DNA of 64,000 nt, taken from assembly GCA_027075325.1 (NCBI GenBank), contig JALTBN010000027.1, positions 1 to 64,000 on the forward strand, given 5' to 3'. The first letter of the stretch is position 1, and every line of letters begins with the position of its first letter. Shown here piece by piece: positions 1-64,000 of the stretch. A program made the position numbers and the translations under genes. The notes under the pieces are model-generated. The model made no database searches and was not told the DNA's origin. It worked only from the letters and a program-made list of their open reading frames with translations. The stretch is from Thermococcus sp. (GTDB taxonomy: Archaea; Methanobacteriota_B; Thermococci; Thermococcales; Thermococcaceae).

Positions 1-1
1 C

Positions 2-586
2 CCAGGAAGTCATCCCAATGTGGACTACGAGGGCTATTCATCGATAGCCAGGGACATACTGCGCGAAGTGAAGCCTGATGCGGTGTTCGTCCCAGTCGGA
101 AACGGTACCACTCTAGCCGGGATATGGTACGGCTTCCACGGGAGGGCTAAGCCGAGGATGATGGGTGTCACGACGTCCCTCGGCAACCAGCTCCTCTGGG
201 AGTTCTACGGTGACCTGAGGAGGGAGATAGCGGAGACACCGGTCAACGAGCCCCTTGTCTCGGAGATATCCTTCGACCTCGATGAGGCAATGAGAGCCGT
301 AAAGGAATCCAACGGCTACGTTTTCGGCTTTGCCGACGACACAGCTTTCAGGTGCGCTGAGCTGCTCCGCGTTACAACGGGCCTTTCGGTTTTGCCGGCC
401 TCGGCCTTAACGGTTGCCGGTCTGATAAAGTTCGTTCGGAAGTTTGGGATGTGGAGAGGAAACTTCGTGTTGGTGTTAACCGGAGGTGTCCACGGTGGAG
501 AAAGCACTGTTGCTTACGGAGGGGCGTTATCTTACAACGGATGGAAAAACAGCGCACGGGCTCGTGCGGTACTCCAGAAAGTATAA
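2..586 (+). CDS. PLP-dependent enzyme, threonine-synthase-like (5' truncated)
   Basis: The reading frame is open from base 2, so the N-terminal part, including the expected PLP-binding lysine, lies outside the window. What remains is the C-terminal half of a fold-type II PLP enzyme. The glycine-rich phosphate-binding loop FVPVGNGTTLAG lies near the left end, and the fold ends at LVLTGGVHGG. Threonine synthase, cysteate synthase and related beta-replacement enzymes share this arrangement, so the exact reaction cannot be assigned. The last 30 or so codons after LTGG overlap the next gene in another frame and look like an unconserved tail. It is the first visible member of a coupled four-gene cluster running to 3496. 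Confidence 0.75.
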   Translation, partial: PGSHPNVDYEGYSSIARDILREVKPDAVFVPVGNGTTLAGIWYGFHGRAKPRMMGVTTSLGNQLLWEFYGDLRREIAETPVNEPLVSEISFDLDEAMRAVKESNGYVFGFADDTAFRCAELLRVTTGLSVLPASALTVAGLIKFVRKFGMWRGNFVLVLTGGVHGGESTVAYGGALSYNGWKNSARARAVLQKV

Positions 587-1586
587 GATAATCGGCCTGA
601 TAGACTCGACCCTCGCGGGAAAAGACGCGGGAGAGGTGCTCGACGGCATCAAAAGGAACATTCCAATATACGGAACCATCGAGGAAGCTCTCAGGGAAAA
701 CCCCGATGCAAAGTGGCTCATCATAGGCGTCGCCACACCAGGCGGTGTTCTCCCCCCGAGCTACAAGAGGATAGTGGCGAAAGCCATAAAGTCTGGTCTT
801 GGAGTCGTCAACGGCCTCCACCACTTCCTCAGCGACGACCCCTACCTCAGGCGCATCGCGAGGCAGAAAGGAGTCGAGATAATCGACGTCAGGAAGATAT
901 TCTACAACTACCGCGTCCCCTTCACCGGGAAGATAGAGGACGTTAAAGCGGCTAAGGTCGCTGTCCTTGGAACGGATGCTGCCATAGGGAAGAGAACCAC
1001 CGCGATACTGCTCCACGGGGCGTTTAAGACCCTCGGCCTAAAGAGCGAGTTCATAGCGATGGGACAGACAGGCTGGATGCAGGGCTTCAAGTACTGCATA
1101 GTGATGGACTCCATCATCAACGACTTCGTTGCAGGAGCAATAGAGGATGTCTTCTACCGCGCCTGGGCAGAGGAGAGACCCGACATAATAGTCACCCACG
1201 GCGAGGGCTCGCTCCTTCACCCGGCGTTTCCAGGCGGCTTTGAGCTTATAGGCGCGGCCAGGCCCGACTTCATCATTCTCCAGCATGCGCCGGGAAGAGT
1301 GGTCTTCGATGACTTCCCCCAGTACCGCATCCCGCCGCTTGAGAACTACATAAGGATGATAGAGCTCCTCTCAGGGAAGCCTCCAGTAGCGATTACGATA
1401 AACACCCAGAACCTCACGAAGGAAGAGGCTCTCGAATGGGCCGAGAGGATAGAGAGCGAGACCGGAATCCTCACGCGCGTCCCGTTCTACCAGGGTGTCG
1501 ATGATATAGCCAAACTAATAGCGAGCAAAGCGAAGGAGCCTGGAGAGGTGAGGGCGAGTGAGCCTGCCAGAGCTGAAGTGCTTTGA
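495..1586 (+). CDS. DUF1611 (COG3367) P-loop protein
   Basis: A 363-residue protein of the DUF1611 family. The N-terminal Rossmann-like part carries the family signature GKTAHGLVR near residue 17. The C-terminal part is a P-loop domain with GTDAAIGKRTT near residue 160 and a GEGSLLHPAFPG motif. Family members often sit beside dipeptide epimerases and amino-acid-modifying enzymes and are thought to act on small carboxylates, but no reaction is established. GTG at 495 is preferred over GTG at 486 because GGAGG at 482-486 is then correctly spaced. The conserved N-terminus therefore overlaps the upstream PLP gene by 92 nt. Confidence 0.8.
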   Translation: MEKALLLTEGRYLTTDGKTAHGLVRYSRKYKIIGLIDSTLAGKDAGEVLDGIKRNIPIYGTIEEALRENPDAKWLIIGVATPGGVLPPSYKRIVAKAIKSGLGVVNGLHHFLSDDPYLRRIARQKGVEIIDVRKIFYNYRVPFTGKIEDVKAAKVAVLGTDAAIGKRTTAILLHGAFKTLGLKSEFIAMGQTGWMQGFKYCIVMDSIINDFVAGAIEDVFYRAWAEERPDIIVTHGEGSLLHPAFPGGFELIGAARPDFIILQHAPGRVVFDDFPQYRIPPLENYIRMIELLSGKPPVAITINTQNLTKEEALEWAERIESETGILTRVPFYQGVDDIAKLIASKAKEPGEVRASEPARAEVL

Positions 1587-3024
1587 CTTCATCCTCATAG
1601 AGAGGCCAAAGGTCTCCACAAGGCGCATCTCAGCGAGATATGTACTCGGCATCGACGGAGAGGAGCTGGGTTACAACCTTATCCACCGCTACCACGAGAG
1701 GGTTCCCAAGGTCGAAGCCTTTGCAAAGCTGGTTAGCATAATCCCCGCCATAAACTACGGCCTCTTCACACCGGAGATACGCTTTGACTTCCCCCTAGAC
1801 CCTAGAGACCTGGGGTTCTTCCGCGACATGATGGAGGTCACAGCGAGGGACATCTTCGTCAACAGGATAGCTCAGCCGAGTGAGTTCATAAAACCCGAGT
1901 TCATTCCAACGGAAGTGACGCCAGAGATGGCCGAGCCGATGGCGGAGCTCCTACCAGAAGGCGTTGAGGAAGAACCCATCGACTTCGAGCCTGACTATTC
2001 CAAATGCGCCGTGATGCTCTCGGGCGGCAAGGAGAGTCTCCTCACCTACGGCATGATGAAGGAACTCGGCTGCGAGGTCTATCCCTTCTTTTACAACGAG
2101 TCTGGTGGACATTGGAGGGTGGCGATTCCGGCCTATCGCTGGTTCGAGGGGAACGAGCCGAGAACCAGGAGGGTCTGGAGCAACGCCGACAGGCTCTACA
2201 CCTTCATAGAGAAGAACATGAAAATCCTCCAGAACGTGGGCAAGCCAAAGGCCGAAGTCTACCCGATAAGGCTGTTCTTCTTCGCGGGCTACTCCTTCGC
2301 ATTCCTCCCGCTGATGCACAAGTATAACATCGGGAACCTGCTCTTCGGCAACGAATACGACGACCCGAGGGGGCTGAGCTATGAATACAAGGGCATACCT
2401 CACTATTACGCCACCTACGACCAGAGCCAGGACTTCGAGAAGTACATGACGCGCTGGTTCGCGGAGAGGGGTCTCGGGATAAGACAGTGGTCGGCTGTCA
2501 GACCTATAACCGGCCTCATCGTGGAGCGCGTGCTTCACAGCAGTTACCCGGAGCTCTTCAGGCTCCAGAGGAGCTGCCACTCAGTTCACAGGGAGGGAGA
2601 CGACTACGTCCCCTGCGGGAAATGCTTCAAGTGCAACGGTGTCCTGACGTTCCTTCTCGCTAACGGCATAGACCCAAGCCTGATAAAGTACAAACCGGAG
2701 CACGTTGAAGGCCTCGCCAGGCGCATAAATGAAGGAAAAATCCGGCTGGACAGGGACGAGCTTGAGCACTCCCTCTACCTCATAAAGCAGAGAAATCCAG
2801 ACTTCCCGCTCGACGGAAAGCCCCACTGGCACGTTGAAATGCTCCACTTCGACGGCAGGAACTCGAACTTCGATGCGATTCCTAAGGAGTTCCGCGAGAA
2901 GGTCTACGGACTGCTGGAACCCTACACGAAGGGCTACGCCTACTTGAAGGGCGACCACTGGGTTAGAATCTCAAGGAGGGAGGCAGTGAATGGCCTTACT
3001 AAAGAAAAGAAAACCGTCCTCTGA
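1558..3024 (+). CDS. PP-loop ATP pyrophosphatase family protein with Cys cluster
   Basis: A 488-residue protein. An N-terminal domain of about 135 residues is followed by a PP-loop nucleotide-binding motif, LSGGKES, near residue 155. This is the signature of adenylating enzymes such as QueC, asparagine synthetase and tRNA thiolases. A C-x12-CGKCFKC cluster near residue 350 resembles the zinc site of QueC, but the long N- and C-terminal extensions do not fit QueC. The likely chemistry is activation of a carboxylate or carbonyl by adenylation; the substrate is unknown. The GTG start lies inside the end of the DUF1611 gene (29-nt overlap) behind GGAGAGGTGAGG, indicating coupled translation. Confidence 0.7.
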   Translation: MSLPELKCFDFILIERPKVSTRRISARYVLGIDGEELGYNLIHRYHERVPKVEAFAKLVSIIPAINYGLFTPEIRFDFPLDPRDLGFFRDMMEVTARDIFVNRIAQPSEFIKPEFIPTEVTPEMAEPMAELLPEGVEEEPIDFEPDYSKCAVMLSGGKESLLTYGMMKELGCEVYPFFYNESGGHWRVAIPAYRWFEGNEPRTRRVWSNADRLYTFIEKNMKILQNVGKPKAEVYPIRLFFFAGYSFAFLPLMHKYNIGNLLFGNEYDDPRGLSYEYKGIPHYYATYDQSQDFEKYMTRWFAERGLGIRQWSAVRPITGLIVERVLHSSYPELFRLQRSCHSVHREGDDYVPCGKCFKCNGVLTFLLANGIDPSLIKYKPEHVEGLARRINEGKIRLDRDELEHSLYLIKQRNPDFPLDGKPHWHVEMLHFDGRNSNFDAIPKEFREKVYGLLEPYTKGYAYLKGDHWVRISRREAVNGLTKEKKTVL

Positions 3025-3496
3025 ACTGCCGCCGGTTGAAAAGACCGCCGGGGATTTCACCATCCTTGACGGTGAGGACTACCTCGACGAGATATTTGAG
3101 AACGACATGAGAATAAGCCGCTCCTTCACGCGCTTCCAGTTGAGCGACGATGACTACGAGGAGAACTACGGGAAGGTCATCAAAAGCCTCCTCTCCACGG
3201 GCGAGCACAAATTCTTCGTTGCGGCAGACACCTACGGACGCTACCTCGGCCACGTGTGGGTCTGCCTGAAGATCGACACTGTGGACTTCGTCCCCTCGGC
3301 CTACATATACGACATTGAGACCCTCTTCCCGGGGATTGGGATAGGGAACGCTCTCCTGAAGAAGGCAGAGGAATGGGCGAGGGAGAACGGGGCAAGGAAA
3401 GTCTCACTGAGGGTTGACGTTAACAACCCCGCGAGGAAGTGGTATTCCGAAAAGGGCTACTCTGAAAGGGCAGTTATTATGGAGAAGATGCTTTAA
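2990..3496 (+). CDS. GNAT family N-acetyltransferase
   Basis: A 168-residue GNAT protein and the last gene of the cluster. The acetyl-CoA pyrophosphate loop is in FPGIGIGNALLKKA, near residue 115, and the C-terminal NPARKWYSEKGY segment matches motif B. The first 40 residues are a poorly conserved extension. ATG at 2990 has AGGAGGGAGG just upstream and overlaps the PP-loop gene by 35 nt, so all four genes of the cluster overlap and are probably one operon. It may acylate the amino group of the cluster's product. That role is inferred from context only. Confidence 0.8.
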   Translation: MALLKKRKPSSELPPVEKTAGDFTILDGEDYLDEIFENDMRISRSFTRFQLSDDDYEENYGKVIKSLLSTGEHKFFVAADTYGRYLGHVWVCLKIDTVDFVPSAYIYDIETLFPGIGIGNALLKKAEEWARENGARKVSLRVDVNNPARKWYSEKGYSERAVIMEKML

Positions 3497-3536
3497 TAGT
3501 ATGGGCGACAATAATGGGAGAAACAGAGGAGCAACC

Positions 3537-4610
3537 TTAAGGTTGCCCCTTGAACAGCCTCTTCAAGTTCCTCTCAAACGGCGGCCACACAACTCCCCGA
3601 TCCGTGATTATCCCAGTGAGGTACTTGTGTGGCGTAACGTCGAACGCTGGATTGTAGACGTCCACATCGGGAGCAATCCTGCAGCCGCCGCAGGTGAGGA
3701 CTTCCTCCGGTTTCCTCTCCTCTATGGGTATCTCCTTCCCGCTCTTAAGGCTCATGTCTATCGTTGAAAGCGGTGCCACCGTGAAGAAAGGTATCCCGTG
3801 CTCCCTCGCGAGAACTGCCAAACTGTATGTCCCTATCTTGTTGGCGAAGTCGCCGTTGGCAACTATCCTGTCGGCGCCGACTATTATAGCATCCACCTTG
3901 CCCTGCTGCATGACGAAGCCTGCCATGTTGTCGGTTATGAGCTTCAGCGGAATTCCATCGTAGTGGTACTCCCAGGAGCTCAGGCGGGCGCCCTGGAGGA
4001 TGGGCCTCGTCTCGTCCACCCAGAGGAGCCTGAGCGCTCCATCACGGTGCATAACCCTCAACACGGCCCCAACGGTTCCGAGCTGGACGGTCGCCAAACT
4101 GCCGGCGTTGCAGTGAGTGAGGACGTTCCCCTCCGGCAGAACCTCCGCCCCGTAGTGGCCCATCCTGAGGTTCGCCTCGACATCCTCGTCGGCTATCTTT
4201 TGGGCTTCAGCGACTATCAACTTCTTTATCTCCTCCAGAGGGCTTTCGAGGTGCTCCTCCACGAGCCTCTTGATCCTGTTGAGCGCCCAGAAGAGGTTCA
4301 CGGCCGTTGGTCTCGTGTTCTTGAGCCTGTCGTAAGCGGAATAAAAGCCGTCCATGAAATCGTCCTTCGTTTTGGCTTTGGTTGTGTCTACGTAGAGGGC
4401 CAGACCGAAGGCGGCGGCCGCTCCAATTGCCGGCGCACCGCGGACCTTCATCGTGACTATCGCCTCTGCGACCTCATCAACGGTCGTCAGCTCTACCGTC
4501 TTGAACTCCCCGGGCAGAAGCCTCTGGTCGATCATGATAACCTTTCCCGTCTCATATTCCACGCTCCTCGGGAGCCTCGTGAGTTCCTCCGGTCTGTACC
4601 TTATCTCCAC
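3537..4610 (-). CDS. mtnA: Methylthioribose-1-phosphate isomerase
   Basis: A 357-residue member of the eIF2B-alpha/beta/delta-like isomerase family that converts 5-methylthioribose 1-phosphate to the ribulose form in methionine salvage. Diagnostic segments are [38 protein letters not shown] and [18 protein letters not shown]. The length and RGAPAIG favour MtnA over the shorter ribose-1,5-bisphosphate isomerase of the AMP pathway, which archaea also carry. GTG at 4610 is chosen because GGGGTGA precedes it at normal spacing; GTG at 4619 overlaps that site. It is transcribed away from the THEP1 gene, with both promoters in 4611-4665. Confidence 0.88.
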
Positions 4611-4665
4611 CGCTATCACCCCAAAGGGTTTAAGGGAAGAACTTAAAGCTCCTTCGGTGAGCCAA

Positions 4666-5211
4666 ATGGTGCTGAGAATATTCGTGACCGGCCCCGCCGG
4701 CGTTGGAAAGACGACTTTGATAGAGAGGATTGCGAAGGAAGCCGACCGCTGGGGCTATCTCGTCGGCGGAATGATAACGCGGGAAGTGAGAAGGGGTGGA
4801 AGGCGCGTCGGGTTCAAAATCACCGCCCTCGATACCGGCGAGGAGGGAACCTTAGCGAGCATCAGGGGCACTTCCCACCTGCCGGGAGTTCCCTTTGGGA
4901 AGTACGTTGTACACGTTGACGAGATCGAGCGCATCGCTGTTCCTGCCATAAAGCGCGCTCTGGTCGAGGCCGATCTGATGGTCATCGACGAGATAGGCCC
5001 GATGGAGTACAAGAGCAACGAGTTTGCCAGGGCCGTCGGGGAAGTCCTGAAGTCAGAGAAGCCCCTTTTGGCGGTCGTCCACAGGCATTTCGTGGACAGA
5101 TTCCGCCCCCTGGGCGAGATTCACGCGTTGAGCTTTGAGAACAGAAACGCGGAGTTTGGAATAATCCTCGACGAAGTTATGAAAGAGCTGAGAGGTTCAG
5201 AGGTTGAGTGA
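4666..5211 (+). CDS. THEP1-type nucleoside triphosphatase
   Basis: A 181-residue P-loop NTPase of the NTPase/THEP1 family, which hydrolyses NTPs broadly and is found in archaea, Aquifex and eukaryotes (NTPCR). The Walker A motif GPAGVGKTT is at residues 8-16 and Walker [12 protein letters not shown], near residue 105; this ID-E-IG-ME signature separates the family from other small kinases. The start is the ATG 8 nt after GGTGA; upstream in-frame codons run into the mtnA promoter. The physiological substrate is unknown. Its 3' end overlaps the convergent CBS gene by 15 nt. Confidence 0.88.
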
Positions 5212-5730
5212 GTCCTTGCAGCTCTCGCACACCCACTTCTCCTCTCCCTCAATATAGACCTTGTAGAGGGGCCCGTACTGGCCGCACAGTTCGCAGATGC
5301 CGTAAACCTCTGTCTCTTCTTCAGTTTCTTCCTCTTCCTCGCTGTTAATGTTGTTAAGGGCCGAGAGAAGGTCAGCTGCGGTGACAAAGCCTATCGGTTT
5401 TCCAATGCGGGTTACAAGGAGTCTCCTTATGCCCTTATCCATCATCCTATCAATCGCGTCCTGGATCGTGTAGTCATCCTCTATAGTTACGGGGTTTTCG
5501 GTCATGACGTCCTTTACAAGGACTTTCTTGGGATCCCTTCCCTTGGCCACAACCTTGTCGAGGATGTCGCGGTCGGTTATTATCCCCACTACCTCATCAT
5601 TCTTGTCCACCACAACGGCGCTCCCAACCTTATTGCGGGCTAGGATCCTGGCCGCCCTGTGGACGGTATCATCTGACCTTACGAGTACTGCCTTTCTCTT
5701 GACTATCTGGCCCACGGTGATCTCTGCCAT
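5197..5730 (-). CDS. CBS-domain pair protein with C-terminal zinc ribbon
   Basis: A 177-residue protein. Two tandem CBS domains (about residues 8-60 and 75-130, with repeated GIITDRDIL and GFVTAADLL endings) form a Bateman module that usually binds adenine nucleotides. A Glu-rich linker follows, then a C-terminal CELC...CESC zinc ribbon. Stand-alone proteins of this build are common in Thermococcales and are assumed to be energy or ligand sensors acting on partner proteins; no partner is evident here. The start is ATG behind AGGGGTGGTAGC. Confidence 0.85.
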
Positions 5731-5766
5731 GCTACCACCCCTTTCAGCGGGAGTTGGAAAGGAAAC

Positions 5767-6552
5767 TTAAAAACGTTTTGGAGTTCTCCTCTTCAAAAAG
5801 TAGTAAGAGACCAGAAACACCGCCACAAACACTGCAACCGTCAGGAGAAGTGGGATCCACCCTTGACCTGCTCCAGATTGGGGAACGGGACTTCCAGTAT
5901 AGTTTGCCGGGCTGCCCGTGGTCGAGATGACAGCACCGCCAGTCGTGTTAGGGGCCCCAGCCGTTGAAACCACGGAGGTAGGTATCACAGTTGAATTCCC
6001 GGCGGCCATTTTCGAGGCAGTCGAGTTCGTAGGCGTTGTTATAACGAGCAGTGTGGAATTGGAGCCGTTGGCAACTGAATGCCCAACGTTTGAGGCATTG
6101 GAAACTCCCCCAATGTTCCGCACAGGAGGGCCCGGAAGGAGCAGCCTCCTGGAGGCTTCGTATACAAGTGCCGATATGAACGTAGCGATGCTCAGGCTTA
6201 TCACATGGAGCTTTTCAATGGCGGGGAGTTTCTTGGTGACCTTCGCCGCCTCCCGCCTGGGGACAAGAAGGATAGGCCTGCTGGAAGCCCTGTAGAGCCT
6301 GACCTCCTGAAGCCTCTTGCCGTACTTTACGCCAGCTACCTCAACAAGCCCCACCCGAAGCATCCTGTCTATGTGGTAACTTACTGTGGAGATAGGGAAG
6401 CCAAGTTCCCTGGAGAGCTGGGTTATCGACTTGGGTTCCTCTTCAACGGCATGGAGGATAGCCAGGGCTTTATCGTTGGTTATAATCTGAGCGAGCACCT
6501 TAGCAGTTTCATCGTTTATGTCAATGACCCGCTTATCCCCCAAGAACCCCAC
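5767..6552 (-). CDS. Membrane-anchored ArsR-like HTH protein with Ser/Thr-rich outer domain
   Basis: A 261-residue protein. Residues 15-95 form a winged helix (TQLSRELGFPISTVSYHIDRML is the recognition region). A hydrophobic segment near 118-138 is followed by about 85 residues rich in Ser, Thr, Gly and Pro containing seven N-x-S/T sequons. The C-terminus is a second transmembrane helix (WIPLLLTVAVFVAVFLVSYY) with a basic tail. The layout implies a cytoplasmic DNA-binding head and a glycosylated external loop, that is, a one-component membrane regulator. Start is GTG 6552 or TTG 6543; the TATA-like CTTTTAATAG at 6577-6586 and GGTGGGG placement slightly favour TTG. Target genes are unknown. 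Confidence 0.7.
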   Translation of the reverse strand: MGFLGDKRVIDINDETAKVLAQIITNDKALAILHAVEEEPKSITQLSRELGFPISTVSYHIDRMLRVGLVEVAGVKYGKRLQEVRLYRASSRPILLVPRREAAKVTKKLPAIEKLHVISLSIATFISALVYEASRRLLLPGPPVRNIGGVSNASNVGHSVANGSNSTLLVITTPTNSTASKMAAGNSTVIPTSVVSTAGAPNTTGGAVISTTGSPANYTGSPVPQSGAGQGWIPLLLTVAVFVAVFLVSYYFLKRRTPKRF

Positions 6553-6664
6553 CTAAAGAGAGTGGGGGAGCATCCTATTAAAAGTTTCCAAAGCTTCAAA
6601 GAGAATTGCAGTGAACGAGAAAAATCCAATGAGAGTAAAAGGAAAGGGATTAAACCCCTCTTAT

Positions 6665-6940
6665 TCACGGCTTCTCAAGGAGTATCTCAATGGTCGAGGT
6701 GTTGGCGGTCCTGCCGTCGGCGGTCGGAAGCTCCTCGGTGCCGATCTTGATCTCCTTGACCCTGACCTCTGGGAGGAACCTGTTCCTGACGATCTCGGCG
6801 ACGTCAACGGCCCTGCTGATAGCCCTACCGCGAGCCTTCACGGTGACCTCCTTGGCACCCTCGTTGAACTGGGTGATAACGGCCAGGACGTAGTTCATAA
6901 CCGGCTTCTTTCCAATGTAGACAACGTGCTCCTCAGCCAT
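6665..6940 (-). CDS. albA: DNA/RNA-binding protein Alba
   Basis: A 91-residue Alba. The N-terminal [17 protein letters not shown] contains the adjacent lysines (about residues 11-12) that contact nucleic acid and are acetylated in some archaea. [20 protein letters not shown] matches the central RNA/DNA-binding helix. Alba dimers coat DNA and RNA and help organise the chromosome. ATG at 6940 is chosen because GGAGGTG lies 7-8 nt upstream; the longer in-frame ORF adds unconserved residues. A TATA-like AAAAGTATTTAA (minus strand) lies near 6982-6993. Confidence 0.95.
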
Positions 6941-7131
6941 TTCTGGCACCTCCGAAGTTTTGTCAATGGGCATCTCAAGTGTGCCGGTTAAATACTTTTC
7001 GGTCGCTCGGCGGCGTTATTGGACACTCCCCTGTCCCCTATGAGGGAATAGAATGCTCAAAAATGTCCCTACATATTTATGTTAAGCGAAAGGTTTTAAG
7101 GGTTTAAAATTGCCATATACTTGGTGATACA

Positions 7132-8487
7132 ATGGCCGTTCATCCCATAGATTACAGGTACGGGAGCGAGGAGATGAGGAAAATATGGGACGAAGAGAAC
7201 AAACTCCAAAAGCTTCTCGATGTCGAGGCCGCACTGGCGAGGGCCCACGCGAAGGTTGGAAACATACCCGAGGAGAGCGCCCGCGTTATTTCCGAGAGAG
7301 CCAGCACGGAATGGGTTAAACTTGAGCGCGTCAAGGAGATAGAAGCCGAGATACACCACGACATAATGGCCGTTGTCAAGGCCTTGAGCGAGGTCTGCGG
7401 GGAGCACGGGAAGTACGTCCACCTCGGTGCAACTTCTAACGACATAATAGACACCGCCAACGCGCTCCTCATAAAGGAGAGCCTTGAAATGGTTGAAAAA
7501 GACCTCAAAAAACTCCGCTCTCTTCTGAAGGAGCTCGCCAAAAGACACAAGTACACGGTCTGCATTGGCAGAACCCACGGGCAGCACGCGATTCCGACTA
7601 CATATGGGATGAAGTTCGCGATATGGCTCGACGAGGTTCAGAGGCACATCGACAGGCTTAACGAGCTTAGGGAGAGGGTTCTCGTCGGCCAGATGAGCGG
7701 CGCCGTTGGGACGATGGCGAGCTTCGGGGAGAAGGGCCTTGAGATACAGAGGCTCGTCATGGAAGACCTTGGACTAAAGCCAGCGAGGATAAGCAACCAG
7801 ATCATCCAGAGGGACGTTTACGCAGAGCTGATGGCCTTCCTGGCCCTCGTTGCTTCCACCCTCGACAAGATCGCCCTCGAAATTAGAAACCTCCAGAGAA
7901 CCGAAATCCTGGAGGTCAGCGAGCCCTTTGGCGAGAGGCAGGTGGGTTCCTCAACGATGCCCCACAAGAGGAATCCCGTGAGGAGCGAGAAGGTGAGTGG
8001 TCTGGCGAGGGTTCTCTACTCCAACGTGATTCCGGCTTTGTTGAACAATCCACTCTGGCACGAGAGGGACCTGACTAACTCCTCGGTGGAGAGGGTTATC
8101 CTTCCCGAGAGCTTCGTTCTCATTGATGAGATGCTGAAGAACACAATAAAGGTCCTTAGAGGTCTTGAGTTCTTCCCGAAGAACATAGAGCGCAACCTCT
8201 ACATGACAAACAACCTGATAATGGCCGAGCCTTTGATGCTCAAGCTCGCCGAGAAGGGCATGGGGAGGCAGGAAGCGCACGAACTCGTTAGGAGGCTTGC
8301 TATGAAGGCCTTCCGCGAGGGGAGGGACCTCCTTGAGGTCGTGAGGGAGAGCGAGGAAGTTAGAGAATTCCTCAGCGATGAGGATCTTGCCTCGCTAAAG
8401 CCAGAGAACTACATTGGGCTGGCGCCGCAGATAGTGGATAACGTAATTGCCTTTATAGAGAAGAAAGAGCGCGAAGAAGACAGTTAA
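7132..8487 (+). CDS. purB: Adenylosuccinate lyase
   Basis: A 451-residue lyase of the fumarase/aspartase superfamily. It cleaves SAICAR and adenylosuccinate in purine synthesis. The superfamily signature GSSTMPHKRNP is near residue 275, GRTHGQHAIPTTYG near 145 and HLGATSNDI near 102. Length is normal. A TATA-like GGGTTTAAAATTG lies about 30-40 nt before the ATG at 7132. A short GGTGATA sits 5 nt upstream of the start. It is the last gene before the large gene-free island. Confidence 0.95.
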   Translation: MAVHPIDYRYGSEEMRKIWDEENKLQKLLDVEAALARAHAKVGNIPEESARVISERASTEWVKLERVKEIEAEIHHDIMAVVKALSEVCGEHGKYVHLGATSNDIIDTANALLIKESLEMVEKDLKKLRSLLKELAKRHKYTVCIGRTHGQHAIPTTYGMKFAIWLDEVQRHIDRLNELRERVLVGQMSGAVGTMASFGEKGLEIQRLVMEDLGLKPARISNQIIQRDVYAELMAFLALVASTLDKIALEIRNLQRTEILEVSEPFGERQVGSSTMPHKRNPVRSEKVSGLARVLYSNVIPALLNNPLWHERDLTNSSVERVILPESFVLIDEMLKNTIKVLRGLEFFPKNIERNLYMTNNLIMAEPLMLKLAEKGMGRQEAHELVRRLAMKAFREGRDLLEVVRESEEVREFLSDEDLASLKPENYIGLAPQIVDNVIAFIEKKEREEDS

Positions 8488-8508
8488 AGGCTTTAATGCC
8501 TTTTTCTG
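8486..8508 (+). terminator. Hairpin plus T-run after purB
   Basis: AAAGGC (8486-8491), a 6-nt loop and GCCTTT (8498-8503) form a 6-bp hairpin running into TTT and then pyrimidine-rich sequence to about 8545. This looks like an intrinsic terminator overlapping the purB stop codon. Archaeal termination needs mainly the T-run. Confidence 0.5.
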
Positions 8509-10140
8509 GCTTTCTCCTTCTCTTTTACCTGCTCTATTTTCATGTGCGGATCGACCCTCAAATTTTTCAGTGAATTTTAACTTTTTTATATTTTGATAAA
8601 ATTACTTTTAATAAATCTAATTTTTATATATCTTAATTAATTGATATTAATATATTTTTAAACATTGATATAATTGCTTAGATTAAAGAGTGTTAGAATC
8701 ACTAACAATAATATTAACCTTTTTTGATTTTTAACTGTACTATACAGTAATGTTAGCACAATGTACATGGTTATTTAGAATGGATGGAGTCATTGATGGA
8801 TCCGAAACAAGAATCACATGAACCTTTTCAGGATACAGGCCTTTGAACTATGAGATCGGGCATATTCATCACAAAATCCAGTTACAATTAAAGGTAGTTA
8901 TGATGCGGTTGGCACGTGCCGGTGGGGAATGTTCAACAAGTACCCACCATGACAAAGCTGTGTGTGGATGATGATATTGCAACCAAGTTATCCTCTTTAA
9001 GCTCGCAGTAGGATATTCCTCTGGATACTCTCAGTTCGACTGAAGCAGCGGCAACATATATAGGTTTAGACCCCCACGACACTAAGCAGCCCTCCGAGTA
9101 GACTTTTGTGATGGGTACTTAAGGACTACTCTTATACAACCTGCATCCTCAAACACTGGGGCCGCGAGATACAATAGAAACACTGCCTCTTTTGTGTATA
9201 TAGATGTGCATAAGATTTGGATATAATGTACCTTATATCTAATTATCAAGAACATAAAAGTACACTAAACGGGCTCATGAGAGGGGTGTGAGCTCGAAAG
9301 GCGATTGCAGCGATCTGGGCTCTGCTAAACAAGAGCCCACTTACTATGGGTCTAATTGGTCAACTAAAGATAGCTGGTAAGACGGGAGATCCTCATTCCC
9401 TGCCGGTTAGGAGGTGAGGATCTTGTATCTCCAGTCAAATCTGAGGATCACTTTTTGAGGCCTCTTAGAGCTTCACCGGTCTGATAGAGGTCCAAGTGAA
9501 ATACTAACCTGTTTTTGGGCAACTAACGTGTTCCCATAGAAGCTGAGCTTTTGCCGCCCCCGGGGCCGGCGTATGGGGATAGAACACACGTCGCTTTTAA
9601 AGAGTTCCTATCCCGTGTCCCCCCCAAGCTTAGTTATTCTCAGTGGATGCTCTCCTGTGGCGGTACTCCGCGGCTCACAGGGGTTGCTGAGAATACCTGT
9701 TTTTAGTGTGCGCCTGCTCACCCTATGACTACCGTTAATAGTACACAAATTTTGGTGCTGAGAGCCGAGTATATTCATGACAATTTTGTTCCTTTTTGAT
9801 ATGTGTCTATGCCTGTACCTATTGGCACCCTTGGGATACTTCTTACGATAAGTTCTACTAATATAACTTTAAATATTAAAAAATTATGATTTTTTAATAT
9901 TTTAATTTTTAATAAAAAATAAAATTTTTTATATTTAATTTTATACTAAATTATTTTATATTTTTTATTTTTGTTTTAAAGTAATTTTATATATTATATA
10001 ACAAGTATTAAAAATACTTTTATTTAAAGTAACAATTCGCTGTATTTTCTGTGAGATGCATCGGAGGATGATATTAGGGCGACCTAACTAAAAATTTTCC
10101 AATATATTGAATACATTATAAATAACATGATTAAAAAGAG
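8509..10140. other. 1.6-kb gene-free island with AT-rich borders
   Basis: No frame on either strand holds a plausible gene. Both borders are extremely AT-rich: 9901-9960 contains one G/C in 60 bases, and 8581-8640 five. AAAATTACTTT at 8598-8608 recurs inverted at 9978-9988. The interior (about 8690-9850) has near-normal composition and many inverted repeats: TGTTAG/CTAACA (8691-8707), ACTGTA/TACAGT (8734-8748), GGTGGG/CCCACC (8921-8948), TCAGT/ACTGA (9031-9043), GATATAA/TTATATC (9220-9239), and the dense set at 9255-9750 listed separately. No rRNA, tRNA, RNase P, SRP or CRISPR signature was recognised. The pyk promoter lies at its right end. Confidence 0.8.
9255..9750 (+). ncRNA. Candidate large structured RNA of unknown class
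   Basis: Perfect or near-perfect stems follow one another: 9270-9277/9289-9296; 9316-9323/9332-9339 (TGGGCTCT/AGAGCCCA, loop 8); 9387-9395/9415-9423 (AGATCCTCA/TGAGGATCT); 9553-9570 (all G/C); 9576-9585/9604-9614 (one bulge); and a nested hairpin 9635-9643/9687-9695 enclosing 9654-9659/9676-9681 and GCGG-TACT-CCGC. Possible closing pairs are GTAC 9260-9263 with 9741-9744 and AACGG 9268-9272 with CCGTT 9732-9736. The strand is a guess; the stems are nearly symmetric. TATA-like sequences occur at 9054-9061 and 9196-9202. Modest G+C for a hyperthermophile RNA argues against it, so a DNA element remains possible. Confidence 0.4.
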
Positions 10141-10182
10141 TTAAATCAAATGAGCTAGATATAGAAAGCCGGTGAGAGAACC
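10090..10182 (+). promoter_or_regulatory. pyk promoter region
   Basis: The A/T-rich stretch holds TATA-like elements (AATATATTG near 10100, TTATAAATAA near 10115) upstream of pyk, and a GGTGAGAG ribosome-binding site ends 5 nt before the ATG at 10183. The Thermococcales glycolytic motif TATCAC-N5-GTGATA is not present. Confidence 0.4.
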
Positions 10183-11607
10183 ATGAGGTTACCATCGCAC
10201 AAGACAAAAATCGTTGCCACTATCGGGCCGGCCTCAGATGATTCCAAAACGCTGGAAGCTCTGATAAAAGCAGGGATGAGTGTTGCCAGGATAAACTTCT
10301 CGCACGGCACGTTTGAGGAGCACAAAAAGAGGATTGAAAGAATAAGAAGGGTCTCGGAACGCCTCGGCCGCAGGGTCGCGATACTGGGTGACCTCCCAGG
10401 GGTTAAGATAAGGGTAGGGGATATCATCGGAGGGAAGGTCGAGCTCCGGCGCAACCAGACCGTGACCCTGACTGTGAGGGACGTTGAGGGGATGGAGGGT
10501 CTGATCCCCGTAGAGTTTAAGGACTTTCCAAAACTTGTCTCCCCGGGCGATGTTATCTACCTCAGTGATGGCTTCATCGTTCTCAAAGTCGTCAAGGTTG
10601 AGGGGACCGATGTTGTTTGTAAAGTTGTAGCCGGTGGGATGCTCTACTCCCACAAGGGCATCAACATACCAAACGCGAGGATCCCGATGGAGGCCGTAAC
10701 GAAGAGGGACCTTGAGATCCTTGAGTTCATGGCTGAAAACGGTGTGGATGCCGTCGGAATAAGCTTCGTGGGCTCAGCATATGATGTTCTCAAGGTCAGG
10801 CATTTCCTTGAAAAGCAGGGCGCCAGGATGTTCGTGATTTCAAAGATAGAACGGCCCGATGCCATCAGGAACTTCGACGAGATACTTTCGGCCTCGGATG
10901 GTGTGATGATAGCTAGGGGGGATCTCGGCGTCGAGATGCCCATTGAGAAGCTCCCCATCCTCCAGAAGAGGCTTATAGGAAAGGTTATGATGGCAGGGAA
11001 GTCGGTTATAGTGGCCACCCAGATGCTTGAGAGCATGACGACCGAGAAACTCCCCACCAGGGCCGAGGTCACGGACGTTGCAAACGCTATACTGGACGGA
11101 GCCGATGCTGTTATGCTCTCCGAGGAGACCGCCGTTGGTAAGTACCCCGTCGACGCTGTCAGGATGATGACGAAGATAGCCCGGGCCACCGAGTCGTACA
11201 GGGAGGGCTTTGGCAACGTGAGGATGCTTGAGTGGAAGGAGAAGATCCCGAAGAGGGGTACCATAAAGGACGCCATTACGAGGAGCATAATAGAGGCCCT
11301 GCAGGTTGTGGATGCCAAGTACATCCTGACCCCCACTAAAAACGGGTACACCGCTCGCCTGATCTCCCGTTTCAGGCCGAGGCAGTGGATACTCGCGTTC
11401 ACGAGCGATGAGAAAGTGGCCAACGGGCTGATGTTCAGCTATGGAGTGTATCCATTCGTCGTTGAGAGCCACGACGAGAACGAGATAATCCGTCTGATTA
11501 AAGGCCTCGGCCTTGCCAAGGAAGACGACACCGTGCTCCTGACCAAGGGGGCACCGGTTGGGAAGACCGTGGGGACGAACACCGTGAGAATCTTCCAGAT
11601 TCCATGA
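10183..11607 (+). CDS. pyk: Pyruvate kinase
   Basis: A 474-residue pyruvate kinase, converting phosphoenolpyruvate and ADP to pyruvate and ATP. It begins with the typical KTKIVATIGPASDD. The metal/substrate segments ISKIERPDAIRNFDEI (near residue 220) and MIARGDLGVEMP (near 243), and the TQMLESM...PTRAEVTDVANAILDGADAVMLS block (near 280) are intact. The C-terminal domain (about 350-474) is present at normal length. In Thermococcales it works beside PEP synthase and ADP-dependent kinases. It stands alone between the gene-free island and the convergent cysS, with T-rich sequence after the stop. Confidence 0.96.
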   Translation: MRLPSHKTKIVATIGPASDDSKTLEALIKAGMSVARINFSHGTFEEHKKRIERIRRVSERLGRRVAILGDLPGVKIRVGDIIGGKVELRRNQTVTLTVRDVEGMEGLIPVEFKDFPKLVSPGDVIYLSDGFIVLKVVKVEGTDVVCKVVAGGMLYSHKGINIPNARIPMEAVTKRDLEILEFMAENGVDAVGISFVGSAYDVLKVRHFLEKQGARMFVISKIERPDAIRNFDEILSASDGVMIARGDLGVEMPIEKLPILQKRLIGKVMMAGKSVIVATQMLESMTTEKLPTRAEVTDVANAILDGADAVMLSEETAVGKYPVDAVRMMTKIARATESYREGFGNVRMLEWKEKIPKRGTIKDAITRSIIEALQVVDAKYILTPTKNGYTARLISRFRPRQWILAFTSDEKVANGLMFSYGVYPFVVESHDENEIIRLIKGLGLAKEDDTVLLTKGAPVGKTVGTNTVRIFQIP

Positions 11608-11670
11608 TTTTTAATCTCTTTCACTTTCTCTTTCAGAAGGGTTTAAATTAGAGATAAAGAGAAACAACCT

Positions 11671-13101
11671 TCAAACCTTGATCCTCTTCCAAACGGTTCC
11701 CTGCGGTGTGTCTTCAAGCTGTATTCCGAGCTCCCTCAGCTCGGCCCTTATCTTGTCAGCTAATGCGAAGTTCCTCTCCTTCCTGAGCTGGGCGCGGACC
11801 TCTATGAGGAGCTTTATCAAAGCTTCTTCCTCGCCGGCCTTCTGCTCGCGGAAGTAGTCCTCGAAGATGCCGAAGACTTCGCTGACAATCTTGAAGAACT
11901 CCCAGGCCTTCCTCAGTATGCTCTCCTTCGGTGTCTCCACTTGAGTTAGATAGCGGTTGACCGCGTTGCTGGCCTCGAAGACCGCCTTCAGGGCCTCGGC
12001 CGTGTTGAAGTCGTCGTTCATGGCCTCGTAGAACTTCTCCCTCGCGTTCCTTATCGCCTCGTAGGCCTCGAACTCCTCACTTCCCCACTTGAAGGAAATC
12101 TCCGCCCTCTCCATCGCCACGCGGATGTTCTCAAGGGTGTTGTAGAGCCTCTCCAGGTTGTTCTTGGCGTGCTCCATGCCCTCCTCCGTGTAGTCGAGCG
12201 GCGAGCGGTAATGCCTCTGGAGCACGAAGAGCCTTATCACCTCGGGGTCGTAGCGCTTCAGGGCTTCTCTGATGGTTATGAAGTTTCCGAGGCTCTTGCT
12301 CATCTTCTCGCCGTTTACCATGAGGAAGCCGGTGTGCATCCAGTAGCGGACCCACTCGTGGCCGGTGCACGCTTCCGTCTGCGCTATCTCGTTCTCGTGG
12401 TGCGGGAAGATGAGGTCGTTCCCGCCGCCGTGGATGTCGAAGCTCTCGCCGAGGTATTTGGTGCTCATTGTGGAGCACTCTATGTGCCAGCCGGGCCTTC
12501 CCTCGCCCCAAGGGCTTTCCCACTTCGGCTCTCCCGGCTTGGCCTTCTTCCAGAGGGCGAAGTCCTCCGGGTTCTTCTTCCCTTCGCCAGGCTCGACGCG
12601 CGCTCCCTTAACGAGGTCCTCGACCTTTATCCCGCTGAGTTTTCCATAGTCCTTGAACTTGCGAACCTCGAAGTAAACCCCATCGCTGCCCTCGTAGGCG
12701 TATCCCTTCTCCTGGAGCTTCCTGATGAATTCTATGATGTCCCCGATGTGCTCGGTGACGCGGGGATAAACGTCGGCCGGCTTGACCTTTAAAGCCGCCA
12801 TGTCCTCTAGGAAGTAGCGCAGAAACTTCTCGGCGAGCTTCTTCGGGTCTTCGCCGGTTTCGTTCGCCCTCTTAATGATTTTATCGTCTATGTCTGTGAA
12901 GTTCATGACCATCAGGACGGTGTAACCACGGTGCTCGAAGTAGCGCCTAACCACGTCGAAGGCTATGTAGGTTCTGGCATGACCTATGTGGGTGTAATCG
13001 TAAACCGTTGGTCCGCAGACGTACATTCTCACCTCGCCCTCTCTGAGCGGCCTGAACTCCTCCTTCTGCCTCGTCTGGGTGTTGTATATTCTTATGGCCA
13101 T
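11671..13101 (-). CDS. cysS: Cysteinyl-tRNA synthetase
   Basis: A 476-residue class I aminoacyl-tRNA synthetase charging tRNA-Cys. The HIGH motif is in [11 protein letters not shown] near residue 35, and KMSKS appears as [11 protein letters not shown] near 270. The zinc ligands include the Cys in [10 protein letters not shown] and the CSTMS...[14 protein letters not shown] region. ATG at 13101 is chosen because GGTGGTGA precedes it; the longer ORF upstream is unconserved and runs across the divergent promoter. Length is normal. Confidence 0.96.
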
Positions 13102-13252
13102 CTTCACCACCGGGGAAACTTCACGGGGGCGTTTTATTAGGTTATCGCCTTTGCTATGGTCAGGTTTGTGTACAGGAATTCCCCCTGATGCCGGCAAAAG
13201 CTTAAAAGAGGTGGCCTTGAATGCCACTCAGGACTCTAAGGAGGTAATGATC

Positions 13253-14188
13253 ATGACGAAAGTTCAGAAGGGAGACGTCATAAGACTTCACTACACCGGA
13301 AAGGTCAAGGAGACCGGTGAGATATTCGATACCACCCATGAGGAAATCGCAAAGGAGGCCGGTATTTACAATGAGAAGGGCATCTACGGCCCGGTTCCGA
13401 TAGCGGTTGGAGCCGGCCACATTCTCAACGGCCTCGACGAGCAGCTTGAGGGACTTGAGGTCGGAAAGAAGTACGAGATAATCGTCCCGCCTGAGAAGGG
13501 CTTCGGCAAGCGCGATCCCAAGCTGATAAAGGTGTTCACCCTCGGCCAGCTCAGAAGGGCCGGTGTATACCCCATCCCAGGAATGCCGATAGAGCTTGAG
13601 ACGGGCGAGGGCAAGAAAATCAAGGGAAGGGTAATGACAGTCAGCGGGGGAAGGGTCAGGATAGACTTCAACCACCCCTACGCCGGCAAGCACCTCGTCT
13701 ACGAAGTTGAGGTAATCGAGAAGATAGAGGACCCAATAGAGAAGGTTAAGGCCCTTATAGAGCTCCGCATGCCCAGGGTTGACCGCGACAAAGTCATAAT
13801 CGAGGTCGGTGAGAAGGACGTCACCGTTGACTTCCATGAGGTTCTCGACCAGATCGACAAGAACACCCTAGTTCTCAGCGAGATAATCCTTGAGAGCGAC
13901 CTTAAGTTCATCGGCTACGAAGAGGTCAAGTTCAAGCCGAGCGTTGACGAGCTGCTCAAGCCACCGGCAGAGGAAGGGGAAGGAGGGGAGGAAGAAGGCT
14001 CCGAACCTGAAAAGACCACCGAAGAAGCCCCTAAAATTCCACAGGAAAGAGAGGAAGGGGAAAAATCTGAAGCCCCCAGCAGTTCGGAGGATACCCACGA
14101 AGAGGAAGCCGACGAGAAAGCCTCATCTCATGAGAAAGAAACGGCTGAAGAAACCTCTGAGAACCCCGAGGAAAGTGCGGACGAGTGA
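13253..14188 (+). CDS. FKBP-type peptidyl-prolyl isomerase, long archaeal form
   Basis: A 311-residue SlyD-like FKBP. The FKBP domain starts at KGDVIRLHYTGKVKETGEIFDTT and is interrupted by an insert-in-flap chaperone domain (about residues 85-140). A further alpha/beta domain of about 80 residues follows, as in archaeal 26-29 kDa FKBPs. The last 65 residues are an acidic Glu/Ser-rich tail of low complexity. It should act as a cytoplasmic folding helper. ATG at 13253 has GGAGGT 7 nt upstream; ATG at 13247 is too close to it. The TATA-like GCTTAAAAG is at 13200-13208. Confidence 0.9.
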   Translation: MTKVQKGDVIRLHYTGKVKETGEIFDTTHEEIAKEAGIYNEKGIYGPVPIAVGAGHILNGLDEQLEGLEVGKKYEIIVPPEKGFGKRDPKLIKVFTLGQLRRAGVYPIPGMPIELETGEGKKIKGRVMTVSGGRVRIDFNHPYAGKHLVYEVEVIEKIEDPIEKVKALIELRMPRVDRDKVIIEVGEKDVTVDFHEVLDQIDKNTLVLSEIILESDLKFIGYEEVKFKPSVDELLKPPAEEGEGGEEEGSEPEKTTEEAPKIPQEREEGEKSEAPSSSEDTHEEEADEKASSHEKETAEETSENPEESADE

Positions 14189-14236
14189 GCCCAAACTTTT
14201 ATAGTCTTTTCTCTCCCAATTATTTGAGGTGAGACG

Positions 14237-15151
14237 ATGGACTCACTCCAGAGGGAGAGGCTTAACAGGCTCGTGATGGACCTCACCCACAGGTTCTCGC
14301 GGGAGGACGAGAGGAAGATAAGGGATGCCCTTCTGGCCCTGCGGAGGGTTATGGAGATCCCCGTGTCATACCTCAATCCATCCTCACGTTACCATCCTGT
14401 CGTCGTGTTCAAGAGGCGCTTTGGCAGCGTTGAAAAGGAAGCGATGGTCTCCCTCGTAAACCTCAACGTACTGAACAGGTACAACATGCCCGGATGGCGG
14501 AGAAGCGTTGAGTTCCGTCTCGACAGAGACGTGGTTTTTATCGAGCACGTTGGAGGCGTTGAAACCCTCTTCATAGGGGAACCAGGAACCCTGTCGCGCC
14601 TGAGGGACGCGCTCCGCAGGATACTGGAACAGATGAGCTTCAGACCGAGGAGCTTCGTCCTTTTCTACAACCACATCTACATGGACTTCGGGAACAACCG
14701 CTTCATCAACTTAGAACTGAGGGGAAGCGACCTGACGATAAGGCTTGTGAACCTGAAACCCAGCGAGGCAAGCAGACTGCTTGGAAAAGCCATTCCCTAT
14801 ATGGATTCCACATTCGGGAACAAGAATGCCGATTTCTACAAGCTCCTCTTTATATACGCCTCGGAAACAGCCGGAACCTTTGACTGGTTCTTCCACCGCT
14901 ACGTTATGCCCCGGCTGAATCCGGAGCAAAGGAGCTTCCTTGAAGACATGCACGACTACCGCAACTTCATCCAGCTGCTCTATACCCACGTATCGAGGAT
15001 AAACAAGGACAGACTCGGTGACGAAGTCGGCATCAGGGTCGTGAGGCGCTCAAACCCCAACAGGCCGCTGGAGATAGGCATAGCGTTCACGAACAGGGGG
15101 ATCCTCATCAGGAGGTACCCCAACACGGTAACCCTCAGCTTCATGGTGTGA
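14237..15151 (+). CDS. Conserved hypothetical protein, 304 aa
   Basis: Not recognised. A soluble, charged protein without signal peptide, transmembrane segments or obvious catalytic motifs; its strand pattern (VVFKRRFGSVEKEAMVSL..., VEFRLDRDVVFIEHV...) suggests a mixed alpha/beta fold. A TATA-like ACTTTTATAG at 14194-14203 and GAGGTGAG before the ATG support a real gene with its own promoter. It is followed after 4 nt by the CAAX-type protease, so the two may be cotranscribed. Confidence 0.7.
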   Translation: MDSLQRERLNRLVMDLTHRFSREDERKIRDALLALRRVMEIPVSYLNPSSRYHPVVVFKRRFGSVEKEAMVSLVNLNVLNRYNMPGWRRSVEFRLDRDVVFIEHVGGVETLFIGEPGTLSRLRDALRRILEQMSFRPRSFVLFYNHIYMDFGNNRFINLELRGSDLTIRLVNLKPSEASRLLGKAIPYMDSTFGNKNADFYKLLFIYASETAGTFDWFFHRYVMPRLNPEQRSFLEDMHDYRNFIQLLYTHVSRINKDRLGDEVGIRVVRRSNPNRPLEIGIAFTNRGILIRRYPNTVTLSFMV

Positions 15152-15155
15152 GCCC

Positions 15156-15779
15156 ATGGAGCGGGCTTCCCTCCTCTTTCTCGCCCTGCTGCCGCTGGTA
15201 ATTCTCGCAAGGTACCCTCCCCTGGAAAGGGGACTGGGAGCATGGGCGGTCTGGTTACTGGTGGTTTACCTTGCGGTTCCCGCACTTGTCGCGAAGGCCC
15301 TGGGGTTCAGGCTGGAGGAAGTCGGGATAAACCCCCCAAACGGGCGGGGGGTAAAGGCCGCACTCATCCTGATGGCACTCGCCGCGCTCCTGAGTATAGC
15401 CGGGACATTTGTTCCCTCGATGGTGGCCTACTACCCCAGGTTCACTTTTAATGGGTGGTGGGGCTTCCTGGAAGGTGAGCTGCTCATGGGGGCAATCATG
15501 CTCACCCACGAGGCCTTCTTCAGGGGGTTTCTGCTCTTTCCGCTCGCCAGAAAAAACCGATGGGGAGCAATCCTGGCGCAGGACTTTCCTTACGCGCTGG
15601 CCCACATAGGAAAGCCGGGGATTGAGGTTCCTTACTCTTTCATGGCAGGCGTAATCTTCGGCTGGGTCGATACAGAGGGAGAGAGCTTCGTTCCCAGCTT
15701 CCTCGTGCACTGGTTCGGCTCGGCTTTCTTTGACCTCCTGTGCGTGTTCGCAAAGACGGGTCACCTGGCGTGGGTTTGA
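15156..15779 (+). CDS. CPBP (CAAX/Abi) family intramembrane metalloprotease
   Basis: A 207-residue, very hydrophobic protein with about six membrane segments. The C-terminal half carries the CPBP motifs: HEAFFRGFLLF (motif 1, normally EExxxR), FPYALAHIG (motif 2, FxxxH) and LVHWFGSAFFD (motif 3). The first Glu of motif 1 is His here, which may reduce or alter metal chemistry. Family members process prenylated proteins or act in bacteriocin self-immunity; archaeal substrates are mostly unknown. The start is ATG behind GTGAG just after the stop of the preceding gene. Confidence 0.75.
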   Translation: MERASLLFLALLPLVILARYPPLERGLGAWAVWLLVVYLAVPALVAKALGFRLEEVGINPPNGRGVKAALILMALAALLSIAGTFVPSMVAYYPRFTFNGWWGFLEGELLMGAIMLTHEAFFRGFLLFPLARKNRWGAILAQDFPYALAHIGKPGIEVPYSFMAGVIFGWVDTEGESFVPSFLVHWFGSAFFDLLCVFAKTGHLAWV

Positions 15780-15853
15780 TTCCTCTCATTGAGAAAGGAT
15801 ACAGGCACAGTGGAGAACAGAAAGGAAGAAACGGAAAACTGGAAAAGAGCAAC

Positions 15854-17176
15854 TCACTGGAGCATGCCCTCAAGTTTTTCAACGAACTGGATGCTTCTCT
15901 TTATGTCGGCGAAGTAGTTCTTGGCCCTCTCGACGTGCTCCTTCTCCACCTTACCGCCGCCGGCCAGTATACTGGCCGGGGAGAGCAGCTGAACGGCATA
16001 ACGCAGGCTGGTTTTTTCTCCGAGCTCCGCAAGGTATTCAACGGCCTCCTCGCTTACCTCGACGTTCTCCTCCCTGGCGCGGATTTTGACTATCTCCCTG
16101 ACCTCTTCCTTCCTGTAGGGGTGGGTGTTGATTATGAGGAGCCTGTCGAGCATGTCTATCGGGATTCCGTGCGGGGCCTTTATGTCGGTTCCCCTTATCG
16201 TTGTCATGCCCCTGTTCGTCGCCAGGATCAGTATCGGCGCCAGCTCGCCTTCCATGGCCCTGGCAAGGAAGGAGAATGCCTCTATGTCAAGCATGTGACA
16301 CTCGTCGATGAAGAGAACCCCTGGAACGAGGGTGGCCCTCCCCTCCTCTATCCACTTTTTGACGGTCTCGTCGACCCTGCTCCTGACCTCGTCGCTTATC
16401 TCGGCCCCGGAGCTGAAGAGAAGGCCGAATATGTTGCCGCGGGCGTTGGCGACGTCCATGTCGTGAAGGGTGACCGTGTAGGTGAACTCCTTGATCTTGA
16501 GAACCGGACCGCTTGGGAGGTTGACCTTTCTCTTGAGGAAAAGACCTTCCTCCTCCTTGACGGTTCCGATCTTTGATATCCTCCCTGTTTCCGCGTCGAT
16601 CTGGATGACATCGCCCTCTTCAACGCCCATCCCCATGAGCTGGTATGCTATCTCCCTCCCGGCCCGTACGGTCTTCTCGTCGTCTTCGGTGCGGAGGGTT
16701 ATTGTGACGCTCTCTGGAACCTCAACGTAGGGATTGAATGGGTGTTTAGTTTTGTTCACCTCTATCCTCTTGATCTCCCCCTCGTAGACCTTTCTTTCCT
16801 CGCTTATCCTCACGCCTATGGCCCTTCTCATGGCCTGCTTGAGGAACTCCGTCTTGTTGACCTCGCTGGAGTATATCTCGCTCCCCGCTATCTGGACGAA
16901 GGGAACATCCTCGCCAAGCTCTCTCGCTATGCCCATCGCTATAGCCGTCTTACCGCTGCCCGTCGGGCCGACGAGGAGAATCCCCTTTCCAGCGAGCTTA
17001 CCGCGCTTTATGAGCTCAACCGCTATCCCAGCTGCTTCCCTCGCCTCTACCTGGCCCACCATTCCATCGGCGATGAACTCAGCCTTCCCGTCCTTGAGAC
17101 CGAGCCCCTTTATGTGGGAGTGCATTCCAATCCTCTCGAAGCTCCTTGGAGCGGTTACCTCCTCGATGACGGACAT
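15854..17176 (-). CDS. TIP49/RuvB-like AAA+ ATPase
   Basis: A 440-residue homologue of eukaryotic RuvBL1/RuvBL2 (Rvb1/2, TIP49). The N-terminal SHIKGLGL and DGMVGQ segments are typical. Walker A GPTGSGKT is near residue 71 and Walker B FIDECHMLD near 285. Between them is the OB-like domain II insert (about residues 125-225) that separates TIP49 proteins from bacterial RuvB. Sensor motifs LATNRG and GIPIDMLDR follow. Eukaryotic members build chromatin remodellers and box C/D snoRNPs; the archaeal role is not established. ATG follows GGGGGTGA. Confidence 0.92.
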   Translation of the reverse strand: MSVIEEVTAPRSFERIGMHSHIKGLGLKDGKAEFIADGMVGQVEAREAAGIAVELIKRGKLAGKGILLVGPTGSGKTAIAMGIARELGEDVPFVQIAGSEIYSSEVNKTEFLKQAMRRAIGVRISEERKVYEGEIKRIEVNKTKHPFNPYVEVPESVTITLRTEDDEKTVRAGREIAYQLMGMGVEEGDVIQIDAETGRISKIGTVKEEEGLFLKRKVNLPSGPVLKIKEFTYTVTLHDMDVANARGNIFGLLFSSGAEISDEVRSRVDETVKKWIEEGRATLVPGVLFIDECHMLDIEAFSFLARAMEGELAPILILATNRGMTTIRGTDIKAPHGIPIDMLDRLLIINTHPYRKEEVREIVKIRAREENVEVSEEAVEYLAELGEKTSLRYAVQLLSPASILAGGGKVEKEHVERAKNYFADIKRSIQFVEKLEGMLQ

Positions 17177-17240
17177 GACATCACCCCCTTAATCTTTCCA
17201 GGAGTTACTAAAAGAGGAGAGTTTAAAAACTTGACGGAGG

Positions 17241-18182
17241 TCATCTGAAAAGTCGTCTTATGTGTCTGAAGGCCTCTTCTTCAGGTGTGTAGTCCTCTCT
17301 GGCCTCGGAGAGAAGCCTATGATCGCTGGCCTTTCCTCTGATTGCAAAAGCCCTCTTTAGGGAGGGGTAAGATGCTACAATAGAGGCAGGAATTGAGCCC
17401 AGAGGCGCTATCACGCTTTTAAATGGAATGTTCTTTGCGACCCAGACTCCAGATGCGAGGAGGAGAAGCCCGAGGGTTAGGTTTATGGCCCTTTTGAAAA
17501 CAGATATTGGGAACTCAGCGTAGGGAATCCTTCTGTCGGTTCCATCAACGTAGGCACGGTATCTGAAGAGACCGTATTTGTACTCAATGCGCCAGATGGG
17601 ATAGTAGACCAGACCGTCCAGTTCGGGCTCGAAACCGGGCATTCCAACCTCAACGTTCTTCCAGTGAAAATACCGCTCAGCTTCACGTTTCAAAAGCTCT
17701 CTAATGCTGTTTTTGAGAAGTTTTTTGGCATCTTCTTCGCTCAGGTTTTCTTTCAAAAGTTTGCCCCTCACGTGGCCGTCAAAATACCTCCTGCCTCTGA
17801 TGGGCAGGGGATAGCCAACGAGCTCTTCAAAGCCTTTAACAGCTGGAACCGTCATGTAATTAAAGAACTCAACGTAGCCGGCCCCATCCTTCGAGATTAA
17901 TCCTTTTCTGGCAACCCCCCGGGCCCTAACAAAGAAGAGGTAGAATGGAACGTAGAGAAGCTCCCTTCTGACTATGCGGGCCTTCCATTCAACATCGTTG
18001 GGAGAAAGGCGCTGTATCCCTATGAACGCCACCAGAGCCTTCCAGGGGTTCTCAACGCGCAGTGGGTAGGTAAACGTTCTGGCCTCGCCGAGCTTTATCT
18101 GAAAGCCACAGTAGGGACAGGTAACCACACCGGTTTCTTCAGTCTCAAACTCGGCACCGCAGTGAGGGCATCTCACTTTCAT
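17241..18182 (-). CDS. Zinc-ribbon membrane protein, second of pair (paralogue of 49281-50174)
   Basis: A 313-residue protein beginning with a zinc ribbon, RCPHCGAEF...TCPYCGF. A globular domain follows that contains RRELLYVPFYLFF and VDGTDRRI, both also recognisable in the paralogue at 49281-50174. Two hydrophobic segments near residues 228-268 suggest membrane attachment. It overlaps the upstream partner by 4 nt (ATGA), so the two are made together and probably form a complex. The function is unknown. Zinc-ribbon membrane proteins of this general layout occur in bacterial YdjG/H-type membrane-stress operons. Confidence 0.65.
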   Translation of the reverse strand: MKVRCPHCGAEFETEETGVVTCPYCGFQIKLGEARTFTYPLRVENPWKALVAFIGIQRLSPNDVEWKARIVRRELLYVPFYLFFVRARGVARKGLISKDGAGYVEFFNYMTVPAVKGFEELVGYPLPIRGRRYFDGHVRGKLLKENLSEEDAKKLLKNSIRELLKREAERYFHWKNVEVGMPGFEPELDGLVYYPIWRIEYKYGLFRYRAYVDGTDRRIPYAEFPISVFKRAINLTLGLLLLASGVWVAKNIPFKSVIAPLGSIPASIVASYPSLKRAFAIRGKASDHRLLSEAREDYTPEEEAFRHIRRLFR

Positions 18183-19210
18183 TTCTCCACCCTCACATCC
18201 CTTGCAACTTTCTTTCCGTAGCCTCTGGCCAGCTCAAAGCCGAAGTAGGTCCCGATGGCCGGCAGGAGAAATATGACACCTCCACCCTTTCCGGCGTGGG
18301 CCAAAGCTTCCCAGTAGGTAAAGTTCCCGTAAATGGCAAGGGAGAAGCCGGCAATTGCTATCCCTATTAATGAGACGAGGGCGTAGTGGATCTTTCTCCA
18401 CAGCCTTACGGGTTCAACTGCCAGAACTTCTTTACCATAGTGGCCATCGTAGGCGACGAAGTACGTTCCGCCTTCAATGTCGTAGTAGACCTTCCAGAAG
18501 GGGTAGAAAATGAGGGCAATCTCTTTCACATCGCCCTCAAATTTAAAGAATTTCAGCTCGACGTCCTTCGGGACGCGCCGTTCTTTTGCTACGTCGGAGG
18601 CCCTGTCGGAAAGTGCCATCTTCGCGTATTGCTTTCCAAAGTCGGAGTTCAGGAACGCCAGCTCAAGGTTCTCCCACTTCTCCGGCGTCAACGAGCCAAT
18701 AGGCTTGACGTCCATCATATACTTCAGCGTGTCCTCTATCCTCCTGGAGGAGGGGTAATCATAGCGCTCGAACTTAAGGGCCAGCTCTTCAACGGCAGGG
18801 TCATAAACGTTTCTTCTGGCAGAGACGCATACAAGGGACTCCATCTCAAACTTTTTGGACTTCACAATGGCTTTGGTAGTGTTCCCCTTCTTTTCGTAGA
18901 TGATATACCGCATGTTTCCCCTGCCCTTGACAATCCCCAGCCACAGGGGGACGTAATAGCCCTCAACCTTAACAACTTTTATCTTGCCCCGTAGCCCCCT
19001 GTAGTTCGGGTCTTTTTGGACTCTCTCCTGAAAACGGCGTAGGATTTCCTTTTTGGGCAGGCTCTTCACAAAGAAGACGTTTTTCTCCGTGAAAACCCTA
19101 TCATATGCATTCGGGTAACCGCAGTAGGGGCAGACGACGATTATATCCTCTGGAGTTACGTCGAGGGGCGCCCCGCAGTGCTCGCACTTGAAAACTTCGA
19201 TGATTACCAC
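18179..19210 (-). CDS. Zinc-ribbon membrane protein, first of pair (paralogue of 48292-49281)
   Basis: A 343-residue protein with N-terminal zinc ribbon FKCEHCGAPLDVTPED...CPYCGYPN. A middle domain with YYVPLWLGIV and FYPFWKVYY follows, then two C-terminal transmembrane helices (about residues 270-325). The plus-strand gene at 48292-49281 has the same order and shares KCE(H/R)CGAPL and YGxP patterns. The likely start is GTG at 19210. A TATA-like TTTTAATCC about 25 nt upstream would make the message almost leaderless. No catalytic motif is visible. Confidence 0.65.
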   Translation of the reverse strand: MVIIEVFKCEHCGAPLDVTPEDIIVVCPYCGYPNAYDRVFTEKNVFFVKSLPKKEILRRFQERVQKDPNYRGLRGKIKVVKVEGYYVPLWLGIVKGRGNMRYIIYEKKGNTTKAIVKSKKFEMESLVCVSARRNVYDPAVEELALKFERYDYPSSRRIEDTLKYMMDVKPIGSLTPEKWENLELAFLNSDFGKQYAKMALSDRASDVAKERRVPKDVELKFFKFEGDVKEIALIFYPFWKVYYDIEGGTYFVAYDGHYGKEVLAVEPVRLWRKIHYALVSLIGIAIAGFSLAIYGNFTYWEALAHAGKGGGVIFLLPAIGTYFGFELARGYGKKVARDVRVEK

Positions 19211-19243
19211 CGAAGATTAAGATATAATTAAGGATTAAAAGTT

Positions 19244-19307
19244 TTTGGCTCAGGCCGTCGATCCCGGGCATCGTTCACCCCAAAGGCCAATCTCATCATC
19301 GCCCTGG
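19244..19307 (-). ncRNA. C/D box small guide RNA
   Basis: Read on the minus strand there is a C box ATGATGA (19299-19293) and a D box CTGA (19253-19250) about 40 nt apart. GGC before the C box and GCC after the D box form the usual terminal stem. An internal GGTGA-AACGATG-like segment around 19270-19280 could be D'/C'. The guide next to D is GGGATCGACGGC and the one before D' is GATTGGCCTTTGGGG. Such sRNAs direct 2'-O-methylation of rRNA or tRNA with L7Ae, Nop5 and fibrillarin. The internal boxes are imperfect. Confidence 0.6.
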
Positions 19308-19349
19308 GTAGTTGTGGGATGGGGATTTAAGGGTTCCCATAGACTGGAC

Positions 19350-20057
<708 letters not shown>

Positions 20058-21785
20058 TCACAGGCTTTTGAGGAGGATGGTAAGGAGCTGGGTGGCCTCC
20101 TGGCCGCTGCCCATTCCCATCATCTTCTTCATGAGGACTATTCCGATGTACATGCCTGCAGCGAATATCCACAGCAGGATGACGAAGTAGCGCAGGGAAA
20201 CGTAGAGGCTGCCGCCGTCAGCGGTCTTTATGGAGAGAGCTGAGAGGAGGGAGTGAATGATCATTATCGTCAGCATTATGTACATGACAAAGGACATCCC
20301 CGCTGGGGGGATAACGTGGATTATGTCACCTATGTACTCTGTTGGAATGTTAAGCTGGCCAAAGAGGGTGTTTATGGAATCGGCTACCTGGAATGAAGCC
20401 GCCAGGGAGAATGCAAAGGCCGCAGTGAGGCCGTAGATTATACCGACGAAGCTTCCCATGCTCTGCTGTCTCTTCCTCCTGAGCCTGACGAGTCTCTCGA
20501 AGTTCCGGCTTATGACGAGACCAACGTAGTCAGGCTCCGCACCCATTCTGATGGCCTCCCTGAATATCTCGGAGAATATACCTATCAGCCAGCTACCGGT
20601 CCCGGCTATGAAGAAGTCCCATGCCCTCTCCCTGTCGACCCTCATGGCGAGGCGGCGGTAGAGGGCGCGGATATCTTCTGTCAGCGAACCAAAGTCGTGG
20701 GCACTGAGGTATTTGAGAACCAGGACGAGGGAGCTTCCGCTTGCTGCCAGCGAAGAGCTCATGCTCCTGATGAACGCACCGAAGTTCTCGTCCTTTCTGA
20801 ATATGGACTCCTCTTCCTTTCCCGCCATCCTTCCCACGTAGTATAGGGGGCTGAGGATCAGCGCAACCACGAAGGGTTCGGGAATGTCAAACCACTTCCT
20901 CAGGAGAGTGTAGTAGATGAGGGCCATGATCACAATGCCCAGCAGCGAAATCTGCAGGGCCCTCCTGAGTTTCTTATCCCGCTCCGTCACAATGCCGCGG
21001 TTCTCCGCCCATATAGGATCGTCCGGCATCCTCAGCTTGATAACAAGAAAAACACCCACCTCAGCTGCGAGCACCATGGCGAGGGTGTAAAGGGCGAGCT
21101 TGCCTATGTCCTGCCCAGTTATGATCGGTCCAATGATAATGAAACTCGCCATGAAAACGACGGAGATGATAATGGATTCGTATATCTCCTTGAAAACGTC
21201 GAGGTCGTAGAGGGCACCTTCATAGAACGTCTGGTAATCGTCCATAACTGTCTGCTGTTCCTGGAAGAGGTACTCCTTAAGGTCAACACCGCTGTCGAGG
21301 GAGTAAGCCAGCCTGTCGAGGAAATCTGAAAAGACCTTACTCGGCGTCCTCCTGGCGAGGAAGCGAAAAGCCTCAGGAAGGGAGCGGTGAAGCTTGTGGA
21401 CTATGATGTACACCTTTCGGAGTTCCGTCGCAATGGCTCCGAGCTTTGGGTCGTTGGCGAGAACCTTCACGAGGTCTGCCCTGCCCATCTCACTGGTTGA
21501 TAGAACGGCAAAGTAAGTGATAAAGTACGGAATACGCGAGTTTATGGAGATTTTTTTGGAATCGGCCTTTATGTAAGGATAAGCCGCCGCATAGATGAGC
21601 AAAATGAGAGGTATTGCGTACATTAGACCCGCCAGTGCCATTGAGAGACCGAGTAAACGGGTGAAAACGGCGGTGAAGATAAAGAGAATCATGGAGAGGG
21701 CTAGGTACGGCAGGAGAACTTTGTTTATATAAGTCTTCATATCAAGGTCTGCCTTGGTGAACAAGCTGATCTTCCCGTCGCTCAT
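20058..21785 (-). CDS. flaJ: Archaellum membrane platform protein FlaJ (ArlJ)
   Basis: A 575-residue polytopic protein of the TadC/PilC-GspF type, the only integral membrane platform of the archaellum motor, on which the FlaI ATPase works. Hydrophobic clusters occur near residues 30-75, 205-250, 275-310, 465-490 and 510-565, with cytoplasmic loops rich in Arg/Lys between them (for example around 250-275 and 330-420). It is the last fla gene of the operon, starting 9 nt after flaI. Confidence 0.95.
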   Translation of the reverse strand: MSDGKISLFTKADLDMKTYINKVLLPYLALSMILFIFTAVFTRLLGLSMALAGLMYAIPLILLIYAAAYPYIKADSKKISINSRIPYFITYFAVLSTSEMGRADLVKVLANDPKLGAIATELRKVYIIVHKLHRSLPEAFRFLARRTPSKVFSDFLDRLAYSLDSGVDLKEYLFQEQQTVMDDYQTFYEGALYDLDVFKEIYESIIISVVFMASFIIIGPIITGQDIGKLALYTLAMVLAAEVGVFLVIKLRMPDDPIWAENRGIVTERDKKLRRALQISLLGIVIMALIYYTLLRKWFDIPEPFVVALILSPLYYVGRMAGKEEESIFRKDENFGAFIRSMSSSLAASGSSLVLVLKYLSAHDFGSLTEDIRALYRRLAMRVDRERAWDFFIAGTGSWLIGIFSEIFREAIRMGAEPDYVGLVISRNFERLVRLRRKRQQSMGSFVGIIYGLTAAFAFSLAASFQVADSINTLFGQLNIPTEYIGDIIHVIPPAGMSFVMYIMLTIMIIHSLLSALSIKTADGGSLYVSLRYFVILLWIFAAGMYIGIVLMKKMMGMGSGQEATQLLTILLKSL

Positions 21786-21794
21786 GGTCTCACC

Positions 21795-23450
21795 TCAGAT
21801 CCTGAAGCTCAGACCCTCAATTCCACGCTGGTAGAAGGCCTTGATCTCACGGTAGACGTCCCAGTAGTTGGTTATGCCAAGTTCCTTCATCCTCTCCAGT
21901 ATCCTGGCCCTGAGGAAGAGCTCATTGTAAATCTCCTTGGGATCCTCGTAGCCAGCTACCTCGGCAATCTTGTTCTCAAGGATGTAGGAGTTGTTGAAAC
22001 CACGAAATATGTGCTTGTCGGCCACCGGGTCCCATTCGAAGACGTTCCTCGTCGCAACACCGCCGAGCTCCTCGTAGTAGCCTTCTATCTCCACTACACT
22101 GATGGTCCTTCTCAGGAACTTGCCCTTGACGTAGACCGCCTGCTGGAAGACGGCTATGTTGAGGTTGTCGATGAAGGTTATCGGGACGTTTATCGGAGAG
22201 CCCGTGAAACGCTGTATCATCTTCTTTATGTCGCCGGCGTGGAACGTGCTCATAACGGGGTGACCGGTCTGCATTGCCTGAAAGGCTATCGCACCCTCTG
22301 CACCGCGAATCTCACCGACGATGATGTAGTTCGGTCTCGAACGCAGGGCCGCTTTCAGCAGATCAAACAGCGTAACCCTGCTCTCCTCCGGGCCGCGTTC
22401 CCTTGTTATAAGCCTCTGCCAGGTCGGGTGTGGCACCTGAACCTCGGGCGTATCTTCAGCCGTGTAAATCTTCGAACCCGGCTTGATGAAGGGAATGAGT
22501 GAGTTGAGGAGTGTCGTTTTACCCGATGCCGTCTCACCGCAGACGAAGACGCTCATTCCGTACTCAAGGGCTATCCAGAGGTAAGCCGCGACCTCAGCAC
22601 TGAGAGTTCCCCAGCTTATGAGCTGAACGATGCTTATAGGCGTTGCCGAGAACTTACGGATGGTTGCGCTAGGTCCCTTGAGAGAGATATCCGGGGAGTA
22701 GATGATGTTGATACGCGAGCCGTCGGGGAGGGCACCGTCGACTATCGGATTCCTGTCGCTGATGGGCCTTCCTATGCGCTCGGCAATGTTCTTGAAGTAG
22801 TCCGCCAGCTTAACGTTGTCGCCGAAGGTTATGTTGGTCGGCAGGGACTCGAATATCTTGTGAACGAGGGCGACGTAGTTGGCTCCAATTATGTGGATAT
22901 CCTCGATGTACGGGTCGCGGGCGATGGGTTCGAGGGGGCCGATTCCAATAATGTCCCTCTTTATGAGGTAGCGGAACTTCTCCATCTCCTCCTTTGTGAG
23001 GGTGAACCTCTCGCCTCCTTTTCCTTTCCCCTTCCCGCCTCCGAGCTTGGCCTTGCTCTTTACAAGTGATAGAACCGCCTCATCGAACATCGCATCCAGG
23101 AAGCGTTCGAACTCCTCCTGGTCTTCTGGAATGTCCTTGGTTGGGGCGAGCTCAAGGATCTTGTCCTTTATCATGCCATACTTGCTCTCCTCAACGGTGT
23201 TCTCTATCCTGGGCTCTATGACAATGTACTTCTTCTCCGTCTTCTGGTCGCCGTAGATGTGGATAAATATCGGGTCGCCCACCGGGTAGAGGATATTGGG
23301 GTACATTATATCGCTCATGTCCCTGCTGAGCTGTGGATGGAACTCCGGCATCTTCCCGTATTTCTTCCTGAAGCTCTCCACATACCTGCGAAGGTGGGGG
23401 TTCCTCGCCATCGCGTCCTCCAGCGTATCGCTCTTCACCACCTGGGCCAT
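21795..23450 (-). CDS. flaI: Archaellum motor/assembly ATPase FlaI (ArlI)
   Basis: A 551-residue type II/IV secretion ATPase. Walker A GETASGKTT is near residue 305, an Asp-box-like TAEDTPE and Walker B YIIVGEIRGAE follow, and the His-box TFHAGD is near 400. FlaI both assembles and rotates the archaellum. The N-terminus has a Gly/Lys-rich linker (GGGKGKGKGGE) near residue 140, apparently a local insertion. It begins 1 nt after the flaH stop. Confidence 0.96.
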   Translation of the reverse strand: MAQVVKSDTLEDAMARNPHLRRYVESFRKKYGKMPEFHPQLSRDMSDIMYPNILYPVGDPIFIHIYGDQKTEKKYIVIEPRIENTVEESKYGMIKDKILELAPTKDIPEDQEEFERFLDAMFDEAVLSLVKSKAKLGGGKGKGKGGERFTLTKEEMEKFRYLIKRDIIGIGPLEPIARDPYIEDIHIIGANYVALVHKIFESLPTNITFGDNVKLADYFKNIAERIGRPISDRNPIVDGALPDGSRINIIYSPDISLKGPSATIRKFSATPISIVQLISWGTLSAEVAAYLWIALEYGMSVFVCGETASGKTTLLNSLIPFIKPGSKIYTAEDTPEVQVPHPTWQRLITRERGPEESRVTLFDLLKAALRSRPNYIIVGEIRGAEGAIAFQAMQTGHPVMSTFHAGDIKKMIQRFTGSPINVPITFIDNLNIAVFQQAVYVKGKFLRRTISVVEIEGYYEELGGVATRNVFEWDPVADKHIFRGFNNSYILENKIAEVAGYEDPKEIYNELFLRARILERMKELGITNYWDVYREIKAFYQRGIEGLSFRI

Positions 23451-23451
23451 G

Positions 23452-24162
23452 TCACACCACCGCCGCTATTTCTACTATAAGTCCCACCTTCGGCTCCACG
23501 CGGAACGGGATTATCTTCTGGAAGATGCCCTTCGCGTTGTTGTACTTCACTATGGTCGCCGAGTTCTTCAGGTCGCCCCCAAAGACCTTAACGTTGAGAC
23601 GGAGGAGCATGGTAGCGGCTTCCTCAAGGGCAAAGAGTGAGTCCCTGTCGATTTCCTCGGTGTTGGCTGTCAGGATGATCACCTTATCAAGGGAAGCGAG
23701 CTTCTTAACGTAAAGGAGGAAGTCCCTAACTGCACTCGGATCCTGCTCGCGTGAGAGTAATGAGGAGAACGCATCGATTATAACTATGTTCGGATTCCAG
23801 AGGCGGGGCTCGCCCAGGAGCCTGCTCAGAAATTTCCTCCTCTCGCTAACACCCGTTAGAAGGGGGTAGAGGGAGACGAACATCAGTTTTTTTCTTATGA
23901 GAAAAGGGATTATGTCGTATCCGAGGGAGGTCATCTGCTTTATGTACTCCACCGTCGTGTACTGGCTGGAGACGTAGCTCGCGGTGTATCCGTTCATCAG
24001 AAAGCCGTAGAGGAGCCTCTGGACGAATATGGACTTACCGGTACCCCTGTCACCCTCAAGCAGCATGATGGTCCCAGCGGGAATTCCACCGCCGAGACGC
24101 CTGTGAAGCTCATCGCCCTTGAGTTCAATCTTGAGCAGTTCCTCGACCACGCTGACCACCAT
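23452..24162 (-). CDS. flaH: Archaellum motor protein FlaH (ArlH)
   Basis: A 236-residue RecA/KaiC-like P-loop protein that binds ATP and sits as a ring between FlaI and FlaJ. The Walker A motif is EGDRGTGKSIF near residue 35. The Walker B strand is NIVIIDAFSS near 125 and lacks the usual catalytic Glu, as in other FlaH proteins, which bind rather than turn over ATP efficiently. It has its own GGGGAC site before ATG. Confidence 0.94.
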   Translation of the reverse strand: MVVSVVEELLKIELKGDELHRRLGGGIPAGTIMLLEGDRGTGKSIFVQRLLYGFLMNGYTASYVSSQYTTVEYIKQMTSLGYDIIPFLIRKKLMFVSLYPLLTGVSERRKFLSRLLGEPRLWNPNIVIIDAFSSLLSREQDPSAVRDFLLYVKKLASLDKVIILTANTEEIDRDSLFALEEAATMLLRLNVKVFGGDLKNSATIVKYNNAKGIFQKIIPFRVEPKVGLIVEIAAVV

Positions 24163-24183
24163 CCTGTCCCCTGATTTAAGGCC

Positions 24184-24648
24184 TCACGACTTGTGGAACA
24201 CAAGGCTCCTCTTCTTTCCGTTTTCAAGCACCACCTGTATTCTGGTGTATCCTGTGCCTATGGTTGTGTGTACGTGTATGACACCCACCTCATAGGGATT
24301 GAGGGAGGCTATCGCGTTGTTGTTCACATCCGTGAACGTGAGGTTAGCAGGGGGTATCATTGTGCCATTAATGAGTACCTGGACTGCATCGGAGCTGAAG
24401 GGAATCGGCTCCTTCCCTATGTTCTTTATGTAAAACATGTAGTCGCCGTTTGAATCGGTGGGAATGACATTAGGATCGTTGATTATCGCGAAGTCCGTCC
24501 TGAGCTGGTCGGCCACCTCTGCCCCGTGCTCGTTGATGCCGTGGGCTATATCGTTGGTCACGTAGGCCAAGGCGCCGGCCACGCTCCCGGCGACGATGAC
24601 TGCGACGATGAACATTATCAGCTCACTAGCTGGCCCTCCAGCGGCCAT
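24184..24648 (-). CDS. flaG: Archaellum stator protein FlaG (ArlG)
   Basis: A 154-residue protein with one N-terminal transmembrane helix (ELIMFIVAVIVAGSVAGALAY) followed by a beta-rich outer domain. FlaG and FlaF form the pseudoperiplasmic stator that anchors the motor to the S-layer. ATG at 24648 is chosen because GGAGGTGA lies just upstream and it overlaps the flaF stop by one base (TGATG). The longer ORF starting at 24669 lies inside flaF. Confidence 0.92.
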   Translation of the reverse strand: MAAGGPASELIMFIVAVIVAGSVAGALAYVTNDIAHGINEHGAEVADQLRTDFAIINDPNVIPTDSNGDYMFYIKNIGKEPIPFSSDAVQVLINGTMIPPANLTFTDVNNNAIASLNPYEVGVIHVHTTIGTGYTRIQVVLENGKKRSLVFHKS

Positions 24649-25166
24649 CAGCTCACCTCCGTTGGGCAACCCCTTGAATCATCATCCAGTAATATGATAC
24701 TGCCATTCCAATGCCAGCTGAGATGAAGCCAGCATCCATTCTCGAATACGACAGTGAGGTTATGACGTGTCTGAGTAAGGGGTATATTAGTGACGTTCAG
24801 CAGTAGCGTTTCTCCAGGAAGCACATAGGTATAATTCTCGAGGAACCCAACATTATCATCAGAGACATTATAGATGGTTTTATAATATCCATCATAGATG
24901 CTACTCCAGTGCCTGACATCCATAGTAATGCCACTATCCCGGAGATACCATGTGATATTGTACGTTGTGCTTCCAACAGTGACATTGCCAAGTGTGGCAT
25001 TTAAATCGAATAATGTATTCAATTGACTCAAACGAAGGTTATACCAATCCTCCCGGGCGGCCTGGACGTTGTTGTAGCTGTTGTCCCATGCGGTGTAAAG
25101 GGTGCTGGCGGCGATTAAAAATGAAATAAAGATTATCGCTGCACTCGCTGACACGCTGAAGCCCAT
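24648..25166 (-). CDS. flaF: Archaellum stator protein FlaF (ArlF)
   Basis: A 172-residue protein with an N-terminal helix (SASAAIIFISFLIAASTLYTAW), then a beta-sandwich external domain with several N-x-S/T sequons (NATLGNVTVGSTTYNITW). FlaF binds S-layer protein and partners FlaG. Base composition is noticeably more AT-rich than in neighbouring fla genes, especially 24780-25020. The start is ATG after a pyrimidine-free GGGGGAAGGGCC stretch; the gene ends by sharing a base with flaG. Confidence 0.9.
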   Translation of the reverse strand: MGFSVSASAAIIFISFLIAASTLYTAWDNSYNNVQAAREDWYNLRLSQLNTLFDLNATLGNVTVGSTTYNITWYLRDSGITMDVRHWSSIYDGYYKTIYNVSDDNVGFLENYTYVLPGETLLLNVTNIPLTQTRHNLTVVFENGCWLHLSWHWNGSIILLDDDSRGCPTEVS

Positions 25167-25205
25167 GGCCCTTCCCCCGCTTTTTCCACGTTCTCCCTGC
25201 TGACC

Positions 25206-26657
25206 TCAGATTCCGTAGAACTCATCGAGCGTCTTTTCCAGGAGCTTTATCTCCCTCTCCAGCTTGTCAAGGACGTCCCTGTTGATCCTAAGTCCCCTAA
25301 GCCTCTCGATGAAGAGCAGGCTTATGAGGTGGTCCTGCACGGTGAGCTTGTCGGCCGGCTTCCACTCAGGGTCCCTGTGGTGCGGCCTGGTACCCTTGGC
25401 ATAGCGGAGCAGCTGGTTGAGTACTTCCTCGCTTATCCAGCCTATCTCGTAGTAGAACTCAAGAACGCGCTCAAGGTTCTGTATGCCTACCCTGTCGATG
25501 AGGAATCCGAGCCACTTGAGGGCGATCATGGTTGACACGACGTCTTCCGGCAGCTTCTCAAGCCTGGCCTTCCTGGGCTCTTCCTCGAACAGGAGGTTGG
25601 CAATATCCTCGGGAATCTGAAGTTTTCCTTCGGCCATCTCAACACCACCTTCTTCCTCTTTTTCTTCCTCAACCTCTTCGGGGGAGGGCATTACCTCCTC
25701 ATGAGAGCCAACACCAACAACTTCCTCCGCTCCCTCTTCGGGAGCCGTTATCTCTTCAACTTCCTCAGACGGGGCTTCCAATTCCGCGGTTTCCTCAACC
25801 TCTTCCTCTTCGGGGGCTTCAACGGCTTCCCCTTCTGGGAGCTCTTCTTCGGGCGTTACCTCCGGCAGAACCTCGGCAACCTCCTCGGGGACCTCCTCAG
25901 GAAGTTCTTCGGAGACCTCAACCTCCCCTCCCTCTTCCTCAGAGGGCACTTCTTCGGCTTCTTCTGGAGCTTCAGTTTCAACTTCCTCAGGTTTCTCGAC
26001 CTCTTCTACGGCTTCCTGGACCTCTCCCGGAGCTTCCTCCTGAGCCTCTACCTCAGCCGCTTCCAGAGCCTCTGCGGCCTCCCTGAACTCCTCCTCTCCA
26101 ACCTCTTCACCACTGGCGAGCTTCTGTTCGAGTTCCTCAACCTTGGACTTGGCTTCCTCGATCTTCTCAGCGGCGGCCTTGCCCTCAAGCTTCTGGTAGA
26201 GTTCGTCAACCTTCTTGTGGAGCTCTTCGAGTTTCTCCTTGGCCTCTTCGGGGATGGCCTTTTCTCCCTCTCCGCCCTCAAGAATCTCCTCGAGCCGGCC
26301 TATCTTCTCGTGAACTTCCTCCACCTTCTCGGAGACTGCCTCGGCCTTCTTTTCATGGACGCTGAAGCGCGCTTCCTCAAGGCTCTCGATGAGTCTGCTG
26401 AGCTGCATGCTGAGGTCACCCAGCCTCTTGCCGAGCTCATCAACACGCTTGCTAAGCTGCTCGTACTTTGTCGCTTGGTTGCCATAGGTGTCGAGGACTT
26501 TCTTAACTATCTTGTCGAGCTGCTCCGGTGTGAGCTGGTCCTTCCTCGCTATCAGCTTCTCCCTGAGGTCGTTGATGACAACCGTCGGCACCTTGCCCTT
26601 GAGCTCTGAGAGCTTGGCGTTTATGTCTGCCTCTGTGATAAACCCTGCAATCTCCAT
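25206..26657 (-). CDS. flaD: Archaellum cytoplasmic ring protein FlaD/E (ArlD)
   Basis: A 483-residue protein. Residues 1-150 are helical and probably coiled coil. Residues 150-345 are a low-complexity Glu/Pro/Val-rich linker (repeated EEVPEE-like blocks). The C-terminal 135 residues (LQIPEDIANLLFEEEP to the end) are the conserved FlaD/E domain. FlaC, FlaD and FlaE form the switch-like ring that takes up the CheY/CheF signal. No separate flaE exists in the operon. The acidic linker is unusually long. Confidence 0.9.
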   Translation of the reverse strand: MEIAGFITEADINAKLSELKGKVPTVVINDLREKLIARKDQLTPEQLDKIVKKVLDTYGNQATKYEQLSKRVDELGKRLGDLSMQLSRLIESLEEARFSVHEKKAEAVSEKVEEVHEKIGRLEEILEGGEGEKAIPEEAKEKLEELHKKVDELYQKLEGKAAAEKIEEAKSKVEELEQKLASGEEVGEEEFREAAEALEAAEVEAQEEAPGEVQEAVEEVEKPEEVETEAPEEAEEVPSEEEGGEVEVSEELPEEVPEEVAEVLPEVTPEEELPEGEAVEAPEEEEVEETAELEAPSEEVEEITAPEEGAEEVVGVGSHEEVMPSPEEVEEEKEEEGGVEMAEGKLQIPEDIANLLFEEEPRKARLEKLPEDVVSTMIALKWLGFLIDRVGIQNLERVLEFYYEIGWISEEVLNQLLRYAKGTRPHHRDPEWKPADKLTVQDHLISLLFIERLRGLRINRDVLDKLEREIKLLEKTLDEFYGI

Positions 26658-26660
26658 CCC

Positions 26661-27143
26661 TTACACCTCCGCGAGCACCTCGTATATTATTGAGTCCAGG
26701 TCAACCCCGTAGCCGGCGAGCACCTTGATATCATTCTTGAGCTGGGCTATTTCCATCTTTATGTCCTCCATCTCCTTTCTGAGGTCCTGTATCTCATTGC
26801 TGAGCGGGTTTTCCTGGCTCATTTGCTCCTTGAAGGGGTTTATCTCCTGGCTTATGACCTCGTAGAGCATCATGACGTCCTTGATGGTCTTGTCGAGCCT
26901 CTCTATGTCATCTCTGAGCTCCTGAATCTGCTTCTTGAGGGTGTCGATGCTTATCTTCATCCTTGGGAGGTCGTTCTCTATCTCGTTGATCCTATCGAGC
27001 ACCTGGTTGAGCTGCTCGTTCTCCTCCCTGTTCTCGACTGTCTCTTCGAGTTCCTCTACCCCTATTTCCTCCTCCGCGGGGGTGGCCGTTTCTTCGGTTG
27101 TTTTTTTCTTTCCGAATAAAGATGAAAGGAACGCGAGAGCCAT
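26661..27143 (-). CDS. flaC: Archaellum cytoplasmic ring protein FlaC (ArlC)
   Basis: A 160-residue acidic protein, largely coiled coil from residue 45 to 135 (heptads around LDRINEIENDLPRMKISID and LRKEMEDIKMEIAQLKND). It ends with the FlaC hallmark GYGVDLDSIIYEVLAEV. It should join FlaD in the cytoplasmic ring below the motor. It lies 14 nt after flaB5 and 3 nt before flaD. Confidence 0.9.
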   Translation of the reverse strand: MALAFLSSLFGKKKTTEETATPAEEEIGVEELEETVENREENEQLNQVLDRINEIENDLPRMKISIDTLKKQIQELRDDIERLDKTIKDVMMLYEVISQEINPFKEQMSQENPLSNEIQDLRKEMEDIKMEIAQLKNDIKVLAGYGVDLDSIIYEVLAEV

Positions 27144-27156
27144 GGGACCACCCCCG

Positions 27157-27942
27157 TCACTGGAGCTCCATCAGGTTGTCAGTGAAGGTGCTTGGTGTGG
27201 TGAAGTCTATTACCCCTCCGGCACCGTTCTCGGGGATGACCTTACCGGTCACCTTGGTGCTCGGCGGGAGACCGTAGCCGTTGGTGTGATCGTTGTCATT
27301 GTCAAACGGTATCGTCCAGAGGGCTATGCCCGCTATGTCACCCCAGCCAAGGGTCGGGTGCTCCTTGCTGTTGCTGAGGCTCCCATCGGAGTCGCTGACT
27401 ACGATGACGCCGAAGAGCATCTTGTTATCATTGGTCATCACGTAGTACAGGTTCTTCCAGAGGGTCGGGATGTCGCTGGCTGCCGCAAGGGTATACGAGC
27501 TAACGTCCACTGCACCCTTGTCGTCCTCCCCGACACCGGCAAAGACGTTGCTCACGTCGCCGCTGTAGAGGAAGTAGTCGGCGCTTAGAGTGGAATCCTC
27601 TTGTGGATCGTAGTACCTGTAGACGGCCATCCTCTTGCCGTCGCTCAGGACGACCTTAACGTGGGCAAGGTCTATTCCCCCGCTACCTGCATTAGGACTG
27701 ACGTAGATGACCATCCTGGTGATGTTACCCGCTCCCGGTGGATTAGCAGGAGTGTAACCGTAGATGTTCATGACCTTTATACCACTCGCGACCTCCTGGG
27801 TCGTCTGCCTTCCAGTGCTCATGGCCTTCTGCTGGAGGTAGCCGCTTGTGCTGATGAGCACTCCAGCGGCTACCGCCGCCACTAGGACCATTGCAATGAA
27901 CACGATGAGAGTCCCAATGCCTATCGCTCCACGCTTTGCCAT
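27157..27942 (-). CDS. flaB5: Archaellin FlaB5
   Basis: A 261-residue archaellin. The class III signal peptide MAKRG is cut before [20 protein letters not shown], the hydrophobic filament core. [16 protein letters not shown] and [11 protein letters not shown] are shared with the other copies. The outer domain (about residues 90-220) is its own, with Asp/Ser-rich segments. The C-terminus [11 protein letters not shown] fits the archaellin end. Such late copies are often minor or hook-like subunits in Thermococcales; that is inference. Confidence 0.93.
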
Positions 27943-27953
27943 ACCTCATCACC

Positions 27954-28619
27954 TCACTGGAGCTGCATCACGTTGTAGCTGAACGTCGCCGGGGTCGTGA
28001 AGTCAATGACTCCTGCAGCTCCCCTCTCCGGGATGACCTTTCCAGTGAGCTTCGTGCTGGGCCCTATGCCGTTCTTGCCCTCGTAGTTGAACATAGTCGT
28101 CCAGATCAGGAGCGCCACGGTATCGCCGAACTCAAGCGTCGGGTGGGCATCCTGCATCTTGCTGCCGATGTCGTTGATGACGGCTATCGCAAAGCTGGCC
28201 TGGCCCTTGATGTTGTTCCAGATGGTGAGCTCTGTGTCGTTGTCAAAGAGGTCCTTTATGTTCCCAGGATTGTCAAACTGCTCAGAGTAGTTGTACACCA
28301 CCAGCCGCTTTCCATCGGTGAGAACGATCTTAACGTTGCTGAGGTCTATGCCCTCACTGCCGGCGTTCGGGGTTACCATTATGGCCATCCTCTCTATGAC
28401 GCCGCTGCTGGGCGGGTCTGCAGGCGTGTAGCCGTAGATGTTGACTATCTTTATTCCGCTCGCGACTTCCTGGGTCGTCTGCCTGCCGGTGGCCTGGGCC
28501 TTCTGCTGCAGGTAGCCCGCTGTGCCGATGATGACCCCCGCTGCTATCGCTGCCACGAGGACCAGCGCGATGAAGATTATGAGCGTGCCAATGCCTATTG
28601 CTCCCCTCCGGCTTCTCAT
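27954..28619 (-). CDS. flaB4: Archaellin FlaB4
   Basis: A 221-residue archaellin with signal peptide MRSRRG before [20 protein letters not shown]. The conserved block [23 protein letters not shown] is nearly the same as in FlaB5, so these two form a closer pair than FlaB1-3. The end is [11 protein letters not shown]. It has GGAGGTGATG before its ATG and lies 11 nt before flaB5. Confidence 0.93.
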
Positions 28620-28669
28620 AGCATCACCTCCGAAGAATCTTCAAAGAACGAAAGGGAAAGAGGGCAGAA

Positions 28670-29329
28670 TCACTGGAGCTCCATGACGCTCTGGGTGTAG
28701 GTTGATGGAGTGGTGAACTCGATGACACCAGGGGCGCCGAACTCCGGAACTACCTGGCCGGTTATCTTGGTGCCAGGTGCTATTCCGCTGGTACTACTGA
28801 AGACATTCCCAGTATTGACCGCAAGGACAACTATGTCGCCCTTGTTGAGGGTCGGGAAGCTCTGCTTGACTGAACCATCGCTGTCCTGGATGACGATAAT
28901 ACCAAAGCCAGTGGCTTTAAGGTTAGCCCAATTTATCGTTGTGTCGCTGAACACATCCTCAACAGGATTGCTGGTGTAGACACTCTCGTTGTACTTGAGG
29001 GTAGCCTCAATCCTACCGTCGCTGAGGGTTATTCTGGTCTTTCTGAGGTCGATGCCAGCCGAGCCAGCGTTCGGAGAGACGTAGATGGCAAGTTTGGTTA
29101 TGTTGTTGAATGTACCATCGGTGTTTTCCTGAGCCCACCCAACGACACTGGTGACCTTAATTCCGCTTGCCACCTCCTGTGTCGTCTGCCTGCCGGTTGA
29201 CTGGCTCTTTTGCTGGAGGTAGCCGCTGGTGTTGATGAGGACGGCCGCGGCTACCGCGGCAACGAGCACCATGGCTATGAACACGATTAAGGTGCCAATA
29301 CCAACCGCACCTTTCCTCTTCCTAACCAT
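28670..29329 (-). CDS. flaB3: Archaellin FlaB3
   Basis: A 219-residue archaellin. The MVRKRKG leader is cut before [41 protein letters not shown] and the end [11 protein letters not shown] place it with FlaB1. It has a strong GGAGGTGAG site. The 50-nt gap after it is the longest between archaellin genes except around flaB2. Confidence 0.93.
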
Positions 29330-29372
29330 CTTTACTCACCTCCTCCTTAAACAAATAACTGGGACAAGGAAA

Positions 29373-30434
29373 TCACTGAAGCTCGATGACGAAGCTTGTG
29401 TAGCTGGTTGGTGTTGTGAACTCAATGACACCTGGAGCACCGAACTCCGGAACGACTTTACCCTCGACTTTCTGCCTCGGCCCGAATCCGTTGCTGAACA
29501 CTGAGCTGAAGACATAGAGGTGGGTTATCTTCTGGATATTTGCACTACTGATCGGGTTAACGGCACCATTGTAGTTTAAGGTCACGTCGCTGACTGCCCT
29601 GTCGATCCAGTAGTAGTTGCCCCCAACAGGGACTGTGAGCACGGCAACGTCACCACCGTTGAGCGTTGGATACTTGGGCTTCAGGGAGTTATCAGTGTCT
29701 TGGATCGCGATTATTCCGAAGTTGGTGGAGCCGGTTATATTGCTCCAGCTCTCAAGGGCATTGTCGAAGATGTTGGCGACGACACCGTCAGTGAAGGCAG
29801 GTCCAACGCTGATGACCTCACCATTGTTGAAGGTTATGGTGACAGGCTCAGTCGAACTTGAATTGTAGTAGATAGTGTAGGTGTTTCCACTGACGCTAAC
29901 GTTAGCATTGTTGAGAGTCAATTTCTTGTTGGTTTCGTCCCAGCTTATGGCACTGCTCGGGAAGCCAGTTATGATGTAGGTTTTCGTTCCGTCGCTAAGG
30001 GCGACATCGTAGGCATTGTCGCTGGTGGTGTAAGCTTTAACAAGGGATGCGTTTATCATGGCCGAGAGGTTGGCCTTGTAGTCGTCGTACCTGTAGAAGA
30101 ACACCGCCTGAGAGCTGCCGTCGCTGAGGATTATCCTGGTCTTCCTGAGGTCGATGCCAGCCGAGCCAGCGTTCGGAGAGACGTAGACGGCAAGCCTTGT
30201 TATCTTACCCTCAGCGGGATTAGTGGCATCGTCAATGTAACCAACAACCTTAGTGACCTGTATTCCACTGGCAACTTCCTGGGTGGTCTCCCTGCCGGTG
30301 CTGGAAGCCTTTTGCTGGAGGAAACCGCTGGTGTTGATGAGCACTGCCGCGGCTACCGCGGCAACGAGCACCATGGCTATGAAAACTATCAGGGTGCCAA
30401 TCCCGACAGCACCCCTCCTTCCCTTTCTCATCAT
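29373..30434 (-). CDS. flaB2: Archaellin FlaB2, enlarged outer domain
   Basis: A 353-residue archaellin, about 130 residues longer than its neighbours. The N-terminal core ([20 protein letters not shown]) and C-terminus ([11 protein letters not shown]) are conserved. Two insertions explain the length: about residues 125-225 (Thr/Ser/Asn-rich with several N-x-S/T sequons) and about 265-310 ([20 protein letters not shown]). The inserts would face outwards on the filament and be heavily glycosylated. GGAGGTGAG precedes two ATG codons; the first is used. Confidence 0.93.
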
Positions 30435-30467
30435 CTCACCTCCTTAAAATTTGGAAATGAAACGAAA

Positions 30468-31139
30468 TCACTGAAGCTCCATGACCTGCTCGGTGTAGGT
30501 GCTTGGAGTAGTGAACTCAATGACACCTGGGGCACCGAACTCTGGGACGACCTCACCAGTAACCTTCTTGCCTGGGGCTATTCCGTAGCCGAAGACACCG
30601 GTCTTGTCGTCGGTTCCGACCTTGACAGTCAGAACGACGATGTCACCCCCGTTGAGTGTCGGGTAGTCAGCGCTGAGGCTGGAGTCACCATCCTGAATAA
30701 CGATGATACCGTAGTTGGTCTGGTTCTTCTTAATGTTGTCCCAAGCAGCAAGGCCCGTATTAAAGATGTCAGAAACTGGGCCCTGAGTGAAAGCATCGGC
30801 GGTAGTGTTGTACATGAGAACGGCCTCAACAGTTCCGTTGCTGAGAACAAGCTTGGTGTTCTTGAGATCAATGCCAGTGCTACCGGCATTTGGTGTTATG
30901 TACACTCCCAACTGCTGGATGTATTCGAGGCTTCCGTTGGCCTTACCAACGACTCTCTCTACCTGAATTCCGCTGGCAACCTGCTGAGTGCTAGCCCTTC
31001 CGGTGCTGGAAGCCTTCTGCTGCAGGTAACCGCTCGTGTTGATGAGCACTGCCGCGGCAACTGCCGCCACTAAAACCATGGCTATAAACACTATCAGGGT
31101 GCCAATACCAACCGCACCTCTCCTGTTTCTGGCCTTCAT
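30468..31139 (-). CDS. flaB1: Archaellin FlaB1, first gene of the archaellum operon
   Basis: A 223-residue archaellin. The MKARNRRG leader is cut before [20 protein letters not shown]. The conserved block [25 protein letters not shown] and the end [11 protein letters not shown] fit the family. ATG at 31139 is preferred over the in-frame TTG three bases upstream. As the promoter-proximal copy it is the likely major filament subunit. Its promoter carries a TATA box and four upstream repeats, listed separately. Confidence 0.94.
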
Positions 31140-31187
31140 CAACCATGCACCCCCTAGGGTTTTTGCGTTAATGATTACAAGCGGCAG

Positions 31188-31195
31188 ATATAAAG
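31188..31195 (-). promoter_or_regulatory. TATA box of the archaellum operon
   Basis: The minus strand reads GGGCTTTATATCTG; CTTTATAT lies about 50 nt before the flaB1 ATG, predicting a start of transcription near 31163 and a leader of some 24 nt. A purine-rich stretch immediately upstream could serve as BRE. Confidence 0.65.
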
Positions 31196-31213
31196 CCCTT
31201 TTTTGTTCTTAGT

Positions 31214-31257
31214 TGTGTAGGTGGTTGTGTAGGTAACCGTGCAGGTGCATATGCAGG
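31214..31257 (-). repeat. Four tandem 12-bp repeats upstream of flaB1
   Basis: On the minus strand the 8-mers CCTGCATA, CCTGCACG, CCTACACA and CCTACACA begin exactly 12 bp apart (plus-strand positions 31250-31257, 31238-31245, 31226-31233, 31214-31221). The last ends about 18 bp before the TATA box. Regular spacing slightly over one helical turn suggests cooperative binding of an activator. The same core occurs before cheY (32905-32924) and at 41531-41538. Confidence 0.7.
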
Positions 31258-31259
31258 TT

Positions 31260-31270
31260 GACGGACCGTC
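31260..31270. promoter_or_regulatory. Palindrome GACGG-A-CCGTC
   Basis: A perfect 11-bp inverted repeat directly beyond the fourth 12-bp repeat in the fla/earA intergenic region. It may be an operator half-way between the divergent promoters. Nothing else supports it. Confidence 0.3.
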
Positions 31271-31399
31271 CCACATTGTGGCGATCGAAGTCATCCTGAA
31301 AGGACGACCCAAGTAAATGTGTTGGGTACTATAGCCACCCCAAACAAATTGGACAGATGTTGGTATAAATACAATTTAATACCGAAAACGTTATATACC

Positions 31400-31427
31400 A
31401 TACAACCGTTATACTACCGGGTTGTAT
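31400..31427. promoter_or_regulatory. Inverted repeat ATACAACC-N12-GGTTGTAT at the earA promoter
   Basis: A perfect 8-bp inverted repeat lies just after the TATA-like GTTATATACC (31390-31399), covering the expected transcription start of the HTH gene. The same half-sites recur as GTTGTA-N5-TACAAC at 32864-32880 before cheY. The position suggests autoregulation. Confidence 0.55.
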
Positions 31428-31500
31428 AGCTTCCAGTATAATCAGGGGCTCAAGGGATTCAGTGACTCAAGCAACGGCATGGGGGTGAGGTGGTTTGGCT

Positions 31501-31830
31501 ATGAACACTGTGATTATAGACCCGCAGGTGCTGAGGTCAATACACAGGAGTGAACTGAGGAAGAGAATACTGCTGTATCTGAACGAAATATACCCGTCCG
31601 CCACGTATCTTTCTGAGATCGCGAGGGTGGTCGGTTCTGATCCCTCCAATGTCCGCGGTGCCCTCGTCGGTCTCGGCAACCGTTACAACGGGGAAAGTTC
31701 TCTGGTGTACTTAGGTTTAGTTGAGGAGGTTAGCAACAACGGCTTCAAGTACTACAAGCTGACCGACTACGGCAGGCAGGTCGTGGAGTACCTCAGGGAG
31801 TACTACAGGTATTACAGGAAGTTCATGTGA
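31501..31830 (+). CDS. earA: Winged-helix archaellum regulator, EarA-like
   Basis: A 109-residue MarR/ArsR-like winged helix protein. The HTH is in YLSEIARVVGSDPSNVRGALVGLG and the wing in GFKYYKLTDYGRQVVEYL. Size, fold and position opposite the archaellin operon match EarA, described in Methanococcus maripaludis and Pyrococcus as an activator of fla transcription. The gene name rests on this context. ATG at 31501 has GAGGTGG upstream; the TTG at 31495 is less likely. The methyltransferase gene follows after 18 nt, so the two are probably coexpressed. Confidence 0.75.
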   Translation: MNTVIIDPQVLRSIHRSELRKRILLYLNEIYPSATYLSEIARVVGSDPSNVRGALVGLGNRYNGESSLVYLGLVEEVSNNGFKYYKLTDYGRQVVEYLREYYRYYRKFM

Positions 31831-31848
31831 GCCCAGAGGTGTCATGAC

Positions 31849-32823
31849 ATGGAAAAAGTGCCGGGGAGCGTGGGGGTAGTTGACGCTAATATAGAACACA
31901 TGATAAGGATGTCCATACTGCACCTGATACAGCTGGGAACAAAGCACGGCGTTTTCAAAGCCCTCTCCAGGGAGCCCACCCGCAGGGAAGCCCTGTACAG
32001 CATCGGTCTCCCCAACAAAAAACTACTTCTCGCTTTTTTAAGCACTCTAGAAGGAATAGGAATAGTGGAGGAAAAAAACGGCCGCCTGGCCCTTGACAGC
32101 TTTTCTTATAAACTTGACATCCCGAAGGAGCACTATGAGGCCCTGCTCCCCGGATGGGTTGCTATCCTTGAGGAGATATACCGGATGGTTGATTACGCTT
32201 TCATAACCCCCACTCATCCCCACGTTCTGATGGATTTCGACAAGGACGCCGACTTCTGGGACATAAGGATGAACACCGACTTCGCAGGGCTGTACAGAAA
32301 GGCCATCATAAAGGCCGCAGAGATTAAGAAAGGGGCCAGCGTCCTTGACCTGGGATGCGGGTCAGTTTCTCCATACGAATTCGGGAAAGCAGTTGGATAC
32401 ACCGGATTCTACATGGGGGTTGATTACTCTCCCTCCATACTGGACATAGCCAAGGCAAGGGTCGAAGGGGAAAACCTCCCCGTGGAGCTGAGGGAACTGG
32501 ACGTGAGACTCCTGCGGCCAATCAATGAGTACGATGCAGTTGTGATAAGTTATCTGTTAGAGTACGTGAAACCTGAGGACTACGGGCGCGTTCTCTTCCG
32601 GGCCCTGGAGACGCTGAAGCCGGGTGGAGTCATGGTGCTCCTCGAACCGTTCAGGGACAGGTTCAGACACGTGGAGGCCCTTGAGTTCTTCGAGAGGCTG
32701 AACAGCGACTTCAAACGCTTTCCCGCGATGGGAGAAGTAAGGGAACACCTTGAAAGCGAAGACTTTGAAATCTCAATAGAGGAGCTGGGAAGGTCAATGC
32801 TCAGGGTTTACAAGCTGCCGTGA
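31849..32823 (+). CDS. SAM-dependent methyltransferase in the motility island
   Basis: A 324-residue protein. Residues 20-110 resemble the dimerisation/winged-helix domain of O-methyltransferases (TKHGVFKALSREPTRREALYSIGL). A class I SAM domain starts at SVLDLGCGSVSPYEFGKA near residue 165. It is not CheR, which has a different N-terminal domain and motif order. It lies between earA and cheY on the same strand. A substrate cannot be read from sequence; archaellin, a signalling protein or a small molecule are possible. Confidence 0.75.
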   Translation: MEKVPGSVGVVDANIEHMIRMSILHLIQLGTKHGVFKALSREPTRREALYSIGLPNKKLLLAFLSTLEGIGIVEEKNGRLALDSFSYKLDIPKEHYEALLPGWVAILEEIYRMVDYAFITPTHPHVLMDFDKDADFWDIRMNTDFAGLYRKAIIKAAEIKKGASVLDLGCGSVSPYEFGKAVGYTGFYMGVDYSPSILDIAKARVEGENLPVELRELDVRLLRPINEYDAVVISYLLEYVKPEDYGRVLFRALETLKPGGVMVLLEPFRDRFRHVEALEFFERLNSDFKRFPAMGEVREHLESEDFEISIEELGRSMLRVYKLP

Positions 32824-32863
32824 TTGGATTTTTTCCAGAAAGGCATTAACCATGCAGCAGGTG

Positions 32864-32880
32864 GTTGTAAATTATACAAC
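32864..32880. promoter_or_regulatory. Inverted repeat GTTGTA-N5-TACAAC upstream of cheY
   Basis: A perfect 6-bp inverted repeat with 5-bp spacer, about 50 bp before the cheY TATA-like element. The half-sites equal the core of the 31400-31427 element in front of earA, though the spacer is shorter. Confidence 0.5.
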
Positions 32881-32904
32881 AAAAAGGTGATGACCCGTAG
32901 TGTA

Positions 32905-32938
32905 CCTACACAGTCACCTACACATAAGGGTTTTAGAT
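32905..32938 (+). promoter_or_regulatory. cheY promoter: two 12-bp repeats plus TATA-like box
   Basis: CCTACACA at 32905-32912 and again at 32917-32924 are 12 bp apart, the same core and period as upstream of flaB1. The TATA-like TTTTAGATAA begins at 32931. The repeats end about 6 bp before the TATA box, one 12-bp unit nearer than in the fla promoter. The predicted start is near 32960. Confidence 0.65.
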
Positions 32939-32987
32939 AACGGAGGAGAAAAAAGAAGGGGATAACCCGTTGCAGGGGTGTGGGAGA

Positions 32988-33350
32988 ATGGCGAGGATAC
33001 TGGTGGCGGATGATACACTCTTCACAAGGGTTCTTCTCAGGAAGATACTGAAGGACGCGGGCCATGAAGTGGTGGGGGAAGCCGCCACCGGCAGGGAAGC
33101 CCTGGAGAAGTACGCGGAACTTAGACCAGATGTCGTGACGCTGGATATAATCATGCCCGACATGGATGGAATAACCGCCCTCAAGGAGATTATGAAGCTC
33201 GACCCGAACGCCAGGGTTATCATGATAACCTCCGTTGACTACGAGGAAAGGGTCGTGGAGTGCATAAACGCCGGGGCGAAGGGGTATATAATCAAGCCAT
33301 TTGAGCCTGACCAGGTGATTTCAGAGATAGAGCGAGTGCTCGCAGAGTAA
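32988..33350 (+). CDS. cheY: Chemotaxis response regulator CheY
   Basis: A 120-residue single receiver domain. Acidic pair D8/D9, phosphoacceptor D53 (TLDIIMPDMDG), Thr81/Ser82 in MITSV and Lys103 in IIKPF are all present. Phosphorylated archaeal CheY reaches the motor through CheF and the FlaC/D ring. ATG at 32988 follows GGTGTGGGAG; the ORF extension upstream is not conserved. cheA begins 124 nt downstream, where most archaeal clusters would have cheB. Confidence 0.95.
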   Translation: MARILVADDTLFTRVLLRKILKDAGHEVVGEAATGREALEKYAELRPDVVTLDIIMPDMDGITALKEIMKLDPNARVIMITSVDYEERVVECINAGAKGYIIKPFEPDQVISEIERVLAE

Positions 33351-33474
33351 CAGGGTTTTCACAGGGGCCGGGCCGGGGATTGTTGGCGTTCACGGGCGTC
33401 ATAGATACCGGGAGGCTAAGGGCAATGGCTTTCCCCCGTCCGGCCCACAGTTCGAATTGTTAGGGGGAGATGGG
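33351..33474 (+). other. cheY-cheA spacer, no cheB
   Basis: The gap holds no gene, only the long G/C inverted repeat and the ribosome-binding site of cheA. In Pyrococcus and most Thermococcus clusters the methylesterase gene cheB lies at this point; here no coding remnant of it is visible. Confidence 0.6.
33365..33446. repeat. Long G/C inverted repeat between cheY and cheA
   Basis: The left arm GGGCCGGGCCGGGG (33365-33378) pairs with the right arm CCCCCGTCCGGCCC (33433-33446) at 12 of 14 positions, with a 54-nt loop. This fills most of the 124-nt cheY-cheA gap. It would form a very stable RNA hairpin and may attenuate or set the ratio of cheY to cheA mRNA. Confidence 0.6.
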
Positions 33475-35703
33475 ATGGAAGAGTACCTGGCCGACTTCAT
33501 AGCAGAGATGAAGGAAAAAGCCGCGGAAATGAGGGAGCTATTCCAGAGACTGAAGTCCTCCGAAAGCCAGGACGAGAGGGCCGAGATTCTTGAGGAGATG
33601 CTCCGCTGCGCCCACACCATGAAGGGCTCCTCCTCCCTGGCCAGGTTTCAAAGACTGACCCAGGCCACCCACTGGCTTGAAACGATTCTTGATCTGATCA
33701 TACAGGGGAAACTCCAGCTAAACGACGGCACCCTTTCGGTGGTGGAGGGCTTCATCGATGCCACCAGCACGTTGGTGGCTTCGATTGAGGGGACTGGGCA
33801 TGAAGCTGATGTGAACCTCAGCTATCTGATAGCAAAGGCAACGCAGCTGGTGATGGACAGCAGGAAAAGTGAGGGGGTTTTTCAGAACATCAGACTCACG
33901 GAGAAGGGTAAACCTCAACACATTAAAGTCAGGTTCGACAGCGTTCCCGATAAAATTCCCAACTGGCTTTTCTCACTCCTCTCAACACTGAACAGACTTG
34001 GCGAGGTTATCGGCTCAAACCCCGATGTTGAGAAGGTGATAAGGGGAAAGGAGGTCCTCGCGGGAGGGAAAATAGAACTGACCATCAGAAGCCCCAGAGA
34101 TTCAAATGAGATAGCGGAGGAGCTCAGAAAGTCACCCGGGGTCAGGGAGGTAGAGGTGCTTGATGATGGAGACGGGGAAAAGGCCTACACCGTCGAGGTT
34201 GTTCTTGGGGAGGAGGTTCCTCTTAAGGCGGCACGCGCTCTCCTCATCCTCCAAAGCCTCAAAAGGGCCGGGGAGGTAATCAGCACGGAGCCGGGTAGGG
34301 AAGAGGTAGAGAAGGGGATTCTACTGCAGGGCAGGGTTTTCCGCTCCGCTATAAAAACGGACAGAAAACCCGAGGAGCTGGAAGCGGCGGTAAAAAGACA
34401 TCACGGGGTTGTTGATGTCAGAATTTCCCCGGCGGAGGAGATGGAGCTGCAAAAGGCAGGGAAACACCTGAAAACGCCAGCCATAGGGGGCGAGAGCACA
34501 AAAGCCTCTTACACACACCGGGAGGGGAGCCCCCTGAGAAAAACCGTGCGCGTTGATGTGGATGACCTCGACAGACTCCTTGGTTCAGTTGAGGAACTCA
34601 TGATAGTATCGGACTGGATGGAAAAGGTGGCGATATCAGAGAAGTGCAGGGAGTGCCCGCAGCTCGGAAGCATACGGGCAAAGCTCGCTGAAGGATTGAA
34701 AAACCTCAGGAAGGTCGTCTTCAGGCTCAGGACGGTCCCACTCAAAAGGGTCGTGGAGGACATGATCCCCGCCCTTCTGGAGCTGGCGGAAGCGCTGGGA
34801 AAAGAGGTCGACATCAGGGTTGAGGGGCCGGAACTGAGGGTTGATAGACACGTTGTGGAGGCACTATGGGAGGCTTTCATCCACATACTTCGGAACGCCA
34901 TCGTCCACGGCATCGAGCCGCCGGAGGAAAGGGAGAGGGCCGGAAAGCCCAGGCGCGGAACAGTTTCCATCTCGATAAACCCCAACGGAGACTACGTTGA
35001 GATAGAGATCAGCGACGATGGAAGGGGTATAAACGTTGAGGAGATAAAGCGGCGCGCGGTCAAAGCGGGCATCATACGCGAGGAAGAAGCGAAGGGTATG
35101 TCACACGATGAAGCGTTGAACTTGATCTTCGAGGGGGGAATAAGCACCGAGACCACTGTTTCGGAGAACGCCGGAAGGGGGATAGGGCTTAACGTTGTGA
35201 GGGAGGTTGTTAAGTCACTCCAGGGGATTATAGAAGTTAGGAGCAAGCCCGGGGAGGGGGCCAGCTTTATCATTCGGGTTCCGTTCGAGGTATCCATCCT
35301 GAAGGCGTACATCCTGGAAATAGAAGGACAGCGGTATGCGTTACCTGCCGTGGGAATTGCGGGAGAGGTGAGCTTCGACAGAAAGGCGATCAGAAAGCTT
35401 GGAAGGAACTATCTTGTTATGGTGGGGGGAGACCTTCTGCCCGCTGTTCTTCTCCATGGGGTTCTTGAACCTACAGCCTTTCCAGGGGAAAAGCTAGAGG
35501 GCGTTGTAGTCGAAACTGGGAAAGGAAAAATCGCCCTCCTCGCAGATAGGGTGGAGGACAAGAGAACGATTGTTGTTAAGTCGCTCCGCGGGGTAGCCCT
35601 TTCCAGGGAGGACAGAAAGCTTTACTCAGGGGTTACTGTTATAGGGGGGAAGGAGATAGTCCCCGTGGTGAATCTGGGGGAAATCATCAGGGGGGTGTAC
35701 TGA
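33475..35703 (+). CDS. cheA: Chemotaxis histidine kinase CheA (divergent)
   Basis: A 742-residue kinase. The P1 HPt domain has His47 in CAHTMKGSSS. Residues about 145-325 hold two similar ferredoxin-like modules (VRFDSVPDKIPNW..., TVEVVLGEEVPLKA...), probably P2-type. P3 dimerisation, the P4 ATPase (N box HILRNAIVHGIE, G1 ISDDGRGIN, G2 NAGRGIGLN) and the P5 CheW-like domain follow in order. Two departures from typical CheA are seen: the N box has NAIVHG instead of N-x-x-DHG, and RMVP is RTVP. Start is ATG behind GGGGGAG. Confidence 0.9.
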   Translation: MEEYLADFIAEMKEKAAEMRELFQRLKSSESQDERAEILEEMLRCAHTMKGSSSLARFQRLTQATHWLETILDLIIQGKLQLNDGTLSVVEGFIDATSTLVASIEGTGHEADVNLSYLIAKATQLVMDSRKSEGVFQNIRLTEKGKPQHIKVRFDSVPDKIPNWLFSLLSTLNRLGEVIGSNPDVEKVIRGKEVLAGGKIELTIRSPRDSNEIAEELRKSPGVREVEVLDDGDGEKAYTVEVVLGEEVPLKAARALLILQSLKRAGEVISTEPGREEVEKGILLQGRVFRSAIKTDRKPEELEAAVKRHHGVVDVRISPAEEMELQKAGKHLKTPAIGGESTKASYTHREGSPLRKTVRVDVDDLDRLLGSVEELMIVSDWMEKVAISEKCRECPQLGSIRAKLAEGLKNLRKVVFRLRTVPLKRVVEDMIPALLELAEALGKEVDIRVEGPELRVDRHVVEALWEAFIHILRNAIVHGIEPPEERERAGKPRRGTVSISINPNGDYVEIEISDDGRGINVEEIKRRAVKAGIIREEEAKGMSHDEALNLIFEGGISTETTVSENAGRGIGLNVVREVVKSLQGIIEVRSKPGEGASFIIRVPFEVSILKAYILEIEGQRYALPAVGIAGEVSFDRKAIRKLGRNYLVMVGGDLLPAVLLHGVLEPTAFPGEKLEGVVVETGKGKIALLADRVEDKRTIVVKSLRGVALSREDRKLYSGVTVIGGKEIVPVVNLGEIIRGVY

Positions 35704-35704
35704 G

Positions 35705-36319
35705 TTGGAGGGGATGGATAAAATCGATATGATTCTAAGGCTCATCCTCTGGAGGGTTGTTGAGAGGATAAGCCCGGATGGAAAGGTGTTCCCCCGCCCC
35801 TGGGGGGTTTATATGACGAGTTTTGAACGCCTGCGCCGGGAACTTGGGGGGAAGTCGATTACGGCTATCGTGCTCCTGGGAAGGAAACCAAAAGCCCTCA
35901 TGGTGTTCAACGTCACCAGACCTCCGGAAATCCTGAAGGAACGCATAGCGAAGGGACTGGAGTATGGCGATAGAGAAGAGCTGTTTAAATCCCTTGTAAT
36001 TGAGGGGCTGAACATAGCTTCAGGGCTGTTCGCAAGCAGGCTCTCAAAGGTTGCAGGGGAGGATCTTCTTCCCAGTACCCCCAGAGTTTTAAAGCGGCCG
36101 GAGGAGATCAGGACGTTTCTGTGTTACATAGGGCAGTGTGGGGAGGAGTTTCCAGTGTTTTCAGCGAGAATAGCGGATGAAAACGGGGGTTACGTGAGGA
36201 TGTACCTAAGCCTATCAGAAGAGCTTGTGGAGAAGCTCATGGCAGTGGATAACGACAGAGTACTCCGTGGGTACACAGAACGCCCTCTCCACAGGAGGTG
36301 GATTCTAAATGGGGGCTGA
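35705..36319 (+). CDS. CheC/CheX-like protein (probable CheY phosphatase)
   Basis: A 204-residue protein. VIEGLNIASGLFASRLSK (near residue 98) fits the E-x-x-N active-site helix of CheC/CheX/FliY phosphatases, and LPSTPRVL nearby fits their conserved PPTP-like segment. Only one clear active-site helix is visible, so it resembles CheX or a half-degenerate CheC. The expected role is dephosphorylation of CheY-P. The start is TTG at 35705 behind GGGGGGTG, or ATG at 35714. It begins 1 nt after cheA and overlaps cheF by 11 nt. Confidence 0.55.
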   Translation: MEGMDKIDMILRLILWRVVERISPDGKVFPRPWGVYMTSFERLRRELGGKSITAIVLLGRKPKALMVFNVTRPPEILKERIAKGLEYGDREELFKSLVIEGLNIASGLFASRLSKVAGEDLLPSTPRVLKRPEEIRTFLCYIGQCGEEFPVFSARIADENGGYVRMYLSLSEELVEKLMAVDNDRVLRGYTERPLHRRWILNGG

Positions 36320-37289
36320 GACGGGAAAAGGCATGGCGAGGGTAAAGTGCCTCATCCTCCACCCAGGCGCGGAAGTACCATCCCGTTTGCTGGACTGCGG
36401 GGTAAAGCTCATGCATGAGGGGTTCACGCTTGACTACGGAAAAGGAGGTGATTCCTTCAGGTTCTCTGCAATCTCTGACCTGGGGTTCCGCCCACCTCAG
36501 CTGGAAGTTCTCAGCGGGCTTGAAGAGGTATTCGCCATTGGGATGAACGACGGGCGGATCGTCATCCTGGGCCGCGGGGAAAACCCCATTCTTTACTCCA
36601 GGGACGAATTCGAGGGAACAGTTCACTCGATCTTCACCGCGCTCCTGAACGGGGCCACCGTCCATTTCCTCGACTCCGGAAGGAAGGGCTCCATCAGAGT
36701 ACTCCTCTCAAGGGTCAATCTCAGGGGGAACGCGTTCGTCGTGGACGAGGAGTTCAAACCCGTCCTCAGCTTTTCTGCGCTGAGCAGTGCGGAGCTGGAG
36801 GTTCAGGAAGGGCCTTCCGGAGAGAAGAGAGCGATTTGGAAGGTTAAAACAGTAGAGCACGGGGCAAAGCCGGCCTCAAGCTTCAAGCTGTGGATTCCCG
36901 GAAAGAAGACCCGGCTCTTCCTCCTGAGGTATCTCCTGCGCTACGGTGCAGGGGGCCCTGTTTTCAGCCTAGCCGGGGAGTTCCCGGAGCTCTCTGAGGA
37001 GATAAGCACGGTCAGCCCAGATGAGCTTACCGGGAGGGAAAGGGACGTTCTGATGGCTTTGCTGTCAGGAGTTGATCCCCTGGAGGTTCCGGCCATCCTC
37101 AGGATGGGGGCCGCTGAAGTGGAGGAGGTTTACGATTCCCTCATGGAGAAGGGGCTCCTGAGACTCATCAGTGTCAGAAAGGTGGTTGCCCCCACCGAGC
37201 TGGCCGGATCAATTGGCCTGGAAAACTTTGATAAGGAAGAAAACAGGAATAATGCGGAGGAATACCTCAAAAAAACCGGAGGTGAGTGA
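36309..37289 (+). CDS. cheF: Archaeal chemotaxis adaptor CheF (DUF439)
   Basis: A 326-residue protein. The C-terminal third (LTGRERDVLMALLSGVDPL...MEKGLLRLISVRK) is the helix-turn-helix-like segment typical of CheF. The N-terminal two thirds are a PH-like domain. In Halobacterium and Methanococcus CheF links phosphorylated CheY to the archaellum ring proteins and is required for switching. ATG at 36309 has GGAGGTGG 7 nt upstream; ATG at 36333 is an alternative. Confidence 0.75.
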   Translation: MGAETGKGMARVKCLILHPGAEVPSRLLDCGVKLMHEGFTLDYGKGGDSFRFSAISDLGFRPPQLEVLSGLEEVFAIGMNDGRIVILGRGENPILYSRDEFEGTVHSIFTALLNGATVHFLDSGRKGSIRVLLSRVNLRGNAFVVDEEFKPVLSFSALSSAELEVQEGPSGEKRAIWKVKTVEHGAKPASSFKLWIPGKKTRLFLLRYLLRYGAGGPVFSLAGEFPELSEEISTVSPDELTGRERDVLMALLSGVDPLEVPAILRMGAAEVEEVYDSLMEKGLLRLISVRKVVAPTELAGSIGLENFDKEENRNNAEEYLKKTGGE

Positions 37290-37290
37290 G

Positions 37291-38598
37291 GTGAAGGTTC
37301 GCTTGATTCTCATATCAATAATTCTCATGGGGCTTGTATATCCCGTGTTCCAGATGGGAAACGTGGGAGCTGAGAAAAGCCCGGTTCTCTTCAGGGGTTC
37401 CCTCTGTGACGGAGTGCAGTATCAGAAGAGCATCGAGGCCGTCGCCATTAAAAACGGAACGGTTTATGCCGCCTGCGACTACAGAATGGTGGCGGGAAAG
37501 GAACTGATCGGAGTGTACTACCTCGGGGAGATGGGAGCGTACTCGATGAACGGGAGCAAACTGTGGAGCAACGGTTCCGGCTACGTCGTTAAAATCTTCC
37601 CCCTTGGAAAAACCGTGATAGACGGTAGCCTTGGAGGTTTCGTCATCTTCAATGGCTCGGGGAAGATAATCGAGACAGTCCCAACCCTCAACAAGCTGTA
37701 CGACTTTGCCGTCAACGGAAGCAGGGTGTACGCGGTCGACGGGGACGTTTGGGTTTCAAACGGAAGCTTCACAACAACCGGTCACCTTTACATCGGAAGA
37801 ATCCTCCCCAACGGCACGATGGAGCTAAACGGGACTGGAACCCTAACGTTGAACTTCTCATCCCTCCTGGACAGGGTAGCACTCGGGCCTGTGGTATACG
37901 TTGGCTCGGGTATGCCCCCAGGATACGCTTTCAGCAGGCAGTTTGGAGGGGTTTCCGGAGTTTCGTATGATGGAAGGATCCTCTGGAACGTGAGCACCGG
38001 GGAATGGGTCAGGGACGTCGTGGTGTGGAACGAAAAAGCGGTAGCGGGAACGGACGACAACTCCGGAAACGGTAATATCATAATAATAGATAAGAATGGG
38101 AACGTCCTGAAAAACGTCAGCACCTTTGCGGTCCAGGACATGGCGGTGGAGGGGGACATCCTATACGTAGCTGGAGTGTCAGGGGATGGAAAGGGCAGGG
38201 TTGCCGCATACGAACTGAAAAACATGAAGAAGCTCTGGGAGGTTGAGATGCCCTACCGCGCCAAGGTTATTGCGCTCGCCGGCGGAAAGCTGGCCGTCGG
38301 GGTCGGCGAGTTCAAGAGCGAGAAAGAAGGAAATACCACCAAGGTTTACAGCGAGGGGGGGCTCTACATCCTAAACCCGTCCAGCGGAAAAGTTGAGTGG
38401 AAAGACCTGACGATGGGCTACGTCAGGAGCCTGGCCACAGAGGGGAACATCCTCGTCGCGGGCACGGGCAGCCAGTACTTCTACGTCCTCGACGTCAGTA
38501 AAACGGGGAGCCGGAGCGGAATCTGCGGGCCCGCACTCCTCGTCCTCCTGGTGGTTTTAATAGGAGGATTAGTGAGGGGAGGTGGAAGGTTTGGCTGA
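37291..38598 (+). CDS. Secreted, membrane-anchored beta-propeller (PQQ-like) protein
   Basis: A 435-residue protein. A signal peptide (VRLILISIILMGLVYPVF) is followed by some seven or eight repeats of a PQQ/quinoprotein-like propeller, for example LWSNGSGYVVKIFPLG, ILWNVSTGEWVRDVVV and KVEWKDLTMGYVRSLA. There are many N-glycosylation sequons. The C-terminus is a membrane helix (PALLVLLVVLIGGLV). It should be displayed outside the cell. GTG at 37291 follows GGAGGTGAG directly after the cheF stop, so it belongs to the che transcript. Confidence 0.75.
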   Translation: MKVRLILISIILMGLVYPVFQMGNVGAEKSPVLFRGSLCDGVQYQKSIEAVAIKNGTVYAACDYRMVAGKELIGVYYLGEMGAYSMNGSKLWSNGSGYVVKIFPLGKTVIDGSLGGFVIFNGSGKIIETVPTLNKLYDFAVNGSRVYAVDGDVWVSNGSFTTTGHLYIGRILPNGTMELNGTGTLTLNFSSLLDRVALGPVVYVGSGMPPGYAFSRQFGGVSGVSYDGRILWNVSTGEWVRDVVVWNEKAVAGTDDNSGNGNIIIIDKNGNVLKNVSTFAVQDMAVEGDILYVAGVSGDGKGRVAAYELKNMKKLWEVEMPYRAKVIALAGGKLAVGVGEFKSEKEGNTTKVYSEGGLYILNPSSGKVEWKDLTMGYVRSLATEGNILVAGTGSQYFYVLDVSKTGSRSGICGPALLVLLVVLIGGLVRGGGRFG

Positions 38599-39397
38599 GG
38601 AAGAACTTGACCTGAGGGAGCGCCTGGCAACCGGTGAGAATCTGGAGGAGATTATCATCCGCTCCGGATACGATGAGGAACTGCTGAAGGAAATAATAAA
38701 CTACCTCGACGACGACCTCTGGACTGTGCAGAAGAACGCTCTGATCGTGCTTATGGAAGTCCTCGAAGAACATGAGGAACTCTACGAGCCACTCCTGCGC
38801 AAGCTTCTCGTTATGATACGAAAGAGCGAGGCCGTTCCTTTAACCCTTGAGATAGCGAAGACGGTTGGAAAGCTTTCAAAGCTGAAGCCCGACCTCGTTA
38901 AAGGGGCTGCCCCGATAATATTCGCGAACTACCGCATAGGAGACCCGAAGATAAAGATAAACATGGCCTACGTAATCGAGGAGATAATGAGGGAGAACCC
39001 TGCGCTCCTTGGAAACATAGTCAAAGAGATAGCCAGTATGCTCAGTTCGCCAAACGAAATGGACAGGCTCGCGGCATTGAACTTTATCTCGGCCCTTGGC
39101 GAAAACAGCGGTAAGTACGTTACTCCTTTCCTCCCACGGCTTCTAACACTTCTTTACGATAAGAATGAGCTTGTGAGGGCCAGTGCCGTTGAGAGCCTGG
39201 CGGAGATAGCCGCAAACAACAGGAGGTTCAGGAAGATAATAAAGGCAAAACTGGGCGAACTCAACGACAGGAGTGAACTCGTAATGAAGAACGTCAGGGA
39301 AGGGCTCATGAAGATCTCCCTGGCGGAGGCCGCGGAGAAGGAAGGATCAGAAGGGACAGAAAAGACCGAATCAAAGACCGAGGCTGGTTCAGCCTGA
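38591..39397 (+). CDS. HEAT-repeat protein in the che operon
   Basis: A 268-residue alpha-solenoid built of HEAT-like repeats (for example WTVQKNALIVLMEVLEEHEE, DRLAALNFISALGENSGKYV, ELVRASAVESLAEIAANNRR). A short Glu/Thr-rich tail follows. It is a scaffold-type fold without catalytic motifs. TTG at 38591 is chosen because GGGGAGGTGG ends 5 nt upstream; GTG at 38582 overlaps that site. The gene overlaps the propeller gene and ends the operon, convergent with RNase P component 4. Confidence 0.75.
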   Translation: MAEEELDLRERLATGENLEEIIIRSGYDEELLKEIINYLDDDLWTVQKNALIVLMEVLEEHEELYEPLLRKLLVMIRKSEAVPLTLEIAKTVGKLSKLKPDLVKGAAPIIFANYRIGDPKIKINMAYVIEEIMRENPALLGNIVKEIASMLSSPNEMDRLAALNFISALGENSGKYVTPFLPRLLTLLYDKNELVRASAVESLAEIAANNRRFRKIIKAKLGELNDRSELVMKNVREGLMKISLAEAAEKEGSEGTEKTESKTEAGSA

Positions 39398-39745
39398 AGA
39401 ACATTTTCTCCGCTCTTTTTTCTCCCTTATGTAGGGGTACCTCATTATGTAGCCGCATTCAAGGCACTTAATCACCACATGGCCGTCCCGAAGCCTCACC
39501 CTGGCGTTCACTCCAGGGACGAGGAAGGAGTGGCACTTCTTGCAGTACCTTCTCTTCCACCGCCGTGGCATCCTTATCCTGGCCTTCTGCTGCACAGCGA
39601 GGGCTATGGAAACGTAGCGGTTGGCGAGCTCCCTGTCGTAGGGAAAAACCCTCTCCGCCAGGGTGAAGAGCGTATCTATTCTCTCGACGGCTATCCTTCG
39701 CTTCTCACGCTGTTCCTTTTCCCGTATCCTCCTCTTAGCCCCCAT
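39389..39745 (-). CDS. rnp4: RNase P protein component 4 (Rpp21/Rpr2)
   Basis: A 118-residue protein. The N-terminal basic helices (ERIDTLFTLAERVFPYDRELANRYV) and the zinc ribbon CKKCHSFLVPGVNARVRL...CLECGYIMRYPY are characteristic of archaeal RNase P component 4, which pairs with component 1 to help RNase P RNA process tRNA 5' ends. ATG at 39745 follows GGTGATAGGA. Component 3 is encoded at 57961-58638. Confidence 0.93.
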   Translation of the reverse strand: MGAKRRIREKEQREKRRIAVERIDTLFTLAERVFPYDRELANRYVSIALAVQQKARIRMPRRWKRRYCKKCHSFLVPGVNARVRLRDGHVVIKCLECGYIMRYPYIREKKERRKCSSG

Positions 39746-39750
39746 TCCTA

Positions 39751-41280
39751 TCACCTGACCAGTCTGAGCTTTCCTGCCAGGGGCTCGTAGATGTAACCCT
39801 CCCGTATGAGGGACTCGATTATCCTTTCCGTGCTTTCCTCCCCAAAGCCAACCCTAACCAGAGCATCCCTGAACTCGCCCCTGCTCACATCTCCCGTCAA
39901 GCTTGTGGAGGCAATGTCCCTGAAGACCTCAAGGGCCCTCGCAGCCCTTCTGTCGGAGGGGATGTAATCGTGGTACTCCTTTATTAACCTATCCAGCTCG
40001 CTCTGGGGCATTGAGCTAACTATGGCCATCCAGTCGTTCACTATCTCATCGTTGATTGTCTCAACGTCTCTGAGAAGAGACTTTCGTATGGTTCCCTCCA
40101 GCCGCCCCATAGAGCCCAGAAGGCGGAAGCTGAGCTCGTAGCGCGTACCAACATCGAAGACGCCGCCGGGAACTGTCAGAACGTCAAATTTCCAGCCGTA
40201 TTCGTTTCTCTTCTCAATTATCCAGTCCTCGAACTTCCGTCTGAAGCGCTGGCCGAGAGAATCCGAGGCGGAAATAACGCCGACCCTCTCCCTCTCTATG
40301 AAAATCGTTGCGAGGAGGTTGGGGAAGAGCCTTATGAACTCGCTGTTCTTCTCAAGGTACGGCCTCTCATCTTCAGAGGGTATGAACACAAAGGGGGTTT
40401 CAGCTTTCCCGGCCAGTTCGTCCCTCGGGTGTGCCCTCCTTGGAAGGGGAAGGAGGCCTGTTATGGATTTGGATAGGAGGAACTTCCTGGCGTAGCCGGA
40501 GACCTTACCCGGAGAACGGGGAGTATAGTAGGAAACACCCGAACCGTTGGGGTTGAGGAGCGTAAAGTCGATGTCCAGGAAAGGGTCGACATACGAGGTT
40601 CTCTTCTCCTTACGGAACTGGAGCTCCCATGGAAAGAGGGAGTGAATAAAACGGAGTATGTGCCACAGGGAAAGAACACCCGCCTCCCTGCCCTTGTATC
40701 CAAGAACTGAGAACTCGGAACCTTCTCCCCATGAACGGGGAGATTCAAGAAGCTTAGGACTACCGTAGAGGGCGTAGGTTAGGCCGAGCTGAAAGTCCCT
40801 CCCGGCGTAAACGGTGCCCTCTATGAGTTCCTCCACCTCGCGCCTGCTGAGGGCCATCCACGAGTAGTCCCTCCAGTAGTCGGAGTAATCGGCAGCAGAA
40901 ATCCTGAGGGCCCGGACCATCCTGAGTGTGCCCCAGGGAAAAGAATCGAGAACACCCTTAACTTCAACGTATGAGCCAGACGAAAGACTTCCGCCAATGG
41001 CCGTTCTCTCATCAATCCGTAGGACAACGTACGGCCTGGGGGAGTTCACCTTCAGCTTCCGGAGCTCTCCGGGAGAGAGGGGAGAAAGCAGGTAGTACGC
41101 CGCATCCTTTGGAGCCCAGGGGGGCTTCCTCAGGATGACGAACCCCCAAAGAGAGACCTCGTCCCCGTTCTTGGCCCTCTGGAGTGAGTCCTGGAACTCT
41201 CTAACTCGGAGTTCCGGGGTCAGAGGTGGCTTTCGCTCCCACCGGACTAAGTCCATCAGCTCCATGTAAGGGTCGTTCAT
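39751..41280 (-). CDS. Conserved hypothetical protein, possible OB fold and winged helix
   Basis: A 509-residue protein that I do not recognise. An OB-fold-like beta region occurs near residues 35-130 (VSLWGFVILRKPPW..., SYVEVKGVLDSF). The C-terminal 70 residues look like a winged helix (FRDALVRVGFGEESTERIIESLIREGYIYEPLAGKLRLV), similar in build to the end of archaeal MCM. A nucleic-acid role is therefore possible. ATG at 41280 has GGGGAGA upstream. It is cotranscribed with rnp4, whose start is 5 nt away. Confidence 0.55.
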   Translation of the reverse strand: MNDPYMELMDLVRWERKPPLTPELRVREFQDSLQRAKNGDEVSLWGFVILRKPPWAPKDAAYYLLSPLSPGELRKLKVNSPRPYVVLRIDERTAIGGSLSSGSYVEVKGVLDSFPWGTLRMVRALRISAADYSDYWRDYSWMALSRREVEELIEGTVYAGRDFQLGLTYALYGSPKLLESPRSWGEGSEFSVLGYKGREAGVLSLWHILRFIHSLFPWELQFRKEKRTSYVDPFLDIDFTLLNPNGSGVSYYTPRSPGKVSGYARKFLLSKSITGLLPLPRRAHPRDELAGKAETPFVFIPSEDERPYLEKNSEFIRLFPNLLATIFIERERVGVISASDSLGQRFRRKFEDWIIEKRNEYGWKFDVLTVPGGVFDVGTRYELSFRLLGSMGRLEGTIRKSLLRDVETINDEIVNDWMAIVSSMPQSELDRLIKEYHDYIPSDRRAARALEVFRDIASTSLTGDVSRGEFRDALVRVGFGEESTERIIESLIREGYIYEPLAGKLRLVR

Positions 41281-41325
41281 GTTCTCCCCTCGGAGACGGG
41301 AGATAAAAAGCTTAACCCGACCGAA

Positions 41326-41335
41326 AAATTTATAA
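41326..41335 (+). promoter_or_regulatory. TATA box of the 5S rRNA gene
   Basis: AAATTTATAAAG ends about 25 nt before the mature 5S sequence, at the standard archaeal distance. The same short region must also hold the minus-strand promoter of the gene ending at 41280. Confidence 0.6.
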
Positions 41336-41360
41336 AGCCTCAACGGCAGGTATGTATCGG

Positions 41361-41486
41361 TACGGCGGTCAGGGCGGCGGGGCCACACCCGGTCTCGTTT
41401 CGACCCCGGAAGTTAAGCCCGCCAGCGATCCCGGCAGTACTGCCCTCCGAGAGGGGGCGGGAAACCGGGGACGCCGCCGGCCACTA
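41361..41486 (+). rRNA. rrf: 5S ribosomal RNA
   Basis: The sequence from TACGGCGGTC to GGCCACTA is a Thermococcales 5S rRNA. It includes the conserved loop region CCCCGGAAGTTAAGCCCGCC, the GCGATCCCGG segment and the helix CCCTCCGAGAGGG. It is a single copy away from 16S/23S genes, as is usual for the group. Ends are approximate to a few bases. Confidence 0.93.
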
Positions 41487-41520
41487 GTTTTCATCCCGTT
41501 CTCGTGGGTTACTTCAAAAG

Positions 41521-41549
41521 TTTGTAGGGACCTACACAAAACCTATATA
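41521..41549 (+). promoter_or_regulatory. Promoter of the coiled-coil gene with a motility-type element
   Basis: TGTAGG-GA-CCTACA forms a perfect inverted repeat (41523-41536). CCTACACA (41531-41538) equals the core of the fla and che repeats. The TATA box CTATATAAA starts about 12 bp later, near 41543, almost the same offset as in the cheY promoter. The start of transcription is predicted at or within a few bases of the ATG at 41575, so the mRNA is probably leaderless. Confidence 0.6.
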
Positions 41550-41574
41550 AATTTTGACGAACATTTCTTCATCG

Positions 41575-42597
41575 ATGGCGATGTTCGACAAGGGGAAACA
41601 GGGACTCAACTGGGACTACCTCCGGGAGAGGCACGTCGAGATAATTTCAGAGCTTAAAACACTCCACGAATGGGACAAAGTGAAGTCCATCGTCCCGGAG
41701 GCTGAGAACCTCAGCGACTACTCTCTTCTCGCCCTCCAAGCCCTCGCTTCTTTGACGAGGGAGTTCCACACGGAGAAGGCAAACCTCCACGACAGGATAA
41801 ATGCATTGAGCGAAAAACTCGACGATACCCGTACTGAAATGAGGGAAAGGGACGAAGCCCTAGAAAAAAAGGTAAAAACCCTGGAGAGCTCGGTTGAGGA
41901 CATCCAAAGGAAGCTTATCTTTGTTGAGGGCATTGGAAACCTCCTACCGAGGATCAACGAACTTGAGGAGAAGCTGGAGACGGGACAGGCCGAGCTGCTC
42001 ACCCGCATGGAAAAGCGGTACTCAAAGCTCATCGAGGATAGAGTAAACGAGCTCATCGAGAGAAAGCTCAAAGAGACCGAAGCCGAGCTCAGAGCCTCGG
42101 TCCTCGGCGTAAGCGTTGACCTTGCCAAATCCCTCAAGGATATACAGGAGAAACACGAAAAGCTCGTGGTGGAAAATTACACCCTGAGGAATGAAGTAAA
42201 GTCCCTGCGCAGCAGCCTCCTCTCCAAGGAAAAGGAGCTGGAGAAGCTTAGGGCGGAACTTGCCGGATGCCGGGAGATGAACAACAGGATAGAAGAGCTC
42301 CAGAAGCGTGTTCAGGAGTACGAGAAGCGCGCGAATGCCCCCTCCCCCGTGGAGAGGGAGCTCATGAAGCTCACGGGGACCAGGAGCGCCGAGGAAGCGC
42401 TTGAAGCCATCAAAAAGATGAAGAGTGACTACGTGCCCAAATCCAAGGTCTCACAGCTTCTCTCAGAGATGAAGCGCCTAAACGAAACCGTTCAGGAGCT
42501 TGAAGAGGAGAACAGGTCTCTCCGCGAGAAGAACGAGAAGCTGTCAAAGGCCCTGAAAATGCTGATAGAGCGCGGCGAGGAGAAGGAAGGGGAGTGA
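41575..42597 (+). CDS. Long coiled-coil protein
   Basis: A 340-residue protein, nearly all helical after residue 65. Heptads run from about 70-130, 145-180, 195-255 and 285-335 with few breaks, a pattern of elongated dimers. There is no ATPase head, membrane segment or known domain. The promoter shares the CCTACACA element and spacing with the che promoter, which hints at a motility or polar scaffold role. ATG at 41575 or 41581 would be used on a leaderless message. The stop codon abuts the convergent cyclase gene. Confidence 0.7.
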   Translation: MAMFDKGKQGLNWDYLRERHVEIISELKTLHEWDKVKSIVPEAENLSDYSLLALQALASLTREFHTEKANLHDRINALSEKLDDTRTEMRERDEALEKKVKTLESSVEDIQRKLIFVEGIGNLLPRINELEEKLETGQAELLTRMEKRYSKLIEDRVNELIERKLKETEAELRASVLGVSVDLAKSLKDIQEKHEKLVVENYTLRNEVKSLRSSLLSKEKELEKLRAELAGCREMNNRIEELQKRVQEYEKRANAPSPVERELMKLTGTRSAEEALEAIKKMKSDYVPKSKVSQLLSEMKRLNETVQELEEENRSLREKNEKLSKALKMLIERGEEKEGE

Positions 42598-43170
42598 TTA
42601 TTCCCTCACAACGGCAACGGCCCTGACCGGGCTACCAGAACCGCCCTCTATTCTGAGCGGAAACGCTATGAAGGTAAACTCTCTGCCCAGCAAGACATCG
42701 AGATTGGTGAGGTTCTCAAAGATGGGAATCTCCTCGCTCAGGAGAATTCTGTGAACCGCGTCGTCACCTATACTCATCGCGTCCGTTCCGACGGCTTTGA
42801 CCCCCTCAGCGGCAATGAAAAGTGCCGCCTCCGGAGACAGTTCCCTCCCTCCGGTGAGAAGGAGGACGATTCTGCCCATGAAGCCTCCCTCAGGAAGTTC
42901 CTCAAGGGAAACGAGCCCCTCACCCTCCCGGAGGTCCAGGACGATTCCCTCCCCGATGAAGCTCTCAAGGGGCATCTCGTCGACTGTTTTCCCGCCGGGA
43001 ATGAAGTGCGCCGGTGCATCCACGTGCGTTCCGGTGTGCTCCCCGAACTTGAGAACGTTCATATAGTAGCCGTCCCTGTCTATGAATGCCCAGGGCTTGA
43101 TGCTTACGGGGGGGTCATCCGGATAAAGGGGGGTCTCCTCTGAGAGGGGAACCGAAAGGTCCACTATCAT
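42598..43170 (-). CDS. Cyclase/kynurenine-formamidase-like metal hydrolase
   Basis: A 190-residue member of the cyclase family (COG1878). The metal-binding signature HTGTHVDAPAHF is near residue 44 and a conserved GTDAMSIGD segment near 128. Relatives hydrolyse N-formylkynurenine or other amides and lactones; the substrate here is unknown. A minus-strand TATA-like CTTTATATGG lies near 43200-43210. Length is normal. Confidence 0.85.
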   Translation of the reverse strand: MIVDLSVPLSEETPLYPDDPPVSIKPWAFIDRDGYYMNVLKFGEHTGTHVDAPAHFIPGGKTVDEMPLESFIGEGIVLDLREGEGLVSLEELPEGGFMGRIVLLLTGGRELSPEAALFIAAEGVKAVGTDAMSIGDDAVHRILLSEEIPIFENLTNLDVLLGREFTFIAFPLRIEGGSGSPVRAVAVVRE

Positions 43171-43191
43171 GGGCTCACCGCTCTAATGGTG

Positions 43192-43404
43192 TCATTCATC
43201 CATATAAAGGTTGTCCTCATCGCGGAGCAAACCGGCGAGGTACTTTCGGTTTGGAAAGCGCTGGATGACTCTCTCTTTGCAATGTCGACGTTTACAGGTT
43301 CTAATCAACCCGGAGAATCACCCAAGCGAAAGATACATGTCCACGAGCTTTGTGTCGATTAGAACGTTTGCCACCGTTATTTCTAGGATATTAACTTCTA
43401 CCAT
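43192..43404 (-). pseudogene. Small ORF interrupted by one in-frame TGA
   Basis: From ATG at 43404 one frame reads MVEVNILEITVANVLIDTKL and on to SLG, then a TGA (43320-43318), then continues FSGLIRTCKRRHCKERVIQR and on to LYMDE before a final TGA at 43192-43194. A TATA box (TATAAAAG, minus, 43430-43437) is 30 nt from the ATG, giving an almost leaderless start. The two halves total about 70 codons and look protein-like, with a C-x5-C pair. It may be a recently disrupted gene, or the first 28 codons alone may be real. No family was recognised. Confidence 0.35.
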
Positions 43405-43462
43405 CGTGTTTCGGGCCTCTAACTCAAAGCTTTTATACACAAACTACATTAAAAATGGGGAT

Positions 43463-44236
43463 TCACTCCCCGTAGAACTCCTTCTCGAAGACGTCTATCC
43501 CGACTTCCAAGCTTTCCAGCCAGTCGAGGAACTTCCCGACGTGCTCGTCCCTGAAGATCGCCCCGTGCTGCGGCGCTATGACCTTCGGTCTCAGCTTTCT
43601 GACGTGTTTAACCCAGGCCCTCAGCGCCTTTGTAGAACTCATGTAGCGTCTGTGGAAGCCCTCCATGTGCCGGAGGTGGTCGTCGAAGTCCTCAACGAAG
43701 AGGTACCACTCATCCTTTGAAAACGCCGCCGCTCCAATGTCCGAGCTGAAGAGGATTCCGCTCTTCTCGTCGTAGAAGGAGAAGTTGCCTGGACTGTGGA
43801 GGTAGTGGCTGGGGACTGCTTTGATGGTCGACTTCCCCAGTTTAAAGTCAGTCCCCTTGTCCGGGATTCCAATGGTCCTTCCCGCGCTGAGAACCGCGAG
43901 GTGTGGAATGAAGCGAACCCAGAGGTCAGAGATAACGAGTTTCGCCAGCGGTGCATACTCGAACCAGAGGTTCAGCCCGGCCACAACATCTGGATCCTGG
44001 TGCGAGTACATGAGGTACTTTATCTGGGTCGGAGGAACTATCGAGGAGACGTTTTTAAGAACCCTGGAGAAGACGAAGAACCCGCCAGGCTCTATCAGAG
44101 CCGCCTCGCTTCCGTCAACGACCAGATACTGGTTCGTGAGAATCCCCTTCTCGTCCTCGCTTTCCTCTATCCCAAGCCAGAAAACTTTGTGCTCCCCGTC
44201 GTCGTAGAGCGGGTAGCTGTTCATGTTCCTTATCAT
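43463..44236 (-). CDS. ODP-type metallo-beta-lactamase fold protein (flavodiiron-like, no flavodoxin domain)
   Basis: A 257-residue protein. The diiron ligand pattern of oxygen-binding diiron proteins is seen: YSHQDPDVV near residue 78 (H-x-D/E-x-D), HSPGNFSFYD near 147, SSDIGAAAF near 165 and PQHGAIF near 225. Flavodiiron proteins have this domain followed by flavodoxin, which is absent. Stand-alone members may sense or reduce O2/NO or act in redox signalling. GGGGTG precedes ATG. The gene overlaps the downstream end of its operon neighbour by 4 nt. Confidence 0.82.
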   Translation of the reverse strand: MIRNMNSYPLYDDGEHKVFWLGIEESEDEKGILTNQYLVVDGSEAALIEPGGFFVFSRVLKNVSSIVPPTQIKYLMYSHQDPDVVAGLNLWFEYAPLAKLVISDLWVRFIPHLAVLSAGRTIGIPDKGTDFKLGKSTIKAVPSHYLHSPGNFSFYDEKSGILFSSDIGAAAFSKDEWYLFVEDFDDHLRHMEGFHRRYMSSTKALRAWVKHVRKLRPKVIAPQHGAIFRDEHVGKFLDWLESLEVGIDVFEKEFYGE

Positions 44237-45030
44237 TCAGACACCCCAACTGGAACCCAAACGTTGATTGTGAAAGCTCCCTCTACCCTGGAAGCTATCT
44301 CCCCGGCGAGCTTGGCGTCGTTCTCCCCGTTCACCTTCACGGCCTGAACACCTTCCGGATCCCTGTATTCAATGGCCATTATCCTGCTTCCGCTGAGGAG
44401 GACCTTGAAGGCCTTAAGCCCGTCGCCGGTTATTCCAGAGATGTAGATAACCCTATCGCTCACACCTGCCCTGAGCTCCGCTATGAGATCGAAGAACCCT
44501 CCCCTGCTGACGATGTGAAGGCCGCTGTGAACCATTCTCGACTTGGCCAGAAAGTTGGCAACGCTCATCGGGTCCGAGAAGTCCACGTGCTCCGCGATCT
44601 TTTCGTGTTCCGCTGGTACCTGCTCCGGCGGCCTGTTCTCGGAGAGCTCCTTGAGGACGTTCCCGATCCTGTCGACGAAATCCTGGAGCGTCTTCCCCAG
44701 CCAGAACTCGCCTTTGCCTTTGTACGAAAGCTCAAGAACCGCGTTTACATCCCTCTGCCACTCCTTCAGCGTTACTACAAGGGTTACGTGGCTTTTCTTG
44801 CCGTTCCCTTCATAAATATGGCTGTTGTAGTCGCTGTGGTACTCAAACCGGTAGACGTCCCTGAACTTGAAAACGAACCGGGGGAGCATTATCTCCGCGG
44901 TTAGGCCTTTCTTCATACTGACCCTCACAACGTAGGGCCAGTTGGTTATGAACCCGGGTGCGTCCTTTAGGACGGCCTCAACGGCCTTCTTTGGGGCCCT
45001 TATCTCTAAGCTGGTGCTCTTCCTCTTCAT
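44233..45030 (-). CDS. Hypothetical protein with SRPBCC-like N-terminus
   Basis: A 265-residue protein, not firmly recognised. Residues 1-130 read like a START/SRPBCC ligand-binding fold (SLEIRAPKKAVEAVLKDAPGFI, RFEYHSDY, VLELSYKGKGEFW). A second domain from about 155 (ANFLAKSRMVHSGLHIVSRG, ALKVLLSG, EGVQAVKVNG) is separate. It overlaps both neighbours by 4 nt, so the three genes 43463-45335 form one operon. No transmembrane segment. Confidence 0.55.
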   Translation of the reverse strand: MKRKSTSLEIRAPKKAVEAVLKDAPGFITNWPYVVRVSMKKGLTAEIMLPRFVFKFRDVYRFEYHSDYNSHIYEGNGKKSHVTLVVTLKEWQRDVNAVLELSYKGKGEFWLGKTLQDFVDRIGNVLKELSENRPPEQVPAEHEKIAEHVDFSDPMSVANFLAKSRMVHSGLHIVSRGGFFDLIAELRAGVSDRVIYISGITGDGLKAFKVLLSGSRIMAIEYRDPEGVQAVKVNGENDAKLAGEIASRVEGAFTINVWVPVGVSE

Positions 45031-45335
45031 TTTGCATCACTTAAGAGCCTATGGATTCTAACGTAGATGCCCTCGATCCCTTCCTCTGGTTTAACGGGCA
45101 CCATGAAGTACACGTCGTTCCCGTCCCTGAAGGAGTACTCCTTCTCCTCACCATGGAGTATCACGTCCATCTCAAGGCCCGATATCTTTCCCTCCCGGAT
45201 CGTGGCCCTTCCGACTACGTGGGGCACGCCCAGGTTGACCCCCTCGATTATGGCCTTCCAGAGGCGCTGAAGCTCCTCGAAGGGGTCAAGATTCCAACCC
45301 TCGAAACCACTTACACCATCGCTTTCAGTTGACAT
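45027..45335 (-). CDS. Small hypothetical protein, first gene of the ODP operon
   Basis: A 102-residue soluble protein, not recognised; beta-rich in the second half (ATIREGKISGLEMDVILHGEE, DVYFMVPVKP). ATG at 45335 is chosen because GGTGGTAC lies just upstream and a TATA-like GTTTATAATA (near 45378-45388) would start transcription close to 45357. The upstream in-frame extension crosses that promoter. Confidence 0.6.
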   Translation of the reverse strand: MSTESDGVSGFEGWNLDPFEELQRLWKAIIEGVNLGVPHVVGRATIREGKISGLEMDVILHGEEKEYSFRDGNDVYFMVPVKPEEGIEGIYVRIHRLLSDAK

Positions 45336-45596
45336 TAGTACCACCAAATTCTTGTTTGCATAACCAATACGTTGAATATTATAAACCTTTCGCATTAAAA
45401 ACCAGATTGAATTATTCGTATTATTGCCAATAAATAATCGAATATCAAAAATAAATGTCTAAAATTAAAACCATATTGGTTACATTTAGAAACCTCAAAA
45501 CACCATTTGAAGCGAATTTTCGATTTAAAACAACCGTCACCCAGCATCAGAGAGCTTTTTAAGAAATTTATCAAGATATTGAAAGAGGTGAATCTC

Positions 45597-46862
45597 GTGG
45601 ACTGCACGAAGGACTACTGTGTCAAGGACCTGAGCCTCGCCCCCAGCGGCGAGAAAAAGATAGACTGGGTCTCGCGCTTCATGCCGGTTCTCCAGAACAT
45701 AAGAAAGGATTTCGAGGAAAAGAAGCCCTTCAAAGGCATCAGAATTGCCACGACACTCCACCTGGAGATGAAGACGGCCTTCCTCCTCCTGACGCTCAAG
45801 GCTGGGGGAGCCGAAGTTTCAGCCGCCGCCAGCAACCCGCTGAGCACGCAGGACGATGTTGTTGCCGCCCTGGCGAAGGCCGGCGTTAAAGTCTACGCGA
45901 TAAGGGGCGAGAGCAGGGAGGAGTACTACGAGAACATGCACAGGGCTTTGGACATAAGGCCGAACATAATCATTGACGACGGAGCGGACATGATAAGCAC
46001 TGTGATGAAGGAAAGGAAGGAGCTGATAGACGGAATCTGGGGCGCGAGCGAGGAAACTACAACCGGAGTAATACGGCTTCGCGCGATGGAGAAGGATGGC
46101 GTGCTCAAGTTCCCGATAATAGCGGTCAACGACAGCTACACCAAATACCTCTTCGACAACCGCTACGGGACGGGACAGTCAACGTGGGACGGCATAATAA
46201 GGACGACCAATCTGCTCGTCGCCGGGAAGAACGTCGTCGTTGTTGGCTACGGCTGGTGCGGCAGGGGAATAGCGATGCGCGCCAAAGGCCTCGGTGCGAC
46301 GGTGATAGTCGTCGAAGTAGATCCGATAAGGGCTTTAGAGGCGAGGATGGACGGCTTCCTCGTCATGAACATGATGGAAGCGGCCAAAGTAGGGGACATC
46401 TTCGTCACCTCGACGGGCGACATCAACTGCATAAGGAAGGAGCACTTCGAGGTCATGAAGGACGGCGTCATAATGGCCAACGCGGGCCACTTCGACGTCG
46501 AGATAAGCAAGCCCGACCTTGAGGCCTTGGCGGTCGAGGTAAACGATGTAAGGCCGAACATCCGGGAGTATAAGATGGCAGACGGAAGGAGGCTCTACCT
46601 CCTCGCTGATGGAAGGCTCGTCAATTTGGCGGCGGCCGACGGTCATCCAGCCGAGATAATGGACATGAGCTTCGCACTCCAGGCAAAAGCCGCCGAGTAC
46701 ATCAAGGACAACCACGAGAGGCTTGAGCCGAAGGTCTACGTGCTCCCGAGGGAGATAGACGAGATGGTTGCTCGCATAAAGCTCGCCGCGATGGGGATAA
46801 AGATAGATGAACTCACGGAGGAGCAAAGGAAATACCTTGAGAGCTGGGAGCACGGGACGTGA
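45597..46862 (+). CDS. ahcY: S-adenosyl-L-homocysteine hydrolase
   Basis: A 421-residue enzyme that splits SAH to homocysteine and adenosine. [61 protein letters not shown] and the NAD-binding [15 protein letters not shown] (near residue 215) are diagnostic. GTG at 45597 is preferred since GAGGTGA precedes it; the upstream extension lies in AT-rich promoter sequence. With mtnA at 3537 it forms part of sulfur/methyl metabolism, though they are not linked. Confidence 0.95.
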
Positions 46863-46899
46863 GTTTTCCCATCTTTTTGAGTTTTCAGGAGGTGCCGAC

Positions 46900-47571
46900 A
46901 TGGAGTTTGAGCCCTTTAAAATCGTCCCGGTTGGATACATCAGAAAGAACGAGGAACTCCAAGAGACGTTCATCGAAATCCTTCATGAGTTTCGGGAGGC
47001 AGTGGATGGCCTCCGCGAGGGGGACTGGGTAAAGCTCGTCCTCTGGTTCCACGGGAGCGATACACCCGCCAGGAGAAGAGTACTGAAGGTCCACCCCTAC
47101 GGCAACGCGAAGAACCCGCTCACGGGGGTATTCGCGACCCGCTCTCCATACAGGCCGAACCCGGTGGCGCTCTACACCGTCAGAATCCACCGCATTGAGG
47201 TAAATAGGCTTTACATTGACTGGATAGACGCGATGGATGGGACTCCTGTGGTGGACATCAAGATCTTCGTTGAGAGATACGACTGCCCCAAGGAAGTACC
47301 CATAGAGGAGAGGGAAGCCCACATCAGGGGGAGCAGGATGATAGGAGAGGTGAACGTCATCCCGAGGAAGAGCGAGCACCTTGACGAGCTTGAGGAGGTT
47401 TCGCCGGGGGAGTATGATGCGGTGATCCTGGAGATAGGGCCGAAGACAACGACGCTGACGGCGGGGGAGCTTGTTGAGCTTATCAAAGCCCTCCAGGAGG
47501 TTTACGAGAGCCTTCCCGTGGAGATAATGGACAAGCTGGGTGAACCGGATGCTGAGAGGGCTCATATTTGA
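46900..47571 (+). CDS. trmO: tRNA (N6-threonylcarbamoyladenosine37-N6)-methyltransferase TrmO
   Basis: A 223-residue UPF0066/TsaA protein. The signature VFATRSPYRPNPVALYTVRI is near residue 85, and IVPVGYIRK starts the single-sheet beta-barrel SAM domain. TrmO methylates t6A37 of certain tRNAs in bacteria; archaeal members are annotated by homology. The C-terminal 60 residues go beyond the core. ATG follows CAGGAGGTG. The gene overlaps the HAD gene by 23 nt. Confidence 0.85.
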   Translation: MEFEPFKIVPVGYIRKNEELQETFIEILHEFREAVDGLREGDWVKLVLWFHGSDTPARRRVLKVHPYGNAKNPLTGVFATRSPYRPNPVALYTVRIHRIEVNRLYIDWIDAMDGTPVVDIKIFVERYDCPKEVPIEEREAHIRGSRMIGEVNVIPRKSEHLDELEEVSPGEYDAVILEIGPKTTTLTAGELVELIKALQEVYESLPVEIMDKLGEPDAERAHI

Positions 47572-48202
47572 CGTTGATGAGACCCTGGTCTATTATGAGG
47601 GCTACGACCACAGAGGGTGGTTCGAGAAGTGGGTTAAGCCTGAGCTTGAGAGGCGCGGTATCGAACTCGACTACGACCTCTACTCAAAAACGGCAAAGCT
47701 CGAACTTCCAAGGACCTACGTTAAAAAGCTCGGCATAGACCCCGTTGAGCTGTGGAAAGTTATCGACGGGGTTAACAACAAATACCGGAAGAAAATGCTC
47801 GCCGAAGGGAGGATAAAAGCTTTTCCTGACGTTTCAGCCCTCGCAGAGCTTAAGAAGCTTGGTCTGAAACTGGCAGCTGTCAGCAACGCCTCCCCTGAGA
47901 ACACACTCCTCGTTCTGAGGGCCTTTGACCTCGCGAAGTACTTTGAGGCGATCATTGGAAAGGACTACTCGAACCTCGACGGTGTGAAGCCCAGTCCTTA
48001 CCTCATAGAGAAGGCCCTGATGAAGCTCGGAATTTCACCTGGTGAATCCCTGGTCGTCGGTGACAGTTCGAGCGATGTCCTTGCCGCCCACAGGGCGGGG
48101 GTGAGGGCCGTAAACGTGCTCAGGTTTGGAAAGGCCGACGGGGCTGATTACTACGTGGGGGACCTTTGGGAGCTCCTTGATCTTGTTGGCGGGCTCGTTT
48201 GA
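47549..48202 (+). CDS. HAD family hydrolase
   Basis: A 217-residue haloacid-dehalogenase-like phosphatase. Motif I is IFDVDETLVYYEG (nucleophile Asp near residue 8), motif II AAVSNAS near 110, motif III Lys in DGVKPSPYL and motif IV VVGDSSSDVLAA near 170. An alpha-helical cap (about 20-85) is present, so small metabolites are likely substrates. ATG at 47549 has GGGTGAA upstream. Confidence 0.88.
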   Translation: MLRGLIFDVDETLVYYEGYDHRGWFEKWVKPELERRGIELDYDLYSKTAKLELPRTYVKKLGIDPVELWKVIDGVNNKYRKKMLAEGRIKAFPDVSALAELKKLGLKLAAVSNASPENTLLVLRAFDLAKYFEAIIGKDYSNLDGVKPSPYLIEKALMKLGISPGESLVVGDSSSDVLAAHRAGVRAVNVLRFGKADGADYYVGDLWELLDLVGGLV

Positions 48203-48291
48203 TTCGTCAATGCCCGTCTTAACGCTTCGGTTATCTTCTGCAATACCCTTAAAAACTTCAAAGTTTATTACTATCTAAAGGAGTGGTCAAC

Positions 48292-49281
48292 ATGGAGGAG
48301 TTTACCTTCAAGTGTGAGCGCTGTGGAGCGCCGCTGGAAGTTTCTCCTGAGACGATTATAGCGATCTGCCCCTACTGCGGCTTTCCAAACCACATAAGTG
48401 GCAACATAAAGACTGAGAACATTCATATAATCCCCTCCCTCGACAAGAACGCGATAGCCCAGTCCTTCTGGAAGAGGGCTGAGAAGGACTTCGACCTCAG
48501 GAGGATAAAGGACGATATCCAGATAGTCGGCATAGAGGGACACTACGCCCCCTACTGGGCGGGAAGGGTGCACGTTGATGGAGTGGTAAAGTACATGAAG
48601 CGCGAGGAGGAGTGTCACACGGATTCAAAGGGGAACACCCACTGCCACACGGTGGAGAGGCACTACACGGAGAGGGTGAACGAGACCCTTTCCCTCCTCG
48701 GTTCGGCGAGGAGACAGGTGAAGAGCCTCGGAGTGGAGGATATGATAAAGCACTTCTCAAAGAGCAGACCCGAAGAGAAAAAGCTGTTAGACCTCGACGA
48801 GGAAAGCTGGAGCAAAATCAAGCTCGAAATCCTCAACACCGAGATGGACGAGCTGCACGCCAGGTTGATGATGAGGGAGGACGCAGTGGATGTTATAAGG
48901 AACCGCTTTCTGGCAAAATCCGACAGGATAGAAAGGTTCGACGTTCGCGCCTCGGAACCGGAGGACGCCAGGCTCCTTCTCCTTCCAATGTGGACGGTCT
49001 ACTACAGGTACGGGAACTCGATATTCCAGACGGTCTTCGCGGGCTGGGACGGGAGGGCCGTCGCTTCGACGGAACCCATGAACCTCTTCAGGAGAGCGGA
49101 ATACCTTGCCGGAGCGGGAGTTGGAGCGCTGATAGCAGCCTTTGGCGGCGCTTTGATCTCAATGTCTCCGGTTGTGGGAGTACTTGCGATGGTCGGCGGG
49201 GCGGCACTCGGCTGGGTCGCAGGAGGTAAGATCCTTGAAGGGCAGAGGGTCGAGAGGGAAGGCTCGCTGGGGGTGATCTGA
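48292..49281 (+). CDS. Zinc-ribbon membrane protein, first of pair
   Basis: A 329-residue paralogue of the protein at 18179-19210: N-terminal zinc ribbon FKCERCGAPLEVSPET...CPYCGFPN, a middle domain with HYAPYWAGRV and LLPMWTVYYRYG, and a Gly/Ala-rich transmembrane hairpin at about residues 265-315. It additionally has a His/Cys-rich insert (ECHTDSKGNTHCHTVERHY) near 108-127 that may bind metal. AGGAGTGG precedes ATG. It is coupled to the second pair member by TGATG. Confidence 0.65.
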   Translation: MEEFTFKCERCGAPLEVSPETIIAICPYCGFPNHISGNIKTENIHIIPSLDKNAIAQSFWKRAEKDFDLRRIKDDIQIVGIEGHYAPYWAGRVHVDGVVKYMKREEECHTDSKGNTHCHTVERHYTERVNETLSLLGSARRQVKSLGVEDMIKHFSKSRPEEKKLLDLDEESWSKIKLEILNTEMDELHARLMMREDAVDVIRNRFLAKSDRIERFDVRASEPEDARLLLLPMWTVYYRYGNSIFQTVFAGWDGRAVASTEPMNLFRRAEYLAGAGVGALIAAFGGALISMSPVVGVLAMVGGAALGWVAGGKILEGQRVEREGSLGVI

Positions 49282-50174
49282 TGGAGGTAACGTGCCCCGT
49301 CTGTTCGGCGACATTCAAGGTCCCCGATACAGTTACGGTTGCAACCTGCCCCTACTGCGGTGCCACCTTCAAGATCGAGAGCGGTGAGAAGGTTGGGGAG
49401 CACTTCTTCTTCCCGCCGATGAAGGAAGATCCGGCCGGGAAGCTCCTCAAGTTCATCTCACGCCAGTATGGGGCTCCGGCTGACATAGTGGACGCGAGGG
49501 TTACCAGGAAGGAGCTCCACTGGGTTCCGGTTTACTTTTTCTACCTCCACGGCAAAAGCAAATACAAGGAGACCGTTGAGGAAGTCCGCTTCCTCGGGAT
49601 TCCAGCGGGTTCTCCCTTCAAAACACTCCTGATGAACTACCCGTTCCCCGTGAGGGGCAAGAAGTTCTTCGATGAATCCATAGTGAAGAAGGGGAAGTAC
49701 TACGAACCTGAGATGCCAAGGGAGCAAGCGGAGGAGATAGCGCGCTCCAATATAACAACGGCCCTCCAGCAGGAAGCCAGAGAGGAGGGCAGTCCGACGG
49801 GAGAGTTAGAGCTTGAGGTGGTCTTCCAGGGCCTCGTTCACTATCCCCTCTGGGAGGTTCACTACGAATACAATGGAGGAAACTTCGTCAACTTCGTTGA
49901 CGGCACGGACGGAAGGGTGGTACGGGCTGAGTATCCCCTCATGAGCGAAGCCAGGAAGAGGGCCACGCTCCTCGGAATAGGACTGATAGGTGCCGGTGTT
50001 CTTCTTGGTACAATAGCATCCGTCTACGCCGGAACGGTCTGGGGGCTGATAGGTGGCCTTGTTGGAGGAGGCGCCGGTGCCGCGGGGGTCTTCTCCAAGG
50101 GCTCGGTGAGCAAGAGGGTTGTTAGCGAAGTTATGGGGATAAAGAAGGGCAACACTTACTTCATGCCCGTTTGA
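49281..50174 (+). CDS. Zinc-ribbon membrane protein, second of pair
   Basis: A 297-residue paralogue of 17241-18182. The zinc ribbon TCPVCSATF...TCPYCGATF is followed by a globular domain with RKELHWVPVYFFYLHG and FVDGTDGRVV, then a glycine-rich double membrane helix (about residues 232-275). Order and features match the other pair, so a duplication of the two-gene unit is likely. The first base overlaps the stop of its partner. Confidence 0.65.
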   Translation: MEVTCPVCSATFKVPDTVTVATCPYCGATFKIESGEKVGEHFFFPPMKEDPAGKLLKFISRQYGAPADIVDARVTRKELHWVPVYFFYLHGKSKYKETVEEVRFLGIPAGSPFKTLLMNYPFPVRGKKFFDESIVKKGKYYEPEMPREQAEEIARSNITTALQQEAREEGSPTGELELEVVFQGLVHYPLWEVHYEYNGGNFVNFVDGTDGRVVRAEYPLMSEARKRATLLGIGLIGAGVLLGTIASVYAGTVWGLIGGLVGGGAGAAGVFSKGSVSKRVVSEVMGIKKGNTYFMPV

Positions 50175-50184
50175 GGTGGTCTGA

Positions 50185-50679
50185 ATGGGAAAGGAAACTT
50201 CGATATGGGAAAAGCTTGAGCTCGTCGTTCCTGGCTTCCACGGCTACAAGAAGAAGGAGCTGATGAGGGAAGACGACAGGATCGTGAGGGCCAAGGCGGC
50301 CGAGATACTCGCCGGAGCAAGGAGGGAACTTGAGAGGGCCCTTCAGAGGTGCGCAATGGTAAACTGCAATATGCTTGTGGCAATAGAGGATATGAGGAAA
50401 AGGCTGGTTATGCTCGAAGGAAAGGTTAAACACGCCGAGGCTGGATACGCGGGCTACTTTGACAGGGTTAAGGTAAGGGAGCCGGAACTCCAGAAGCTCA
50501 TCGAATATGATGCAAGGATGATAGAGCTGGCCGAGAAAGTGAAGGAAAAGGCGGGGGCAATATCTGGAGCCGTTGCCGACCCGTCCCGGCTAAGCGGTGA
50601 GGTCTTTGCCCTGGATGACATGCTGAGAGACTTCGAGGGAGTCCTCGAAGAAAGGAGCGCAATACTGAGGGGGGAGTGA
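50185..50679 (+). CDS. Small helical protein between the zinc-ribbon pair and SPFH gene
   Basis: A 164-residue protein, almost all alpha-helical with heptad patterns at about 30-75 and 95-160 (AAEILAGARRELERALQRCA, MIELAEKVKEKAGAISGAV). Not recognised by family. In bacterial YdjFGHI-like operons a PspA-type coiled-coil protein occupies a comparable place, but no PspA signature is visible here. It lies 10 nt after the zinc-ribbon gene and 1 nt before the SPFH gene. Confidence 0.6.
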   Translation: MGKETSIWEKLELVVPGFHGYKKKELMREDDRIVRAKAAEILAGARRELERALQRCAMVNCNMLVAIEDMRKRLVMLEGKVKHAEAGYAGYFDRVKVREPELQKLIEYDARMIELAEKVKEKAGAISGAVADPSRLSGEVFALDDMLRDFEGVLEERSAILRGE

Positions 50680-50680
50680 T

Positions 50681-51700
50681 ATGGTGCAGGTCATCGAGTG
50701 GGTCAACCCCGGAGAAGATGAGATAATCTGGAGGTACCCCAACGAGGTCATAAAGTGGGGCGCCCAGCTGATAGTCCACGAGTACGAAATGGCCATATTC
50801 ATGCGCGACGGCAAGGTCTACGACGTCTTCGGTCCTGGAAGGCACACGCTCACGACGCAGAACCTTCCACTCCTCTACAAACTCGTCGGCGGGAGCAACA
50901 GCCCCTTCAAAGCAACCGTAATCTTCGTCAGCACCAAGGAGTTCCAGGGGAGGTACGGTGGAGAAACGCAGACGAGGGAACTGGCACCGGTAAAGTACTA
51001 CGGAGTCTACTGGTTTAAGGTTGCAGACCCGGTTCAGTTCATCACAGAGGTCGTGGGTGGACAAAGCCTCTACGACACGAGCGACGTCACAAAGTTCATC
51101 CGCGCTTACTTCAACGAGGGCATGATGAAGCACCTCAGCGCGTACTCCATCGTTGACCTCTTCCAGAACCTCGACATGGTCAGCACGCAGGTCAAGGTCA
51201 AGCTGATGGAAGACTTCCGCAGGCTGGGTCTTGAGCTGGTCGATGTTAAGATCGAGGGAGTGAACACGACAGACGAGTGGAGACAGAGGCTCTTCTGGAT
51301 AATGCAGACTGGCAACGCCCAAACCGTTATGCAGATGGACACTGCAAAACAGGTCGCCGCAGAACTCGGAAAGAGCGGAAGCGCCTCGGTCGGCACTGGA
51401 ATGGTCCTCATCCCGCAGCTGATGCAACCGGCTCAGCCGGCTCAACCAACTCAGCCCTATACCGGCGGTGGAGTTCCACCTGCCGGTTACGGTGGGACGC
51501 CGGCGGCACAGGCTCAGCCTCCAGCTCAATCCCAACCTCAGACCCAGCAACAGGAAATATGCCCCTACTGCGGAAAGCCAATCCCGCCGGGAGCGAAGTT
51601 CTGTCCCTACTGCGGCCATGAGATAAAACGCTGTCCGAATGGGCACATAGTTCCGGAAGGGGCCAAGTTCTGCCCTGTCTGCGGGGCAAAGATAGAGTGA
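50681..51700 (+). CDS. SPFH/YdjI-like protein with C-terminal double zinc ribbon
   Basis: A 339-residue protein. Residues about 1-240 are an SPFH-type (COG4260, 'virion core'-like) domain: VIEWVNPGEDEIIWRYPN, ALIVHEYEMAIFMRDGK-type start, GPGRHTLTTQNLP and FRRLGLELVDVKIEGV. A Pro/Gln-rich linker follows. The last 50 residues have two zinc ribbons, CPYCGKPIPPGAKFCPYCG and CPNGH...CPVCG. Bacterial YdjI works with zinc-ribbon membrane partners in envelope stress. The present neighbourhood reproduces that set. Confidence 0.8.
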   Translation: MVQVIEWVNPGEDEIIWRYPNEVIKWGAQLIVHEYEMAIFMRDGKVYDVFGPGRHTLTTQNLPLLYKLVGGSNSPFKATVIFVSTKEFQGRYGGETQTRELAPVKYYGVYWFKVADPVQFITEVVGGQSLYDTSDVTKFIRAYFNEGMMKHLSAYSIVDLFQNLDMVSTQVKVKLMEDFRRLGLELVDVKIEGVNTTDEWRQRLFWIMQTGNAQTVMQMDTAKQVAAELGKSGSASVGTGMVLIPQLMQPAQPAQPTQPYTGGGVPPAGYGGTPAAQAQPPAQSQPQTQQQEICPYCGKPIPPGAKFCPYCGHEIKRCPNGHIVPEGAKFCPVCGAKIE

Positions 51701-51742
51701 CACCCCGGATTCTTCCATTTTTCCGTTCTCATGATTTTTCGC

Positions 51743-51768
51743 TCTCAGATCCTTTTAACCCTCTGAGA
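51743..51768 (+). terminator. Inverted repeat after the SPFH gene
   Basis: TCTCAGA (51743-51749) and TCTGAGA (51762-51768) form a 7-bp hairpin with a 12-nt loop, between the convergent SPFH gene and the 51815-52033 gene. T-rich stretches flank it, so it may end transcription from either side. Confidence 0.4.
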
Positions 51769-51814
51769 AAAGCAATATGGGAACAACAAAAACATGCGAT
51801 TAAAACAGGAAAAA

Positions 51815-52033
51815 TCAGGAAGAGGCCTCAAGGCGCTGCAGGAGTATTTTAATGTCGGTTTTGAAGGGTTCGGCCTCGGTCTCGGCCTTCTCCTCAAGTT
51901 TCTGCCTGAGGGACTCAACGTCGGGGCAGTCCTCGGTGAGCGACTCAATGAGCTCCCGGAGTTCATCGTAGTACTCCACGTAGGGCCTGACATCAAAGAG
52001 GGCATCCTCAACCAGTTTTTTGATGTCGGGCAA
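51815..52033 (-). CDS. Small acidic hypothetical protein
   Basis: A 72-residue protein starting with TTG (LPDIKKLVEDALFDVRPY), chosen because GGAGG at 52046-52042 is correctly spaced. GTG at 52042 or 52039 is possible but overlaps the ribosome site. It is helical and acidic with no known motif, and is coupled to the PrsW gene just upstream, which suggests a functional link. Confidence 0.55.
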   Translation of the reverse strand: MPDIKKLVEDALFDVRPYVEYYDELRELIESLTEDCPDVESLRQKLEEKAETEAEPFKTDIKILLQRLEASS

Positions 52034-52035
52034 AA

Positions 52036-52746
52036 TCACCACCTCCAGGTGTTCTTAAGGGCGTAGTACCACCTCCTGCTCTCGTCCTCGGCCTTACCAA
52101 GGATGAGGAGGTAGCGGAGTATGGCCACGTTGACGAAGAGCAGGAGGATGAGGAGGATGTTGTAAGCGGGGACGGCGTTGCTGAGGAAGGCGAAGTAGTC
52201 CCAGAGAAAGTGAAGGAACATGGCCGTGACGAGGAAACTTCCAGCGGAGTCTGCTTTGCCCTCTGAAATCAGCCCGTAGCCAACACCGACTATGGCGCTC
52301 CACGTGCCGTGGGCGAACGGGGTTAGAAACGCCCTCATTATGGTAACGTTCACACCGTATCCCAGCCCGTAGAGGAAGTTCTCCGTGGCGGCAAAGCCGA
52401 GGCCGGCTGCAACGCCGTAGACGACGCCGTCCATTATTCCGTCCATCTGCCTGGCGTGGTATGGAAAGAGAATCGCGAGGGCCTTTGAGGGTTCCTCAAT
52501 GACTCCAGCAACGAGGGCCATGTAAAAGGCCGTTCCTGGGAGGAAATAGTGGACGGAGCCCCAGCGCGGGGTCAGGAACCATTCAAGGATGAAAGCGACG
52601 CCCACGGAAAGTGTGGCCCCGAGAAGGAAAGTTGTTATAACGTAGCGCTTTGGTTCGGGCTCTAGACGATCCTCGTGATAGAAGTACCAGAGCAGGATAA
52701 GTGCTGGGGTGTAAGCGAAGAAGATAAGCGATGTCAGCACGTCCAT
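52036..52746 (-). CDS. PrsW family intramembrane metalloprotease
   Basis: A 236-residue protein with seven or eight membrane helices. The PrsW signatures are VIEEPSKALAIL (EExxK) near residue 82, GFAATENFLYG near 116, FAHGTW near 144 and FLHFLWDYFA near 178. Bacterial PrsW cleaves an anti-sigma factor; archaeal substrates are unknown. It is divergent from the exported protein gene at 52843. Clear GGTGGTATC site before ATG. Confidence 0.88.
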   Translation of the reverse strand: MDVLTSLIFFAYTPALILLWYFYHEDRLEPEPKRYVITTFLLGATLSVGVAFILEWFLTPRWGSVHYFLPGTAFYMALVAGVIEEPSKALAILFPYHARQMDGIMDGVVYGVAAGLGFAATENFLYGLGYGVNVTIMRAFLTPFAHGTWSAIVGVGYGLISEGKADSAGSFLVTAMFLHFLWDYFAFLSNAVPAYNILLILLLFVNVAILRYLLILGKAEDESRRWYYALKNTWRW

Positions 52747-52842
52747 GATACCACCGGGAAATGTTGTTCCGCGTTCTTTTTAATCCTTTGGTGGCCGCAA
52801 AGTATATTTAATCCAACGCAGATTATCTTAACCGGTGGTAGG

Positions 52843-53409
52843 ATGGAGAGAAAGGTAGCCGTCATCGCGCTCACGTTCTTCATCGCCGTGGCCCTCGTCG
52901 GGGTGTTTATGGGGGATATCCTTGAGAGGGCCAGCCCCGCCCCACCCAAACTGGAGGACATAAGCTTCGCCAGCGGCATCTCAAAGGAGCCTGAGGTAAA
53001 CGGGACGTACTACGTCGAGGGTCCAATACTCAGTGACTGCGCAGTTGCTTTTACATATCAGACCAGTGAACTTGGGCAGGTGAACGTCTACGAGCTGGAC
53101 TCAAAGGCATATCAGTATCTCACGGGGGATAACGTCCCGTACAACTGCACGGGGGGCATGGAAACTGGGACTATCATGCTCAGGTTCAACCAGAAACTGG
53201 AGATGCTCTCCGTGTCGGTGTGGATTGGTACAACTTCGGAGGACAAGGGGGACGTCTACTTCAAGCTCCTGGGGACGTGGCAGTTCACGGACAACGCATC
53301 GATGGTATTCATCCAGCCCTCCCCTGAGAAGGACTACAAGCTGGTCTCCCTCAATGAGTTGAGGGCAATTGCAAACCAAACCGGAATCTTTCGGATTCAG
53401 AGACCATAA
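52843..53409 (+). CDS. Exported or membrane-anchored hypothetical protein
   Basis: A 188-residue protein with an N-terminal hydrophobic helix (VAVIALTFFIAVALVGVFMG) that is a signal anchor or signal peptide. A beta-rich outer domain with a few N-x-S/T sequons and two Cys follows. No family was recognised. A TATA-like GTATATTTAA (52802-52811) and GGTGGTAGG before ATG support expression. Confidence 0.6.
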   Translation: MERKVAVIALTFFIAVALVGVFMGDILERASPAPPKLEDISFASGISKEPEVNGTYYVEGPILSDCAVAFTYQTSELGQVNVYELDSKAYQYLTGDNVPYNCTGGMETGTIMLRFNQKLEMLSVSVWIGTTSEDKGDVYFKLLGTWQFTDNASMVFIQPSPEKDYKLVSLNELRAIANQTGIFRIQRP

Positions 53410-53439
53410 CCCTTAAAAACTGACCCCCGAACCCGATGC

Positions 53440-53505
53440 GAGTGGCGGGGCAGACCCGCGGGATGTTCCCGTAAGGGAGAACCACAAACGTGGAAGGTGA
53501 GCAGG
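53440..53505 (+). promoter_or_regulatory. Structured 5' leader of the L15e gene
   Basis: A TATA-like CCCTTAAAAAC (53409-53419) predicts a start near 53440. The leader then forms GCGGG-GCAGA-CCCGC (53445-53459) and CCC-GTAA-GGG, a GNRA-type tetraloop hairpin (53468-53477), with outer pairing possible between GTTCCC and GGGAGAAC. GTGG (53442-53445) could close on CCAC (53482-53485). Such compact leaders before r-protein genes often bind the product for autoregulation. Confidence 0.45.
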
Positions 53506-54090
53506 ATGAGCATGTACAAGTACATTAGGGAAGCCTGGAAAAGTCCGAAGAAGAGCTATGTTGGTGAGCTCATAAAGAGGAGACTGATCCAGTGGAGAAG
53601 GGATCCGGTTGTAGTGCGCGCCGAGAGGCCAACGAGACTTGACAGGGCCCGCTCCCTTGGCTACCAGGCCAAGCAGGGCTACGTCATAGCCCGCGTCCGC
53701 GTCAGGAAGGGCGGAAGGAAGAGGCCCAGGTGGAAGGGCGGAAGGAAGCCGAGCAAGATGGGTCAGGTCAGGTACTCACCGAAGAAGAGCCTCCAGTGGA
53801 TCGCTGAGGAGAAGGCGGCAAGAAAGTTCCCGAACCTTGAGGTTCTCAACTCCTACTGGGTCGGAGAAGACGGTATGTACAAGTGGTTTGAGGTTATACT
53901 CGTTGACCCGCACCACCCGGCCATAAAGAACGACCCGAAGATAGCCTGGATAGCCGGCAAGGCCCACAAGGGCAGGGTCTTCCGTGGACTGACCAGCGCA
54001 GGAAAGAGGAGCCGCGGCCTGCTCAACAAGGGCAAGGGCGCTGAAAAGGTCAGGCCAAGCGTAAGGGCCAACAAGGGCAAGACCAAGTGA
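53506..54090 (+). CDS. rpl15e: Large-subunit ribosomal protein L15e
   Basis: A 194-residue archaeal/eukaryotic L15e. [27 protein letters not shown]-like [33 protein letters not shown] and the C-terminal [21 protein letters not shown] are typical. Very basic. ATG at 53506 is used with GGTGAGCAGG upstream; ATG at 53512 is an alternative. Single gene with its own promoter. Confidence 0.96.
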
Positions 54091-54109
54091 ATTGAATTCC
54101 CTTCTTTTT

Positions 54110-54790
54110 CTATTCAAGTTTCAGGCCGAGAACCACGGCGACGAGTGTTGAGATCAGGATACCTACGTCCATTTTACTGAGACTGCAGTTGCTCAACGAC
54201 GTTCGCTTCTCTTCCGTGGAGAAGCCCCTTGCATTTAATGCCACCGGGAGTTCCTCCGCCCGGGAGAGTCCCCACATGATCAGGGGGACAACAAGGGTTC
54301 TCATACTCCAGAAGCGGAAGATGAAGCATCCCCTGCTGAAGTCAGCCCCTCTGGCCATCTGAGCGGTTTTTACGTTCTTAAGAACCCTCCTCCCCTCTTC
54401 CACGTTTTTTATAAGGAGAAAAAGCGAGAGGACAAACCAGGAGGGAAGCCCGATGGCTGTCAGTCCATCCCTTAGTTCACCGGGGTCCGTTGTGCTCGCC
54501 AATGCCCAAAAGGAAAAGAACATTAGGAAAAGCTTGAAGGAGTAGTCAACTGCCTCCATCACAGTACTTTCAAACGCCAGCCTTAGAACGAAGGCCGTGA
54601 TTACAAAAGGAGCAAACGCCATTATGCCCTCTTTAAGCCCGGCCCGATTCGCTCCCATTACCTTGATGAGAACAGCCAGAACGCCCAGCACAAGAAGTAG
54701 TCCCGGTGTTTTCATGAAGGGAAGAGCCATCGAGATTGAAAATACACACATCAGATTTATTATCGGGTTGATTTTCCATACCGTACCCAT
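54110..54790 (-). CDS. ECF transporter transmembrane protein (biotin module)
   Basis: A 226-residue CbiQ/EcfT/BioN-like protein with about five membrane helices. Near residue 140-165 the coupling segment (LKNVKTAQMARGADFSRG) contains the A-R-G motif that docks to the ATPase, and a second (LPVALNARGFSTEE) follows near 190. It should pair with the ATPase at 54760-55575 and BioY. It overlaps the ATPase gene by 31 nt. Confidence 0.85.
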   Translation of the reverse strand: MGTVWKINPIINLMCVFSISMALPFMKTPGLLLVLGVLAVLIKVMGANRAGLKEGIMAFAPFVITAFVLRLAFESTVMEAVDYSFKLFLMFFSFWALASTTDPGELRDGLTAIGLPSWFVLSLFLLIKNVEEGRRVLKNVKTAQMARGADFSRGCFIFRFWSMRTLVVPLIMWGLSRAEELPVALNARGFSTEEKRTSLSNCSLSKMDVGILISTLVAVVLGLKLE

Positions 54791-55575
54791 TTACCTTCAC
54801 CCAGCACATCGATAAGCTCTCTAACCGTCTTCACCGGACCGATTCCAAGTTCCCTCGAAATCCTTACCACATCCGGCGTTCTCAGCCCGTGCTCCTCCAT
54901 GTCGAGCTTCAAAAATTCATTAATATGGCCATCAAAGTTAACCCGGCCGTCCTCAAGGAGAATCACCCTCCCGGCTAACTCCATAACGAGGTCCATGTCA
55001 TGGGTCAAGATAACAACGCCTCGCCCGCTTTTGGAAAGTTTCTTTATGGTCTCCACAACCTCTAGCCTTCCCCTCAAGTCAAGGCCTGCCATCGGCTCAT
55101 CTATGACTATGTACTGCGGATCCATCGCCAGAACCGATGCTATTGCAAGCCTCTTCTGTTCTCCCCCACTCAGGGAAAAAGGACTCCTCCCTTCATAGTT
55201 TCTCAAACCTACCGCATTGAGAGCTTCCCTAGCTCTTCTTATAACCTCCTCCATGGACAGGCCAAGGTTGGCAGGCCCAAAGGCAGCCTCCCTCAGAACA
55301 GTTTCCTCAAAGAACATTCTCCTCGGATTCTGGAAGACGTACCCTACTGTTCTGCTGAGCTCCGAAGGGGACGCCCTCTTTGTGTCAAGCCCGTTAACGA
55401 TTACATTTCCTGATGTGGGCTTTAGTATGCCATTCATATGAAGGGCAAGGGTAGTTTTTCCACTCCCGTTGGGTCCAACCACGGCAGTCACTCCGTCGCC
55501 TATCTTCAAGTTGACCCCCTTCAGGGCCGCAATACCGTTGGGATATCTGTAGTTAACCCCCCTGAATTCTATCAT
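54760..55575 (-). CDS. ECF transporter ATPase (biotin module)
   Basis: A 271-residue ABC ATPase. Walker A GPNGSGKTT near residue 37, Q-loop YVFQNPRRMF, signature LSGGEQKR near 136, Walker B YIVIDEPMAG and H-loop LTHD are intact. It is BioM/EcfA-like. Only one ATPase gene is present, as in BioMNY, in contrast to the EcfA-EcfA' pairs of general modules. The start overlaps the biotin ligase gene by 4 nt. Confidence 0.9.
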   Translation of the reverse strand: MIEFRGVNYRYPNGIAALKGVNLKIGDGVTAVVGPNGSGKTTLALHMNGILKPTSGNVIVNGLDTKRASPSELSRTVGYVFQNPRRMFFEETVLREAAFGPANLGLSMEEVIRRAREALNAVGLRNYEGRSPFSLSGGEQKRLAIASVLAMDPQYIVIDEPMAGLDLRGRLEVVETIKKLSKSGRGVVILTHDMDLVMELAGRVILLEDGRVNFDGHINEFLKLDMEEHGLRTPDVVRISRELGIGPVKTVRELIDVLGEGKWVRYGKSTR

Positions 55576-56312
55576 TCCACCACCGCCCAGGAAAGCTTCG
55601 GAAGAAGCACGTTAAAAATACCCTCTGCCACGTCGAGGAGTCTTACTTTCCGCCCCAGCTCTATTGAAAGCGAAGTCGCCCCTGAAGGGACGGGATTGTT
55701 CACGTTCAAACCAACGCCGAGGACGGCAAATCTTATTTCATCTAGCTCTCCGTAGGCTTCCATTAAGATTCCCCCGACCTTCCTGCCATTTAGGAAGATT
55801 CCGTTTCTCGACACCTCGGGCATAAGACTCATCCTTTCCATGAACTCCCGTACTCCCCTTAAAGCGGACTCCTCAATTCTTCCCGAGAGCTCCATGGGTA
55901 TCTTTGGTCTTAGTATCACAGAGAAGTAGAGTCCTCCAAAGGGAGAGTGCCATATGCTTCCCTTTCTTCCCTTTCCACCCCTCTGTTCCCCTGCTATCAC
56001 CAAAAGGCCAGCGGGAGCACCCTTTTCCACAAGCTTCATGGCCTCATCCATCGTTGACTTTGTAACTGGGTAATAAACGGTCTTAAACTCAAGTTCCCAG
56101 GGATATGGAATGCCAGGGTCCCCAACGAGCTTGTATCCCACGGGTGCCGCCTCTATCTCATACCCCAACCTCTTGAGCTCTTCAATGTGCTTCCACACGG
56201 CTGTTCTTGATATCCCAAGTTCTTTCCCAAGGAACTCCCCGCTGACTATCGTTCTCTCCCGGAGAAGGGCTAAAATTTTTCTCTTTTGTGGACTGTCCTT
56301 CAGCGGCCTCAT
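55572..56312 (-). CDS. birA: Biotin-protein ligase with N-terminal repressor domain
   Basis: A 246-residue bifunctional BirA. Residues 1-62 are a winged helix (GEFLGKELGISRTAVWKHIEEL). The ligase domain follows with GEQRGGKGRKGSIWHSPFGG (biotinyl-AMP loop, GRGRxG-like), LYFSVILRP and KVGGILMEAYG. The ligase biotinylates its carrier protein, and the HTH should repress biotin genes when charged. A TATA-like TTTAAAATAT about 25 nt before ATG gives a leaderless start. Confidence 0.93.
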   Translation of the reverse strand: MRPLKDSPQKRKILALLRERTIVSGEFLGKELGISRTAVWKHIEELKRLGYEIEAAPVGYKLVGDPGIPYPWELEFKTVYYPVTKSTMDEAMKLVEKGAPAGLLVIAGEQRGGKGRKGSIWHSPFGGLYFSVILRPKIPMELSGRIEESALRGVREFMERMSLMPEVSRNGIFLNGRKVGGILMEAYGELDEIRFAVLGVGLNVNNPVPSGATSLSIELGRKVRLLDVAEGIFNVLLPKLSWAVVE

Positions 56313-56319
56313 GGATTAC

Positions 56320-56347
56320 GTTAACCTCAAATATTTTAAAAGTTAAC
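56320..56347. promoter_or_regulatory. BirA operator between birA and bioY
   Basis: GTTAAC (56320-56325) and GTTAAC (56342-56347) are separated by 16 bp, which is the BirA box arrangement known by comparative genomics (GTTAAC(C)-N14/16-(G/A)GTTAAC). It spans the A/T-rich TATA boxes of both divergent genes, so binding would block both promoters. Confidence 0.75.
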
Positions 56348-56371
56348 TCACTCCAGAAGACGGTGAAAGGG

Positions 56372-56884
56372 ATGGAAGTCGAAGACATCAGCTATGCATC
56401 GGTTTTTGGTGCGTTGACTGCTCTGGGGGCGTGGATAAGCGTTCCCATAGGCCAAGTACCGGTAACGCTCCAGGTTCTCTTCCTCCTGCTGAGCGGATTT
56501 CTACTCGGCGTCAAACGGGGCTTTTTGAGCCAGCTTGTTTATCTTTTCGCGGGTGCGGTTGGCCTGCCGGTCTTTGCAAACTTCAGAGGTGGGTTGGGAG
56601 TCTTTTACGGACCAACTGGGGGATACCTTCTGGCGTTTCCAATAGCCGCAGCGCTGGCTGGTCTCTCCTCCGGGAGACGGAGCGTTTGGCCATATCTGAC
56701 CACAGGTTTGCTGGCCGTAGCTACAATATACCTCCTCGGATGGGTGAGACTCTCTCTCATCATAGGCAGCCCAGAGAAGGCCTTAGCTGTCGGTGTAGCT
56801 CCGTTCATCCCCCTTGATATTGCCAAGGCCATCGTGGCGTCTGTAATAGCCGTCAGGGCGGTCAGGATTAAAGTCCCTTCCTGA
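56372..56884 (+). CDS. bioY: Biotin ECF substrate-binding protein BioY
   Basis: A 170-residue membrane protein with six helices. GQVPVTLQVLFLLLSGFLLG, the LPVFANFRGGLGVFYGPTGGYLLAFP block and PFIPLDIAKAIVASVIA are BioY hallmarks. It captures biotin for the adjacent ECF module. ATG at 56372 follows GGTGAAAGG. The 3' end overlaps the minus-strand gene by 17 nt. Confidence 0.95.
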   Translation: MEVEDISYASVFGALTALGAWISVPIGQVPVTLQVLFLLLSGFLLGVKRGFLSQLVYLFAGAVGLPVFANFRGGLGVFYGPTGGYLLAFPIAAALAGLSSGRRSVWPYLTTGLLAVATIYLLGWVRLSLIIGSPEKALAVGVAPFIPLDIAKAIVASVIAVRAVRIKVPS

Positions 56885-57458
56885 GAGTTTCCTCCGCGAA
56901 CTTCAGGTCAACGGAGCTTCTGACCCGGAGAAAGCTGAGCGTGACCTTTGGGTTCCTGGCGGCGAGGGGTTCTATTTCCACGGGCTCGTAGTCCATGTAA
57001 TCGCCGATGCAGGAGAGCCGTCTCAACCCCTCGGCCAGGCACGTTTCCAGGGCGTCGGAGAGGGCATCCACGTCATAGAAAGCGTGGGCAACTTCGAGAC
57101 TGCCGTCCGCCCAGCGGGGTATCAGGGCATCGGGATCGTTCTCTATGTAAAGGGTCGACAGGTAGTCAACCAGAAAGGGCATTATCAGGGGCATTCTACC
57201 GTCGGCCAGGAAGACGCCACCCGAAGAGGGGAGGACGCGCAGGAGCCCTTCCACATCATTCTCCGCTCTGACACCAACTGGGGAGCTGACGTGAAGGGAG
57301 TACTTCTTCACCTGGCTCGATGGGACAGCGGTCAGAACCTTGTCTATCCTCTTGGCGCGGAGGAACCGCTCCTCAACCACCCTGACCATTGGGGCGTCGC
57401 CGATGGGAGTGAGGGGACTTATGAACCTGCCGGGAAACGAGAGCACAACCGCCAGCAT
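56868..57458 (-). CDS. MobA/CobY-like nucleotidyltransferase family protein
   Basis: A 196-residue protein with a GT-A-like fold. The N-terminal AVVLSFPGRFISPLTPIGDAPMV replaces the usual G-G-x-S/T-R-M-G loop of MobA/CobY nucleotidyltransferases in degenerate form. ENDVEGLLRVLPSSGGVFLADGRMPLI corresponds to the D-x-P region. The family transfers GMP to molybdopterin or cobinamide phosphate; the changed loop leaves activity open. Confidence 0.55.
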   Translation of the reverse strand: MLAVVLSFPGRFISPLTPIGDAPMVRVVEERFLRAKRIDKVLTAVPSSQVKKYSLHVSSPVGVRAENDVEGLLRVLPSSGGVFLADGRMPLIMPFLVDYLSTLYIENDPDALIPRWADGSLEVAHAFYDVDALSDALETCLAEGLRRLSCIGDYMDYEPVEIEPLAARNPKVTLSFLRVRSSVDLKFAEETLRKGL

Positions 57459-57517
57459 GGGTTCCCCTCCGGGCGATGGTTTTTAAAAGGCTCGGTTGAA
57501 GGAGGGTGGGGATAACT

Positions 57518-57964
57518 ATGAGGGCCCATCACGTAAGGATAACCACCTTCATCCATGCAACTGAGGACGAGGATAAGGTTCTCGACGCAATAGCGACGCT
57601 TATACCGGAGGAAATCGATGAGGAGGACATTTACTTCGACGTCAGCGAGACGAAGGGGTATTTCGGGAACCCCATAAAGGTCGTCAACGCGGAGATAACG
57701 AGGAGCCGGGCGGTAAGGTCGTTTTTAAAGAACCTCAAAGAACTGCTGAGCGAGGGGGACAGGAGCTACATCCTGGAGCACCTCGACGAAAAGGTCGACG
57801 AGGAGGGAACGCTCTACCTCCGCTTTAACAAGCAGAAGGCTTATCTTGGAGAGGTGGAGCTCGACGAGGGAGCGGACGTTGTTCAGGTTAGGATAAAGGT
57901 CAAGGCCTTTCCGATGAGGAAGGAAGCCGTTATCAAAGACGTAAGGGAGTGGCTTGAGGAATGA
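57518..57964 (+). CDS. Archaeal RNA-binding protein (COG1325)
   Basis: A 148-residue protein with a ferredoxin-like start ([22 protein letters not shown]) and a second alpha/beta unit ([21 protein letters not shown]). COG1325 proteins, sometimes called exosome-associated, are coupled to RNase P component 3, as here by a 4-nt ATGA overlap. Start ATG at 57518 with GGAGGGTGGGG. Confidence 0.8.
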
Positions 57965-58638
57965 CTGCCCCGGAAACGGAAGAAATCTCCTTCTCGCGGG
58001 ATAGGTATATCGAGATGGACGTGAGGAGTCCGGAAGCTTATGAAACAGCGGAGGAGTGGTTCGACGGGGTTGTCTTCTCGAAGAAGGTGGTGCTTAGCAA
58101 GGAGCCGGAATGGGGCTCGCTCAAGGAAGAGCTGAGGGAACTGAGGAGTGAGTACAGGCGCGTGGCAATTCTCCTCGTCACCGGAAAACCAAGTCTCGTC
58201 CGCGAGGTCAGGAAGAGGTTTCCAAGCTTTCCACTCTATGTCCAGGGAGGAGACCTGCGCGTTAACAGGGCCGCCATTGAGAACGGAGCCGATGCAGTCA
58301 TAAGCCCATGGTTCGGGAGAAAGGACCCAGGGCTCGACCACATACTGACCAGAATGGCGGCCAGGAGAGGCGTGGCAATAGGTTTTTCTCTGTCCCCAGT
58401 TCTACACGCGACGCCTTACGAGAGGGTTCAGATTCTGCGCTTCATGTTTAAAACGTGGGAGCTCGTCAGGAAATACTCAACGCCGAGGTTTATCACCAGC
58501 TCTGCACAGGAGAAGTGGGACGTCCGGGCTCCCAGGGATTTGATGAGCCTTGGGATAAACATCGGGATGGAGGCCCCCCAGGCGAAGGCGAGCCTTGACT
58601 TTTATCCGAGAAGTATCCTCGGAAAGTACAGTCTCTAA
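57961..58638 (+). CDS. rnp3: RNase P protein component 3 (Rpp30)
   Basis: A 225-residue PHP/TIM-barrel-like protein. [12 protein letters not shown] at the start, [26 protein letters not shown] in the middle and [27 protein letters not shown] near the end fit archaeal Rpp30. It pairs with Pop5 in RNase P. It is translationally coupled to the COG1325 gene. Confidence 0.92.
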
Positions 58639-58675
58639 TAGGTCTATCCTCTGAAGCTGAAGAGTTGAAAAGGGC

Positions 58676-59134
58676 TCACGCAGCCTCAACCTGGTCGTAT
58701 ATCGATTTTCCCTCAAGGTGGCGCATGAGGATATCGTAGGCGAACTCCCTCATCTCCGTGCTCATGCGGTCGTAAAGTATCTCCGGCCCTTTGAGGTTGT
58801 TCTTGTCAACGGCCGACACCAGAGCCCGAACCTCCGGCATAACCGCCCTCAGGAGGGCTTCCACGAGCTCAGGGTATTCCTCCTCGTCGAGCTCTTCCTC
58901 CCCCTCAAAACCAAGATAAACAATCACCGCGCCCATCTGAATGGACAGGAGTATCTCGTTCTCCGTGACGTCGAAGAGTGAGAAGTTGTAGCCTGCTCTG
59001 TTCCCACGGGCCACCATAACCCCCGTTAGCCGTATGGGAAAACTGCCTTCTTCCCCCTCCTCCGGGCTGAACTTGGAGAGCAGCTCAAGTACGGCAGCTC
59101 TGATGTCCTCGATGATGCTCACCCAACCACCCAT
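58676..59134 (-). CDS. Conserved hypothetical protein, 152 aa
   Basis: A soluble, acidic protein that is not recognised: a helical start (EDIRAAVLELLSKFSPEE), a beta-rich middle (IRLTGVMVARGNRAGYNFSLFDV, ILLSIQMGAVIVYLGFEG) and a helical end. ATG at 59134 or GTG at 59122, the latter with GGTGGTTGG close upstream. It stands alone between rnp3 and the membrane protein gene. Confidence 0.6.
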   Translation of the reverse strand: MGGWVSIIEDIRAAVLELLSKFSPEEGEEGSFPIRLTGVMVARGNRAGYNFSLFDVTENEILLSIQMGAVIVYLGFEGEEELDEEEYPELVEALLRAVMPEVRALVSAVDKNNLKGPEILYDRMSTEMREFAYDILMRHLEGKSIYDQVEAA

Positions 59135-59258
59135 AGGCGGTCAGGTTAAAAGGGTTTCCGCGGACCAAGGGGGATAATATTTTTCTAAAACTCCGGAAGA
59201 GTAATTCCTGCCGAAAAGCTCATAAATACGTCCGTGATAGAATTAGCGGGGGGATAAG

Positions 59259-59720
59259 ATGAAACCGATACCGTTCCTGGCAGCGTTGCTGGTGCTCGTG
59301 GCAATGACGATGCCGTGGTTCACAGCGGACAATACTCAGAGAATGGGGGTCCTTGCAACATCGGGACATAGTGACAACGGCGAACTCACCCTCTGGAACA
59401 TCACTAAGGAAGTTTACTCCAACCCGGTGACCATTAAAGAGAATGTCTTAAAGACACTCCGCATAGAGTCAGCGTCATCCTTCGAATCCATACTTCCGAT
59501 ACTGGGCATTCCCCTCGTAATCCTCGGGGCTGTCATTGGACTGTTCAAGGGCAGGGCAGGCCACGGAATGGGACTGCTTGGAATGGTGCTTCTTACGTTG
59601 CCCCTGATATACTCGCCCGGAGAGGGAATACGGAGCGGCAGCCTCACCGTGGGGATAGGCTACGTGCTGGCATGGGTGGGGTTCTCGGTAGGCCTCGTCT
59701 CCGCGCTGGCCTCAAAGTAA
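59259..59720 (+). CDS. Small membrane protein
   Basis: A 153-residue protein: one N-terminal hydrophobic helix (PFLAALLVLVAMTMPWF), an external loop of about 50 residues, then three membrane helices (residues about 75-95, 103-115, 127-150). No family was recognised. A TATA-like CTCATAAATAC (59219-59229) and GGGGGGATAAG before ATG mark it as expressed. Confidence 0.6.
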   Translation: MKPIPFLAALLVLVAMTMPWFTADNTQRMGVLATSGHSDNGELTLWNITKEVYSNPVTIKENVLKTLRIESASSFESILPILGIPLVILGAVIGLFKGRAGHGMGLLGMVLLTLPLIYSPGEGIRSGSLTVGIGYVLAWVGFSVGLVSALASK

Positions 59721-59752
59721 TGGATCCGAGCCAGAATTAGACATGAAAAGAA

Positions 59753-59767
59753 GGGGCTAATCGCCCC
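59753..59767. terminator. GGGGC-TAATC-GCCCC hairpin between convergent genes
   Basis: A 5-bp perfect G/C stem with 5-nt loop lies between the end of the small membrane protein gene and the end of nhaC. It may act as a terminator from either side, though no long T-run follows. Confidence 0.35.
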
Positions 59768-59774
59768 CATTTCT

Positions 59775-61682
59775 TCAGTCTTCCGCAACAACGTGGACCG
59801 GGACTTTCCCTCCGGGCACCCCATGTTTTCTTCCATACCATTCGCTGAGGGTGTACCAGGCGCCCACAAGAAGGCCAAGACCTACAGGCAGCAGGATTAA
59901 CCAGCTCCGGACTCCCGCGGCAAACAGGAGATACAGGACTATCCCCACGGAAGCCGCCGTCACCGCGTATGGTATCTGGGTTGTCACGTGGTCTATGTGG
60001 TCCGAACCGCTGAACATGGAGCTCATGATGGTCGTATCGCTTATAGGCGAGCAGTGGTCGCCGAAGATACCACCGGCGAAGACCGCGCCGATGCTGGCGA
60101 AGACCTCCGGGCCAACCCGCCCGGTTACTCCGTAGGCAAGCGGTATGGCTATGGGCATCATTATGGCGAAGGTGCCCCAGCTCGTGCCCGTCGTGAAGGA
60201 TATGAACATGGCCACGAGAAAGACTATCAGCGGGACTACCCCACCGCTTATCCCAACGTTCTTGGCCAGGCCGACGACGTAGTCAGCGGTACCCACTGCG
60301 TCAGCAGCGCTCTTTATGCTCCAGGCCAGAACGAGTATCGCCATCGCGAACATCATCTGCTTCATTCCCTGGACTATCGCCAGCTCCATCTCGCTGAAAT
60401 CCATCTGCCTTCCGATCGCTATCAGGAGGAGCGCACCGAGTACCATTGTGAAGCTCCCCCAAAGAAGGGCAGTCGCTGAATCTGAACTGCTCAGGATTTC
60501 CATGGCCCCAGGAGGCTTGTATGCCCCAATTCTCAGCTCTGAAATGGTGTATGGTTTTCCCGAATACAGCCCCTCCAGGATTGCTTTTCTCCTGTCCTCT
60601 CCCAAAATTCCAGCAGCGTTCAGGACTTTCTTTACGTTGTCCTCGTAGGTCTCTCTGGTGGAATCGCCATCAACGTAGGACAGTTTTTCAATGCCCTCAT
60701 CGTACGGGAATATCTCAACGTTTTTGAGAACGACGTCCTGCCCGGACATCAGTCTGTCGATGATGGCGTCGCTCTGGTTGGAAAGACCCAGTATGCCCAG
60801 CATAGCTTGATTATCCGAGACAAAGCTATCGCGGTAACCGTTAATGCCCGTGTACCACATGCCGCCGAGTGCCACGAGTATGAGGAGGCTTATTGGGATT
60901 ACAAAGTGCCACACCGTCCCTTTCTCGCTTGGGTCTCCCAGGTCGCTCTTCGTGGCTATAAGAGGGTTTGCACCGTCGCGGAGAACCTTTCCGGTCGTTC
61001 TGGCTCGAACTTCCGCGTGAAGCATCGGGCCGTAGTGCCTGTGCGTGTAGGCCACCAGGAGCACAAGGATTATCGCAAATATGGAGTAGAACCGGTACGG
61101 GACGCTGTGGAGCCAGGCGTAGTACTCACCCGTCGAGATACCAAGGTCAACGAAGGTTTCCTTTATGAGACCGAGCTCGTACCCTATCCACGTCGAGACG
61201 AGGGCGATTCCAGCTACGGGAGCCGCAGTTGAATCGTCGATGTAGGCCAGCATCTCCCTGGAAACCCTCGCACTATCCGTTATCGGTCTCATGGTGTTTC
61301 CTACGATGATCGTGTTGGTGTAGTCATCGAAGAACACGAGCACTCCCAGTAGCCAGCCAAGAACGGATGCGTCCCTGCTGCTCTTGACCCTCCTTGAGAG
61401 GGCGTGGGCCACCGCGTGCACCCCTCCGGACTTGTATATCAAGCCAACGCCAGCTCCTATCAGCAGATTGAACACGATAACCGTCGCGTTCCATTTGTCG
61501 GTTACGTTCTCCATGATCCACTCCCAAGTCTGTACAGTTCCCGCCACCGGATTCCAGCCCGAGACCATCACCCCACCTATCCAGACGCCCGCAAAGAGGG
61601 CAAATAGGACCCTTCTCGTCCACATGGCGAGGAGGATAGCCACCAGCGGCGGGAGCAGTGATAGTGCACCAAAGTCCGTCAT
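59775..61682 (-). CDS. Na+/H+ antiporter NhaC family protein
   Basis: A 635-residue membrane protein with about 12 helices. FFDDYTNTIIVGNTMRPI, SFTTGTSWGTFAIMMPIAIPLA and FGDHCSPISDTTIMSSMFSG are the NhaC signatures; the acidic residues in the last two bind the cation. An insert of about 120 residues after residue 300 is likely extracytoplasmic. ATG at 61682 follows GGAGGTGA. NhaC-type carriers exchange Na+, or amino acids with ions, so substrate is not certain. Confidence 0.88.
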   Translation of the reverse strand: MTDFGALSLLPPLVAILLAMWTRRVLFALFAGVWIGGVMVSGWNPVAGTVQTWEWIMENVTDKWNATVIVFNLLIGAGVGLIYKSGGVHAVAHALSRRVKSSRDASVLGWLLGVLVFFDDYTNTIIVGNTMRPITDSARVSREMLAYIDDSTAAPVAGIALVSTWIGYELGLIKETFVDLGISTGEYYAWLHSVPYRFYSIFAIILVLLVAYTHRHYGPMLHAEVRARTTGKVLRDGANPLIATKSDLGDPSEKGTVWHFVIPISLLILVALGGMWYTGINGYRDSFVSDNQAMLGILGLSNQSDAIIDRLMSGQDVVLKNVEIFPYDEGIEKLSYVDGDSTRETYEDNVKKVLNAAGILGEDRRKAILEGLYSGKPYTISELRIGAYKPPGAMEILSSSDSATALLWGSFTMVLGALLLIAIGRQMDFSEMELAIVQGMKQMMFAMAILVLAWSIKSAADAVGTADYVVGLAKNVGISGGVVPLIVFLVAMFISFTTGTSWGTFAIMMPIAIPLAYGVTGRVGPEVFASIGAVFAGGIFGDHCSPISDTTIMSSMFSGSDHIDHVTTQIPYAVTAASVGIVLYLLFAAGVRSWLILLPVGLGLLVGAWYTLSEWYGRKHGVPGGKVPVHVVAED

Positions 61683-61900
61683 ATTTTCACCTCCAAAGTG
61701 CTCTTTCCCAAAGTTGTTCACATATTTAAAAAACTTTTCAGAAAATTTTAGATATACTGACGAATTTTCCAAGAATCTTCGCCACTGGTCATGCCCAGTT
61801 ATATACTCAACGAGCCTTACCGAGACGTTCAGGTACGGTGTTGGAAATAAAATGACAAAAGAGCGAGGAAAATCAAAAGACGGCCAGCGGCCAGTTTTGA

Positions 61901-62497
61901 TCAGCGGAGCCCCACCAAAATCTCTCTCAACTTCGCGAAATCCCTTCTCAGTTCCTCCCTAAGCGGCGGCCTGTATAGGGCGGCTGCCGGATGGTACATC
62001 GGCATTACCGTGATTTTCCCGAAGAGGGTGTGGGCCTCAAAGGTCTTCCCGTGGATTTTGCTTATCGACTCTGGCTCGAAGCCGAACTTCCTGAGGATGT
62101 AGCCCATTGAATGCCTTCCCAGGGGCACGATAACCTTCGGCCTGATGATATCTATCTGCCTGTCGAGGTAGGGAGAGCAGGCTTTAATCTCCTCCTCCGT
62201 CGGGTCGCGGTTCTCCGGCGGACGGCACTTGACGATGTTGGTGATGTAAACTTCCTCCCTGCTCAGGCCTATTTCCCCGAGGAGCTCGTCGAGCACCCTT
62301 CCCGCTCTTCCAACGAAGGGAAGGCCCTTCTGGTCTTCCCAGTAGCCGGGGGCCTCACCCACGAACATAACCCTTGCATCGTAGCTCCCGGCACCGGGGA
62401 CGGCGTTAGTCCTGAGCTTCCCGAGGGGACACCTCTGGCAGTTCCTGATTTTCTCCTCAAGCCCGTGCATCAGCATCTCCTTTTTAGAATCCACCAT
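61901..62497 (-). CDS. udg: Type-4 uracil-DNA glycosylase
   Basis: A 198-residue thermostable UDG that removes uracil from deaminated DNA. Motif A is VMFVGEAPGYWEDQKGLPFVGRAG (near residue 45) and motif B is MPMYHPAALY-like MYHPAAALYRPP. The Fe-S cysteines are C20 and C23 in NCQRCPLG, C90 in VKCRPPENR and C106 in IKACSPYL. The normal size and complete ligands indicate activity. It follows the small helical gene on the same strand after 9 nt. Confidence 0.95.
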   Translation of the reverse strand: MVDSKKEMLMHGLEEKIRNCQRCPLGKLRTNAVPGAGSYDARVMFVGEAPGYWEDQKGLPFVGRAGRVLDELLGEIGLSREEVYITNIVKCRPPENRDPTEEEIKACSPYLDRQIDIIRPKVIVPLGRHSMGYILRKFGFEPESISKIHGKTFEAHTLFGKITVMPMYHPAAALYRPPLREELRRDFAKLREILVGLR

Positions 62498-62506
62498 AAG
62501 AGACCC

Positions 62507-62857
62507 TCACACAAGGGATTTCTGGTTTAAGTAAGCCCGCAGGAGCTCCACCCAGGCAGTGTAGTAGCCCTTCTCATACTCATCCCGGAACTCCTGAGAG
62601 ATTATATCCTCAAAGCGCTTCAGGAACTCTTCCGCCCGTTCTCTGTCGTTCTTTGATACAATCTGGAAGAGGAAAGAATCCGAGTCGTTGTCCTGCAGGG
62701 CGCTCAGGAATCCGTTTACTGCTCTAGCGTATCCCCTCCCCCATTCATCAGAGCCCGCCATCTTCAGGAGTTTCTCAAGGTGCCCCTTTGCCCTGCTGAA
62801 GTCTCTCCTAAGAAGGGCCCGCAGGAACATTTCCATTCTCATGTCTCTGGCCGACAC
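62507..62857 (-). CDS. Small helical protein upstream of udg
   Basis: A 116-residue protein with TPR-like helix pairs (LRALLRRDFSRAKGHLEKLLKM, YEKGYYTAWVELLRAYLNQK). Not recognised. GTG at 62857 is chosen since GGTGGTGA lies 6 nt upstream. The upstream ATG at 62887 sits only 3 nt after the TATA-like GTTAAAAG and so cannot be within the transcript. Confidence 0.6.
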   Translation of the reverse strand: MSARDMRMEMFLRALLRRDFSRAKGHLEKLLKMAGSDEWGRGYARAVNGFLSALQDNDSDSFLFQIVSKNDRERAEEFLKRFEDIISQEFRDEYEKGYYTAWVELLRAYLNQKSLV

Positions 62858-62929
62858 TTCAATCACCACCTGCCTTTGGATGGGCATCTTTTAACGATTT
62901 CCCGCCATTTCCCACATTTGTCCCATACC

Positions 62930-62949
62930 TATGAAGCAAAATCTTCATA
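62930..62949. promoter_or_regulatory. Inverted repeat upstream of the tes promoter
   Basis: TATGAAGCAAAATCTTCATA is a 7-bp perfect inverted repeat with 6-bp spacer. It ends about 14 bp before the TATA-like CTTTTATACC (62963-62972) of the tes gene. This position suits an activator or repressor. Confidence 0.45.
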
Positions 62950-63025
62950 TTTACGCAAAAGCTTTTATACCCTTAAATTGAACCAGTTCCCAGAAGCCGG
63001 AGTTGTTGGGTGAAGGTGATGAATC

Positions 63026-64000
63026 ATGGCTGAAAGTCTTGGTGAAATCCCCAGCGGGGAGAAAGAGTTTGCAGAATCAACCAAAAGGATTAGGGACATA
63101 GTCGAGTTCCCAGAGATAAGCGAGGACGAGTTTTATGAGACCCTTAAAAAGGCCAGCAGGGGCTACGGGGGCCAGCTTCCACACAGAACCTACTCATTGT
63201 GCCCCGAAACAAGAAGGGTCGTCCCGGCGCTGGTGTGGGAAAAGGACGGAAAGGTCTGGATAACCAAGAAGTGCCCGGAGGGCATGATAACCGACCTCTA
63301 CTACGAGGACGTCGAGCTGTACAACCGCTTCAAGAGGTGGCGCTGGGAGGAGAAGGAGCTTTACAGCGCCAACGTGGAGAACAGCGGAATGAACTGCCCG
63401 TTCGACTGTGGAATGTGCCCGAGGCACCGCTCCCACACGAACCTCCTCAACATCGTCCTCACCAACCGCTGCAACCTTAGCTGCTGGTACTGCTTCTTCT
63501 ACGCCAAGGAGGGTCAGCCGATATACGAGCCGACCCTTGAGCAGATACGCACCATGCTCCGCAACGCCAAGAAGGAGCACCCAATAGGAGCGAACGCGGT
63601 TCAGTTCACGGGCGGTGAGCCGACCCTCAGAGAGGACCTCATAGAGATACTCAAAATGGCCAAGGAGGAGGGCTACGACCACGTCCAGCTCAACACCGAT
63701 GGGATAAAGCTCGCCTTTGACCCGGAGCTGGTTAAGAAGATACGCGAGGCCGGAACGAACACCCTATACCTGAGCTACGACGGAATGACCCCCCAGACCA
63801 ACTGGAAGAACCACTGGGAGATACCGCTCATCTTCGAGAACGTGAGGAAGGCCGGTGGACCGGGAATAGTACTGGTTCCGACAACCATAAGGAACGTCAA
63901 CGACCACGAACTCGGTGCGATAATAAACTTCGGCCTCAATCACCTCGATATAGTCAGGGGAGTTAACTTCCAGCCCCTCTCACAGGTCGGCAGGGTTCCA
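63026..64000 (+). CDS. tes: Radical SAM protein, tetraether lipid synthase type (3' truncated)
   Basis: The first 325 residues of a COG1964 radical SAM protein. The SAM/[4Fe-4S] motif CNLSCWYC is near residue 150. Extra cysteines in RTYSLCPETRRV, KKCPEG and NCPFDCGMCPRHRS precede it, the pattern seen in the tetraether synthase Tes (MJ0619 type), which joins archaeol tails into GDGT. QFTGGEPTLREDL is the glycine-rich segment. ATG at 63026 follows GGTGATGAATC. The gene runs off the window. Confidence 0.85.
   Translation, partial: MAESLGEIPSGEKEFAESTKRIRDIVEFPEISEDEFYETLKKASRGYGGQLPHRTYSLCPETRRVVPALVWEKDGKVWITKKCPEGMITDLYYEDVELYNRFKRWRWEEKELYSANVENSGMNCPFDCGMCPRHRSHTNLLNIVLTNRCNLSCWYCFFYAKEGQPIYEPTLEQIRTMLRNAKKEHPIGANAVQFTGGEPTLREDLIEILKMAKEEGYDHVQLNTDGIKLAFDPELVKKIREAGTNTLYLSYDGMTPQTNWKNHWEIPLIFENVRKAGGPGIVLVPTTIRNVNDHELGAIINFGLNHLDIVRGVNFQPLSQVGRVP

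What the first reader, a model, noticed from the sequence alone, without database searches (positions are those of the whole stretch)
8509..10140. 1.6-kb gene-free island with structured interior and AT-rich walls
In a genome packed to overlaps, 1.6 kb without a gene is exceptional. Both walls are nearly pure A/T (one G/C in 9901-9960), while the interior has mixed composition and a dense set of hairpins. The walls carry AAAATTACTTT in inverted orientation (8598-8608 and 9978-9988). It matches no known rRNA, RNase P, SRP, CRISPR or origin signature that I can recognise. It could be a large undescribed RNA, a chromosome-architecture or partition site, or the remains of a mobile element.
Basis: partly seen in the sequence, partly recalled or inferred. 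Interest (0 to 1): 0.85.

Follow-up and report, generated by a model that had tools for sequence, protein, structure and literature searches.

The report
Archaeal chromosome dif-site island
The 1.7-kb gene-free stretch is the place where this heat-loving archaeon (Thermococcus) separates joined daughter chromosomes (the XerA/dif site), and it has a conserved layout, two flanking DNA elements found almost nowhere else in the genome plus two very AT-rich walls, that I found described nowhere in the papers I could read.

Summary
The island (8488-10182) is by far the largest gene-free stretch in the window (next 352 bp), and its two AT walls hold every 60-bp window with four or fewer G/C. It is not an RNA gene, a decayed element or an artefact. 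At its centre (9216-9243) is a 28-bp archaeal dif site (11-6-11), the XerA site for resolving chromosome dimers. The pattern was found in 80 of 94 family genomes, nearly always one good copy, and two of four genomes checked among the rest hold a diverged site. XerA, TrmBL2 and SMC genes are present.
Beyond the published dif site, 60 relatives reveal a fixed layout: purB | A - AT wall - (B) - E - spacer - dif - spacer - E' - AT wall - A' | next gene. A (34-64 bp) is an inverted pair about 720 bp either side of dif (29 of 29 islands with both). E (48 bp) lies 210-690 bp from dif. In whole-genome searches nearly all hits to both elements fall in dif islands. RNA covariation and coding tests are negative. 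Best reading: a reserved dif platform, insulated by inward-facing A elements and AT walls that probably carry TrmBL2 filaments. The factors binding A and E are unknown.

The parts
8488..10182 (.). gene-free dif island between purB (7132-8487) and pyk (10183-11607)
   Evidence: no ORF of 100 aa or more in 1695 bp, next gap 352 bp; neighbours by Pfam; islands of mostly 0.9-2.2 kb at dif in the same genus, though some ORF-based estimates are much shorter
8525..8587 (-). element A, left copy, read into the island from the purB side; outer edge a median 54 bp after the purB stop across relatives
   Evidence: R2 model hit 8530-8586, E 1.2e-10
8582..8666 (.). left AT wall
   Evidence: 60-bp windows with 4 or fewer G/C; wall minimum lies between E and A in 47 of 47 half-islands
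8697..8760 (+). element B (about 65 bp), on the purB side, usually single
   Evidence: profile hits in 34 islands
8853..8900 (+). element E, left copy (AGATCGGGC..CAAAATCCAGTTACAATTAAAGGTAGT)
   Evidence: R1 hit E 1.2e-11; alignment A1
9205..9254 (.). extended palindrome: outer arms TGTGC (9205-9209) and GAACA (9250-9254) around dif
   Evidence: column frequencies of 60 aligned sites, TGTNC/GNACA at -25..-21 and +20..+24
9216..9243 (+). dif site TTTGGATATAA-TGTACC-TTATATCTAAT, XerA recombination site
   Evidence: 11-6-11 palindrome, one good copy in this genome, close to the tested P. abyssi dif (PMC2958812)
9726..9766 (-). element E, right copy, inverted and diverged
   Evidence: R1 hit E 9.2e-6
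9853..10016 (.). right AT wall, minimum 1 G/C in 60
   Evidence: aligned GC profile of the genus
10024..10086 (+). element A, right copy, with the TTAGGGCGACCTA tail
   Evidence: R2 hit E 1.9e-9; alignment A2

Best explanation
The island is the chromosome-dimer-resolution locus of a Thermococcus chromosome. SHOWN: a XerA-type dif site at its centre, in a reserved and mostly gene-free interval framed by conserved, locus-specific elements (A outside the AT walls as an inverted pair, E inside, B on the purB side) and by two AT walls. INFERRED: XerA binds the dif arms, perhaps helped by the extended TGTNC/GNACA arms, and recombines two dif copies of a dimer at the end of replication. The AT walls carry TrmBL2-type stiff filaments that act as roadblocks to SMC, making a chromosomal boundary at dif. 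The A elements, U-rich and reading inward from both flanking genes, end transcription and/or nucleate or limit the wall filament. E binds an unidentified factor that positions or activates the dif complex, since archaea lack FtsK. My estimates: dif identity about 0.97; insulated platform or boundary function about 0.55; the particular roles of A and E about 0.3.
For: dif: 11-6-11 palindrome matching the P. abyssi oligonucleotide that bound XerA; found in 80 of 94 family genomes, nearly always one good copy. In 18 Thermococcus genomes taken as complete it lies 110-153 degrees from orc1/cdc6, against 120-142 degrees for the published Thermococcales sites. XerA gene over its cut-off, 300.6 against 220 bits. 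Layout: A inverted in 29 of 29 islands with both copies, median positions -716 and +736; AT minimum between E and A in 47 of 47 half-islands; AT dips near 500-800 bp on both sides in the averaged GC profile. Specificity: whole-genome hits of the E and A models fall nearly all in dif islands. Protein side: TrmBL2 ortholog, PDB 5bpd E 1.7e-141; SMC 1186.6 bits. TrmBL2 forms stiff filaments and its recruitment basis is poorly understood.
Against: No occupancy, Hi-C or RNA data here; the paper linking TrmBL2, SMC and dif in T. kodakarensis is recalled from memory and is not in the library. E orientation is not fixed: 10 of 14 islands with both copies are inverted, 4 are not. The genus-g5 islands carry ORFs between the A copies, one of them an RsmB/F methyltransferase, so being gene-free is not obligatory. 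Pyrococcus-type genomes have dif in shorter intervals and essentially lack A and E, so neither is needed for Xer/dif as such. 29 of 29 inverted A pairs may trace to one ancestral event.
Confidence: 0.72

Rival explanations
1. A is mainly a dedicated transcription terminator that stops read-through from purB (and from the convergent DUF134 gene on the other side in most genomes) into dif; the walls are by-products of U-rich terminator DNA, and the island has no architectural role beyond staying untranscribed.
For: A starts a median 54 bp after the purB stop, is U-rich when read inward, and A' ends about 76 bp from the stop of a convergent DUF134 gene in most genomes.
Against: A has almost no copies outside dif islands, unlike a general terminator; its most conserved columns are not only T-tracts; A' is kept in this window and in L038, L068 and L076 although pyk reads away from the island there; walls are longer than terminators need to be.
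Confidence: 0.25
2. The island is a large structured non-coding RNA.
For: Intergenic, with some hairpins at 9220-9489.
Against: No Rfam match near a gathering score; mean folding z near 0 in 47 islands; covariation term +0.53; most interior tiles find no relative at all.
Confidence: 0.03
3. The A pair are terminal inverted repeats of a dead mobile element that once inserted at dif.
For: A is an inverted pair at the island ends.
Against: Essentially one island per genome, beside purB in 47 of the 61 dif regions compared; no long ORF in this island; no match in the plasmid or phage collections; left and right copies are distinct conserved subclasses.
Confidence: 0.04

Closest known systems
Archaeal XerA/dif system (Cortez et al. 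2010, PMC2958812)
   Same: 28-bp 11-6-11 palindrome, one per chromosome, terminus-side position, conserved AT-rich flanks of about 23 bp, XerA present
   Different: the retrieved passages mention only the short flanks; the A, B and E elements, the AT walls and the reserved 1-2 kb island are not mentioned there
TrmBL2-dependent SMC boundary at dif in Thermococcus kodakarensis (2025 report, recalled from memory, not in the library)
   Same: dif-centred locus with AT-rich DNA; TrmBL2 and SMC encoded in this genome
   Different: no occupancy or Hi-C data here; I cannot say whether that work noted the A and E elements
Bacterial dif with KOPS/FtsK, and Ter/Tus or MatP/matS terminus systems
   Same: terminus-side recombination site accompanied by flanking cis elements
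   Different: one island with mostly one or two copies of each element close to dif, not dispersed sites; archaea lack FtsK (PMC2958812)

Membership tests
Archaeal Xer/dif site | 28 bp, 11-bp imperfect inverted repeats, 6-bp spacer | tested here: met
   9216-9243 TTTGGATATAA-TGTACC-TTATATCTAAT
Archaeal Xer/dif site | sequence close to known Thermococcales dif | tested here: met
   P. abyssi ATTGGATATAATCGGCCTTATATCTAAA in PMC2958812; pattern in 80 of 94 family genomes, including this exact P. abyssi sequence in G064
Archaeal Xer/dif site | single copy per chromosome | tested here: met
   one place in G000 and in most genomes at up to 2 mismatches; second places are mostly poorer matches
Archaeal Xer/dif site | terminus-side location | tested here: met
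   110-153 degrees from orc1/cdc6 in 18 relatives taken as complete; this genome is in 135 contigs, so it was not tested in it directly
Archaeal Xer/dif site | XerA encoded in the genome | tested here: met
   G000:C51:225119-225901, NF040815, 300.6 bits against a cut-off of 220
Archaeal Xer/dif site | binding and strand exchange by XerA | not testable with these tools
   needs EMSA and recombination assay
TrmBL2/SMC chromosomal boundary at dif | TrmBL2 and SMC present | tested here: met
TrmBL2/SMC chromosomal boundary at dif | TrmBL2 occupancy and Hi-C boundary | not testable with these tools
   needs ChIP-seq and Hi-C; AT walls are present
Structured non-coding RNA | covarying conserved helices | tested here: not met
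   covariation term +0.53, 5 of 44 pairs with double changes, 6 sequences; folding z near 0 in 47 islands
Mobile element remnant | transposase or integrase, multiple copies, variable site | tested here: not met
   no long ORF in the island, essentially one island per genome, mostly beside purB
Replication origin (oriC) | adjacent orc1/cdc6 | tested here: not met
   orc1 over its cut-off is on contig C60, the island on C27

The most novel reading that the evidence does not exclude
Thermococcus carries a composite cis 'dif platform' in which A and E are binding sites for dedicated, still unknown factors that insulate the locus from transcription and SMC traffic and control XerA recombination without FtsK: an archaeal counterpart, built on different parts, of bacterial terminus-organising systems.
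Probability: 0.4. Interest if true: 0.75.

Novelty: new variant of a known kind. Interest (0 to 1): 0.52.

Why it matters
How archaea, which have XerA but no FtsK, confine dimer resolution to the right place is open, as is what recruits TrmBL2 to particular short regions (PMC11894787 calls its basis poorly understood). Two conserved, nearly locus-exclusive DNA elements with defined positions around dif give concrete targets: deletion, inversion and pull-down of A and E could test both questions in genetically tractable Thermococcus strains.

Tried and rejected
Rfam scan of the region: nothing near a gathering score. Plasmid and phage collections: no match. RNA folding and covariation: negative. 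Coding: longest island ORF no longer than shuffled, and indels in the conserved left block are mostly not multiples of three. E and A as versions of one motif: best profile match not significant, p 0.12-0.24. Strict mirror symmetry of E: 4 of 14 islands with both copies have E in the same orientation. Two first-pass scripts were faulty: one search stopped on a key error, and the dif profile failed so its 'dif' rows repeat the E hits; one search replaced it. Part of the left block first looked like a 292-bp conserved element, but across the genus mainly its E core (and the separate B element) is kept. Four genomes matched at E or A without the dif pattern were looked at: G030 and G057 hold a diverged dif (14 of 18 pattern bases) between their A copies, while G035 and G055 contigs end close to A and show no dif; most of the other genomes without the pattern were not individually examined.

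Full report
The sequence. The interval 8488-10182 has no ORF of 100 aa or more; the next longest such gap in the 64 kb is 352 bp. It lies between purB (adenylosuccinate lyase) and pyk (pyruvate kinase). The longest ORF inside is 57 aa, less than shuffled sequence gives on average. All 60-bp windows of the 64 kb with four or fewer G/C are in two walls, 8582-8666 and 9853-10016. The inverted AAAATTACTTT pair is present as stated.

The core. A search of the genus showed short conserved blocks in the island. The most conserved one is a 28-bp palindrome at 9216-9243, TTTGGATATAA-TGTACC-TTATATCTAAT. It has the form of the archaeal dif site: the published P. abyssi oligonucleotide is ATTGGATATAATCGGCCTTATATCTAAA, which bound XerA (PMC2958812), and the same exact site appears in genome G064. 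The pattern is found in 80 of 94 genomes of the family. Some genomes have a second place at one or two mismatches, mostly poor matches; the printed list was cut short, so I did not inspect every one. Of the 14 genomes without the pattern or with only an off-site match, I looked at several: G030 and G057 have a diverged dif between their A copies, and the fetched contigs of G035 and G055 end near element A without showing a dif. Most of the others were not individually examined, and several are incomplete assemblies. In 18 Thermococcus genomes that I took as complete, dif lies 110-153 degrees from orc1/cdc6; Cortez et al. give 120-142 degrees for their Thermococcales sites. The window's genome encodes XerA over the family cut-off, a TrmBL2 ortholog and SMC.

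The layout. I aligned dif regions from 60 other genomes and the window. purB is next to dif in 47 of these 61 regions, its 3' end facing dif; pyk is on the other side in only nine, and in most of the genus the neighbour there is a convergent DUF134 gene. Estimated gene-free lengths around dif in the genus are mostly 0.9-2.2 kb, but some ORF-based estimates are far shorter because spurious or inserted ORFs overlap the island. The averaged GC profile shows a dip near 500-800 bp on both sides of dif. Iterated profile searches found two repeated elements. E, about 48 bp, has 58 hits in 43 islands and lies 208-690 bp from dif, apart from one displaced copy at 1.2 kb. A, about 34 bp with a 64-bp extended form, has 67-74 hits in 42-45 islands, a median 716 bp to the left and 736 bp to the right of dif. 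In the 47 purB-oriented islands, 29 have both A copies and all 29 are inverted; the lowest-GC point lies between E and A in 47 of 47 half-islands where both are found. E is inverted in 10 of the 14 islands with both copies. The left A begins a median 54 bp after the purB stop. Left and right A copies are separate subclasses: the right copies carry a TTAGG..CCTA tail that most left ones lack. B is a third element, found in 34 islands. A caveat: the profiles were trained on these islands, so their recovery there is expected; the order, orientation and wall position were not built in.

Specificity. Sequence-only models of E and A were searched in 94 whole genomes. By their coordinates, nearly all hits lie in the dif island, including those in genus g5 (dif confirmed between the A copies). 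A few weak hits, such as G068 and one in G025, lie elsewhere, and a few hits are on contigs too short to show a dif (G024, G035, G042, G045, G055 and one in G049). The Pyrococcus-type genomes (g3) and g4 essentially lack both elements, and their dif sites mostly lie in shorter gaps. The g5 islands carry ORFs between the A copies, one an RsmB/F rRNA methyltransferase.

The dif site itself is wider than 28 bp. Across 60 aligned sites, TGTNC at -25..-21 and GNACA at +20..+24 are enriched. Cortez et al. had noted conserved AT-rich flanks of about 23 bp.

What it is not. Most tiles of the spacers between E and dif, and between dif and E', find no relative outside the window, and the six-sequence alignment of the left block gives no covariation support. 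Folding is not above chance across 47 islands; the window's own 9220-9489 is an exception on both strands and reads as local inverted repeats in the DNA. Indels in the left block are mostly of 1, 2, 4 or 5 bp, against coding. No plasmid or phage match was found.

Mechanism. Shown: the dif site, the layout, its near-exclusive location and the presence of the XerA, TrmBL2 and SMC genes. Inferred: XerA resolves dimers here; TrmBL2, which forms stiff filaments (PMC4877046), coats the AT walls and blocks SMC, giving a boundary; A insulates the island from transcription or nucleates the wall. The link of TrmBL2 and SMC to dif in T. kodakarensis is from memory and could not be checked in the library. 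Genome G012 has the contig length I remember for T. kodakarensis KOD1, which is unverified; its island has both A copies, both walls and one E.

Verdict. The core is a known kind of site. The composite platform around it is, as far as the papers I could read go, undescribed. I rate it a new variant of a known kind with moderate interest.

Noticed in passing
L171-L176 (genus g5 islands): In this genus the A copies are 2.8-3.6 kb apart and enclose dif plus ORFs; the 465-aa one tested is an RsmB/F rRNA methyltransferase, and the smaller ones tested had no Pfam match.
   Followed up: partly
dif spacer in 47 purB-oriented islands: The spacer points one way relative to purB in 20 islands and the other way in 27, so its direction is not fixed. 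The cause was not examined.
   Followed up: no
right side of the island in most Thermococcus genomes: A 118-aa DUF134 (sigma-70 region 4-like HTH) gene faces dif with its stop about 76 bp from A'; whether it binds A or E is untested.
   Followed up: partly
L055 (G023) and L058 (G027): The island looks interrupted: a 626-aa ORF ends about 100 bp from dif in L055, and a 262-aa ORF lies beside dif in L058 with one E copy displaced to 1.2 kb.
   Followed up: no
G000:C14:15129-15899, G000:C15:9341-10027 and G000:C124:168-560: Three further tyrosine-recombinase-like hits below the XerA cut-off in the same genome, possibly integrases.
   Followed up: no

Follow-up and report, generated by a model that had tools for sequence, protein, structure and literature searches.

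The closest described counterpart of the elements analyzed here is the operator of EarA in the promoters of archaellum (arl or fla) genes. EarA binds to and activates the arl promoter of M. maripaludis, where the operator has four sites with the sequence TACATA, and P. furiosus cannot form archaella without it. Transcription of arl requires both EarA and the EarA sites, and this need is abolished when the BRE is altered (PMC5512572). In the arlB0 promoters of Thermococcales, which have one to three sites, the motif A(C/G)(C/G)TACA(T/C) was identified by motif search (PMC10665913); section 3.3 of that paper covers arl promoters only, and for species with both archaella and chemotaxis the available text does not settle the set of EarA targets, proposing the transcriptome of an EarA knockout as later work.

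A 23-bp motif was found with MEME by Villain et al. 2021 (PMC8643681) in six promoters of T. kodakarensis (fla, che, TK0156, TK2147, TK1139 and TK1605), and nowhere else in the genome did it score highly; in that paper its function is termed unclear, with DNA topology as a suggestion. The genes carrying it, which are the same as those discussed below, rise together with gyrase in that study and fall together in histone mutants (PMC8155482). TK2147, TK0168, TK0546 and TK1804 are likewise depleted in the histone mutants, and according to PMC8155482 the data point to no obvious transcription-factor candidate. The available description of the 23-bp motif is restricted to one species and gives no binding protein, no 12-bp unit structure and no TATA register. 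EarA has no occurrence in the main texts of PMC8155482 and PMC8643681, and hence was not considered in either. The reads of the gyrase study were re-used in PMC10665913, in the available text of which the terms '23 bp' and 'regulon' are absent. TK0036, which is earA by gene order, and the flagellin gene TK0038 are on the pyruvate, not the sulfur, list of most-read genes, as judged from all but rows 9-11 of Table 1 of PMC4247193.

One regulator for both archaellum and chemotaxis genes is described in Haloferax volcanii, namely CsmR (PMC13286277), which according to the available text is not similar to EarA in sequence or structure and acts in haloarchaea, which are without EarA. Ptr2 and TFB-RF1 are other regulators, likened here by description only: these activators have upstream sites adjoining the BRE and act on weak promoters by recruiting TBP or TFB (PMC5512572, PMC10665913). 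A search of the open-licence literature found no link between EarA and che genes in print. What is already known, then, is a motif common to fla and che in one species; the link to EarA, the spread of the operator and its geometry are added here.

Operators of the archaellum and chemotaxis operons

The window, i.e. the whole 64,000-nt stretch of Thermococcus DNA analyzed, contains the following features.

31210..31257, minus strand: fla (arl) operator, four tandem 12-bp units with cores CTGCA, CTGCA, CTACA and CTACA (direct reading and pattern search)
31195..31209, minus strand: A-rich stretch AGAACAAAAAAGGGC from the last fla unit to TATA (direct reading)
31188..31194, minus strand: flaB1 TATA box TTTATAT (direct reading)
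30468..31142, minus strand: flaB1, first archaellin (PF01917; ORF listing and Pfam; start codon uncertain)
31501..31830, plus strand: EarA, winged-helix archaellum regulator (PF07381, E 1.6e-33)
31849..32823, plus strand: methyltransferase gene in the earA-cheY interval (PF13649, E 8.9e-14)
32905..32928, plus strand: cheY operator, two 12-bp units CCTACACAGTCA / CCTACACATAAG (direct reading and pattern search; kept in 8/8 genomes with this operon type)
32931..32939, plus strand: cheY TATA-like element TTTTAGATA, 13 nt past the last core (direct reading)
32988..33350, plus strand: cheY (PF00072, E 6.2e-30)
33475..35703, plus strand: cheA, with Hpt, P2, HATPase and CheW-like domains (Pfam and relatives)
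35705..36319, plus strand: CheC/CheX-like protein, 204 aa (profile of seven relatives against PDB)
36309..37289, plus strand: CheF, CheY-to-archaellum-motor adaptor, 326 aa (profile of eight relatives against PDB)

The preliminary description of this DNA had noted four units spaced by 12 bp ahead of the flaB1 TATA box and two units with the same core and period ahead of that of cheY, and direct reading bears out both, at 31257-31210 (CCTGCATATGCA / CCTGCACGGTTA / CCTACACAACCA / CCTACACAACTA on the minus strand, from 31257 down) and at 32905-32928. The noted difference of one 12-bp unit in the offset from TATA is also correct: the core closest to TATA is 26 nt away from it at flaB1 (hand count), as in 38 of 63 flaB frames of relatives, vs 13 nt at cheY. 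The flaB1 value agrees with the fixed distance upstream of the BRE that is published for arlB0, and cheY is one 12-bp rung nearer. The protein between the two operons, then called EarA-like, is confirmed as EarA by its Pfam match.

Both cheY cores (CCTACAC) fit the published (C/G)(C/G)TACA(T/C), as do two of the flaB1 cores (CCTACAC), the other two being the one-letter variant CCTGCA. By analogy, AGAACAAAAAAGGGC is a putative weak BRE like those reported from arl promoters (PMC5512572, PMC10665913). The fla site resembles the EarA arl operator in its core, tandem repeats and position upstream of BRE/TATA, with the EarA gene adjoining arl, and the archaellum half of the finding is this known operator. 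In contrast to it, the repeat also stands ahead of che, MCP, ODP-MCP and AAA genes. At che, MCP and AAA genes it is one unit nearer to TATA, and at ODP-MCP it is reversed.

The pattern CCTRCA-N6-CCTRCA has four matches in the window, all within the fla and cheY sites (mean of 0.02 and maximum of one in 100 dinucleotide shuffles of the window). The own 2.3-Mb genome has eight matches at six places and none to the reversed pattern: three in the fla promoter, one at cheY, one intergenic (C27:135122) and three inside reading frames (C27:201912, C43:229435 and C60:73036), which were set aside as coding hits.

In relatives, the distal fla unit is often palindromic (CCTACATATGTAGG; for example, L105, L120, L124, L131 and L144), one direct and one inverted unit having common bases. 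The sequence of this unit hints at binding as a dimer or in two ways.

The che operon of the window has the order cheY - cheA - CheC/X-like - cheF, so that CheA, CheY and CheF of the canonical archaeal chemotaxis system are all present. The CheC/CheX-like protein alone has no Pfam match, and its profile finds CheC (1xkr, E 3.8e-6) and CheX (3hzh, E 0.0012) in PDB; CheF also has no Pfam match, and its profile finds CheF (7ovp, E 1.6e-52; 7od9, E 1.4e-12). MCP domains (PF00015) were found neither in the own genome nor in G019, G021 and G033, which are single contigs, nor in G056; G051 has one match. No separate CheW was found in 6/6 genomes with the window-type operon, where a CheW-like domain occurs only within CheA; a separate CheW is present in G026, used for comparison. 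Among MCP-free archaea, very few encode CheA (PMC9680633). Genes of beta-propeller (PQQ-like) and HEAT-repeat proteins adjoin the che operon (window 37171-39397). Similar reading frames adjoin earA (L114 6592-8682) in G024, which we take to be T. kodakarensis KOD1 and whose che operon is elsewhere.

EarA (PF07381) was found in 72/94 genomes of the family and in 39 of the 40 with CheA, the exception being 69% complete. Its AlphaFold2 model has an order of helices and beta-hairpin compatible with a winged helix at low confidence (mean pLDDT 51.8, which is too low for a fold search), and the sequence has no relative in PDB (best E 0.7); weak NCBIfam matches were left out. As regards autoregulation by the fla/che repeat, sites with matrix score of at least 10 (see below) occur upstream of earA in only 2/61 frames, with no TATA evident past them. 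A different inverted repeat, ATACAACC ... GGTTGTAT, lies upstream of earA at 31380-31436 of the window near possible TATA elements, and may be the gene's own control site.

Conservation of the operator in relatives

For comparison across the family, we trained a matrix on units of flaB promoters only and scanned about 310 bp around each frame start in 81 regions. The training units were picked with the strict pattern CTACAY-N6-CTACAY, which had been chosen with the che sites already in view, and the genomes compared are relatives, not independent samples.

CheA is encoded in 40/94 genomes of the family and is of two kinds. The window kind (41-47% identical; eight genomes including the own) adjoins earA; the other (30-38% identical) belongs to an operon led by cheR and followed by cheY-cheB-cheA-cheC-cheC-cheD (G026), where gene names other than that of CheA were assigned by eye. 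The matrix scores at least 14 upstream of 22/24 CheR frames and 5/7 CheY frames of the own type, at least 10 at 7/7 of the latter, and gives no matches at second and later che genes. With genes located by TBLASTN, a site precedes the first che gene in 27/28 genomes with the cheR-led type (score at least 14.4; not found at cheR of G093) and cheY in 8/8 genomes with the own type (score 10.5-19.7), 34 of the 40 CheA-positive genomes being covered (all but G002, G010, G011, G036, G064 and G085). Among 963 other frames a score of at least 14 was reached once, and this was the fla promoter of G005.

Thus, orthologous fla and che promoters retain the repeat, and in the regions scanned it is not common at unrelated ones; the opposite outcomes had been named in the preliminary description as refuting a shared site. 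As the gene content of the two che operons is different and the operator is nearly all that their promoters have in common, common descent of the promoter alone is unlikely. As for the proposal of a cooperative activator site shared by fla and che, the core equals the published EarA core at both operons; binding of EarA at che and its cooperativity we infer.

Register to the TATA element

The distance from the last core to TATA is 13 nt in 7/7 CheY promoters of the own type and in 4/4 AAA promoters, and 14 nt in 4/6 MCP promoters, the other two being without a distance. For 22 CheR frames it is 13 nt (15), 14 nt (two) or 25 nt (five). For 63 flaB frames it is 26 nt (38), 38 nt (14), 25 nt (one) or 17 nt (four), with six lacking a distance. 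Two overlapping loci (L148 and L149) stand for G002 in the flaB counts, and in the matrix scan four flaB frames scoring near 11 resemble coding hits within the operon. Save for the four flaB frames at 17 nt, the distances correspond to rungs with a spacing of about 12 nt (13-14, 25-26 and 38 nt), che, MCP and AAA promoters mostly using the first rung and arl promoters the second or third. The shift by one unit seen at cheY is therefore general.

Such a fixed register would be explained by head-to-tail contact between protomers that is also made with TFB; as 12 bp is not one helical turn, neighboring protomers would be rotated relative to each other around the DNA. A ladder of this kind would restrict how an archaeal activator meets TFB, and natural promoters carry the operator at different rungs.

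Operators ahead of MCP, ODP-MCP and AAA genes

A family-wide search was performed with CTACAY-N6-CTACAY, for which the list of matches is complete for 15 genomes. Sites away from arl recur among the matches listed, and forty stretches around such sites were fetched. They contain MCP genes (L212, L215, L216, L220 and L221), genes for a 420-residue MCP (L193-L196, L207 and L222), an ODP-MCP operon adjoining V-ATPase-like genes, and an AAA ATPase gene (L197-L199). Coding hits were also among the stretches fetched, and the strict list includes conserved coding places such as a radical-SAM-like frame, named by eye (L202, L203, L209, L210 and L218), which were rejected.

Seventy three of 243 strict sites lie at most 2.6 kb upstream of an MCP domain (151 domains in 33 genomes), compared to 0/53 sites of the reversed control pattern; this overlay leaves out the own genome as well as 33 PF00015 matches that had E > 1e-10, being second fragments or weak. 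The 170 strict sites without an MCP include those at arl, own-type cheY and AAA genes as well as coding hits, and 78/151 MCP domains have no strict site. In 51/73 MCP-linked sites the units are reversed relative to the MCP gene, including all 16 that are the che leader site in the interval between divergent cheR and MCP genes. A strict site was found for the soluble MCP of the ODP operon in 23/26 cases and a weaker one (13.5-18.8) in the other three, ODP being confirmed by Pfam in three ODP-MCP loci (L186, L200 and L224). The units have the opposite direction in the ODP-MCP promoters, and are also reversed at the 420-residue MCP. A second protein of the ODP family is encoded in the window at 43463-44236 on the minus strand (PF19583, E 6.4e-74), with no tandem site nearby among the matches listed.

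The AAA gene has a site in 9/9 closest relatives (L245-L253; scores 19.4-24.1) and in 0/21 more distant ones. No site was found at AAA relatives in genome group g3, which we take to be Pyrococcus, or at the relative in the own genome (L266, 57% identical), which is treated as a paralogue; the own genome has three more AAA matches, left out of this comparison. G050 is without EarA (96% complete, 90 contigs) and keeps the AAA site with a score of 24.1.

Genome-wide, CheA-positive genomes have 6.92 strict sites per genome vs 1.69 for the control. The corresponding numbers are 2.94 vs 2.00 in EarA-positive CheA-negative genomes and 3.23 vs 1.86 in EarA-negative ones, so that the former show no excess over the latter; most of these EarA-positive CheA-negative genomes have the fla site, often with variant cores.

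The ODP-MCP and AAA promoters were first picked by the motif, ahead of the comparison with PMC8155482. For comparison with the 23-bp motif, TK1139 was set to G024:995832-996920 from its AAA ATPase annotation and interpolation of gene numbers, and TK0156, TK0631 and TK1605-1606 were placed in G024 by product and order. The site scores in G024 are 16.4 for cheR, 22.1 for the MCP taken as TK0156, 22.3 for ODP-MCP, 20.4 for AAA and 18.4 for fla; hence five of the six promoters with the 23-bp motif, all but TK2147, are taken as found. The reverse complement of the motif, TTTGTGTABSTGBTTATGTAGGT, is ACCTACATAAVCASVTACACAAA, i.e. two 12-bp EarA units. The fla promoter of the window has at most one mismatch to a 20-letter part of this reverse complement; the cheY site of the window is not among the matches with up to three mismatches.

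EarA and alternative readings

Given the directly observed common motif, its conservation and specificity, the fixed TATA register, and the agreement with published co-regulation in T. kodakarensis, the archaellum and chemosensory genes of Thermococcales are probably coactivated by EarA. Encoded between the fla and che operons, EarA would bind the CTACA units with one protomer on each 12 bp, head to tail, up to the edge of the TFB/TBP site, and the row would act on a weak promoter element by recruiting TFB. Besides the archaellum and che operons, this operator would drive several MCP genes, the ODP-MCP operon and the AAA ATPase gene; EarA binding outside the archaellum operon, cooperativity and the TFB contact are inferred. 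The presence of one operator at arl, che, MCP, ODP-MCP and AAA genes implies that EarA would activate the whole program of swimming and steering in Thermococcales. Candidate EarA targets are accordingly arl, both types of che operon, MCPs, the ODP-MCP operon and the AAA ATPase, and a known activator would be tied to the 23-bp motif of T. kodakarensis (PMC8643681) and to the effect of histone mutations (PMC8155482). Several observations speak against this reading: the reversed ODP-MCP units, which a single orientation-bound contact with TFB does not explain, and those at the 420-residue MCP; the AAA site of G050, a genome without EarA; the AAA relatives in Pyrococcus, which have no site; the MCP domains without a strict site, about half of the total; and the EarA-positive CheA-negative genomes, whose strict sites show no excess.

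More tentatively, and with somewhat less than even confidence, EarA may be the master activator of motility and chemosensing, forming a head-to-tail row on a TATA-locked 12-bp ladder, with consensus units on the first rung (che, MCP, AAA), the second or the third (arl), and bridging empty rungs to TFB. If so, the strong responses of T. kodakarensis fla, che, TK0156, TK1139 and TK1605 to histones and gyrase would be due to EarA action rather than to direct effects on chromatin.

It is unlikely that a different regulator recognizes nearly the same repeat at the che, MCP, ODP and AAA sites, with EarA acting at the archaellum promoter only. EarA binding is in print for arl promoters only, G050 keeps the AAA site without EarA, and both the offset (13-14 nt vs 26 or 38 nt) and the orientation at ODP-MCP are unlike those of the arl promoter; but the core, the 12-bp period and the TATA register in 12-bp steps are all the same, two data sets of T. 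kodakarensis show co-regulation of these genes with arl (PMC8155482, PMC8643681), and EarA accompanies CheA in every genome but one, itself incomplete.

Much less probable is the proposal of PMC8643681 that the repeat is an element of DNA topology, or of nucleosome positioning, which renders these promoters sensitive to supercoiling and histones with no dedicated activator. The T. kodakarensis genes do respond to histone mutation (PMC8155482) and to gyrase (PMC8643681), in two studies whose main texts leave EarA out of consideration; however, the core is that of the EarA site known from the genetics of M. maripaludis and the arlB0 motif search in Thermococcales (PMC5512572, PMC10665913), and a topology element need not hold the letters CTACA in a 12-bp register to TATA. 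Finally, chance resemblance or functionless inheritance of the che repeats, which the short core and the mere two units at cheY might suggest, is very improbable, as four window matches against 0.02 expected reject a chance origin, two unrelated che operon types carry the repeat, and cores and spacing are kept while the linkers vary.

Weaker candidate sites

With EarA as the activator, genes encoding DUF5658 and DUF835 proteins are weaker target candidates. The intergenic site at C27:135122 precedes the gene of a small DUF5658 membrane protein. Around it (L011 3124-3148), direct and inverted units overlap in the interval between the gene of the DUF5658-like protein and a divergent gene, and the site is at the same place in G000, G021, G024 and G028 (L011, L201, L217 and L229). 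Three in-phase units followed by a TATA element lie ahead of a DUF835 gene of the own genome (C27:215989-216024; L282 1487-1522), and this site is conserved in G030 (L281), that is, in two genomes in all.
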